DNA of 38,032 bases from an uncultured Eubacteriales bacterium (GTDB lineage: Bacteria > Bacillota > Clostridia > Oscillospirales > Ruminococcaceae): contig OMXI01000024.1 of the NCBI GenBank assembly GCA_900314975.1, positions 1-38,032 on the forward strand. Reading direction: 5' to 3'. A program made the position numbers and the translations under genes. Below are positions 1-38,032 of the stretch, in pieces; the first letter of the stretch is position 1; each line of letters begins with the position of its first letter. The notes under the pieces are model-generated. The model worked only from the letters and a program-made list of their open reading frames with translations. It did not search any database and was not told where the DNA came from.

Positions 1-12
1 GGAAGGAGGATA

Positions 13-98
13 TTAAGGGGGAAACCGTAGGGAAGAAAAGTCCGCCGCCTACGCCGTAAGGCAAACCTCCTTGTCTTCCCTATAGGTTTCCCCCTTAA
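13..98. repeat. Long imperfect inverted repeat (hairpin element)
   Basis: The left arm at 13-35 pairs with the right arm at 75-98: 14 bp are perfect (TTAAGGGGGAAACC), followed by a one-for-two base bulge and another 8 bp (TAGGGAAG). The 39-nt loop holds a smaller hairpin around TACG-C-CGTA (about 46-61). It lies beyond the terminator of the esterase gene, so it belongs to something at or left of the window edge, or is a free-standing palindromic element such as a MITE or REP-type repeat. No second copy was seen in this window. Confidence 0.6.
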
Positions 99-144
99 AC
101 GACTTCGAGGTTGCTGACCTTCAAAAATCGCACAAAGCAATAGA

Positions 145-180
145 AGAACAACAAAAGAAAAATCGGCGCAAAGCGCCGAT
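145..180 (-). terminator. Intrinsic terminator of the CE2-like esterase gene
   Basis: The perfect stem ATCGGCGC / GCGCCGAT with a 3-nt loop (162-180) is followed on the minus strand by a T-rich run (TTTTTCTTTTGTTG). It starts 11 bases after the stop codon. Confidence 0.9.
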
Positions 181-190
181 AAATTCTGAT

Positions 191-1342
191 TTACCAGTTC
201 ATTTCGGATTTAATTTTCTCTGCAAGCAGATTCGCTGTTTTTTCGTGGGTGATTTCAGACGGGTGACCGTTGATAGTAACGCCGTCCGTTTCGGGCTGCT
301 GGAGCGGCAGGTCAAGCGCTGCGACATTGTTATCTCCCGTTTCGGCGCTGTACTGCGCGGCGGCGGTTTTCATTGCGCCGTTGAGCAGATCGCCCATAGT
401 ACCGAGGGTACAGATGATCTTCGCCTTTGGGTTTTTGGCGCGTATCTGCTTTAAAAAGCTGACATATTGCTGCGTAAACTCGCTTTGCCTTGCGCTGTCG
501 CTGCCTGTATAGCTTTGGTCGTTAGTACCGAGGTTGACAACGACAGCGTCGGGGGTGAAGCTTGAAAAATCCCACGGACATTCGGACGGCTTAACACCGT
601 CAAAGCCGTAATTCTCGGTAAATCCGCAGCTTTCATAGTAGCGCGGGACGGTTGCTGTGTCTTGTTTCGCGCCCGTATCGGTATAGCCCGAAACTACGCC
701 GTAGCCACTGAAGGATACAAGGCTGTAGTCGGCGCCAAGCGCCTGCGCGGTCTTATAGGCATAGGACTTTGTGCAGTCCTCGGTGGCGGTTGAAAAGCCG
801 TGGGACATATCTTGATCGTCGACACCGTAGCCGCAGGTTATGGAGTCGCCGATAAACTCTACCCTGCGCGGTTTGTCGGCTGCTTTGGTGATAGTTCCGC
901 CGTGCGTGTCGGCACCTGTGATAGCGCAGCAGGAAAAGGCGCACTCGGAAAGCTTGATTATTTTCACGTTGACTGCTTTATCGCCTTTGCCGATGATTTC
1001 GACAGTGCTGCCCTTTTCGTCAACGCAGACGTCGCTTGTTCTTTCGCCGTCGACAAAAACGCCTATGCGCGCGATATGCTCGGCTGCGCCGCCGTTTCCC
1101 ATAAGGCTTACCGTCAGCTTTTCGCCGATATATTCAAGCTCGACACCCGTACCCGAATGTCCCATCCAGATCTTGCCGTCGGGTGCGGCATATGTTCTGC
1201 CGAGCAATTTAACGCTGTTTACCGGCATAGCAGTTTTCCTTTCACTTGATGTATTTGCTTTGCTGCTTTGGCTGCACCCCGAAAGGCACACAAGCATTAC
1301 TGCCGCGCAAAGCAGTGAGGTCAGTTTCTTTTTTACTGTCAT
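191..1342 (-). CDS. Carbohydrate esterase family 2-like SGNH acetyl esterase, lipoprotein
   Basis: A 383-residue lipoprotein: a hydrophobic signal peptide ends in the lipobox LSGC (Cys23), so it is probably anchored outside the cell. Residues about 40-155 look like the N-terminal beta-sandwich of CE2 enzymes; residues 160-383 are an SGNH hydrolase. Visible motifs are GDSITCGYG (nucleophile Ser167), LGTND (Gly272-Asp275, oxyanion Asn274) and NGHPSEITH (catalytic His360). CE2 members remove acetyl groups from xylan or mannan, so the likely job is deacetylating plant hemicellulose or another surface glycan. Translation starts after a GGGGGAG ribosome site. It is a single-gene unit between two terminators. 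The substrate is inferred; the SGNH fold and the export signal are clear. Confidence 0.82.
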   Translation of the reverse strand: MTVKKKLTSLLCAAVMLVCLSGCSQSSKANTSSERKTAMPVNSVKLLGRTYAAPDGKIWMGHSGTGVELEYIGEKLTVSLMGNGGAAEHIARIGVFVDGERTSDVCVDEKGSTVEIIGKGDKAVNVKIIKLSECAFSCCAITGADTHGGTITKAADKPRRVEFIGDSITCGYGVDDQDMSHGFSTATEDCTKSYAYKTAQALGADYSLVSFSGYGVVSGYTDTGAKQDTATVPRYYESCGFTENYGFDGVKPSECPWDFSSFTPDAVVVNLGTNDQSYTGSDSARQSEFTQQYVSFLKQIRAKNPKAKIICTLGTMGDLLNGAMKTAAAQYSAETGDNNVAALDLPLQQPETDGVTINGHPSEITHEKTANLLAEKIKSEMNW

Positions 1343-1400
1343 TTCGATTCTCCCCCGACTTTAGCGGTCAAGACAATTTTACCACAGCAGCGCATATGTG

Positions 1401-1435
1401 TCAACAAAAAAAACCGTACAGAAAACTCTGTACGG
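1401..1435 (-). terminator. Intrinsic terminator of the SleB-like gene
   Basis: The 9-bp stem CCGTACAGA / TCTGTACGG (1414-1435) is followed on the minus strand by eight Ts. It begins 11 bases after the stop codon. Confidence 0.92.
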
Positions 1436-1445
1436 TCTTGTGTTT

Positions 1446-2717
1446 TTAGCCCCAGTACTGTCTCCAGATGTACATATAGCTGCTGCCCCAGGGGAGCTTG
1501 TAGCCGTATGCTATTCTGCTGTCTGACTTTGCTGTTGCGCTGTTGCTCCAATAGAAAACATTGTAGTCGTTAGCGATATTGTTATAGTAGGTAACGCCGT
1601 AAACTGCGCCCCAGACTGCTTTCTTGACTCTCTCGGCCACCTTGGCATAGGTTGCGCCGCGTGCGGTAAGGCTTGCATCTGACAAGAATCCGCCGCTGGT
1701 GTAGATAACGCTCTCAATGCTTGGATACTTGCTGTAATACTTGGGCCAAACGCCTTGATTTGTGTACTTTGCGCAGACATACTGGTTAGTAACGCAGTCT
1801 GCAACGTACACGATAGGCTTATCCCAGAACGAGCCTGATGCGCCGCCTACCTCGTGGTAAACGATACGGCACATTGCCTGCCAGCCTGCTGTGGAATAGT
1901 CCATTCTTGCGGTCTTGATATTGACAGGCTCGGAAAGCGCTGATGTTTTGCCGCTTGCGTCGACAGCCTGTACTGCGAAAGCGTAGCTTGTATCTCTTCT
2001 CAAGCCCGATACAAGATACTCGCCAGCGGTAGTTGTTGCAACGTTAGTCCAGCTTGCATACTGACCGTTCTTTACGAACACGTTGTACTTTGCTGCGCCC
2101 GAAACTGCGTTCCAATGCACTTTTATCTGGCTTGTCTGCTTGCCGTAGGGGTGGGTATAATCTGTATCGTAGGTTTTTTCGCCTATCATTACAGGCTTTG
2201 AAAGAGCGCCTGTGGCGTTGATATTAGTCTGTGTCTGTGCTTTTGTGGTGGTTGCTGCGGGCTTTGCTGTGGTGGTCACGGCAGCCTTTTGAGTGGTTAT
2301 CTTGGCTGCAGCTGTGGTATATGCAGATGACGGAACGTAGCCGTCATAGATATACGGCATTGTAGCCTTTGTAGAGGCACTCGTCTGCGCCTGTGTTGTT
2401 TTTGCGCCGTTTATCTGCGCGGTCTGGTTGCTGACGGCAGCTGTGACCTCGGCGCTGTTGTATCTTGCAAGCCCGACGCCGTCGGTCTTTTTCTCGGCAA
2501 AGCTTATCTTCTGTGTCTGCGATGCTTCATAGTTTGACACGGAGTATGCAGCGGTTTCGTTTGAAACAGGTACAGACTGAGATACAGCGCTGTTTGAATC
2601 TGCCTTTGCAGACTGTATCTCGCCCGAATCTACCGCAAAGACGACCGCAGCCGCGATTGCGACAGCAGCAGCTATACAGCCGCCTGCAAGCTTCCATGTT
2701 GGTTTCTTCTTTAACAT
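1446..2717 (-). CDS. Membrane-anchored Fn3 protein with SleB-like cell wall hydrolase domain
   Basis: 423 residues. A signal anchor (about 9-30) is followed by a long Ser/Thr/Ala-rich spacer (35-170), one fibronectin type III-like domain (about 172-270, with the typical W.AVSGA..Y.V and SGL..DTSYAF.V patterns) and a C-terminal domain (275-423). That domain follows the order of SleB/hydrolase_2 lytic enzymes: CRIVYHEVGG (Glu289 would be the catalytic acid), a conserved Asn in the following helix, then SVIYTSGGF and a late VFYWSN segment. SleB-type enzymes cut peptidoglycan; here the Fn3 domain suggests a surface or wall-bound form. There is no lipobox. Expression is probably controlled by the two palindromic operators in its leader. 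The hydrolase assignment rests on motif order only. Confidence 0.6.
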   Translation of the reverse strand: MLKKKPTWKLAGGCIAAAVAIAAAVVFAVDSGEIQSAKADSNSAVSQSVPVSNETAAYSVSNYEASQTQKISFAEKKTDGVGLARYNSAEVTAAVSNQTAQINGAKTTQAQTSASTKATMPYIYDGYVPSSAYTTAAAKITTQKAAVTTTAKPAATTTKAQTQTNINATGALSKPVMIGEKTYDTDYTHPYGKQTSQIKVHWNAVSGAAKYNVFVKNGQYASWTNVATTTAGEYLVSGLRRDTSYAFAVQAVDASGKTSALSEPVNIKTARMDYSTAGWQAMCRIVYHEVGGASGSFWDKPIVYVADCVTNQYVCAKYTNQGVWPKYYSKYPSIESVIYTSGGFLSDASLTARGATYAKVAERVKKAVWGAVYGVTYYNNIANDYNVFYWSNSATAKSDSRIAYGYKLPWGSSYMYIWRQYWG

Positions 2718-2837
2718 AAACTGTTTCGGCTGCCCAAGGGTCTTTTGCGCGGCTGCCGAAGGTTCACACCCTTTCTTGAATCGTGGAAAGCGCTGTGCGC
2801 TGTCCGCTGTTCTTAATTATTGTTGCGGTTTGTAATC

Positions 2838-2868
2838 TCAAACGTTTAAGAATTACAAAACGTTTACA
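2838..2868 (-). promoter_or_regulatory. Two cre/LacI-type operator-like palindromes
   Basis: On the minus strand TGTAAACGTTTTGT (2855-2868) matches the CcpA/LacI operator consensus TGWAARCGYTWWCA except near its end. A second AAACGTTT core lies at about 2839-2846. Both sit just downstream of the -10 box, about +6 to +36, where a bound repressor would block transcription. Confidence 0.5.
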
Positions 2869-2880
2869 AGCGTCAACGAT

Positions 2881-2909
2881 ATTGTAATACATTCGGGCTG
2901 TTTTGTCAA
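2881..2909 (-). promoter_or_regulatory. Promoter of the SleB-like gene
   Basis: TTGACA (2904-2909), a 17-nt spacer and TACAAT (2881-2886) on the minus strand. The predicted leader is about 155 nt long. Confidence 0.85.
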
Positions 2910-3099
2910 GAAAATTATATCGAAGAATCTGTAAACACGCGGTGATTTCGGCGTTTTCGTTAGTTTTAAAAAGGTTACATTAATACTCTGGTCACATTTT
3001 TCTCACCTAAATGCGCCGTGTGCGCGGGCGGTATTTATTTCTTTCAAATATGCTTGCAAGTTAACAGAAAATTTACAACTGAAGAGTGAAAAATGGTAT

Positions 3100-3139
3100 T
3101 GACAAGCAAAAAGAGCTGTTGCAAATGCAACAACTCTTT
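3100..3139 (-). terminator. Terminator of the MBOAT-DHHW operon
   Basis: A 13-bp stem with one mismatch (AAAGAG.TGTTGC / GCAACA.CTCTTT, 3110-3139) and a 4-nt loop, followed on the minus strand by a short T-rich tail. Confidence 0.8.
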
Positions 3140-3167
3140 AGATAAAACTGCGTTTCTATGCTGTTTT

Positions 3168-4430
3168 CTACAGTATTGCTCTTATGCCGTCCACGCGGCT
3201 TGAGGTATAAAAACTCGAAAGTGACGAGCCGAACAGGATATCCGTTGCGCCGACCTGCTTGAAAAAACTGCGCAGGTTGACCTTTGTATAGCGCATATCG
3301 AGCACATATATCTTTTCAAAGCTGCCCACAAAGTACGGAACAAGCGCATTTCCGTAGCTATCCTTGATAAGCACGAGCGTTCTGCCGTTCTTTACGTCGG
3401 TCTTTATCTCGGCAAGGTTCATATCGCTGCCAAGCACTGTGCAGTAGCAGCCCGCGCCCGATGCCCAGTCAAGGAACAGGCTCGACTTCTTTCCGTTTTG
3501 GAAATAGCCGTTATAGTAGGTGGTGGTGTAGCTGTTTTTGGGCTTCCAATAATAATAGGTATCGGGGTAGGTCTTGAACTCCTGAAGGTTATTGCTGTAG
3601 GTGTACATAGAGCCTGTAAAGCCCTGTTTTACGCCTGCGCTGTACTGCGAAAGCGGCTTGAACGGCACACCTGCGCTTTGGGCGAAAGCCTGCGCTGCGT
3701 AGTACGCGGCAAGCTCTGTCCAATGGTGGTCGGTACGGTAGTAGATATACTCGTTGACGTGCGGTGCGAGCGCTGCGTAGGTGTCGATATTCTTTACGTC
3801 GCTGCGCAGGTACTTGCTAAGGTCTGTTATCGCTTTATGCTGGTCGGTGGTCACGCCGCTCATATTCTTGGGTGTATAGAACGCCGAGGAGACTGGCGCG
3901 CCCATTGTATAGACGTTCACACCGCTGCCGACCGCAGCCTTTACGTCATTTACCATTTTGCTGAAATACTGCGCCATACTCTCGCTGCCGCCGAAGGAGA
4001 TAAGTCCTCTTATCTTTGCGCCGAGATTTCTGTCGCACACCACTACGCTGCCTATCCACTGCCCCGACTGCGGAATAGAAACGTTATTGTTGCCGCCGGG
4101 GTCAAAGGCTGCTGTGGCTTGTGTTGCGGCGGTAGTCGGCTTTGCTGTGGTTGTCGCGGGCTTTGCGGTAGTGGTGGTGGTAGTTGTTTGAGAGGTAGTT
4201 GTGGTGGTGGTCGTAGTTGTTGTGGTGGTAGTGGTTGTAGTGGTAGTTGACTCGCTCGTCTGCTGCGAGCTGTCGGCTTGCGAGCTTGAATCGCTCAATG
4301 ATGAGGAGTTATCCTTTGCTTTTAAGCTGTCGGTATTACTGCTGTCGTTTCCGCAGCCCGTCATCATCGAAGCTGTCATTACGGCTGCGAGCATTACCGC
4401 TATAAGCTTATTTTTCTTCATTACTGTCAT
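3168..4430 (-). CDS. DHHW-family lipoprotein with polythreonine linker (third copy)
   Basis: 420 residues from the ATG at 4430, which lies 5 nt after an AAGGAAGG ribosome site; an ATG at 4460 lacks such a site. A signal peptide ends in the lipobox MTGC (Cys26). A Ser/Asp-rich stretch and a linker of about 18 consecutive Thr plus a second Thr run (about 60-100) lead to the DHHW domain. The family motif TDHHW (near residue 233) and the later KDSYGNA motif, with the candidate nucleophile Ser, are both present, as in the SGNH-like AlgJ/AlgX proteins. Such proteins transfer or handle acetyl groups on exported polysaccharides. The Thr linker suggests the domain is held away from the membrane, through the wall. 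The start overlaps the end of the preceding copy by 23 nt, so translation is probably coupled. It is more divergent than the other two copies. Confidence 0.8.
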   Translation of the reverse strand: MTVMKKNKLIAVMLAAVMTASMMTGCGNDSSNTDSLKAKDNSSSLSDSSSQADSSQQTSESTTTTTTTTTTTTTTTTTTSQTTTTTTTAKPATTTAKPTTAATQATAAFDPGGNNNVSIPQSGQWIGSVVVCDRNLGAKIRGLISFGGSESMAQYFSKMVNDVKAAVGSGVNVYTMGAPVSSAFYTPKNMSGVTTDQHKAITDLSKYLRSDVKNIDTYAALAPHVNEYIYYRTDHHWTELAAYYAAQAFAQSAGVPFKPLSQYSAGVKQGFTGSMYTYSNNLQEFKTYPDTYYYWKPKNSYTTTYYNGYFQNGKKSSLFLDWASGAGCYCTVLGSDMNLAEIKTDVKNGRTLVLIKDSYGNALVPYFVGSFEKIYVLDMRYTKVNLRSFFKQVGATDILFGSSLSSFYTSSRVDGIRAIL

Positions 4431-5475
4431 TCTTTCCTTCCTTGACCCGTATTCTTTCAAGATGACCTATTCCCACATCAGAACAGATAAGCGGCAGGAC
4501 ACCTGCGAACAGAAGGTCGGTACAGCCTACCTTTTTACAGAAATCAATGCCGTTGGTCTCGAAAAATCTGTAATCGCAGACGTATATCTTTGAAAAGCTG
4601 TTGGTCAGAAACGGCACCATAGCATTGGCATAGCTGTTCTTGAAAATAACAAGCACGCGGTTGTTCGTACAGGATGTTTTTATCTCCTGCATCTGCGCGT
4701 CGCCTCCGAAGAAAACGGAATAGCACTTGCTCCCATCTAAAGAATCTATAAACATACCGCTTTCATCTGTTTTCGGGTGATCTATTTTTTGGGTGAAGCT
4801 CAAATTGTAGTATGTACAGGATACCTCCTTGATATTCTTGGGCTTAAAGTAGACAAATGTATCAGGGTGTTGCTCAAGGCTTTTATCGTAGTTTGAATAA
4901 GTATAGTACGTACCGACAAAGCCTTCCTTGGTGAACTTATCATACTGATCAAGCGGTGGGTAATCTACCTGTGCTTCCTGTGCAAACACCTTTGCACCAT
5001 AGTATGCGCCAAGAGGCAGCCAATGGTGGTCGGTACGCGCATATATATCCTCGTTCACGTGCTGTTCAAGCTCGCTGACGCAGTTGATACCGACAACGCC
5101 CTTGAGGTTTCCGATGATGTTTTTAATGTTCTCGTGCTGGTCGGTTCCCTGACCTTTCATACTGTCGGGCATATAGAACTGGCTCGAAAGCGGAATGGGC
5201 ATAGCATATACATTTACGCTGTCACCCATTTCCCTTTTCCAGCTGTTTATCTCTTCGGCAAGGCGCTTGCCTGTTTCAAATGTCACATACGGGATAGCTA
5301 ATCCTCTGACTTGCTCACCCTTGCCGTAAACCACGATACTTCCAATTTCAAGTTCGTCATCAGCCTGAGCTTGTGATGAAGCATCGTCCGAGCTGTCAGA
5401 AGCACTGCAGCCTGTAATTACCGAAACGGTCATAATGACTGAAAGCAATATCGCTAATATCCTATGTTTCTTCAC
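4408..5475 (-). CDS. DHHW-family lipoprotein (second copy)
   Basis: 355 residues from a GTG at 5475, placed 8 nt after an AAAGGG site just past the stop of the first copy. The upstream ATG at 5532 lies inside that gene and would bury the signal peptide. The lipobox is ITGC (Cys23), followed by only a short Asp/Ser-rich spacer. The domain carries TDHHW (Asp149, His150, His151) and KNSYANA with the candidate Ser. It is very close to the first copy: long stretches around TDHHW and the DNA of the two 3' ends (about 4480-4640 and 5530-5690) are nearly identical, which points to a fairly recent tandem duplication. Unlike copy 1 it has no N-terminal cytoplasmic region, and unlike copy 3 no polythreonine. 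It probably works in acetylation of an exported glycan. Confidence 0.8.
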   Translation of the reverse strand: MKKHRILAILLSVIMTVSVITGCSASDSSDDASSQAQADDELEIGSIVVYGKGEQVRGLAIPYVTFETGKRLAEEINSWKREMGDSVNVYAMPIPLSSQFYMPDSMKGQGTDQHENIKNIIGNLKGVVGINCVSELEQHVNEDIYARTDHHWLPLGAYYGAKVFAQEAQVDYPPLDQYDKFTKEGFVGTYYTYSNYDKSLEQHPDTFVYFKPKNIKEVSCTYYNLSFTQKIDHPKTDESGMFIDSLDGSKCYSVFFGGDAQMQEIKTSCTNNRVLVIFKNSYANAMVPFLTNSFSKIYVCDYRFFETNGIDFCKKVGCTDLLFAGVLPLICSDVGIGHLERIRVKEGKNDSNEEK

Positions 5476-5491
5476 TGCAATCACCCTTTCG

Positions 5492-7084
5492 TTACTGAAC
5501 TCTGATATTGTTGATGGAGTCGATGCCCACATCCGAACAGATAAGAGAGATAGCGCCTGTGAACAGCAGGTCTGTACAGCCTACCTTTTTACAGAAATCA
5601 ACGCCGTTGATGTTGAAGTATCTGTAATCGCAGACGTAAATCTTTGAAAAGCTGTTGGTCAGAAACGGTATCATTGCGTTGCCGTAGCTGTTTTTATAGA
5701 CCACGAGCACGCGGTTGTTCTTGCAGGGGGTGTTTATCTCGACTATCTGCGCGTCGCTGCCAAGGAACGACAGGTAGCAGTTGCTGCCCTCCATAGCGTC
5801 GTAGAACAGTCCGCTTTCGTCTGTGCCGTACGGCTTTTCGGGATTTTGCGGCTTGAAGGACGTATCATAGTATTTGCAGGATACCTCTTTAATATTCTTG
5901 GGTTTGAAATACACAAAGGTATCGGGGTTGTTGCCTATGCCCTGGTCGTAGTTGGAGTAGGTATACAGCGTTCCCAGGAAGCCCTCTTTGGTTATCTTGT
6001 CGTACCGGTCAAGTGACGGGTAATCGACCTGTGCAGCCTCGGCAAACGTCTTTGTTGCGTAGTAAGCGCCAAGCGGCAGCCAGTGGTGGTCAGTGCGGGC
6101 ATAGATGTCCTCGTCCATATGCTTTGCAAGCTCGCTGACACAGTTGATGCCGACAACGCCCTTGAGGTTTCCGACAATGTTTTTGATGTTCTCGTTCTGG
6201 TCGGTACCCATATTCTTCATATTGCTTGGCATATAAAACGCGCTTGAAAGCGGGTCGGGCATAGCGTATACGTTGACGCCGTCGCCCAGGTCTGTTTTCC
6301 ACTTATTTATCGCTTCGGCAAAGCGCTGACCCATTTCAAAGTTGATATACGAAAGCACAAGACCTCTGGTATCCTTGCCCGAGCCGTATACTACGACGCT
6401 GCCAAGCAGCTTGCCCTCGTTGGTGTTTTCGGGTATCTTTACGACCTCGTCCTTTTTCTGATTGGACTTTGTGGTGGTGGTCGTGGTATTTGCGGGATCT
6501 TCGCCGCTCTTTGCGGTATCGGCGGCAGAGGTATTCGCAGGTGCGGTATTTATGCTTACCTTTGTGGTGGTAGCGCCTTTATCGTCGTACTTTTCCTGCT
6601 CGACCTTTTTGAGTGTGCCGTTTATCTTGACATCGCCTATGGAGAAGCCGAAGCACTCTGCAAAGGACGAATTGAACTTCTTGAAAGTTTCGCGCCCGGG
6701 GATAGTATCGGTGAAGTAGGTGGTTATGCCGTTGGTGAAATCGCCCTTGAACAGTGATGAAAGCGAGAATTTGGGGAACTGTGCGAGCTTGCGGTTCTCC
6801 GAGGCGCTCTCCTTTTCGCGTTTGCCAAGCACGGTCATCACAAGCAAGACTATCGCTATAAGGAAGATCGCGCCCATGCACACGATGATATTGAGTACCT
6901 GTACGCTTTCGCCCTCGCTGAATTTTGGCTGCTCGGGGGTATCGGAGGGCTTGTGTGCTTTAGAAACTGTGTTTTCGCGCTGCGGCGCAGGTTTTGTATC
7001 GGGGGCAGGTCTTTTGCGCGGCGGTGCGGGTACTTTATGAACATCGTCTGTTCGCCTTGAACGTCTGCCGTAGTATTTATCCAT
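5492..7084 (-). CDS. DHHW-family membrane protein, AlgJ-like (first copy)
   Basis: 530 residues. A basic, Pro-rich cytoplasmic tail (1-60) is followed by one membrane segment (about 62-86) and an extracellular part. After the membrane comes the ENRKLAQFP...FT..YFTDTIPGR stretch that is typical of DHHW/AlgJ proteins, then a Thr/Lys-rich spacer (about 165-225), then the catalytic-like domain with TDHHW (Asp332, His333, His334) and KNSYGNA (Ser466). Of the three copies only this one has the complete N-terminal region, so it is the likely ancestor and the likely direct partner of the MBOAT protein, whose stop lies 16 nt upstream. Known relatives add O-acetyl groups to alginate and similar polymers; the target polymer here is not known. 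Confidence 0.85.
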   Translation of the reverse strand: MDKYYGRRSRRTDDVHKVPAPPRKRPAPDTKPAPQRENTVSKAHKPSDTPEQPKFSEGESVQVLNIIVCMGAIFLIAIVLLVMTVLGKREKESASENRKLAQFPKFSLSSLFKGDFTNGITTYFTDTIPGRETFKKFNSSFAECFGFSIGDVKINGTLKKVEQEKYDDKGATTTKVSINTAPANTSAADTAKSGEDPANTTTTTTKSNQKKDEVVKIPENTNEGKLLGSVVVYGSGKDTRGLVLSYINFEMGQRFAEAINKWKTDLGDGVNVYAMPDPLSSAFYMPSNMKNMGTDQNENIKNIVGNLKGVVGINCVSELAKHMDEDIYARTDHHWLPLGAYYATKTFAEAAQVDYPSLDRYDKITKEGFLGTLYTYSNYDQGIGNNPDTFVYFKPKNIKEVSCKYYDTSFKPQNPEKPYGTDESGLFYDAMEGSNCYLSFLGSDAQIVEINTPCKNNRVLVVYKNSYGNAMIPFLTNSFSKIYVCDYRYFNINGVDFCKKVGCTDLLFTGAISLICSDVGIDSINNIRVQ

Positions 7085-7100
7085 AGCTGCTTACCTCCTT

Positions 7101-8531
7101 TTAGAATTTGAAATACAAGAACGGGTTGTTGGTGGTGTTTACAAGCATCATACTGCTTATCAGAAGTATTGCAAGGTTGAAAAGCACGCCCACGGTGCCG
7201 AATGTCTTTGCGGCGCTTTGTGATGTGCAAAGCGTTCTTTTTATCTTCGGGATAAGCGGTGTGCTGAGTGCGCAGGCTGCAAGGAACAGCCAGATATTCT
7301 GCGTAAAGAGGCTGTTGGTGGAAAGGTCGGTGAATCCTCCCGGGGCAAAGCCGAGGAGCGATTTGAAGAACTTTCCGAGGCTGCCAAAGTCCTCAAAGTA
7401 GAAGATGCCCCAGCCGATAGCTACCAGCACTACTGCGTACAGGTGCTGTACGAATTTGTTTGCCCTTTCCAGTTTTTTGAGCAGGTACAGCTTTTCAAGC
7501 AAAAGCAGTGCGCCGAAATACGCGCCCCATATCATAAAGTTCCAGCTTGCGCCGTGCCAGAAGCCTGTGAGCGACCACACTATCATAATGTTTATGCACT
7601 GTCTGGTCTTGCCCTTGCGGTTGCCGCCCAGTGGAATATAGACGTAGTCTCTGAACCACGATGACAGCGAGATGTGCCAGCGTCTCCAGAACTCTGTTAT
7701 AGAGGTGCATATGTAGGGGTATTTGAAGTTCTCGTCAAAGTGGAAGCCGAAGATGCGTCCCATACCGATAGCCATATCAGAGTACCCCGAAAAATCGTAG
7801 TAGTACCAAAGACCGACAAGCACCGCGCCGTACCAGGTGCCAAGCACTGTGACATTGCCCATTGCCTCGTAGCCGTCCTTCATCTTGCCGAAAAGCGACT
7901 CAACAATGGTGCTAATGCTGTTGGCGATGATGACCTTTTTGCCAAGTCCGAGAATAATTCTCGAAACGCCGTCGGAGATGTCTTTAAGGGTGATCCTGCG
8001 CCTGTCTATCTCGTCGGCGATGGTCGAATATCTTACGATAGGACCCGCAACGAGCTGCGGGAACAGCGAGATGTACAGCAAAAGATTTGAATACGACCTT
8101 TGCACGCTGACACTGCCGCGATACACGTCGATAACGTACGACAGCGTCTGGAAGGTATAAAACGAAATGCCTATCGGCAGCGCGATTTTCGGCACGGGTA
8201 TGTGCAGTCCGAACCAGCTGTTGAAGTTGCCGACGAAAAAGCCGATATACTTGAAGCAGAACAGCACGCCCAGGTCCCACACCGTGACAAGAGCCATAAG
8301 CATTTTTGCCCTTGATGTGTTCTTATTGTTATAGATAGCAAGCGCGGCAAAGTAGTTTATCACCGACGAAAGCAGCAGGATAAATACCCACACAGGCTCG
8401 CCCCACGCATAGAACACCAGCGAAAAGCCTATCAGCACTCTGTTTCTGTACTTTGTCTTTTTGGTGAGAAAATACATTGTAAGGCAAAGCGGCAGAAAAA
8501 AGTATATGAAAAACAGGTCCGCAAAAATCAA
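7101..8531 (-). CDS. MBOAT family O-acyltransferase, AlgI/DltB-like
   Basis: A 476-residue polytopic membrane protein, the usual size for AlgI/PatA-type MBOAT proteins. It shows the family signatures WRRWHISLSSWFRDYVYIPL (about 282-301) and GFWHGASW with the invariant catalytic His326; His286 is the second conserved His. These proteins take an acyl group, usually acetyl, from a cytoplasmic donor and pass it across the membrane to a partner on the outside. Here the partners should be the three DHHW proteins that follow in the same operon. It is the first gene after a strong promoter, with a GGGAG ribosome site. No dltA, dltC or alginate genes are nearby, so teichoic acid D-alanylation is unlikely. 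Confidence 0.92.
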   Translation of the reverse strand: MIFADLFFIYFFLPLCLTMYFLTKKTKYRNRVLIGFSLVFYAWGEPVWVFILLLSSVINYFAALAIYNNKNTSRAKMLMALVTVWDLGVLFCFKYIGFFVGNFNSWFGLHIPVPKIALPIGISFYTFQTLSYVIDVYRGSVSVQRSYSNLLLYISLFPQLVAGPIVRYSTIADEIDRRRITLKDISDGVSRIILGLGKKVIIANSISTIVESLFGKMKDGYEAMGNVTVLGTWYGAVLVGLWYYYDFSGYSDMAIGMGRIFGFHFDENFKYPYICTSITEFWRRWHISLSSWFRDYVYIPLGGNRKGKTRQCINIMIVWSLTGFWHGASWNFMIWGAYFGALLLLEKLYLLKKLERANKFVQHLYAVVLVAIGWGIFYFEDFGSLGKFFKSLLGFAPGGFTDLSTNSLFTQNIWLFLAACALSTPLIPKIKRTLCTSQSAAKTFGTVGVLFNLAILLISSMMLVNTTNNPFLYFKF

Positions 8532-8603
8532 TCTAAAAACTCCCTTTGATTATTTTACTGCGCGGCTGAAAAAGGTACAGCCGTCATTGCAATATACAAA
8601 GTT

Positions 8604-8632
8604 ATTATATCACGATGCTTGCTCAAAGTCAA
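8604..8632 (-). promoter_or_regulatory. Promoter of the MBOAT-DHHW operon
   Basis: TTGACT (8627-8632), a 17-nt spacer and TATAAT (8604-8609) on the minus strand, about 75 nt upstream of the MBOAT start. Confidence 0.88.
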
Positions 8633-8645
8633 TGATATCAGGCAC

Positions 8646-8677
8646 AAAACTACAGCGCTGTCCAAAAAACAGCGCTG
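8646..8677 (-). terminator. Terminator of the small membrane protein gene
   Basis: The 9-bp stem CAGCGCTGT / ACAGCGCTG (8653-8677) with a 7-nt loop, followed on the minus strand by a short AGTTTTG tail. It lies 6 bases after the stop codon. Confidence 0.7.
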
Positions 8678-8683
8678 ATTGGG

Positions 8684-9211
8684 TCAATCTATGATACTCT
8701 TTACGGGCTTGTTTTCTTTTTCCTGTTTTTTGCGCTTTTTCTTTCTGACTGCGGCGGCTACGGCGATAACGGCAAGCGCAAGCGACAGCAGAGCGCCCGC
8801 AAGCAGCGGCACAGCCCTGTAGATATACTTTTTATCAAGGTCGAGCAGGTCGTTTGAGACGGCTCTTTTTTCAAGCTCACGCCGTGCGGTCTTTACGAAC
8901 CAGCGGTAAGAGGCGCAGCAGCTTATCGTTCCCGCGAGTGCGAAAGCAAACGAAACTACGTACTTTTTGAAAACCGAAAGCAGCATAGCACCTATTATCA
9001 GCGCCTCGCCTGCGCCCATAGCTATGCCTGTCCACGCGGGCGGCGAAAAGTCGTCATACGCGCCGCGAAAAAGCGACAAGACCGTGACGCTGCCCCAGAA
9101 AACCGCGCCGTATGCAAACAGGGCAAGCATAAGATACTTTATTATCCGCACGTAAAGCGGCTCTTTTTTTGTTTTTAAAACGAGCCTTGCAGGCTTGCCC
9201 GATTTTGACAT
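8684..9211 (-). CDS. Four-helix membrane protein of unknown function
   Basis: 175 residues. I do not recognise the family. Four hydrophobic segments are visible (about 25-47, 60-81, 84-101 and 133-155), with a basic N-terminus and a very basic C-terminal tail (KKKKRKK-like) that should lie in the cytoplasm. Between the third and fourth segments is a charged loop. It has its own promoter and terminator, so it is a single-gene unit next to the divergently placed spoIVB. The ribosome site AAGGGTGG stands 6 nt before the ATG. Its position beside sporulation genes may be chance. Confidence 0.7.
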   Translation of the reverse strand: MSKSGKPARLVLKTKKEPLYVRIIKYLMLALFAYGAVFWGSVTVLSLFRGAYDDFSPPAWTGIAMGAGEALIIGAMLLSVFKKYVVSFAFALAGTISCCASYRWFVKTARRELEKRAVSNDLLDLDKKYIYRAVPLLAGALLSLALAVIAVAAAVRKKKRKKQEKENKPVKSIID

Positions 9212-9251
9212 AATCGACCACCCTTATGTAGTATAATCTGCTTGTGGTGTA

Positions 9252-9280
9252 ATTGTACCACATTTTAAGGTATTTAGCAA
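9252..9280 (-). promoter_or_regulatory. Promoter of the small membrane protein gene
   Basis: TTGCTA (9275-9280), a 17-nt spacer and TACAAT (9252-9257) on the minus strand. Confidence 0.7.
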
Positions 9281-9409
9281 GCGCAAAGAAAAGTGTGGCA
9301 TAAAAACCAAGTCAGATTATGCTTGAATTGGATTTGAATTAACCCGCCGGCGCGGTGAACAATAAAGACACAGCGACGTGAAAATTTTTGAAAGGAGATA
9401 TAAATTATT

Positions 9410-10615
9410 ATGTGTGATTTTTTCAGAAAATTCGCTGCGGCGTTTCTGGCGGTCGGACTTTCGCTGGTGCTGCTGGTGGGATTTTACGCATTTGCGCTGC
9501 CTGACCGCTTTTTCACCGACGGTGAGGAAAATTTTTCGCTCGGCACGTTTTTATGCGTTTCGGCAAAGCCGTGCGAGCGCGACATAACCGCTGCGCAGGG
9601 CGGAAAAAGCTCAAAGAGCACGCTTATGCTGCTGGGCAGCGTACCGATAAAGGACGTTACGACGGACAGCATGAAAAGACCTATGCTCGTTCCGTGCGGC
9701 GAGCCTTTCGGAGTGAAGCTGATGACGCAGGGCGTACTGGTGGTGAGCTTGCAGGAAAACTGCGGTAAATGCGCGGCGCGCGAAAGCGGCATACGAAGGG
9801 GTGACATTATCCTGTCGATAAACGGCAAAAGCGTGGGCAGCAACGAGGAAGTCGGCGAGATAATTGCGCAAAGCGGCGGAAAAGCGTGTGAGGTGCGGCT
9901 TGTGCGAGACGGTGACGAAAAGACGCTTGAGCTTATCCCTGACAGGATAAACGGCGAATACAAGGCAGGTATGTGGGTGCGCGACTCGTCGGCGGGCATT
10001 GGCACGATGACCTTTTATGACAGGCAGACCGGGCATTTCGGCGGGCTGGGACACCCGATATGCGATGCAGACGTTAAGACTCCCCTGCCGCTTTCGCAGG
10101 GCAAAACAGGTGACATCAGACTTATAGACTATGTTCGCTCAAAAAGCGGCTCTCCCGGCTGGCTGAGCGGTGATTTTGTGAACGGCTCAAACACGGGCAG
10201 CGTGCTAATCAACAGCAAATGCGGCGTTTTCGGTGAGCTGTACTCGCCGCCGAAGGTCGACCACGAGGAAATTCCTCTGGGCTTTCGGCAGGAGATACAA
10301 AACGGCGAGGCGGAGATATACACCTCTATCGACAACACGGGGCCTAAAAGATACAAGGTGAAAATTTCGGGCGTTGACCTTTCGGGCAAGGGCAGCCACG
10401 ATTTCGACATCGAGGTGACGGACAAGGCGCTTATCGACAAGACGGGCGGAATACTTCAGGGCATGAGCGGCTCGCCGATAATACAGGGCGGCAGGCTGGT
10501 GGGCGCTGTTACGCACGTTCTGGTAGATGACCCAAAGTGCGGCTTTGCGGTATTTGCCGACAGAATGTACGAGATGTGCGAAAAACTGCCGCAGATCACG
10601 GAAAAGGCAAGCTGA
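9410..10615 (+). CDS. spoIVB: SpoIVB peptidase (sporulation signalling, family S55)
   Basis: 401 residues. An N-terminal membrane anchor (about 9-30), a PDZ domain (about 100-180, with GIRRGDIILSINGK) and the S55 protease domain. The domain shows GIGTMTFYD, the histidine motif FGGLGHPI (His215) and the serine motif GILQGMSGSPI (Ser355). In Bacillus SpoIVB is made in the forespore, secreted into the intermembrane space, and triggers processing of pro-sigma-K. The order spoIVB then spo0A is conserved across spore-forming Firmicutes and supports the call. The ATG follows AAAGGAG at 12 nt, slightly long. No convincing sigma-G or sigma-F promoter was found upstream. The gene ends in its own terminator, so spo0A is transcribed separately. 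Confidence 0.95.
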   Translation: MCDFFRKFAAAFLAVGLSLVLLVGFYAFALPDRFFTDGEENFSLGTFLCVSAKPCERDITAAQGGKSSKSTLMLLGSVPIKDVTTDSMKRPMLVPCGEPFGVKLMTQGVLVVSLQENCGKCAARESGIRRGDIILSINGKSVGSNEEVGEIIAQSGGKACEVRLVRDGDEKTLELIPDRINGEYKAGMWVRDSSAGIGTMTFYDRQTGHFGGLGHPICDADVKTPLPLSQGKTGDIRLIDYVRSKSGSPGWLSGDFVNGSNTGSVLINSKCGVFGELYSPPKVDHEEIPLGFRQEIQNGEAEIYTSIDNTGPKRYKVKISGVDLSGKGSHDFDIEVTDKALIDKTGGILQGMSGSPIIQGGRLVGAVTHVLVDDPKCGFAVFADRMYEMCEKLPQITEKAS

Positions 10616-10631
10616 AAAGGCTTGCTTTTTT
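10607..10631 (+). terminator. Terminator of spoIVB
   Basis: The stem GCAAGC / GCTTGC (10607-10625) is followed by six Ts. The stop codon lies in the loop. Confidence 0.8.
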
Positions 10632-10640
10632 GCGCGCTTT

Positions 10641-10714
10641 TGCGACATTTCGACACTGTGCGGGGCGGTTTGACAAGCCGCCGGGCGCAAGGTGTCGAAG
10701 AGGCGGTGTCGACA
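10641..10714. promoter_or_regulatory. Cluster of Spo0A boxes upstream of spo0A
   Basis: Exact 7-bp Spo0A boxes (TGTCGAA) lie at 10649-10655 (minus strand) and 10693-10699 (plus strand). One-mismatch boxes are TGTCGCA at 10641-10647 (minus) and the palindrome TGTCGACA at 10707-10714; another weaker site, TGTCGTA, is at 10787-10793. A GGCGG/CCGCC hairpin lies between the two groups. Bacillus spo0A has 0A boxes in its own promoter region, so this is probably an autoregulatory site. Confidence 0.75.
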
Positions 10715-10732
10715 AGTGCTGAATGATGTTAA

Positions 10733-10753
10733 AATATTTCGTTTGGAAATATT
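10733..10753. repeat. Short perfect inverted repeat upstream of spo0A
   Basis: AATATTTC and GAAATATT are separated by 5 nt. The AT-rich palindrome lies between the Spo0A boxes and the promoter and could be an operator; no regulator is recognised. Confidence 0.55.
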
Positions 10754-10822
10754 CTGTGCGTTAAAGTTGTGCATTATGCTGCAAAGTGTCGTAATTTTTA
10801 TGACGATTTATCCAAAAAACTA

Positions 10823-10851
10823 TTGCATTTGAAATGCTTTTGTGATATGCT
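10823..10851 (+). promoter_or_regulatory. Probable promoter of spo0A
   Basis: TTGCAT (10823-10828), 17 nt, then TATGCT (10846-10851) preceded by TGA, an extended -10 arrangement. The spacer holds the palindrome GCATTTGAAATGC. No clear sigma-H promoter was found. Confidence 0.55.
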
Positions 10852-10925
10852 AATGAACGTGGAAAACATATAGAGCTCTGTACAAACATAACAACCAAGT
10901 TCATCGACATTCAGGAGGAATAATT

Positions 10926-11708
10926 ATGACAAACAAGATAAAGATACTTATTGGTGACGATTCGGCGCAGTACGGCGTATTTTGTGCCTCTTCCCTGCGC
11001 TCTATGGGATTTTTCGTAATAACAAGGCAAAAGGACGGAATGGTTATCTACGATGCGATAAAGAACGAGCAGCCCGACATTGTTATTATAGATGCGGTGA
11101 TGCCAAGCCTTGACGCTATCGAGCTTATAAAGAAGGTGTCGGCTTCAAGCTACAAAAAGCCGATGTTTATTGTGACAAGTGCGTATGAAAACGCTTTTAT
11201 AGAAAGTCAGGTAATGGGTGCGGGCGCGAGCTATTTTATGCTAAAGCCGTTTGACGTTAAGATGCTCGGCGACAGGATAAAGGCTATGCTGGACATTGAC
11301 ACCGACATAGGTGCGGGCAGCGCCTCGGTACATAAGAAAGGCAGCCCCAACCTTGAAATAATCGTTACGGATATTATCCACCAGATAGGCGTTCCTGCGC
11401 ACATCAAGGGGTATCACTATCTGCGCGAGGCGATAATATCCTGCGTTAATGACCGCGAGATGCTCGAAAGCGTTACGAAGCTGCTGTATCCGTCGGTCGC
11501 AAAGAAGTTTACTACCACGCCGTCAAGAGTTGAGAGAGCTATCCGCCACGCGATTGAAATTGCTTGGGACAGGGGCGATGTAGACACCCTCAACAGCTTT
11601 TTCGGCTATACTATAAATGTTGGCAAGGGAAAACCCACTAACAGCGAGTTTATCGCGCTTATTACAGACAAGATATGCCTTAAATACAAGTCCCTTGTCG
11701 CTTGCTGA
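10926..11708 (+). CDS. spo0A: Sporulation master regulator Spo0A
   Basis: 260 residues. The receiver domain (1-122) has the acidic pair Asp11-Asp12, phospho-acceptor Asp56 (VIIDAVMP), Ser85 in the Thr/Ser position and Lys107. After a short hinge comes the C-terminal DNA-binding domain (about 142-255), with the recognition helix region [15 protein letters not shown] (200-214) and the invariant stretch [11 protein letters not shown] (236-246). Phosphorylated Spo0A binds TGTCGAA boxes and starts sporulation; such boxes lie directly upstream. The ATG stands 8 nt after GGAGG. It is a single-gene unit ending in a strong terminator. Length and all key residues are normal, so the sporulation switch looks intact. 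Confidence 0.97.
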
Positions 11709-11739
11709 ACAACGCTTCCCCCAATATTCCTTTACCCTA

Positions 11740-11778
11740 TGCGCACTGTCGGTTTCCCCCGCAGTGCGCACTTTTTTT
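11740..11778 (+). terminator. Terminator of spo0A
   Basis: The 9-bp stem TGCGCACTG / CAGTGCGCA with a C-rich loop, then C and seven Ts. Confidence 0.88.
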
Positions 11779-11903
11779 GCGCAGATACACGGATATTCCC
11801 AAAAGTTATGGTGTGCGATAGAAACAGGATATATCCGCATTATTGTATAGTCATTTTAACTAAAATGTGAAAAAATGCATTTAGTTTTCCGTAACTTTTA
11901 ATA

Positions 11904-11932
11904 TTGAAGAATAGCCGCTTTTGTGGTATAAT
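11904..11932 (+). promoter_or_regulatory. Promoter of the DUF4430-ECF operon
   Basis: TTGAAG (11904-11909), a 17-nt spacer and TATAAT (11927-11932). The leader is only about 26 nt, which leaves no room for a riboswitch. Confidence 0.85.
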
Positions 11933-11964
11933 AATTGCAGTTTAAAATAAAGGAGTAAAGTAAA

Positions 11965-12642
11965 ATGAAAAAGTTTTTATCAACACTTGCGGCAGCGGTA
12001 CTTTGCGTTGCGTGCCTGGTATCGTGCGGCGATTCAAGTTCAAAATCAGATTCTTCAAGCAAGGCGGCTGCATCTTCAAGCGCATCTGACAGCTCTGTAA
12101 CAGAGTCAAGCTCGGCTGCTGACAGCTCAAGCGAGGACAGCTCAAATGCCGAGGACAGCTCAAAGGCTGAGGAAAGCTCAAACGCTGACAGTTCATCTGC
12201 AAACGATGCAAAATCGCAGGCTGAACTGACCATTGACGTTTCCGACATCAACGCAAACTACGATATGCTTGAAAAGGGACTTCAGAGCGAGGAGTTCGTT
12301 CCAAAGAGCGGCAAGATCCTTGAGGGCGAAAGCGTTGAGATCACAGACGGCATGACTGCATTCCAGCTGCTCACCAAGGTATGCGAGAGCAAGAACATCA
12401 AGGTAGAGTCCAAGAATACTGATTACGGTATGTATGTTTCGGGTATCAACAACATAAGCGAAGGCTCGTGCGGCAGCGTATCGGGCTGGATGTTCAAGGT
12501 AAACGGCAAGGAACCCGGTGTCGGCGCTGACGCTTACAAGCTGCAGGCAGGCGACAAGGTCGAGTTCTTCTACATCTGCGACTACAACAAGTACTATGCA
12601 AACCAGACAACTACCGAGGCTACAACGCAGGCTGCTGCATAA
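11965..12642 (+). CDS. DUF4430 lipoprotein, likely extracellular part of an ECF transporter
   Basis: 225 residues. The signal peptide ends in the lipobox LVSC (Cys21). A Ser/Asp/Ala-rich linker of low complexity (22-88) is followed by a DUF4430 domain (about 120-205) with the characteristic SGWMFKVNG (173-181), then GVGADAYKLQAGDKVEF. DUF4430 resembles the C-terminal beta domain of the animal cobalamin carriers intrinsic factor and transcobalamin. The gene overlaps ecfT by 1 nt (TAATG) and leads a complete ECF operon, so it probably captures the substrate outside the cell and hands it to the S component. Cobalamin or a related corrinoid is the natural guess, but no cobalamin riboswitch precedes it. 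The Ser-rich linker probably spans the wall. Confidence 0.78.
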   Translation: MKKFLSTLAAAVLCVACLVSCGDSSSKSDSSSKAAASSSASDSSVTESSSAADSSSEDSSNAEDSSKAEESSNADSSSANDAKSQAELTIDVSDINANYDMLEKGLQSEEFVPKSGKILEGESVEITDGMTAFQLLTKVCESKNIKVESKNTDYGMYVSGINNISEGSCGSVSGWMFKVNGKEPGVGADAYKLQAGDKVEFFYICDYNKYYANQTTTEATTQAAA

Positions 12643-13499
12643 TGTGCTATTTTAAAACATTTGACCCTACAGTGCCCATGACGTACCTTTTGTGCGTCAT
12701 GAGCATTTGTGTATTTACGGCAAATCCATATTTGCAGCTTTGCGCACTTTTCGGCGGTGCAGTGCTGCTTTTGTGCATTAAAAAGAGAAAGGCTCTGAAG
12801 CTGCTTTTGCTGTGCGCGGTCATTATAGCGGTAATGGGCGCAACGAACCCGATTTTCGTTCACCGCGGGCTGACGGAGCTTTTTCATATCGGCAAGGACC
12901 CATACACGCTGGAGGCACTGCTTTACGGCGTGAGCATGGGCTGTGCTATTGCGGGGCTGCTGATATGGTTCAGCGCATTCAACGCGATCGTCACACAGGA
13001 CGATATACTTGCGGTTTTTGGCAAACGTATGCCCAAGACCGCTCTTGTTATATCTATGATACTTGGATTTATTCCCAAGCTGCACGATAAGTACGTTGAT
13101 CTTCTGCACGCGCAGTACGGCACGGGCGGCACATGCAGAAAGAGCCTGCGGCGGTGTGCGGTGCTGTTTGTGGCGTGTCTTGCGTACGAGGCGGAGAGGG
13201 TGATGGACGTCTCGCTTTCGATGAAATCGCGCGGCTACGGTTTGAAAAAACGCACACGTGCGCAGCGCAGACGTTTCCGCAAAAGCGACGATGCGGCGAT
13301 AGCCTTTTCGGTGGGGCTGTGCGCTGTGTGCTTTATGCTTATCGGCAAGGGCAGGCTTGACTACTGGTACTACCCTCGGCTTTCACCGGGCGGCTTTGAC
13401 GCGCTGGGCGTGGGCAGCTACTTTTTACTTTGCATTTCACCGCTTTACTTTATCGTCAAGGAGAGAACGTTATGGAGATACTGTCCTGCAAAGAACTGA
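12642..13499 (+). CDS. ecfT: ECF transporter transmembrane component EcfT
   Basis: 285 residues with several membrane segments (about 12-46, 52-68, 92-112, 133-147, 235-252, 262-278). The cytoplasmic region carries the coupling-helix motif MKSRGYG (194-200), the Ala/Ser-Arg-Gly signature that contacts the ATPases in EcfT proteins. EcfT links the ATPase pair to the substrate-binding S component in the membrane. Its start codon overlaps the stop of the lipoprotein, and its end overlaps the ATPase gene by 28 nt, so the operon is tightly coupled. Length is normal for EcfT. Confidence 0.85.
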   Translation: MCYFKTFDPTVPMTYLLCVMSICVFTANPYLQLCALFGGAVLLLCIKKRKALKLLLLCAVIIAVMGATNPIFVHRGLTELFHIGKDPYTLEALLYGVSMGCAIAGLLIWFSAFNAIVTQDDILAVFGKRMPKTALVISMILGFIPKLHDKYVDLLHAQYGTGGTCRKSLRRCAVLFVACLAYEAERVMDVSLSMKSRGYGLKKRTRAQRRRFRKSDDAAIAFSVGLCAVCFMLIGKGRLDYWYYPRLSPGGFDALGVGSYFLLCISPLYFIVKERTLWRYCPAKN

Positions 13500-15118
13500 A
13501 TTTCGCATACAGCGGCAGCGATAGGCAAACGCTGTGCGGTGTCAGCTTTGGCGTGCAAAGATCGCAGGTGGTGCTTGTTGTGGGCAGGACGGGCAGCGGA
13601 AAATCCACGCTGCTGCGGCTGCTCAAAAAGGAGATAGCGCCTGTGGGCGAGATGTCGGGCGAGATAAAGGTAAACGGCAAGGCGCAAAGCGAGTTGTCGC
13701 TGCTTGAAAGCACGCAGCTTATCTCCTACGTTTCGCAGAACCCGCAGACGCAGACGGTTACACACAACGTAAGCTCGGAGCTTGCGTTCGGGCTTGAAAG
13801 CCTTGGCATCGGCAAGGACGAGATACTGGGCAGAGTGGGCGAAATGGCGGCTTACTTTGGCATCGAGGATATTTATTCAAAGCGCATAGACGAGCTTTCG
13901 GGCGGGCAGAAGCAGCTTTGCTGTCTGTGTGCTGCGCTGGTGCAAAGCCCGCAGATACTGCTGCTTGACGAGCCTGCGGCGCAGCTTGACCCTATCGGCA
14001 CGGGCAAGCTGTTCTCGGTACTGCGCAGGCTCAACAGCGAGCTTGGCACAACGCTGATAATCGCAGAGCACGATGTGCAGGGCGCGTTTGAGTTCTGCGA
14101 CAAAATAATAGTGCTTGACGGCGGCAGGGCTGTGTGCTGCAACGACAAGGAGAGCTTTTTAAAGGCGGCGGCGGCTGACGAGAGCCTGCGCGGATACATA
14201 CCTGCGTGCGCGCGTGCGGTAATGCCGCTTGGCAGGACGGCTTTCAACGTAAGGCAGGCAAAGGGGATCATCGAGCAGGTGTTCAGGCGCGAGGATACAA
14301 AAACACCTGACCAAAAGCCTGTGCGCAGCGATAAGGCGCAGTACGCTGTTACGGCACGCAACGTGTATTTCCGCTACTCGCGCGAGGACAGGGACGTTAT
14401 AAAGTGCCTTGATATGCAGGTAAGGCAGGGCGAGATATTTGCGGCGGCAGGCTCAAACGGCTGCGGCAAGACTACGCTGCTGAAGGTTTTAAGCGGCATT
14501 TTAAAGCCGTGGCAGGGCAAGGTGACTATCGGCGGAAAGAACATAAAAGCATACAAGGGGAACAGCCTTTACCGCGAAAATGCGGCGGTGATGCCGCAGG
14601 ATCCGTATGATCTGTTCACCAGCCAGAGCGTGCGTGATGAGCTTGACAAGACCTGCCGCGATATGAACGAAAAAGGCGGATATGACGAGCTTTGCGCGCA
14701 GTTCGGCATTGGCGGGCTGCTCGATATGCACCCGTTTGACCTCTCGGGCGGCGAGATACAAAAGTGCGCGATGGTAAAGCTTTTGCTGACAAAGCCGCAG
14801 GTGCTTTTCCTTGACGAGCCAAGCAAGGCGCTTGACCCGCAGGCAAAGGCTGTGCTGGGGCAGACGCTGCAAAGCCTTTCGCAGCAGGGCAGGACGGTCA
14901 TCATCGCGACGCACGACCTTGATTTTGCGGCGCAGTATGCTCACACCTGCGCGCTGTTCTTCGACGGAAAGGCACACAGCTGCGCACAAAGCAGAGAGTT
15001 TTTCGCGCGCAATAACTTCTACACGACCGATGCAAGCAGGATAGCGCGAAACGTTTTCCCAAGCGCTGTGACGGTGCAGGAGCTTGAAGCGGCGGTCAGA
15101 AGCGGTGATAGGCTATGA
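13472..15118 (+). CDS. Fused ECF transporter ATPase (two ABC domains in one chain)
   Basis: 548 residues from the ATG at 13472, 7 nt after AAGGAG; an upstream ATG at 13430 lies inside ecfT and has no such site. Two complete ABC ATPase domains are present. The first (1-235) has Walker A GRTGSGKST (38-46), signature LSGGQKQ (142-148) and Walker B LLLDEP (163-168). The second (about 290-530) has GSNGCGKTT (327-335), LSGGEIQ (424-430) and LFLDEP (445-450). Most ECF systems encode EcfA and EcfA' separately; here they are one protein joined by a linker of about 50 residues. It should power uptake together with EcfT and the S component on either side. Confidence 0.92.
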   Translation: MEILSCKELNFAYSGSDRQTLCGVSFGVQRSQVVLVVGRTGSGKSTLLRLLKKEIAPVGEMSGEIKVNGKAQSELSLLESTQLISYVSQNPQTQTVTHNVSSELAFGLESLGIGKDEILGRVGEMAAYFGIEDIYSKRIDELSGGQKQLCCLCAALVQSPQILLLDEPAAQLDPIGTGKLFSVLRRLNSELGTTLIIAEHDVQGAFEFCDKIIVLDGGRAVCCNDKESFLKAAAADESLRGYIPACARAVMPLGRTAFNVRQAKGIIEQVFRREDTKTPDQKPVRSDKAQYAVTARNVYFRYSREDRDVIKCLDMQVRQGEIFAAAGSNGCGKTTLLKVLSGILKPWQGKVTIGGKNIKAYKGNSLYRENAAVMPQDPYDLFTSQSVRDELDKTCRDMNEKGGYDELCAQFGIGGLLDMHPFDLSGGEIQKCAMVKLLLTKPQVLFLDEPSKALDPQAKAVLGQTLQSLSQQGRTVIIATHDLDFAAQYAHTCALFFDGKAHSCAQSREFFARNNFYTTDASRIARNVFPSAVTVQELEAAVRSGDRL

Positions 15119-15876
15119 GCAGCACGAGGACAAAGATCATCAGCCTGTGCATATTTCTGCTTGCCTTTCCTGCGATATGCGTTGTGGGCGTGGTGTTTTT
15201 CAAGGACCGCTCGGTCAGCTTTGTGCTGACTGGCGTGGTGCTGGCGATGCTGGCAGGCTATTTTTACATTTACGAAAAAAAAGACTCCCCTGCGTGGGAG
15301 CTTGTAATAATCGCGCTGATGAGCGCACTTTCGGTGCTGGGGCGTATAGTTTTCGCGTTTCTGCCCTCGCTAAAGCCCTGCTCGGCGATAATAATACTGA
15401 CGGCGATATACTTCGGGCGCGAGACAGGGTTTATGGTAGGCGCTTTCACGGCGCTGGTATCGAATTTCTACTTCGGGCAGGGCGCGTGGACGCCGTTTCA
15501 GATGCTTGCGTGGGGACTTACGGGTTACTTTGCGGGTATGCTGGGCAGGTGGCTGGTAAGAAACCGCATTTTATTGCTCGTTTACAGCGCGGTGATAGGC
15601 GTTTTCTTCTCGCTGCTTATGGATCTGTACAGCTGTCTGTGGTTTGACGGCAAGGTGGTGTTTTCGCGCTATCTTGCGCTGATAAGCTCGGCGGCGTGGG
15701 TGACGGTGAGCTACGCGGTATCAAACGTTGTTTTTACGGGGCTTTTTATGGAGCCTTTCGGCAGGATATTCAAGCGGCTGTGTGTAAAGTACGGCATCGG
15801 GATATACCGCTTGCAGACAAATCGCTCAAAGGGGCTGACAGAAGATGACAAAACTGCTGATACGGCTGTTCGTTAA
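15115..15876 (+). CDS. ECF transporter substrate-specific (S) component
   Basis: 253 residues, mostly hydrophobic, with about six to seven membrane segments. The start overlaps the ATPase stop by 4 nt (ATGA). The stretch from about 85 to 150 is typical of one ECF S-component group: LGRIVFAFLPSLKP, then a Gly-rich helix and SNFYFGQGAWTPFQM followed by WGLTGYFAGMLG. An extra N-terminal hairpin of two helices makes it longer than the usual 180-200 residues. S components bind the vitamin in the membrane. The DUF4430 lipoprotein in the same operon points to a corrinoid; the substrate is not shown by the sequence itself. Confidence 0.82.
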   Translation: MSSTRTKIISLCIFLLAFPAICVVGVVFFKDRSVSFVLTGVVLAMLAGYFYIYEKKDSPAWELVIIALMSALSVLGRIVFAFLPSLKPCSAIIILTAIYFGRETGFMVGAFTALVSNFYFGQGAWTPFQMLAWGLTGYFAGMLGRWLVRNRILLLVYSAVIGVFFSLLMDLYSCLWFDGKVVFSRYLALISSAAWVTVSYAVSNVVFTGLFMEPFGRIFKRLCVKYGIGIYRLQTNRSKGLTEDDKTADTAVR

Positions 15877-17011
15877 GGACAGCGACAATGTTAAAGACCC
15901 TGTTGTGCGCGTGCGCTACGGGTATCTTGGCTCGGTGACGGGCATTGTGCTGAACGTTCTGCTTTTTGCGGGAAAGTTTATTGCGGGCTTGCTGTCGGGC
16001 GCTATATCGGTAACGGCTGACGCTTTCAACAACCTCTCCGACGCGGGTTCGTCGATAATGTCGCTGGTAGGCTTTAAAATGGCGGCACAGCCTGCTGACG
16101 AGGAGCATCCTTTCGGACACGGGCGCATGGAGTACGTTTCGGGGCTTATTATTTCGTTTCTGATACTGCTTATGGGGTTTGAGCTTGCGCAGGAATCGGT
16201 GCTGAAGATAATCAGTCCGAAAGACATAAAGTTCTCGTGGCTGACGCTGTGGATACTTGCGGCGTCGGTGCTGGTAAAGCTATGGATGGGGCTTTTCAAC
16301 TTTACGCTGGGCAAAAAGATAAGCTCTACATCTATGAAAGCCACGGCGGCGGATTCTATCTCGGACTGCATATCCACCTCGGCGGTAATCGTGGCGATGC
16401 TGGTTTTGTACTTTGCGGGCGTAAACATCGACAGCTACATCGGTCTGCTGGTTGCGCTGTTTATTCTGTACAGCGGTGTTAAGACATTTCGGGAGAGCCT
16501 TACTCCCCTGCTTGGCACAAAGCCCGACAAGGAGTTTGTGCGCGAGATAACCGCAAAGGTAGAGAGCTACGAGGGTATTGTGGGCACGCACGATTTGATA
16601 GTTCACGATTACGGTGTGGGAAATCTGATAATCTCCATGCACGCGGAGGTGCCTATGCAGATGGATTTCAACTCCGCGCATGAGCTTATCGACAAGGTTG
16701 AGGACGACCTCAAAAAGACATACAAGTGCCTTGTGACGATACACATGGACCCTGTTGCTGTGAACGATGAAAAGACCATGGCGGTCAAGGCGCAGGTGGC
16801 AGAGATAGTCAGAAGTATCGACGAGAGAATGACCATACACGATTTCAGAATGACCGACGGCAAGGACAGGGACAATCTTATCTTTGACATTGTGGTGCCG
16901 TTCGGGCTGAAAATGACAGACGCGCAGGTGCGCGAAAACGTTTCAGCAAAGGTATCTGCGCTTGATAAGGCATACTGCTGTGTGATAAACATTGACAAGG
17001 ACTATGCTTGA
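15845..17011 (+). CDS. Cation diffusion facilitator (CDF) metal exporter, probably manganese-type
   Basis: 388 residues: six membrane segments in the first 215 residues and a long cytoplasmic C-terminus (about 220-388) with two stretches that look like metal-binding CDF tail domains. Family motifs are HPFGHGRMEYV (88-98) and ADAFNNLSDAGSS (58-70). The transport-site residues are Asn62/Asp66 in helix 2 and Asp170/Asp174 in helix 5. The NxxxD-DxxxD set, with no His, is the pattern known for Mn2+ exporters such as MntE rather than zinc CDFs. The gene overlaps the S component by 32 nt, so it is translated from the ECF operon message although its role appears unrelated. The metal is inferred from residues only. 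Confidence 0.85.
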   Translation: MTKLLIRLFVKDSDNVKDPVVRVRYGYLGSVTGIVLNVLLFAGKFIAGLLSGAISVTADAFNNLSDAGSSIMSLVGFKMAAQPADEEHPFGHGRMEYVSGLIISFLILLMGFELAQESVLKIISPKDIKFSWLTLWILAASVLVKLWMGLFNFTLGKKISSTSMKATAADSISDCISTSAVIVAMLVLYFAGVNIDSYIGLLVALFILYSGVKTFRESLTPLLGTKPDKEFVREITAKVESYEGIVGTHDLIVHDYGVGNLIISMHAEVPMQMDFNSAHELIDKVEDDLKKTYKCLVTIHMDPVAVNDEKTMAVKAQVAEIVRSIDERMTIHDFRMTDGKDRDNLIFDIVVPFGLKMTDAQVRENVSAKVSALDKAYCCVINIDKDYA

Positions 17012-17061
17012 TTCGTCAAAAAAGCTCGTTCATTTTTGTGCAACATTTACACAATCTTTAC

Positions 17062-17090
17062 TTGACAAATACTACATCTTGTGTTATTAT
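17062..17090 (+). promoter_or_regulatory. Promoter of the NrdD-like small gene
   Basis: TTGACA (17062-17067), a 17-nt spacer and TATTAT (17085-17090). Confidence 0.85.
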
Positions 17091-17141
17091 AATCTTACAT
17101 TCACAAAATGTACCGAGAATTTTGGAGAGAGGTTGTTAAAA

Positions 17142-17447
17142 ATGGTTAGTGTTAATGTAATAAACGGTAAGCTTTCGCAGGCGGAGATAAATGCATATAT
17201 AAACAGAGCGCATGAACTCTACCCTGAAAAGACTATCGAATCTATTGATCTGAAGCTTGACGGCGATTTCGTTGATGTTGACTATCATTTTGCTGATGTT
17301 CCGTTCCAGAGGATAAGGAGGATCACAGGCTACCTCGTTGGCACTCTGGACAGATTCAACAACGCAAAGAGAGCTGAGGTTCAGGACAGAGTTAAGCACG
17401 GCGTTGCTGACAACAGGATCAAGCAGACAGTTACAAAGGCAAGCTGA
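17142..17447 (+). CDS. Stand-alone NrdD-type glycyl-radical domain protein
   Basis: 101 residues from the ATG after GGAGAGAGG. Residues 57-87 match the C-terminal end of class III (anaerobic) ribonucleotide reductase NrdD: RRITGYLVG followed by a Asn/Lys-rich turn and E..DRVKHG. In NrdD the Gly of the R..GY motif carries the radical; here that is Gly63, with Thr in place of the usual Cys before it. The N-terminal half (1-55) does not resemble the NrdD barrel, and the catalytic cysteines and the zinc site are absent. It could serve as a spare part for radical-damaged NrdD, as YfiD/GrcA does for pyruvate formate-lyase, or have another role. It has its own promoter and terminator. Confidence 0.62.
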   Translation: MVSVNVINGKLSQAEINAYINRAHELYPEKTIESIDLKLDGDFVDVDYHFADVPFQRIRRITGYLVGTLDRFNNAKRAEVQDRVKHGVADNRIKQTVTKAS

Positions 17448-17471
17448 TTCTTTTTGGAGTTATGAAAAATC

Positions 17472-17505
17472 AAAGGACACCTTTTCGGGTGTCCTTTTAG
17501 TTTTT
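17472..17505 (+). terminator. Terminator of the NrdD-like gene
   Basis: The 10-bp stem AAAGGACACC / GGTGTCCTTT with a 6-nt loop, then TTAGTTTTT. Confidence 0.88.
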
Positions 17506-17506
17506 C

Positions 17507-17532
17507 AGATGTAAGATGTAAGAGGTAAGAGA
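17507..17532 (+). repeat. Heptad repeat, locus A
   Basis: Units AGATGTA, AGATGTA, AGAGGTA and a partial fourth, in an intergenic gap between two convergent terminators. One of five such loci in the window. Confidence 0.75.
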
Positions 17533-17540
17533 TTTTTGCG

Positions 17541-17578
17541 TTTAACAACAAAAGCTGCCACTTGATGTGACAGCTTTT
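17541..17578 (-). terminator. Terminator of the HU-DUF6465 operon
   Basis: The stem AAAAGCTG.CAC / GTG.CAGCTTTT (17550-17578) is followed on the minus strand by TTGTTGTT. Confidence 0.8.
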
Positions 17579-17600
17579 AATCATTGATGTAACCTATTTA

Positions 17601-17975
17601 TTAGAGGTCTACCTTGAAGTCCTCAGCGCCCTTGCCTGCTACAGTGTAGTAAGCTGCGTTGTCCTCAGGCTTAACGTATACAACTACGTTTGTTGCAGTC
17701 TTCTTGGTCTTTGCCTTGTAGTCAGCCTTTGCAGCCTCTACAACAGCCTTCATTTCGATGTCCTTGCCGTTGTACTGGAGAACTACCTTGTCGCCTGTTT
17801 CCTTCTTTGCTGCTGCCTTCTTTGCAGGAGCCTTCTTAGCTGCTGGCTTCTTTCCTGCTGCCTTCTTAGCTGCAGGCTTTGCTGCTGCCTTCTTCTCGGT
17901 AGCTGCTGCCTTTACCTCTTCAACCTTCTTCTCAACCTTTGCTGCATCTGCAGCTGCGTTCTTCTTTACTGCCAT
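17601..17975 (-). CDS. Lys/Ala-rich protein with DUF6465-type C-terminal domain
   Basis: 124 residues. The first half (1-62) is a low-complexity, strongly basic tail of AAKK/PAAKK blocks, like histone H1 tails. The second half (63-124) is a small folded domain beginning KVVLQYNGKDIEM, of the type called DUF6465 in clostridia. No enzyme motif is present. It follows HU by 29 nt in one transcript, and the tail suggests DNA or RNA binding, so a nucleoid-associated role is the best guess. The start follows AAGGAG. The codons AAG and GCT dominate, a sign of high expression. Confidence 0.7.
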   Translation of the reverse strand: MAVKKNAAADAAKVEKKVEEVKAAATEKKAAAKPAAKKAAGKKPAAKKAPAKKAAAKKETGDKVVLQYNGKDIEMKAVVEAAKADYKAKTKKTATNVVVYVKPEDNAAYYTVAGKGAEDFKVDL

Positions 17976-18004
17976 TTCAATACACTCCTTATCTGTTGTT
18001 TGAA

Positions 18005-18280
18005 TTACTTGTTTACGATGTCCTTAAGAGCCTTGCCTGCCTTGAATGCAGGAACCTTCTTTGCTGCGATGTGGATCTTCTTCTTTGTCTGTGGGTTGAT
18101 AGAATCCTTTGCAGCTCTCTGTCTAACCTCGAATGCGCCGAAGCCAGAGATAGAAACCTTCTCGCCCTTTGCAAGTGTATCTGTAACAGTACCGATAACT
18201 GCGTCAAGAGCCTTCTCGGCATCCTTCTTGGTGTAACCGCCCTTCTTTGCGATAGCGCTGAGCAATTCTGCCTTTGTCAT
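18005..18280 (-). CDS. hup: DNA-binding protein HU
   Basis: 91 residues from the ATG at 18280, which lies 8 nt after GGAGG; the upstream ATG at 18295 overlaps that site. The sequence has the HU fold from start (MTKAELLSAIAKK) to end, including the signature GFGAFEVRQRAA and the arm region INPQTKK with the Pro that inserts into DNA. HU bends and packs chromosomal DNA. It is the first gene of a two-gene operon with a basic-tailed partner, and a consensus promoter fits its expected high expression. Confidence 0.96.
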   Translation of the reverse strand: MTKAELLSAIAKKGGYTKKDAEKALDAVIGTVTDTLAKGEKVSISGFGAFEVRQRAAKDSINPQTKKKIHIAAKKVPAFKAGKALKDIVNK

Positions 18281-18330
18281 TTTCATTACCTCCATTTTGT
18301 TTTAAGTCGTTAGGTCTTTGCTACGGTCAT

Positions 18331-18359
18331 ATTATAACCTATTTACGCGCTTTTGTCAA
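18331..18359 (-). promoter_or_regulatory. Promoter of the HU operon
   Basis: TTGACA (18354-18359), a 17-nt spacer and TATAAT (18331-18336) on the minus strand: a full consensus promoter. Confidence 0.92.
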
Positions 18360-18580
18360 ACTTTGCGTACTATATTTGTAGCTTTACATAAAAATATGCA
18401 CAAATTTCCGCAGATTATTTGTGCTTATTCACACAATATTTAAACAAAGTGCGTATCGCGTGCAGCGGTTGTGCTTTGCATTTGCCATTTTCTCCGCTTT
18501 ATCGGGCGTTTTTTGACACACCGCGACAGCGCGAAAATATTTGAATAATCATTGACCTTATTCATTTGAAATTTACAAAA
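18360..18580. other. Intergenic region between the Nudix gene and HU
   Basis: AT-rich sequence between the HU promoter and the Nudix terminator. No gene, RNA or convincing regulatory element was recognised. Confidence 0.5.
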
Positions 18581-18610
18581 AGAAAAAGCTCTTCTGTTTT
18601 CAGAAAAGCT
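18575..18610 (-). terminator. Terminator of the Nudix gene
   Basis: The stem AGCTCTTCTG / CAGAAAAGCT (18587-18610, one G-T type pair) is followed on the minus strand by TTTTCTTTTTG. Confidence 0.82.
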
Positions 18611-18624
18611 CTTTCGGTTTCGTT

Positions 18625-19029
18625 TCAGATAATAAATTTCTTCGCCTTGTTGACGATACTGCGGTCGTTTTCGTAGGCAAGCACCTTGCCTGCTCTGCCT
18701 ATCTCGACCCAGCGTATCTCGGCTATCTCGTCCTCCTGCGGACGATAATCGGTATTCTTCGCCCTGCCGATAAAGTAGACTACGTTCTTTTGTGTGTCCT
18801 TTTTGGGAGAATAGGTAACGATCTCACGGAATGTCGTGTCAAGGTTTACATCAATACCCGTTTCCTCCATTATCTCACGCTTGGCGGTCTCCTCCTCGGT
18901 CTCGCCTTCCTCTACGTGTCCTTTCGGAAACGACCAGTGCCCACTGTTGATATGCTTGATAAGCAGTATCTCGGTGTTGCCGTGATATTTCCTGTAAACT
19001 ATCGCACCACAGGATTTTTCATGCATCAT
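18625..19029 (-). CDS. Nudix hydrolase, Ap4A-hydrolase-like
   Basis: 134 residues from the ATG at 19029, after AAAGGA. The Nudix box G-x5-E-x7-REU-x-EE-x-GU is complete from Gly37 to Ile59 (REIMEETGI). The preceding GHWSFPKGHVE and the N-terminal KSCGAIVYRK are typical of asymmetric diadenosine tetraphosphatases, which split Ap4A into ATP and AMP. Length is normal for this group. The gene stands alone with its own promoter and terminator. A perfect palindrome covers its -35 box, so it is probably repressed or activated by a dedicated regulator. The exact substrate cannot be read from the sequence. Confidence 0.88.
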   Translation of the reverse strand: MMHEKSCGAIVYRKYHGNTEILLIKHINSGHWSFPKGHVEEGETEEETAKREIMEETGIDVNLDTTFREIVTYSPKKDTQKNVVYFIGRAKNTDYRPQEDEIAEIRWVEIGRAGKVLAYENDRSIVNKAKKFII

Positions 19030-19068
19030 TTTCGCAACTGTCCTTTCGTTATTCGATATATTGTTACA

Positions 19069-19097
19069 ATTATACCACACTTTCTCCGTTTTGTCTA
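19069..19097 (-). promoter_or_regulatory. Promoter of the Nudix gene
   Basis: TAGACA (19092-19097), a 17-nt spacer and TATAAT (19069-19074) on the minus strand. Confidence 0.8.
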
Positions 19098-19111
19098 CCG
19101 ATTAGACAAAA
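19089..19111. promoter_or_regulatory. Palindromic operator over the -35 box of the Nudix gene
   Basis: TTTTGTCTA and TAGACAAAA form a perfect 9-bp inverted repeat with a 5-nt spacer. One half-site contains the -35 hexamer, so a bound dimer would compete with RNA polymerase. The regulator is unknown. Confidence 0.7.
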
Positions 19112-19180
19112 ATATCTTGAAACTATTTATCCGAGTGTGTGATAAAGCGTTATCGGCGCTGTCAGGAAAGGGCTGTTTCT

Positions 19181-19208
19181 TACCTCTTATCTCTTACTTC
19201 TTACCTCT
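19181..19208 (-). repeat. Heptad repeat, locus B
   Basis: Four units read on the plus strand as TACCTCT, TATCTCT, TACTTCT, TACCTCT, the reverse complement of the other loci. It lies just past the terminator of the fatty-acid operon. Confidence 0.75.
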
Positions 19209-19210
19209 AA

Positions 19211-19237
19211 AAGAAAAAGCCCCCGAATTTTCGGGGG
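19211..19237 (-). terminator. Terminator of the fatty-acid operon
   Basis: The GC-rich stem CCCCCGA / TCGGGGG (19220-19237) with a short T-rich loop is followed on the minus strand by TTTTTCTTTT. Confidence 0.92.
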
Positions 19238-19252
19238 ACAGAATTTTGCGTA

Positions 19253-19486
19253 TTACTCTTCAACCTTTGCTTCGATATACTTAACGATATCGCCGACGGT
19301 CTTGATATTCTCAACGTCCTCATCGGGTATTTCGATATCGAAATTTTCCTCAATGCTCATAACGAGGTCTACAACGTCGAGAGAATCAGCACCGAGATCG
19401 TCCTGGATATTAGCTTCCATAGTAACCTCGTTCTCGTCAGCGTCGAGCTGGTCAACGATAATGCTCTTAATCTTATCAAATACCAT
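19253..19486 (-). CDS. acpP: Acyl carrier protein
   Basis: 77 residues, strongly acidic, with the phosphopantetheine attachment site GADSLD at Ser35. It carries the growing acyl chain between the enzymes of type II fatty-acid synthesis. Length and sequence are standard. It is the last gene of the operon, after accA, whereas in many clostridia acpP follows fabH near the front. A GGAGG site stands 8 nt before the ATG, consistent with strong translation. Confidence 0.97.
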
Positions 19487-19510
19487 TTTATTTTCCTCCG
19501 TTTCAATTAC

Positions 19511-20332
19511 TTATTTATCAGAAAGTGAAGGCTCGTCAAACTCCCCCACAATTCTAAACTTATTATAGCGTTCATTTATCAATTCGTCAAGCCCTTTTTT
19601 CAATTTTCTTTCAAGAGCCTTGGAAATATACGAACTTATGTTGTTTGCGGTCAGCTGCGCGTCGTTATGCGCACCTCCCGGTGCCTCTTGTATGACAGCA
19701 TCGCACACGCCAAGCTTAACGAGGTCGCCCGCGGTTATCTTCATCAGATCGCACGCCTCGCGCTCTCTTGCGGCGTCTTTCCAAAGGATACTTGCAAAGC
19801 CTCGGGGTGAAATAACCGAGTACAGTGCATTTTCCAGCATAGCAAGCTCGTCGCACACTGCGAGTGCCAGCGCGCCGCCCGAGCCGCCCTCGCCCAGCAC
19901 GATAGAGATTATCGGGGTTTTGAGGGTCATAAACTCCATAAGGTTTTTGGCGATAGCCTCGCCTTGTCCTCTTTTTTCCGCATCTACTCCGCAGAACGCG
20001 CCTGCGGTATCGACAAGGCAGATAACCGGTCTGTGGAACTTTTCAGCCTGTTTTGCAAGGCGCAGAGCCTTTCTGTACCCCTCGGGGTGAGGCATACCGA
20101 AGTTGCATTTCTGGTTCTCGGCTAAATCCCTGCCCTTGACCTGTGCTATTACGGTGACGGGAGTGCCTTTGAAATAGGCAATTCCGCCCATTATTGCGCC
20201 GTCGTCGCCGAAAAGCCTGTCGCCGTGCATCTCCATAAACCTGTCAAAAATCATCGGGATATAGTCATTTACGGTAGGTCTGCCTTTATGCCTTATTATA
20301 TCAAGGCGCTGGCTCGCTGTAAGCTCGCTCAC
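19511..20332 (-). CDS. accA: Acetyl-CoA carboxylase carboxyltransferase subunit alpha
   Basis: 273 residues, a little shorter than the E. coli protein because of a reduced N-terminus. The crotonase-like core shows VDTAGAFCGVDAEKRGQGEAIA and LGEGGSGGALALA, the usual AccA blocks that bind acetyl-CoA and hold the oxyanion. With AccD it moves the carboxyl group from biotin to acetyl-CoA to make malonyl-CoA. The start overlaps the accD stop by 4 nt, as expected for two subunits made in equal amounts. Confidence 0.95.
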   Translation of the reverse strand: MSELTASQRLDIIRHKGRPTVNDYIPMIFDRFMEMHGDRLFGDDGAIMGGIAYFKGTPVTVIAQVKGRDLAENQKCNFGMPHPEGYRKALRLAKQAEKFHRPVICLVDTAGAFCGVDAEKRGQGEAIAKNLMEFMTLKTPIISIVLGEGGSGGALALAVCDELAMLENALYSVISPRGFASILWKDAAREREACDLMKITAGDLVKLGVCDAVIQEAPGGAHNDAQLTANNISSYISKALERKLKKGLDELINERYNKFRIVGEFDEPSLSDK

Positions 20333-21204
20333 TTTTTAGGCACCTCCCCCGTATAGTTATGCATTCTCAAGATATGCGAAAGCACTCTGCGCATTCGCGT
20401 TCTGTCGACTATCATATCGACAAAGCCGTTTTCGAGCATAAACTCTGCGGACTGGAAATCATCGGGGAGCTTTTGCTTGATAGTTCCCTCGATAACGCGT
20501 CTGCCCGCAAAGCCGATAAGCACCTTTGGCTCGGCGATAATGATGTCACCAAGTGATGCGAACGACGCAGTAACGCCGCCTGTGGTAGGGTCGGTCATAA
20601 CTGCGATATACAGCTGACCTGCCTCGTTATGTCTTGCGACTGCGCCGCTGGTTTTTGCCATCTGCATAAGCGAGACGATACCCTCCTGCATTCTCGCGCC
20701 GCCCGATGCGGTAAACGCGATAACGGGGAGTTTCTTTCTCGTTGCATACTCAAACGCTCTGGTTATCTTCTCGCCCACGACGCTTCCCATTGACGCCATC
20801 ATAAAGTTGGAATCCATAACGATTATGACGGTATCCTTGCCGTATATTTTCGCTCTGCCCGTAAGCACGGCATCTTTAAGACCTGTCTTTTCGCGCAGGG
20901 CTATCTGCTTTTGCTCGTAGCCGGGAAAATCTATGGGGTTTTTGGATATCATAGTTCGGTCGAACTCTCTGAAGCTGCCCTTATCGACAGTTATATCAAG
21001 TCTTTCCCTTGCGCTCAGGCGCGAATGGTAATTGCAGTTGGGGCAGACCTTGCCATTTTTGTTGAATTCCTCCGAAAGAGTGACGCTTCTGCATCTGGGG
21101 CATTTAAACAGCAATCCCTTGGGGATATCGGTCTTTTTCTTATCGTCCTCGGTCTGATCTGCATTGAACCTGACCTTGACCATTGAGAACAGATCCTCAA
21201 GCAT
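20329..21204 (-). CDS. accD: Acetyl-CoA carboxylase carboxyltransferase subunit beta
   Basis: 291 residues. An N-terminal zinc ribbon has Cys35, Cys38, Cys54 and Cys57 (CPRC and CPNC pairs), followed by the carboxyltransferase core with FTASGGARMQEG and DPTTGGVTASF. It forms the heterotetramer with AccA. The chosen ATG stands 9 nt after AGAGGAG and 6 nt after the accC stop. All zinc ligands are present and the length is normal. Confidence 0.95.
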   Translation of the reverse strand: MLEDLFSMVKVRFNADQTEDDKKKTDIPKGLLFKCPRCRSVTLSEEFNKNGKVCPNCNYHSRLSARERLDITVDKGSFREFDRTMISKNPIDFPGYEQKQIALREKTGLKDAVLTGRAKIYGKDTVIIVMDSNFMMASMGSVVGEKITRAFEYATRKKLPVIAFTASGGARMQEGIVSLMQMAKTSGAVARHNEAGQLYIAVMTDPTTGGVTASFASLGDIIIAEPKVLIGFAGRRVIEGTIKQKLPDDFQSAEFMLENGFVDMIVDRTRMRRVLSHILRMHNYTGEVPKK

Positions 21205-21210
21205 CAGCTA

Positions 21211-22575
21211 TTACTCCTCTCTTTGCTTTAGTATATCAACTCTGTTTAAAAATGCGTTATCGTAATTACCCTCTATAAACTCGGGTCGTCTTATCAGCTT
21301 TAGCTGGAAATCGACGTTGGTGTTCACGCCCTCGACGATGAACTCGCTCAGAGCCCAGGTCATTTTGGCGATTGCCTCCTGTCTGTCCTTACCGTGAACT
21401 ATCAGCTTGCCTATCATTGAATCGTAGTAGGGCGGTATTTCGTAGCCCTGGTAAACGGCGGTGTCGACTCTGACACCAAAGCCTCCCGGGATAAACAGTG
21501 AACGTATCGTTCCGGGTGAGGGACGGAAGCCCTGCTCGGGGTTCTCGGCATTTATGCGGCACTCTATCGCGTGACCTGTAATCTTCACGTCCTCCTGCTT
21601 TATGCTCAAATGCTCGCCCTGCGCGATAAGCAGCTGCTGCTTTACAAGGTCAATGCCTGTTACCTGCTCGGTTATCGGGTGCTCGACCTGTATTCTGGTA
21701 TTCATCTCCATAAAGTAGAAGTCGCCGTTTTTATCGACAAGGAACTCTATCGTACCTGCGTTGCGGTAGCCGCAAACTCTGGCTGCGGTGCAGGCTGCTT
21801 TGCCCATTTTTTCGCGAAGCCGGGGTGTCATGAAGCTTGCTGGAGACGGAGCCTCCTCAAGAACTTTCTGATTACGTCTTTGCATAGAGCAGTCGCGCTC
21901 GCCGAGGTAGATAACGTCGCCGTAGTTATCGGCAAGAATCTGTATCTCGATATGCTTTGGGTCGACGATGAACTTTTCCATATAGACCTCGTCGTTTCCG
22001 AAGCAGGCAAGAGCCTCCTGCCGTGCGGCAGTCATCTGCTTTTCAAGCTCGCTTTCCTCGTTGACAATGCGGATGCCGCGCCCTCCGCCGCCTGCGGAAG
22101 CCTTTATCAGCACGGGGTAGCCCAGCTGTGCGGCAAGCGATTTAGCCGCGTGGATATTTGAGATAGCGCCGTCAGAGCCCATAATTACGGGCACGCCGTT
22201 TTCTTTCATCGTTTCCTTTGCCTGTGCTTTATCGCCCAGCATCTCGATAGAGGTAGCGCGCGGTCCGATAAAGGTTATGCCGCACTTTTCGCAGGTGCGC
22301 GCAAAGGACGCGTTCTCGGACAAAAAGCCAAAGCCGGGGTGGATAGCATCTGCGCCCGTTATCTCACACGCGGAGATTATCGCACGCATATTGAGGTAGC
22401 TGTCCTTGCTCGGCGCAGGACCTATGCACACAGCCTCGTCGGCTATCATAGTGTGCAGGGCGTTCTTGTCGGCGGTCGAATAGACAGCGACAGTCTGAAT
22501 GCCAAGCTCACGGCAGGCACGGATTATTCTTACAGCTATTTCGCCGCGGTTGGCGATAAGGACTTTCTTGAACAT
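21211..22575 (-). CDS. accC: Biotin carboxylase
   Basis: 454 residues, the standard length. The ATP-grasp fold is visible: N-terminal KVLIANRGEIAVRIIRA, the Gly-rich loop GGGGRGIR (162-169) and the catalytic stretch EMNTRIQVEHPITE. It carboxylates biotin on AccB with ATP and bicarbonate, the first step toward malonyl-CoA. It follows fabZ by 30 nt. No missing residues were noticed. Confidence 0.97.
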   Translation of the reverse strand: MFKKVLIANRGEIAVRIIRACRELGIQTVAVYSTADKNALHTMIADEAVCIGPAPSKDSYLNMRAIISACEITGADAIHPGFGFLSENASFARTCEKCGITFIGPRATSIEMLGDKAQAKETMKENGVPVIMGSDGAISNIHAAKSLAAQLGYPVLIKASAGGGGRGIRIVNEESELEKQMTAARQEALACFGNDEVYMEKFIVDPKHIEIQILADNYGDVIYLGERDCSMQRRNQKVLEEAPSPASFMTPRLREKMGKAACTAARVCGYRNAGTIEFLVDKNGDFYFMEMNTRIQVEHPITEQVTGIDLVKQQLLIAQGEHLSIKQEDVKITGHAIECRINAENPEQGFRPSPGTIRSLFIPGGFGVRVDTAVYQGYEIPPYYDSMIGKLIVHGKDRQEAIAKMTWALSEFIVEGVNTNVDFQLKLIRRPEFIEGNYDNAFLNRVDILKQREE

Positions 22576-22605
22576 AACTTACACCTTTATTTCAAAGTTT
22601 TATGC

Positions 22606-23037
22606 TTATTTTATTGCAAAGGTTATCTCCGCTGAAACTGCTTTCTTTCCGCCGACGGTAGCAACTGCTTTGCCGACGCCGATAGGTCCTTTGACTTTGA
22701 GTATCTCGACCTCTATCTCAAGAGTGTCGCCCGGCAGCACTTGCTGTCTGAACTTGCAGTTGTTTATGCCGCCGAAAAAGCCTATCTTTCCCTTGTTCTC
22801 CGGCAGCGAAAGAAGCGCTACTGCGCCTGCCTGTGCGCACATCTCGACCATAAGCACGCCCGGGGTCACGGGGTACTGCGGGAAATGTCCCTTGAACCAG
22901 AAATCGTCGGCTTTTATGTACTTTGTTGCCTTTACGCGCTTGCCCACCTCAAGCTCGTTTATCTCGTCTATCAGCAGAAACGGGTCGCGGTGTGGGATAA
23001 CTTCCATTATCTGCTCTTTATTCATCACTACTGCCAT
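22606..23037 (-). CDS. fabZ: 3-hydroxyacyl-ACP dehydratase FabZ
   Basis: 143 residues from the ATG at 23037, 7 nt after AAGGAG; longer in-frame starts up to 23223 run into the neighbouring gene and lack a site. The hot-dog fold motifs are HRDPFLLID (16-24) and GHFPQYPVTPGVLMVE, with catalytic His51 and Glu65. It dehydrates 3-hydroxyacyl-ACP in each elongation round. The start lies inside the end of the membrane-protein gene (20-nt overlap), so the two are translationally coupled. Confidence 0.95.
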   Translation of the reverse strand: MAVVMNKEQIMEVIPHRDPFLLIDEINELEVGKRVKATKYIKADDFWFKGHFPQYPVTPGVLMVEMCAQAGAVALLSLPENKGKIGFFGGINNCKFRQQVLPGDTLEIEVEILKVKGPIGVGKAVATVGGKKAVSAEITFAIK

Positions 23038-23527
23038 TTTCATTCTCCTTGGTCTGTGAGTCGTTACCGTCTTGTTCATCAGTTTTGCCGTCAGGCTTTT
23101 CTGCGGCTTTTTTAGGCTTTTTGAGCTTTTCCTGCTTGATATACTCCGTACAGCCTGCGAGCATAAATATACTGCAAAGCACTGCGGGTGCGAACTGCAT
23201 ATACCGCCACGGCTCAAACTCAAGCTTTATTATCCAGTAAAAGACTGCTGGGATATAAAACAGAGAATACACCATGCAAAGCAGGTACAGCGGTGTTATC
23301 TTTTTCACGCGCACAAGGAAAAACAGCCCTGTCAGCGCCGTTTCAATGCCCAGCGCTATCCAGCCCGAGACCTCGTAGTTACGGTAGCCGTCACGGAAGA
23401 TGACCATGAACGGTCCGAGCATCGAGAGTATCGACGACGGGCTTAAAAGCATTATCCATTTTATCAGCACGAACGCTGCCCACAGCATCAGGCAGGTCGC
23501 AAGCCTTTTTCTGACTTCGGTTTTCAT
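23018..23527 (-). CDS. Unknown four-helix membrane protein inside the fatty-acid operon
   Basis: 169 residues; I do not recognise the family. Four hydrophobic segments (about 8-29, 53-73, 78-100 and 109-127) precede a highly charged tail (128-169) rich in Lys, Glu, Asp and Asn. The start overlaps the accB stop by 1 nt (TAATG) and the end overlaps fabZ by 20 nt, so it is translated as part of the pathway. No known fatty-acid enzyme fits this size and shape. It could anchor or regulate the complex at the membrane, or be a passenger gene. Its codon use is like that of its neighbours. Confidence 0.75.
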   Translation of the reverse strand: MKTEVRKRLATCLMLWAAFVLIKWIMLLSPSSILSMLGPFMVIFRDGYRNYEVSGWIALGIETALTGLFFLVRVKKITPLYLLCMVYSLFYIPAVFYWIIKLEFEPWRYMQFAPAVLCSIFMLAGCTEYIKQEKLKKPKKAAEKPDGKTDEQDGNDSQTKENENGSSDE

Positions 23528-23991
23528 TATCCGATCACCATTACTGTCTGGTCAAAGTCAACGGGGTCGCCACTTTGAACAAGTATCTTCTTAACCTCTC
23601 CGTCAAATTCGCTCTGCACCTCGCTCATCACCTTCATAGACTCGATGATGAAGATTGTGTCGCCCTTTTTGACCTGTGAGCCGACCTTTACAAACGGCTC
23701 GGAGTCGGGTGACGGTGCGGCATAGAATGTGCCGACGATCGGCGCTTTGACCTCATTGCCCTCTGCCTTTTCCTCTGCCTTGGGTGCTTCGGGTGCGGCT
23801 GCCTGCATCTGCGGCATTGGCGGCATAGGCGGCACCTGTGGAAATGCGGGTGCGGGGGGTGCGCAATGCACTCTGCCCTTTACGGTTATCCTTTTATCGC
23901 CGTCTGTTACGGTTATTTCGCCCAAATCGTTTTTCTTTACAAGCTCTGCGAGCTTTTTTACGGTATCCAGATCGAATGACTTATCGCTCAT
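23527..23991 (-). CDS. accB: Biotin carboxyl carrier protein of acetyl-CoA carboxylase
   Basis: 154 residues. An N-terminal helix region (1-40), a Pro/Ala/Met/Glu-rich flexible linker (43-80) and the C-terminal biotinyl domain (81-154). The biotin site reads ESMKVM with Lys120; the usual form is EAMKM, so Ala is replaced by Ser, a known and tolerated variation. It shuttles carboxybiotin from AccC to AccA/AccD. The ATG follows AAAGGAG. Confidence 0.95.
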   Translation of the reverse strand: MSDKSFDLDTVKKLAELVKKNDLGEITVTDGDKRITVKGRVHCAPPAPAFPQVPPMPPMPQMQAAAPEAPKAEEKAEGNEVKAPIVGTFYAAPSPDSEPFVKVGSQVKKGDTIFIIESMKVMSEVQSEFDGEVKKILVQSGDPVDFDQTVMVIG

Positions 23992-24024
23992 AGATATTAA
24001 CTCCTTTGATAGATTATCGGGTGT

Positions 24025-25269
24025 TCAGCCCTCGTATTTCTTTATGCAGATAGTTGCGTTGTGTCCGCCAAAGCCGAGGGAGTTGGACAGCGCGCCTTTG
24101 ATATCGACATTTCTGTTGCCGTCTGTTGCGTAGTCGAGGTCGCACTCGGGGTCGGGAGTGGTATAGCCGACAGTTCTGTGAACAAAGCCCTCCTTGACGG
24201 AAAGTGCTGTTACAACGGCTTCCATACCGCCTGCTGCGCCCAGCAGGTGTCCTGTCATAGACTTGGTGGAGTTGATGACTGTCTTTCTTGCAGCCTCCTC
24301 GCCAAGTGCGAGCTTGATAGCGATAGTTTCGTACTTATCGTTAAGACCTGTGGACGTGCCGTGTGCGTTGATATAGTTTATCTCCTCGGGCTTTAAGCCT
24401 GCCTCGGTGTACGCCATTTTCATAGCGTGTGCGGCAGCCTCGCCTGTCGGTGAAGGGCTGGTCATATGGTAAGCATCGCCCGTTGCGCCGTAGCCTGCTA
24501 TCTCGGCAATGATGTTCGCGCCCCTTGCCTTTGCGTGCTCATACTCCTCAAGGCAGAGTATTCCGCAGCCCTCGCCCAGAACAAAGCCCTGTCTGTTGAG
24601 GTCAAACGGAGTTGATGCTTTTTCAAGCTCGGTGGCTCTTGAAAGAGCCTTCATATTGTTGAACGAGGACAGGCAGAAGCGTGAGATACAAGCCTCCGTA
24701 CCGCCGCAGATAGCTGCGTCGAGGTAGCCGTCCTTTATCTTTCTGAAAGCCTCGCCGATAGCGTGAGTACCTGACGAGCAAGCGGTGGTGGTACAGAAGT
24801 TGTCGCCCTTGAAGCCTGTTTTCATAGAAACAGTACCCGCTGCCATATTTGCTATCATCATAGGAATGAAGAAAACGGACACCTTATCGGGCTTTACCTC
24901 AAACTTTCTTACCTCTTCCTCTGTAAGCAGCAGTCCGCCTATGCCGACGCCGATCATAACGCCGACTCTGTACGGGTCAAGGTCCTTGAGGTCGCTGCCT
25001 GCCATTTTAAGAGCCTGCTTTGTGGAGGCAAGTGCGAACTGGGTAAAGCGGTCCATTTTCTTGAGTTCTTTTTTCTCGACATCGGGTATCTGTGCGGGCG
25101 CGTCAAAGCCTCTGACGGTGCCTGCGAATTTAACGTCAAAATCAGAGGTATCGAACTGGTCTATCGCGGAAATGCCTATTTTATTTGCCTTGATATTTGC
25201 CCAGAACTCCTCGGTATTATTGCCAAGCGGATTTACTGTGCCAACACCTGTTATCACAACTCTTCTCAT
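24025..25269 (-). CDS. fabF: 3-oxoacyl-ACP synthase II (FabF)
   Basis: 414 residues, standard length. The thiolase-fold condensing enzyme has the full Cys-His-His triad: Cys164 in TTACSSGTHA, His303 in NAHGTSTGLND and His341 in KSMTGHLLGAAGG. It elongates acyl-ACP with malonyl-ACP. It follows fabG closely in the operon. Because fabH next to the promoter is broken, this is the only intact condensing enzyme in the window. Confidence 0.97.
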   Translation of the reverse strand: MRRVVITGVGTVNPLGNNTEEFWANIKANKIGISAIDQFDTSDFDVKFAGTVRGFDAPAQIPDVEKKELKKMDRFTQFALASTKQALKMAGSDLKDLDPYRVGVMIGVGIGGLLLTEEEVRKFEVKPDKVSVFFIPMMIANMAAGTVSMKTGFKGDNFCTTTACSSGTHAIGEAFRKIKDGYLDAAICGGTEACISRFCLSSFNNMKALSRATELEKASTPFDLNRQGFVLGEGCGILCLEEYEHAKARGANIIAEIAGYGATGDAYHMTSPSPTGEAAAHAMKMAYTEAGLKPEEINYINAHGTSTGLNDKYETIAIKLALGEEAARKTVINSTKSMTGHLLGAAGGMEAVVTALSVKEGFVHRTVGYTTPDPECDLDYATDGNRNVDIKGALSNSLGFGGHNATICIKKYEG

Positions 25270-25288
25270 TTGCCATACCCCCGTTTTA

Positions 25289-26023
25289 TCACATCATTAT
25301 GCCGCCGGATATCTCTATTACCTGTCCGGTGACGTATCTTGAATCCTGCGATGCAAGGAAGGAAATAACTCCCGCTATATCCGATACCTCGCCAAAGCGC
25401 TTCATAGCTATCTGTCCCAGCATCATATTCTTCTGCTCGTCTGTGAGCTTATCGGTCATAGGTGTTTTGATAAAGCCGGGTGCTACTGCGTTGCAGGTGA
25501 TTCCCCTTGAGCCAAGCTCCTTGGCAACAGTCTTTGTCATTGCGATTATCGCGCCCTTTGAAGCCGAATAGTTTATCTGTCCCGGGTTGCCGTAAACGCC
25601 CGCTACCGATGCAAGATTGATTATCCTGCCCGACTTTTGTCTCATCATTATATTGCCGACAAATTTGCACAAATTGAAAACGCTCTTTTGGTTGACTGCG
25701 ATAACGCTGTCATACTGCTCCTCGCTCATTCTCGCCATAAGACCGTCGCGGGTGATGCCTGCGTTGTTTACGAGAACGTCGATAGAGCCAAAGCGCTCCT
25801 TTATCTGCTTTACTGTTTTCTCCACCTGCTCAAAGCTTGAAACGTCACAGATGAACTTTTCGCACTCTACGCCGAGTGCCTTTATATCGTCGATTATAGT
25901 ATTGTTTTCAAACATTGCCTCGCTGATGTCATTCAGTGCGATATTATAGCCGTCCTTTGCGAGCCTTAAAGCGACTGCTGCACCTATACCCCTTGCAGAT
26001 CCTGTTATCAGTGCTGTTGCCAT
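25289..26023 (-). CDS. fabG: 3-oxoacyl-ACP reductase FabG
   Basis: 244 residues, a classical short-chain dehydrogenase. The NADPH-binding TGSARGIG (7-14), the NNAG motif (86-89) and the catalytic Ser139, Tyr152 and Lys156 (NYSASKGA) are all present. It reduces 3-oxoacyl-ACP in each cycle. The gap to fabK upstream is 111 nt and holds a heptad repeat; no terminator is seen there, so transcription probably continues. The ATG follows GGGAGGA. Confidence 0.96.
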   Translation of the reverse strand: MATALITGSARGIGAAVALRLAKDGYNIALNDISEAMFENNTIIDDIKALGVECEKFICDVSSFEQVEKTVKQIKERFGSIDVLVNNAGITRDGLMARMSEEQYDSVIAVNQKSVFNLCKFVGNIMMRQKSGRIINLASVAGVYGNPGQINYSASKGAIIAMTKTVAKELGSRGITCNAVAPGFIKTPMTDKLTDEQKNMMLGQIAMKRFGEVSDIAGVISFLASQDSRYVTGQVIEISGGIMM

Positions 26024-26042
26024 TTAGAAATTCCTCCCTGTC

Positions 26043-26070
26043 AGATGTAAGATGTAAGAGGTAAGAGGTA
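26043..26070 (+). repeat. Heptad repeat, locus C
   Basis: Units AGATGTA, AGATGTA, AGAGGTA, AGAGGTA in the 111-bp gap between fabK and fabG, inside an operon. Confidence 0.8.
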
Positions 26071-26134
26071 AGAAAATGTGTCTTAACGTACTGTCAGACG
26101 ACCTATGCCCTGCCTCTGACCTGCATATCTCTTT

Positions 26135-27061
26135 TTATTTTCCAAGCAGCTTATCTGCCTGTGCAAACATTTCTGTGATTATATCCTTTGCGGGTTTAAC
26201 GTCCTTTATCATACCTGCTATCGCGCCGCAAAGGAACGAGCCTTCTTCAAGGTTGCCGTCCTGAACTGCCTTGCGCAGTGAGCCGAGCGTGAGCTGCTCG
26301 AATTCGTCGGGAGTAAGACTGCCGTCTCTTTCGCCCGATGCAAGCTTTTTTGTGAACTTTGTTCTCACGTTTCTGCACGGGTGACCTGTATATCTGCCCG
26401 TAACAACGCTGTCGGTATCCTTTGCCTTAACGACAAGCTCCTTGTATGTCGGGTGTATCTGACATTCCTCGGCAGCTAAAAACCTTGTGCCGACCTGTAC
26501 GCCCTGCGCGCCGAGCATAAACGATGCTGCGACACCTCTGCCGTCTGCGATACCGCCTGCTGCGATAACGGGGATATTCACCGCATCGACCACCTGCGGA
26601 ACGAGGCACATTGTGGTGTTCTCGCCGATATGTCCGCCCGACTCGGTACCCTCTGCGATAACTGCGTCAGCGCCTGCTCTTTCCATTCTTACAGCAAGAG
26701 CAACGGACGGAACAACGGGAACGACCTTAACACCCGCTTCCTTCCACGCAGCCATGAACTTACCCGGGTTGCCTGCGCCTGTGGTAACGACGGGTACCTT
26801 CTCGTCGATAACAAGCTGTGCAAGCTCCTCGGCATTAGGCGACATAAGCATTATGTTCACGCCGAACGGCTTGTCCGTCAGCGATTTGCAGCGCCTTATC
26901 TGCTCACGCAGATAGTCTATCGGTGCAGAGCCGCCTGCGATTATTCCAAGACCGCCTGCGTTTGAAACTGCTGCTGCGAGGGTGGACTCGGCTATCCAAG
27001 CCATACCGCCCTGAAAGATAGGATACTGTATTCCAAGAAGTTCTGTTATAGCACTTTTCAT
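26135..27061 (-). CDS. fabK: Enoyl-ACP reductase II (FabK), FMN-dependent
   Basis: 308 residues, a TIM-barrel flavoprotein of the nitronate monooxygenase/FabK group. The N-terminal YPIFQGGMAWIA, the central GTESGGHIG (His144) and the FMN-phosphate region AAGGIADGRG are the usual FabK signatures. It carries out the last reduction of the elongation cycle with NAD(P)H and FMN, in place of FabI, as is common in clostridia; no fabI is present here. Its position in the fab operon separates it from true nitronate monooxygenases. Confidence 0.93.
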   Translation of the reverse strand: MKSAITELLGIQYPIFQGGMAWIAESTLAAAVSNAGGLGIIAGGSAPIDYLREQIRRCKSLTDKPFGVNIMLMSPNAEELAQLVIDEKVPVVTTGAGNPGKFMAAWKEAGVKVVPVVPSVALAVRMERAGADAVIAEGTESGGHIGENTTMCLVPQVVDAVNIPVIAAGGIADGRGVAASFMLGAQGVQVGTRFLAAEECQIHPTYKELVVKAKDTDSVVTGRYTGHPCRNVRTKFTKKLASGERDGSLTPDEFEQLTLGSLRKAVQDGNLEEGSFLCGAIAGMIKDVKPAKDIITEMFAQADKLLGK

Positions 27062-27072
27062 TGTCTTTCTCC

Positions 27073-28051
27073 TTAATACTCAAAAATCACCGCGCCGTAG
27101 GTGAGTCCGCCGCCGAAGCCGACAAAGCAGACCATATCGCCCTTGCATATCCTGCCTTCCTTTACTGCCTCGCAGAATGCGATAGGTATTGATGCAGACG
27201 AGGTATTGCCGTAGCGGTCGATATACATCGGGAACTTGTGCATGGGAACGCTGAGGTTCTTTGCAGCGGTCTCGATAATTCTGATATTTGCCTGGTGCGG
27301 AACGATAGCGTCAAGCTCATCGGGCTGCATTTCAAGCTTTTCGCAAGCCTTTGTCACAGCTTCGGGCAGCGCCCTTGTTGCGAACTTATACACCTCTTTG
27401 CCGTTCTGGTACAGATAGTGCGCCTTGGTATTGGGCATATCCATATCAAACTCTTCCTCGTTGATACGGAAAGCATTCTCTGACTTCAAGCCTCTTGCTG
27501 CGAGGTACTGTGCGCCGTTTCCGTCTGCGCCGAGGAAACTGGAGTAGAACGTCGCCGTCACCGAACAGCACGCAGGTCGTTCTGTCGGTGTAGTCAACAA
27601 ACTTTGAAAGTTCCTCCGCTGCGACAAGCAGAACGTACTTTAAGCTGTGGTCGGTCTGCAAATATCTCTTTGCCATATCAAAGCCGTACACAAAGCCTGC
27701 GCACGCACAGTTGATGTCGATAGCCATTGAACCTATCGCGCCTATCTCCCTTTGGATAAGGCAGGCAAGCGACGGGGTGTAGTAGTCGGCAGTGACGGTC
27801 GTTGCGATTATCAAGCCTACGTCTTCAGCCTTTATGCCTGCATCGTCGAGAGCCTTCTGCGCAGCCTTTGCGCCGAGGTAATATGTAGGCTCGCCGTTTG
27901 TGATGTGTCTTTCCTTGATACCTGTTCTTTGTGTTATCCACTCGTCACTTGTTTCAACTATCTTTGCAAAGTCATCATTCGTTGCGATTATCTGCGGCAC
28001 GTGCATACCTATGCCAGCCACTCTCACGCCTGTTGTTCTGTTTTCAGTCAA
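27073..28051 (-). pseudogene. fabH: fabH, 3-oxoacyl-ACP synthase III, broken by an out-of-frame deletion
   Basis: The gene starts at a TTG (28051), about 10 nt after GGAGGT. The first 167 codons are normal FabH: DINCACAGF with Cys117, and DRTTCVLFGDG. At about 27551 the frame changes, and FabH sequence continues in another frame from LGADGNG to the end, including PHQANIRI (His) and YGNTSSASIP (Asn). Between GDG and LGADG only about 6 codons remain where family members have 18-19, so about 12 codons and 3n+2 bases (for example 35 or 38) are missing. The normal Gly/Ala loop after GDG is lost. The intact protein would be about 338 residues and would start chains from acetyl-CoA and malonyl-ACP. 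It is either a true mutation or an assembly or sequencing error. Confidence 0.88.
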
Positions 28052-28143
28052 TTTAAACTTACCTCCGTTTTTTTGCAAATATCTATTGTTAAAGTTGGAT
28101 TTATATGCTATAATCTAATTACCGACGTCCCCCGCCTCTGTCG

Positions 28144-28187
28144 CGGCGGTGTCCTTTCGGGCTTTCGGCGGTGTCCTTTCGGGCTTT
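28144..28187. repeat. Two tandem 22-bp repeats in the fabH leader
   Basis: The unit CGGCGGTGTCCTTTCGGGC plus TTT occurs twice in perfect tandem (28144-28165 and 28166-28187). It lies in the untranslated leader of the fatty-acid operon, about 95-140 nt before the fabH start. Confidence 0.85.
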
Positions 28188-28221
28188 GCTCCGAGATAAA
28201 TGTACTCGGTATCAAAGGATA

Positions 28222-28252
28222 TGTAAAATCAGATTACAAATTCAATTTTACA
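28222..28252. repeat. 8-bp inverted repeat in the leader of the fatty-acid operon
   Basis: TGTAAAAT and ATTTTACA are separated by 15 nt, just downstream of the predicted transcription start (about 28286). It may be an operator or a leader hairpin. It does not match the FapR consensus. Confidence 0.5.
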
Positions 28253-28292
28253 GGGTGTTTTGCCCCACATTACCCAATCACCAATAATAATA

Positions 28293-28321
28293 ATTATACT
28301 CCCTTTCGGATTTTCAATCAA
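28293..28321 (-). promoter_or_regulatory. Promoter of the fatty-acid operon
   Basis: TTGATT (28316-28321), a 17-nt spacer and TATAAT (28293-28298) on the minus strand. The leader is about 235 nt long. The 450-bp gap between fabH and fabD otherwise holds the repeats listed separately and the fabD promoter. Confidence 0.78.
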
Positions 28322-28450
28322 TAACAAATTATGAACAACGCTATGCGTTTTTAAACATTTGGGGAATTTTACACAGGAAAAACGGCGAAAATTAACGGAT
28401 TATTACCGAATTTGAAAAACAAACGCAAAAGTTAAATCTGTAAACAAAGA

Positions 28451-28479
28451 TTTCATTCCGCAGGTGCGGCTGATATATT
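28451..28479 (+). promoter_or_regulatory. Possible promoter of fabD with internal palindrome
   Basis: TTTCAT (28451-28456), 17 nt, then TATATT (28474-28479). The spacer contains the palindrome CCGCAGGTGCGG (28458-28469), which could be an operator. The -35 match is weak. Confidence 0.4.
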
Positions 28480-28502
28480 TATTAAATGTAAGGAGAATTT
28501 TT

Positions 28503-29429
28503 ATGGCAAAAAATGTGTTGTTGTTTTCGGGACAGGGCTCGCAGTATGTGGGCATGGGCAAGGAGCTTTATGACAGCTCGGACAGCGCAAGGGCTGTTGC
28601 AAAAACCGCCTGTGAGGTGCTTGGGTACGACATCTGCGGCATTATGTTCGACGGTCCCGATGAGGAGCTGAACAAGACCGCTAACTCACAGCCTGCGATA
28701 ATGCTTTGCTCGCTTATGGCGCTTGAATGTGCAAAGGAAAAGGGCTTGCACTTTGACGGCGTGGCAGGTCACTCGCTGGGCGAATACGCGGCTATGGTCG
28801 CATCGGGCGTGGTAAGTGTACAGGACGGCTTTGCGCTTATCAAGGCAAGGGCTGCGGCTATGCAGAAGGCTGCTGACGACAACGACGGCGCTATGTACGC
28901 GATAATAGGACCGACACCGCAGGAGATAGAGAGCGCGTGCGAAAAGACCGAAGGGTATGTTGTGCCTGTAAACTACAACTCCCCTGTTCAGACGGTAATT
29001 GCAGGCGAAAGCACTGCGGCAGAGGCTGCGGGCAAGCTGATAAGCGAGACAAGCAGCGCAAAGCGCGTCAAGGTCGTTAAGCTCAACGTTTCCAGCGCGT
29101 TCCACTCAAAGCTGATGCAGTCGGCGGCAGACGAGCTTTTGGAATTTGCGAAGGGTATCACGTTCAAGCCCGCTGACAAGGAGTTTTACTCAAATGTTCT
29201 CGGCGAAAAGCTGACCGATTTTTCGGAAATGCCGCAGCTGCTTGCAAAGCACATTGTTTCGCCCGTTAAGTTCACAAACGAGCTGGCGGCGATGCAGGCT
29301 GCGGGCTACACCGATTACATAGAGCTGGGACCGGGCAAGGTGCTGACGGGGCTTGTAAAGAAAACGCTTGACGGCGTGAGGGCTGTCAATATCGAAAATG
29401 CCGACACGCTGGAAAAAGCGTTTGGTTAA
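28503..29429 (+). CDS. fabD: Malonyl-CoA:ACP transacylase FabD
   Basis: 308 residues from the ATG at 28503, after AAGGAGA; an upstream start at 28464 has no ribosome site. The family motifs are FSGQGSQ (8-14), the nucleophile elbow GHSLGEYAA with Ser91, and AFHSKLM with His201. It loads malonyl groups onto acyl carrier protein. In many clostridia fabD sits inside the fab operon; here it has moved to the opposite strand and is divergent from the rest, so the two halves of the pathway share one intergenic control region. Confidence 0.96.
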   Translation: MAKNVLLFSGQGSQYVGMGKELYDSSDSARAVAKTACEVLGYDICGIMFDGPDEELNKTANSQPAIMLCSLMALECAKEKGLHFDGVAGHSLGEYAAMVASGVVSVQDGFALIKARAAAMQKAADDNDGAMYAIIGPTPQEIESACEKTEGYVVPVNYNSPVQTVIAGESTAAEAAGKLISETSSAKRVKVVKLNVSSAFHSKLMQSAADELLEFAKGITFKPADKEFYSNVLGEKLTDFSEMPQLLAKHIVSPVKFTNELAAMQAAGYTDYIELGPGKVLTGLVKKTLDGVRAVNIENADTLEKAFG

Positions 29430-29435
29430 AAACCG

Positions 29436-30068
29436 ATGAAAGATGTAAGCTGCTTTCTTGCGGGCGCGGCGTGGCTTATGCTTGCACCTGCGGCGCTGAT
29501 ATATTGGCACAAAAGAACGCGCACGCCGTTTTTTCCTGCGTTTATCGCGCTGCCTGTGTGCTTTGCCGCATTTTTCTTTGCGGGTATCATACGCTCGGGC
29601 TTTGGCAGCATAAGCTTTGTATTGGCGTGCATACGCAACGGTCTGCTGTACGGCGTTTTTGAGGAAGGCGCAAAGTTTCTTGCCCTGCGCTTTGCGCTGA
29701 TGGAATATGCCACCGCAAGCAATGCAGTCACATACAGTATCGGTCACGGCGCATATGAAAGCTTCGGCGCGGCGGTCTCCTGCTTTGCGCTTATCGGCAA
29801 AGGCACGGCAAGCCCGTATATCCTTCCCTTGAATCTGTGGGCAGTGACCGAGGGTACGCTTTCCTGCGCCGCAGTTACAGTCATCATAGTTTACGGCATA
29901 CGCACGAACAAATCAAGGTATACGCTGCCTGCCGCTATCGCTCTGCACGCTGTATCAAACGCAGCAGGACATATGTTTATCACGCCTGTTGCGATAACGC
30001 TGCGCAGTCTGCAGACCGCAGGCGAGTGCTATGCAGCTTACCGTTTAGAAAACAGAGATAAGAAGTAA
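29436..30068 (+). CDS. YhfC-family intramembrane metalloprotease-like protein
   Basis: 210 residues with about seven hydrophobic segments. The likely zinc-site motifs are GVFEEGAKFLALRF (Glu76, Glu77), SIGHGAYES (His104) and ALHAVSNAAGH (His171), the pattern of YhfC and related CPBP/PrsW-type membrane proteases. It starts 6 nt after the fabD stop with no clear ribosome site, so translation is probably coupled to fabD. The substrate is unknown; relatives cleave anti-sigma factors or act in bacteriocin immunity. Its place in an operon with fabD may only reflect co-transcription. Confidence 0.72.
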   Translation: MKDVSCFLAGAAWLMLAPAALIYWHKRTRTPFFPAFIALPVCFAAFFFAGIIRSGFGSISFVLACIRNGLLYGVFEEGAKFLALRFALMEYATASNAVTYSIGHGAYESFGAAVSCFALIGKGTASPYILPLNLWAVTEGTLSCAAVTVIIVYGIRTNKSRYTLPAAIALHAVSNAAGHMFITPVAITLRSLQTAGECYAAYRLENRDKK

Positions 30069-30125
30069 GATGTCAGAGCTTGGGCTTACAGTTTTCTTAC
30101 CTCTTACCTCTCACATCTTACATCT
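30054..30125. repeat. Heptad repeats in inverted arrangement, locus D
   Basis: AGAGATA, AGAAGTA and AGATGTC (30054-30074) are followed after 23 nt by TACCTCT, TACCTCT, CACATCT and TACATCT (30098-30125), the opposite orientation. The two arms could pair into an imperfect hairpin between the protease-like gene and the dCMP deaminase gene. Confidence 0.75.
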
Positions 30126-30140
30126 ATTAGGAGGTCAGCT

Positions 30141-30620
30141 ATGAAAAGGACAGACTACATTTCTTGGGACGAATATTTTATGGGCGTGTCGCTTCTGGCG
30201 GCACAGCGCAGCAAGGACCCTAACACACAGGTCGGTGCGTGCATAGTTTCGCAGGACAACAAGATACTCTCCGTAGGCTACAACGGTATGCCCGCAGGCT
30301 GCAGCGACGACGAGATGCCGTGGGAGCGCGAGGGCGAGATGCTTGACACAAAGTATGCGTTTGTCTGCCACGCAGAGCTTAATGCTATCCTCAACAGAGG
30401 ACAGACCTCTCTTAAAGGCGCAAAGCTGTATGTTTCGCTTTTCCCGTGCAACGAGTGCGCAAAGGCGATAATCCAAAGCGGCATAAGCGAGATAATCTAC
30501 TGCGAAAACAAGTACGCAGGCACTGACGGCGTAAAGGCGAGCATGAAGATGTTTGAAATGGCAGGCGTGAAGATGACGCAGTACCGCGCAAGCGGCAGAA
30601 AAATAACGATAGAGGTGTAA
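30141..30620 (+). CDS. dCMP deaminase
   Basis: 159 residues, the ComEB/dCMP deaminase type of cytidine deaminase fold. The zinc site is HAE (His77, Glu79) with PCNEC (Cys103, Cys106); the N-terminal SKDPNTQVGA and GYNGMPAGCSD are typical. It converts dCMP to dUMP, feeding dTMP synthesis. The ATG stands 6 nt after AGGAGGT. It begins a run of closely spaced genes with aroE and aroK. Confidence 0.94.
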   Translation: MKRTDYISWDEYFMGVSLLAAQRSKDPNTQVGACIVSQDNKILSVGYNGMPAGCSDDEMPWEREGEMLDTKYAFVCHAELNAILNRGQTSLKGAKLYVSLFPCNECAKAIIQSGISEIIYCENKYAGTDGVKASMKMFEMAGVKMTQYRASGRKITIEV

Positions 30621-30625
30621 GGACA

Positions 30626-31471
30626 ATGCAGAGAAAATACGCACTTTTGGGCGGAAAGCTGGGGCACACGCTCTCTCCGCCGATACACCAAAGGCTTTTT
30701 GAGCTAAAGGGCAGAGAATTTGAATACACCCTGATAGAATCCGAGCCGAGCGAGCTTGAAGGCAGAAAGGGCGAGCTTGCGGCGCTTGCGGGGTACAATG
30801 TGACGATACCGCACAAGCAGGCGGTCATCGGCTTTATGGACAGGCTTGACGATTCGGCAAAGCGCTACGGCGCGGTCAACTGCGTGGACAACAAAGGCGG
30901 TGCTTCGGTCGGCTACAACACCGACTGCGACGGCTTTCTGCGCTCGGTGAGGGCAGAGGGCGGCAGGCTTGATGGAAATGTTCTTCTGCTCGGCGCGGGC
31001 GGTGTCGGCAGAATGATGGCTATTGAGGTCTGCCTTGCGGGCGGGCGGCTGACCATGGCGGTGCTTGAAAGCTTTATGGCACAGACCGAAAAGGTCAGGG
31101 AGGATATACTCGCGCTCGTGCCGAGTGCGCAGGTGCGCATAGTATCTATCGGGAATATCCCCGATGAGCATTTTGACACGCTGATAAACGCAACTCCCGT
31201 GGGAATGTACCCAAAGTGCGATGCCTGTGCGGTCACGGACGAGGTGATCGCAAACGCTGATTTCGTATTCGATGCGATATACAACCCAAAGGAAACGCTT
31301 TTGATACAAAAGGCAAAGGCGATGGGCAAAAAGGCGGTCGGCGGTATGGCGATGCTCGTATGGCAGGCGGTGTCGGCGCACGAGATATGGGACGGCGACA
31401 GCTACACCGATGAGCAGGTGCAGGCGATAATCGACGAGATGTATCAAAAGGTCGAGAGGGATTTCAAATGA
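30626..31471 (+). CDS. aroE: Shikimate dehydrogenase
   Basis: 281 residues. The shikimate-binding part has LGHTLSPPIH near the start, NVTIPHK with catalytic Lys64 and NTDCDG with Asp100. The NADPH-binding loop is GAGGVGRMM (123-131). It reduces 3-dehydroshikimate in aromatic amino acid synthesis. It lies 5 nt after the deaminase gene and overlaps aroK by 4 nt, so aroE and aroK are translated together. All key residues are present. Confidence 0.94.
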   Translation: MQRKYALLGGKLGHTLSPPIHQRLFELKGREFEYTLIESEPSELEGRKGELAALAGYNVTIPHKQAVIGFMDRLDDSAKRYGAVNCVDNKGGASVGYNTDCDGFLRSVRAEGGRLDGNVLLLGAGGVGRMMAIEVCLAGGRLTMAVLESFMAQTEKVREDILALVPSAQVRIVSIGNIPDEHFDTLINATPVGMYPKCDACAVTDEVIANADFVFDAIYNPKETLLIQKAKAMGKKAVGGMAMLVWQAVSAHEIWDGDSYTDEQVQAIIDEMYQKVERDFK

Positions 31472-31971
31472 TGAAAAGTGTGTTTCTGTGCGGCTTTATG
31501 GGCTGCGGAAAGTCAACTGTCGGCAAGGTCGCGGCAGGTATGCTGGGTATGCAGTTTATCGACCTTGACGAATTTATCGAGCAGCAGGAGGGAATGACTA
31601 TCCCCGTGATATTCAGCAAAAAGGGCGAGAAGTATTTCCGAAAGTGCGAAACAGAGGCTATCGCGCAGTTTGAGGGACACTCTGCCGTGGTCGCAACGGG
31701 CGGCGGCGCACTTTTGCGCGAGGAAAATGCCGCAGCGGCGCAAAAGGCGGGCAAGGTCATTTTTATCGACACGGATTTTGACACCTGCTACGAGCGCATC
31801 AAGGACGACCCGCACCGACCTATCGCGTACAACTCCACGAAAGAGCAGCTGCGGGAAAGATTTGAGCAGCGCAGACCGCTATACCTTGCGCACTCGCAGT
31901 TCACACTCAACGGGGCGCTCTCCCCTGCGCAGATGGCGGCGGAGATAAAAAAAATAGCAATAAAAAAATAA
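31468..31971 (+). CDS. aroK: Shikimate kinase
   Basis: 167 residues. The P-loop GFMGCGKST (9-17), the shikimate-binding DLDEFIE (Asp32, Asp34) and TGGGALLRE are standard for shikimate kinase. It phosphorylates shikimate with ATP, the step after AroE. The start overlaps the aroE stop (ATGA); a second ATG directly follows and either may be used. No other aromatic-pathway genes are in the window. Confidence 0.95.
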   Translation: MMKSVFLCGFMGCGKSTVGKVAAGMLGMQFIDLDEFIEQQEGMTIPVIFSKKGEKYFRKCETEAIAQFEGHSAVVATGGGALLREENAAAAQKAGKVIFIDTDFDTCYERIKDDPHRPIAYNSTKEQLRERFEQRRPLYLAHSQFTLNGALSPAQMAAEIKKIAIKK

Positions 31972-31987
31972 GAAAGGGGAAACAAAA

Positions 31988-32728
31988 ATGAAAGTAAAAA
32001 GCAAAATAAAAAGGGCATTGTTTATTGTAATGGGAGCGGCTATGCTGCTTGCAGGGTGCGGCGACGATTCAAGCGGAAAGTCTGAAAGTCAGCTTTATGA
32101 GGAAGAGTTTGCGACAGACAAGTTCGACAGCTACATTGTGTATAAGGTCGGCGACGAGCTTGACGACAGCCGGTACAACGATCTGTCAAGGGCGCTGGAA
32201 AATCGGCTTGACAACGCTTGCAGTGACAAAAAGCAGGACCACTTTTCCCAGTCGCGTCAGACGCAGACAAATACTGCGGAAAAGACGGTGACAATCTATT
32301 TCAACAACACCAAAAAGGTGACGCAGGATTATTTGCAGGCGACTGCCTCGCCAAACCTCGTTGAGATACGCAAGGGTGACAAGCCTGACGGCGAGGTCGT
32401 GGTGACAAACGAACATATTCTTGATGCGTATGCGCAGCCCGACGGCGGCAACTGGGTAGTTATGCTTGAATTTACTCCGCAGGGCAGGGAGATATTCAAA
32501 AAGACCGCGCAGGAGCTTGGCGGCTCGATTGTACCCGTGACTGTCTGGATAGACGGCAAGGCGCAGGACGTTAAGCTGATGACCGAGCCCAAGATGTACG
32601 GAAACGCGATAGTTACGGGCAGCTTTGACGAGCAGGCAGCGAAAAAGTTCGCTTTGCAGCTGCGCAGCGGATATCTGAACAACAAGCTATCCGTTGATGT
32701 CTGCGTGCTGAACAAGAACAGGGCATAA
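31988..32728 (+). CDS. Lipoprotein with SecD-type extracytoplasmic domain (copy 1)
   Basis: 246 residues. The signal peptide ends in the lipobox LAGC (Cys24). The rest resembles the extracytoplasmic P1 region of SecD: an Asn/Arg-rich base part (62-125, LSRALENRLD, then KTVTIYFNN and LVEIRKGD), then a VVVTNEHILDA segment, and a head part (156-233) with EFTPQGREIFKKTA, WIDGKA, GNAIVTGSF and FALQLRSGYL. In SecD this region sits between membrane helices and helps proteins leave the translocon; here it is free of helices and lipid-anchored. Function is unknown. It starts 16 nt after aroK behind AAAGGGG and is probably cotranscribed. Confidence 0.68.
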   Translation: MKVKSKIKRALFIVMGAAMLLAGCGDDSSGKSESQLYEEEFATDKFDSYIVYKVGDELDDSRYNDLSRALENRLDNACSDKKQDHFSQSRQTQTNTAEKTVTIYFNNTKKVTQDYLQATASPNLVEIRKGDKPDGEVVVTNEHILDAYAQPDGGNWVVMLEFTPQGREIFKKTAQELGGSIVPVTVWIDGKAQDVKLMTEPKMYGNAIVTGSFDEQAAKKFALQLRSGYLNNKLSVDVCVLNKNRA

Positions 32729-32787
32729 ACAACAAAACCGACCACGGGCACGCCGCTGATAAAAAATTATTTGTCCTTTTTGTAATA

Positions 32788-32815
32788 TTGTGCTGAAAAA
32801 TGCGTCTATTATAAT
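32788..32815 (+). promoter_or_regulatory. Probable promoter of the second SecD-like lipoprotein
   Basis: TTGTGC (32788-32793), 16 nt, then a perfect TATAAT (32810-32815). The -35 is weak. Confidence 0.5.
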
Positions 32816-32922
32816 ATAAGTATATCAGTACCAGCACTGACCCAAGCATAAAGATTTTTAAGGAATTACTGTTATACTGCATTTCAAGACAGAATTTTTC
32901 AAAAAAACAGGAGGACACAAAA

Positions 32923-33654
32923 ATGAAAATCAGGTTTAAGGCGGTTTTGACAACAGCACTCGCGGCAGCTTTGCTTCTGACGGGCTGCAGCAGCGATTCC
33001 GACAAGCCCTTGGAGAGCCAGTACGACAGCCACATCACGTTTGCGGTGGAGGGAACGAGCAGCGAAAAGGAACTGACAGAGGTCGCAAAGCAGCTTGAAC
33101 AGCGCATTGAGAGATGTTTCGGGAATAAAAACAGCAGCTGCTCCAATGTTGAACATCAGATGCAGACCAACCACGATGACAAGACGGTGACTATTTATTT
33201 CAACAACACGGCAAACCTGTCGTCACAGTTCATGGAGTTCACCGCTTTGCCGAACAAGGTCGAGATGAGAAAGGGCGACAAGCCTGACGGCGAGCTTGTT
33301 CTGACCGAAGACGAGATAAATAATGCGCAGCGCGTAAATTTGGTTGATCATGAAACGGGCAAAGAGCAATTGGAATTGAGAATGGAGCTGACAGACGAAG
33401 GCAGTGAAAAGTTCAAAGAAGCGACAACTGAGCTTGCGCAAACACGCGGAACCATTACGATATGGCTTGATGGAAAGGCTGTTAACTCGCCAAGAGTGAA
33501 TGAGCCTATCACCGACGGTACGTGCTTAATTTCAGGCATTGAAGACGAGCAGAAGGCTTTGGAGCTTGGATACAGGCTGCGCTCCGGATATATCGAGAAC
33601 AAGGTGACTGTCAAGGAATGCAATCTGCATAACACAACAGAATCGGCTGAATAA
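32923..33654 (+). CDS. Lipoprotein with SecD-type extracytoplasmic domain (copy 2)
   Basis: 243 residues, a tandem paralogue of the preceding gene with lipobox LTGC (Cys22). It is the closer match to SecD: LVLTEDEINNAQ (126-137), then ELTDEGSEKFKEAT (155-168), IWLDGKAVNSPRV (180-192) and ALELGYRLRSGY (212-223) follow the SecD head domain in order. No membrane helix other than the signal peptide is seen. Both genes are followed by the same AAACAACAAAACCGAC sequence, a trace of the duplication. The ribosome site is AGGAGGA. Its probable separate promoter suggests expression independent of the aro genes. Role unknown. Confidence 0.7.
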   Translation: MKIRFKAVLTTALAAALLLTGCSSDSDKPLESQYDSHITFAVEGTSSEKELTEVAKQLEQRIERCFGNKNSSCSNVEHQMQTNHDDKTVTIYFNNTANLSSQFMEFTALPNKVEMRKGDKPDGELVLTEDEINNAQRVNLVDHETGKEQLELRMELTDEGSEKFKEATTELAQTRGTITIWLDGKAVNSPRVNEPITDGTCLISGIEDEQKALELGYRLRSGYIENKVTVKECNLHNTTESAE

Positions 33655-33660
33655 AACAAC

Positions 33661-33690
33661 AAAACCGACTGCGTAAAAACAGTCGGTTTT
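33661..33690. terminator. Bidirectional terminator
   Basis: The 11-bp stem AAAACCGACTG / CAGTCGGTTTT with an 8-nt loop. T-rich tails follow on both strands, so it can end both the lipoprotein message and the convergent HD-GYP message. Confidence 0.88.
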
Positions 33691-33731
33691 CTTATTGTCA
33701 TATTTACTTTAGGTGCGGTTTATAAATGTCG

Positions 33732-34964
33732 TTAATGTTTTTTGCTTTTGTCCTTTTTCTCGGTTTTCTCCGTGCCGAGCTTGATAACGCCGTCCTCGAT
33801 AAGCTCCAGAGCGCACTCGACGATATCGGGGTCAAACTGCGTACCCGAATTCTTTTTAAGCTCCTGCTTTATCACATCGGGGCGCAGGTGTGGTCGGTAG
33901 CATCTGTCGGAATTCATAGCATCAAGCGCATCGGCAACGCAGATTATTCTTGCGTACAGCGGGATATTCTCGCCCTTGAGCTTTTTGGGGTAGCCCTTGC
34001 CGTCGTATCTTTCGTGGTGATACAGCGCGCCCTCGACTATGCCGCCTATTGAGGTGAAATCCTCAAGGGCTTTGCCGCCGTAGGTGGTATGACCCTGCAT
34101 TATCTTGAACTCCTCGTCGGTGAGCCTTGCGGGCTTGGTGAGTATCATATCGGGTATTCCGATCTTTCCGCAGTCGTGCATAAGCGCGATATATCCGAGG
34201 TTTTTGACCTCTGTTTCGTGCAAGCCCATTTTCTCGGCGATTTTTTGGGTATAGTATGAAACTCTCGTTGAGTGACCCTTGGTATACGGGTCTTTGGCAT
34301 CGACAAGGTTTGCAAAGGTATTCATAGCCTGCGCGATTATATTATCCTTGTTGCGCTCGTTGCGCTCATAGCTTGCTTCTCTTATTCTGTAAAGGACATA
34401 CGCCACGACAGACGTACACCACACGATAAACAGCACCATTATTGCCCAGAATGTGAAATAGTGCGTTATCGGCTTATCCTTACAGCCTGTGAACTCGTAC
34501 TGTTCAAGCTTCATCAGTCCGTCGGAGATGATGACCGCACCGAATGAAACGTCCTGACCCTGCGGTATGGGGTCTACCTTTTCGCCCGCGGTGAAGATTA
34601 TCTTGCCGTCCTCGAATTTATAGTCGCCGTTCCAGTAGCTGTCAACGATGATATCCTTCTTTTCGGGGACGTCGATGGTTATCTTCCACTTGATGATGTC
34701 ATAATCGGTATTATTGCGCACGGTAGTATCGTACTGCGCGCCGTAGTTCTGGTTCGCCGTACCCTCGTCATTGACCCAGTATTTAGAGAGAATGGTATTT
34801 ACGGTATAGTCACTGGAGCCTTGCGGCTTTGTGGCATCTATTTTCACGGTGAACGGAGTATCCGAGTCGCGCTCGACCTTAATACTGAGTGCGATAAAAG
34901 CGCCTGCAAGCACTAACAGTGTTATAAGCAGCACAAACACGCCCTTATGGAAATGCTTTTTCAC
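33732..34964 (-). CDS. HD-GYP phosphodiesterase with extracellular CBM2-like domain
   Basis: 410 residues from the GTG at 34964, 6 nt after AAAGGAG; the GTG at 34973 overlaps that site. Two membrane helices (about 9-29 and 169-192) enclose an extracellular domain (35-160) that resembles family 2 cellulose-binding modules: Trp63, an N-x5-IIKW strand (Trp93), YWNGDY (Trp111) and PQGQDVSFGAVI. The cytoplasmic part is an HD-GYP domain with HSTRVSYY, MHDCGKIGIPD (His263, Asp264) and HHERYDGKGYP (Gly324-Pro326). HD-GYP enzymes break down cyclic di-GMP. The build suggests a receptor that changes cyclic di-GMP when a glycan is bound outside. The sensor assignment is by pattern only. Confidence 0.82.
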   Translation of the reverse strand: MKKHFHKGVFVLLITLLVLAGAFIALSIKVERDSDTPFTVKIDATKPQGSSDYTVNTILSKYWVNDEGTANQNYGAQYDTTVRNNTDYDIIKWKITIDVPEKKDIIVDSYWNGDYKFEDGKIIFTAGEKVDPIPQGQDVSFGAVIISDGLMKLEQYEFTGCKDKPITHYFTFWAIMVLFIVWCTSVVAYVLYRIREASYERNERNKDNIIAQAMNTFANLVDAKDPYTKGHSTRVSYYTQKIAEKMGLHETEVKNLGYIALMHDCGKIGIPDMILTKPARLTDEEFKIMQGHTTYGGKALEDFTSIGGIVEGALYHHERYDGKGYPKKLKGENIPLYARIICVADALDAMNSDRCYRPHLRPDVIKQELKKNSGTQFDPDIVECALELIEDGVIKLGTEKTEKKDKSKKH

Positions 34965-34979
34965 ACGGCTCACTCCTTT

Positions 34980-35007
34980 AGATGTAAGATGTAAGAGATA
35001 AGAGATA
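34980..35007 (+). repeat. Heptad repeat, locus E
   Basis: Units AGATGTA, AGATGTA, AGAGATA, AGAGATA. It lies in the transcribed leader of the HD-GYP gene, between promoter and ribosome site. Confidence 0.8.
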
Positions 35008-35034
35008 AGACACTTTTCCCTACTCCATTAGTAT

Positions 35035-35043
35035 ATTATAGCA
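35035..35043 (-). promoter_or_regulatory. Extended -10 promoter of the HD-GYP gene
   Basis: TGCTATAAT on the minus strand (TATAAT at 35035-35040), an extended -10 box. No good -35 box is present. Confidence 0.6.
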
Positions 35044-35083
35044 CAGCCTGCTGGCGAGTGTGTTAATGATTTATTAAATTAAC

Positions 35084-35113
35084 AAAAGAGGTCACCGTAT
35101 TGCAACCTCTTTT
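35084..35113 (-). terminator. Terminator of the symporter gene
   Basis: The 9-bp stem AAAAGAGGT / ACCTCTTTT with a 12-nt loop, followed on the minus strand by TTTTGTTAATTT. Confidence 0.8.
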
Positions 35114-35126
35114 AACATTAACGTTA

Positions 35127-36698
35127 TTATTCAGCCTTTTCGGCGGCAAGAGACTTATTCCCGTCATTATAGCACTCAAACACCTTTTCGGTATTTGCTT
35201 TATCCTCGGGCTTTTGCCTGGTTATCAGCGAAACTATCGGCACGATGACAAGTCCGAAGAGCATAGCGAACGCGCCTGCGTTTATCGGCGAGGCAAGGCT
35301 CAGACCGCCCAGTGTCTGCGGCAGGTCGAGGTTACCCCATTTGAGCGTATAAAGGCACATATGCACTGTTGTGATACCCACGCCGCAGACAAAGCTTGTC
35401 ATTACAGCGGCTTTGGTAACGCCCTTCCAGAACAGACCGTACATGAACGGTGCAAGGAACGCGCCTGCAAGCGCGCCCCACGAGATAGACATCAGCGTTG
35501 AGATGACTGTCTGCGGATTTTCGAGGGTGAATATCGCGATGACCACTGATATGATAAGGAACGCCGCGATAAGTGCGCGCATCGTTTTAAGCTCTTTCTT
35601 TTCGTCCATATTCTTTGAAAGAGGCTTGATGAGGTCTATCGTGAGTGACGAGCTTGATGTCAGCACAAGTGACGAAAGAGTTGACATTGATGCTGAAAGC
35701 ACCAGCACGATGACGATGCCGAACAGCAGGGTCGGGAGCTTTTCCATCATATGCGGAACTATCGCGTCAAAGCCTTCAACGGGGCTGCCCTTTGCGTCTG
35801 CGTTCATAAACAGCTTGCCGAAGCCGCCGAGGAAGTAGCATCCGCCTGCGACTACGACTGCGAAAACGGTCGATACTATCGTTCCCGTTTTGATAGACTT
35901 ATCGTCCTTGATAGCGTAGAATTTCTGCACCATCTGCGGAAGTCCCCAGGTACCCAGTGAGGTGAGGATAACGACTCCCACAAGGTTTATCGGGTCGGGT
36001 CCGAACAGCGTATTGAGCGTACCCGTATTGCCCTTTGCATCGGGCATTTCTCCCATAAGGTCAAGCGACTCCGAAAGTCCGCCGTGTTCGCCAAGCACCG
36101 CAAACACGACTGCCACGATACCTACCAGCATTATTATTCCCTGGATGAAATCGTTCAGCGCGGTCGCTTTATATCCGCCCAGTATCACGTAGATAGCGGT
36201 GAAGATAGCCATTCCGAGTATGCAGTATTTATACGGTATGCCGTAGCCTTTTTCAAACAGCCTTGAAAGACCGTTATACACCGATGCGGTATATGGGATT
36301 AGGAAGATAAAAACTATCAGCGCCGAGACTATCTTCAGCGTTTTGGAATTGTAGCGCTTTTCAAAGAACTCCGGCATAGTCTTTGCCTCGATATGCTTTG
36401 TCATTATTCTTGTGCGCTTTCCAAGTATCACCCACGCAAGCAGCGAGCCGATAACTGCATTTCCTATGCCGACCCACGTTGCTGCCACGCCGTAGCTCCA
36501 GCCGAACTTACCCGCATAGCCTACGAATATTACCGCCGAAAAATACGACGTTCCGTATGCAAACGCCGTGAACCACGGTCCTATGCCGCGTCCGCCCAGC
36601 ACAAAGTCATTTACGCTTGCGGACTTCTTTTTGTAGTACACGCCGATGCCTATCATCAGCGCAAGGTACGCCACAAGGACTATCCATCTCAATACCAA
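35127..36698 (-). CDS. Sodium:solute symporter (SSS family)
   Basis: About 523 residues from a TTG at 36698, 8 nt after AGGGG; a longer frame reaches 36767 but its first 20 residues do not fit the family. About 13 membrane helices are visible. The N-terminal YYKKKSASVNDFVLGGRGIGPW and AFAYGTSYFSAVIF are the typical start of SSS proteins, with the Na+-site region LSASMSTLSSLVLTSSS in helix 8. It takes up a solute with sodium; proline or pantothenate type is possible, but the substrate cannot be read. Single-gene unit with its own promoter and terminator. Confidence 0.85.
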   Translation of the reverse strand: MVLRWIVLVAYLALMIGIGVYYKKKSASVNDFVLGGRGIGPWFTAFAYGTSYFSAVIFVGYAGKFGWSYGVAATWVGIGNAVIGSLLAWVILGKRTRIMTKHIEAKTMPEFFEKRYNSKTLKIVSALIVFIFLIPYTASVYNGLSRLFEKGYGIPYKYCILGMAIFTAIYVILGGYKATALNDFIQGIIMLVGIVAVVFAVLGEHGGLSESLDLMGEMPDAKGNTGTLNTLFGPDPINLVGVVILTSLGTWGLPQMVQKFYAIKDDKSIKTGTIVSTVFAVVVAGGCYFLGGFGKLFMNADAKGSPVEGFDAIVPHMMEKLPTLLFGIVIVLVLSASMSTLSSLVLTSSSSLTIDLIKPLSKNMDEKKELKTMRALIAAFLIISVVIAIFTLENPQTVISTLMSISWGALAGAFLAPFMYGLFWKGVTKAAVMTSFVCGVGITTVHMCLYTLKWGNLDLPQTLGGLSLASPINAGAFAMLFGLVIVPIVSLITRQKPEDKANTEKVFECYNDGNKSLAAEKAE

Positions 36699-36790
36699 CA
36701 AAAACACCCCTGATTGTGAATATTTTCGGGCAAACGCACATATACTGATAATGTAAGCACCGCACACCGCTAAGCTCTTTATCGGTTTAA

Positions 36791-36814
36791 TGCTTTTGTG
36801 CTTTTATGCTTTTA
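36791..36814. repeat. Three tandem octamers upstream of the symporter
   Basis: TGCTTTTG, TGCTTTTA, TGCTTTTA in direct tandem in the leader of the symporter gene, about 95-115 nt before its start. Confidence 0.6.
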
Positions 36815-36832
36815 CCCAATAAAGCATTTTCA

Positions 36833-36861
36833 AGTATACATTATAAAAGGGTAAAAGTCAA
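36833..36861 (-). promoter_or_regulatory. Promoter of the symporter gene
   Basis: TTGACT (36856-36861), a 17-nt spacer and TATACT (36833-36838) on the minus strand. The remaining gap to the tRNA promoter (36862-36999) holds nothing recognised. Confidence 0.75.
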
Positions 36862-36999
36862 TGTACTTTTTTAACAAATACGCCGCGCACTTTCCGTCGA
36901 TTTTACACATTTCTCCGTATTTGCTAATGCCGAAACACGCGCAGACAAGCGGTTTTGACCGACCCTGCGCAGCGGCTCTCAAAAAAGTAAAAAAAATGC

Positions 37000-37028
37000 T
37001 TGACAACACTGCCCTGTTGTGATATAAT
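37000..37028 (+). promoter_or_regulatory. Promoter of the initiator tRNA
   Basis: TTGACA (37000-37005), a 17-nt spacer and TATAAT (37023-37028): full consensus, as expected for a stable RNA. Confidence 0.93.
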
Positions 37029-37055
37029 AATTAAGCACCAATTTGGTGAGCATAT

Positions 37056-37132
<77 letters not shown>

Positions 37133-37138
37133 GCGTAG

Positions 37139-37176
37139 ATACGCCGTTTGAGGCAACTCAAGCGGCGTATTTTTTG
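37139..37176 (+). terminator. Terminator of the initiator tRNA
   Basis: The stem ATACGCCG.TTGA / TCAA.CGGCGTAT is followed by six Ts. Just after it, TTCAGGACAC is directly repeated (37191-37200 and 37202-37211), of unknown meaning. Confidence 0.9.
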
Positions 37177-37446
37177 TCCAAAAAACCGCTTTCAGGACAC
37201 CTTCAGGACACATTTTTCAGAAACCTGTTTTTGATTTTCAAAATGCGCAGATAAAGGATTCTTGACTAGTTTCATATCTTCCTGATGCGGTCTGATAAAC
37301 ACAGCCGAGATTTTTCATCTCGGCTTTATTTATGTACTTTAATATTATCATACTATATATTATGTAAATGAAATAGTCGCACTCGTTGCCTTTTTCTTTC
37401 TCTCGAAATTTCACTTGCTTTTTTGTGAATTATTGTACCGAAGGAC
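37177..37446. other. AT-rich intergenic region
   Basis: Contains the 10-bp direct repeat at 37191-37211 and a terminator hairpin at 37303-37325. No gene is seen. Base composition drops in GC compared with the rest of the window. Confidence 0.5.
37303..37331 (+). terminator. Orphan terminator-like hairpin
   Basis: The perfect 9-bp stem AGCCGAGAT / ATCTCGGCT with a 5-nt loop, then TTATTTATG. No gene ends before it on the plus strand, which suggests that something was lost here. Confidence 0.65.
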
Positions 37447-37475
37447 TTGACAAAGTTTTATTTTTATGATATTCT
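37447..37475 (+). promoter_or_regulatory. Probable promoter of the small acidic gene
   Basis: TTGACA (37447-37452), a 17-nt spacer and TATTCT (37470-37475). Confidence 0.65.
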
Positions 37476-37570
37476 ATGCCGGACTCAACACTTCGCCAAG
37501 GCAGTTTGACCCTGAAAGTGGATTGAACAATAATCCTAAGAAAAATGGTTCATGGAGGAAGAAGAAATGA
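37466..37570 (+). pseudogene. Short basic reading frame, possible tail of a lost toxin
   Basis: From ATG 37466 a 34-codon frame reads through RQFDPESGLNNNP and a WRKKK end to a TGA that overlaps the next ATG (ATGA). The peptide is Asn/Lys/Arg-rich and ends in a basic cluster. It has no ribosome site of its own, and the frame is closed upstream by a TGA at 37448. The coding look and the ATGA junction with an acidic small gene suggest the 3' remnant of a secreted toxin gene in front of its immunity gene. This is an inference; it may also be a real small peptide gene. Confidence 0.35.
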
Positions 37571-37911
37571 CAAAGAAACTTGTGTTTATTGCTATGTATC
37601 GTGCTCTCGATTGTTTATATGAGGAAACTCAAAGAGAAGATCTGGGAAACTATCTTAGTGAATCTAACCCTTATCTCTTTACCGATCGCAAGTCTGCAGA
37701 TCCCGCAGTCTTCGCTGGATTCAGTAACTATTTTGATAGCATTTATACCATTGATGATGTATCAGTCGAAGAAGGCTACTCATTCGTCAAAAAATATCTT
37801 AGCTCCGAGCACTTGTCGTATTATGGAGATTTTGTGTCTATTTTTGATGATATTAGCTTAGAAGAGTGGATAGATTTATGTAGCATTATCGAAAATGAAG
37901 AAGCTAAATAA
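37567..37911 (+). CDS. Small acidic protein, possible immunity protein
   Basis: 114 residues from the ATG at 37567, 8 nt after GGAGG; an ATG at 37552 contains that site. The protein is rich in Asp, Glu, Ser and Tyr, without signal peptide or membrane helix, so it is cytoplasmic. A central stretch NPYLFTDRKSADPAVFAGF is distinctive but I cannot name the family. The size, acidity and ATGA junction with a basic peptide tail fit an immunity protein of a polymorphic toxin. AT-rich codon use differs from the GC-richer genes to the left, which hints at transfer. Confidence 0.6.
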   Translation: MTKKLVFIAMYRALDCLYEETQREDLGNYLSESNPYLFTDRKSADPAVFAGFSNYFDSIYTIDDVSVEEGYSFVKKYLSSEHLSYYGDFVSIFDDISLEEWIDLCSIIENEEAK

Positions 37912-37990
37912 GAAGCAAGAATAAAACTATAATCGGCTCTGCGAAAAAAACTCTGTAAATTCAAAAACTGTGATAAAAAACGTTATTGCT

Positions 37991-38022
37991 GGAGCGGCTT
38001 AAAAAGTCGCTCCGATTTTTTA
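37991..38022 (+). terminator. Terminator of the small acidic gene
   Basis: The stem GGAGCG.CTT / AG.CGCTCC with an A-rich loop, then GATTTTTT. Confidence 0.85.
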
Positions 38023-38032
38023 CAGTATAATT

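Follow-up and report, generated by a model that had tools for sequence, protein, structure and literature searches.

An out-of-frame fabH in an uncultured Eubacteriales assembly probably reflects an imprecise contig join

The fabH gene of an uncultured Eubacteriales bacterium is presented, on the contig analysed here, as two halves in two reading frames, with 32 bases missing between them. The whole of this contig (38,032 bases; hereafter the window) belongs to a 2.92 Mb Ruminococcus assembly of 91 contigs rated 98.48% complete. Judged from sequence comparisons, the gene is very likely intact in the cell, the assembled copy having lost the 32 bases where two contig ends were imprecisely joined. 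We regard the break as most likely an assembly error, not biology, because lesions of a like sort, each a single short gap or duplication, are seen in other conserved genes of this assembly: seven of 163 sampled gene places, including fabH, proA and pyrK, are broken alike. The fabH gene itself shows no sign of relaxed selection.

The broken gene covers positions 27073-28051 of the minus strand. The TIGR00747 model matched it in two pieces lying in different frames, one at 27551-28027 (model positions 3-161, E 1.5e-55, 188.7 bits) and the other at 27082-27528 (model positions 182-320, E 9.7e-37, 127 bits); nowhere in the source genome was the model cut-off of 292.1 bits reached in one frame. 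The N-terminal half (27553-28051, minus strand) carries the Cys motif NCACAGF, and the C-terminal half (27073-27552, minus strand) carries the His motif VPHQAN and the Asn motif YGNTSSAS, together with the KAS III C-terminal domain PF08541 (E 1.2e-34); the three motifs are those which we take to hold the catalytic residues. The start is probably the TTG at 28051, read by eye behind a GGAGG, and it fits the gene limits given in the initial annotation of this DNA. A MAFFT alignment placed a single 32-base gap, to within a few bases, at the junction 27552/27553 (minus strand), and the missing bases are present in all 12 relative loci aligned. In pairwise alignments the gap was again of 32 bases with each of the three nearest relatives, one of them shifting it by a few bases. 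The distance between GDG and LGADG is 17 codons in the nearest relative (L034) versus 19 bases in the window; about eleven codons from a stretch conserved in relatives are gone. The N-terminal half is 96% identical to that of L034 over 166 aa, and no second lesion was seen in the gene. What the initial annotation had read from the letters, namely two good FabH halves out of frame with each other, the active-site Cys, His and Asn kept, and about 6 codons left between GDG and LGADG, is borne out by these results. Its view that a loss of 3n+2 bases is needed also stands, but its sizes of 35 or 38 bases must be replaced by 32.

Collapse of a repeat at the junction was considered and rejected: only short repeats lie nearby, the nearest being a 10-base near-repeat with one mismatch that ends at the junction and that we take for chance. 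Elsewhere in the region, a perfect 22-base tandem repeat occupies 28144-28187, in the space separating fabH from fabD, and its core recurs as a third, partial copy at 28302; a 15-base core of the repeat was met in three of 175 loci, all three of them copies of the window.

The genes around fabH are those of a fatty-acid operon and, as the initial annotation had supposed, they are otherwise intact. The minus-strand run reads fabH-fabK-fabG-fabF-accB-(small protein)-fabZ-accC-accD-accA, with fabD divergent and upstream, and this order is kept in the compared relatives as far as their stretches extend. The nine named neighbours are each a single open frame, matched in one frame and over nearly the full length by the relatives. 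Downstream of fabH on the same strand, the fabK-type enoyl-ACP reductase gene (26135-27061; a name that we assigned to a member of the PF03060 nitronate monooxygenase family) is 94-98% identical to its counterparts in the six nearest relatives. It is followed by fabG (25289-26023; named from sequence and operon context; 96-98% to the five nearest relatives and 93% to the sixth) and by fabF (24025-25269; TIGR03150, 553.7 bits), the only gene of the genome that the fabF model matches. Then come, all named from sequence and all on the minus strand, accB (23527-23991; one-frame match to relatives), fabZ (22606-23022; 98-100% over 138 aa to the five nearest relatives) and the accC, accD and accA genes (19511-22575; 92-97% to the four nearest relatives, in one frame each). 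On the plus strand, fabD (28464-29429; likewise named from sequence) is 82-88% identical to the genes of the six nearest relatives, in each of which it lies opposite to the fabH strand.

Among the relatives, fabH is continuous. The closest matches that bear a name include the Ruminococcus metagenome assemblies RUG13311 and RUG13226, with about 80% nucleotide identity over fabH. When the source genome and 60 relatives were searched with TIGR00747, 44 of the 61 genomes gave a match and 42 gave one above the cut-off, the source genome not being among the latter. Within the genus, 27 of 28 genomes carry a single fabH that exceeds the cut-off and runs through one frame with no stops (the copy of G017 runs off a contig end), and the sole exception is a 70% complete assembly. 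The break is thus private to the source assembly among the 61 genomes searched. A second fabH, which the initial annotation had offered as a way out, did not turn up: in the source assembly, rated 98.48% complete, TIGR00747 and PF08541 found only the pieces of the window gene.

Both halves of fabH are, as far as substitution ratios can tell, under strong purifying selection, like the intact genes of relatives. Against L034, Ka/Ks was 0.014 for the N-terminal and 0.059 for the C-terminal half; the corresponding values between intact genes were 0.036 and 0.054 (L034 versus G009) and 0.025 and 0.060 (G009 versus G010), all of them rough since Ks is near saturation. An unconstrained gene would gather many more replacements, and the break must therefore be either very young or not real; the absence of relaxed selection is also the picture expected from a very recent true deletion.

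To see how the rest of the assembly compares, we took 60 stretches of the source genome together with the window (802 kb in 61 sequences, among them a few short masked contigs) and set them against ORFs drawn from 1.33 Mb of relatives, of which 1.23 Mb come from a single genome, G008, and the rest from short stretches of six others. With strict settings (ORF length 120 aa or more, E no higher than 1e-10, identity 60% or above), seven of the 163 source gene places with a usable homologue (95% interval 1.7-8.6%) were split over two frames, each by one short out-of-frame insertion or deletion. The reverse run flagged one of 167, an ORF without Pfam match; Fisher's test gave p 0.035 for 7/163 versus 1/167, and p 0.007 when this single reverse ORF was dropped, a contrast that hinges on the ORF filter used. 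With a smaller sample, eight of 124 relative queries were split (six being fabH; one in a single frame), and in reverse none of 61; another run gave 4/117 forward and 0/116 in reverse. When the settings were relaxed (80-aa limit for ORFs, E no higher than 1e-6), the two directions came out at 7/179, fabH being perhaps counted twice, and 7/191. The eight reverse queries of that looser run were 82-168 aa long, three of them in one stretch (L109). No Pfam match was found for any of the nine reverse-flagged ORFs (eight looser, one strict), which look like antisense or non-coding ORFs; all seven forward broken genes match a named family.

Besides fabH (window 27552/27553, -32 by alignment with relatives), pairwise alignments gave lesions of -62 in a xanthine/uracil-family permease gene, -13 in proA, -83 in the gene of a DUF2229 CoA-enzyme-activase-domain protein and -53 in that of a transglutaminase-like protein. 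DNA alignments gave a net -4 in a gerA-family germination gene and +16, in the form of a near tandem copy, in pyrK (a name that comes from matches below the NCBIfam curated cut-offs). The six further break points lie at about 5133 of L152, 10640 of L085, 2685 of L084, 4955 of L164, 8687 of L077 and 1225 of L046. No second lesion was found in the seven genes: the matched stretches hold one stop in gerA, just past the frame change, and one in the transglutaminase-like gene, before its start, and the matched halves are otherwise free of stops where they are coding. By sequence divergence, the broken genes as a group are no further from G008 than the unbroken ones (Ka, Mann-Whitney p 0.77, seven broken of 153 places; median protein identity 84% for the broken and 86% for the unbroken). 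Beyond a remote 38.6-bit match, no other proA copy was found in the genome; for pyrK, an intact relative, 35% identical, lies on another contig and may or may not replace it.

The unbroken genes were also scanned for in-frame stops, and five were flagged: in three the stops lie near alignment ends, and one query, antisense-looking on reading, accounts for two stops. The fifth, at L087 6297-8006, shares 66% identity with its homologue in G008 and has a single in-frame stop, which lies well away from the ends of the alignment. In-frame losses of at least four codons in conserved context were not seen in the strict sample; with about a third of lesions expected in frame for random sizes, finding none beside seven out-of-frame ones has, by our own arithmetic, a chance of about 0.06. 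Three runs of N were found inside source contigs (L060 9883, 24 bases; L154 3419, 8 bases; L158 1484, 10 bases) and none in the 1.33 Mb of relatives, which suggests a scaffolded assembly; the relatives gave no informative homologue with which these runs could serve as rulers of join errors. A further observation concerns perfect repeats resembling tandem duplications (period 13-60), of which the source sample has 18 rows (22 per Mb) and the relatives 12 (9 per Mb), in 61 and 69 sequences respectively; the rows are not independent, several coming from one array.

These results are best accommodated if contig ends were joined, during gap closing or scaffolding, with a wrong base count. In such a scaffolded assembly some joins would have been left as N and others closed with too many or too few bases, and imprecise joins of this kind could account for all seven lesions as well as for the short N runs. 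The excess of frame-split genes over the reverse run, the conservation on both sides of the fabH gap, the N runs and the single proA all argue for an assembly error; of the options left by the initial annotation, a wrong sequence at this place is the best supported. On the other side, pyrK has a relative on another contig, so that the cell might survive its loss; no long repeat that an assembler could have collapsed lies at the fabH junction; most of the comparison depends on a single genome (G008); and the absence of in-frame losses is awkward, although it counts against true random deletions too.

A true and very recent deletion, whether in this strain or in a fraction of the population sampled, is unlikely. 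It would call for chain initiation by FabF through decarboxylation of malonyl-ACP, or for fatty-acid uptake of the FakA type. A YloV/FakA-type gene is present (618.5 bits), with presumably the role of FakA in the uptake route, and three genomes of the same order, 98-100% complete, have FabF and no detectable FabH. It is also in its favour that some fatty-acid synthesis persists in Enterococcus faecalis and Lactococcus lactis that are FabH-null, though both need fatty acids (PMC13372179). Such a deletion leaves the six other broken genes without explanation, and neither half of fabH has decayed. MadB is missing, PF09500 (YiiD_C) having no match in the source genome and matching in the E. coli control, and FabF is not accelerated, with a Ka of 0.060 to the nearest relative versus 0.063 between two intact relatives. 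A compensating change in FabF was looked for and rejected: the protein is 90-91% identical to those of five relatives, shows no excess Ka and has invariant active-site columns, Cys164, His303 and His341, which we assume to be the active-site residues, being the same in six of six sequences. FabF does differ locally near residues 57-66, where it has three extra residues. The bypass raised by the initial annotation thus keeps the FakA-type gene on its side but neither MadB nor an altered FabF; it is possible in the source organism, with little positive support. That a living Ruminococcus strain has just lost fabH and starts its chains by FabF alone, as the three FabH-less genomes may do, is more doubtful still. 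In those genomes (G042, G045 and G054) FabF scores above the cut-off, and neither TIGR00747 (at E 0.001) nor PF08541 has a match; from their gene content they are candidates for a natural FASII without FabH, and a better place to look for one than the window.

Two other readings take the sequence at face value. The lineage could be undergoing a burst of small out-of-frame insertions and deletions, for instance by error-prone end joining, with fabH as one victim. Seven single-lesion genes among 163 would agree with this, as would the nature of the lesions: most are deletions (4-83 bases) whose junctions show little homology or none, and one is a tandem duplication. But Ku protein was not found in the source genome by a search that, among 14 controls, matches only Bacillus subtilis, and a fresh loss of fabH and proA together with damage to pyrK, all without decay, is hard to square with growth; we consider such a burst very improbable. 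Alternatively, FabH might function as two separate polypeptides, or ribosomes might shift frame at the join. Both halves are open frames, and the break presumably falls close to where the N-terminal half of the fold meets the C-terminal half. We reject a split gene or a programmed frameshift, which has next to no chance of being right, because about eleven codons are gone, which no change of frame restores, and because fabH is continuous in the relatives, in 27 of 28 genomes of the genus and in 12 of 12 aligned loci.

With an assembly error as the preferred reading, it is unsafe to claim gene losses on the strength of this assembly. Provided that the sample is typical, the genes that look broken genome-wide would number between some tens and a couple of hundred (an extrapolation that assumes about 2,500 genes). 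Should the loss of fabH be true after all, it would be a natural test of FabH-independent initiation of fatty-acid synthesis in a Gram-positive gut bacterium.

Three known systems bear on these alternatives. E. coli lacking fabH survives via yiiD, MadB/YiiD providing a FabH-independent chain start (PMC8666670), whereas the source genome is without a YiiD_C domain. The FabH-null strains of E. faecalis and L. lactis described in PMC13372179 are fatty-acid auxotrophs with residual synthesis, and resemble the present case in having FASII without a working FabH and still some fatty acids; they differ from it in being laboratory deletions that need fatty acids, and in the source genome no compensating change was found. 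The closest parallel to the preferred reading is given by Cooley and Wright (2024), according to whom assembly errors give rise to many putative pseudogenes, an inflated count of which is the mark of a poor assembly (PMC11017572). The likeness lies in genes that only seem interrupted; the difference is that their account deals with frameshifts and internal stops in general, whereas the lesions of the source assembly are mostly gaps of 4-83 bases.
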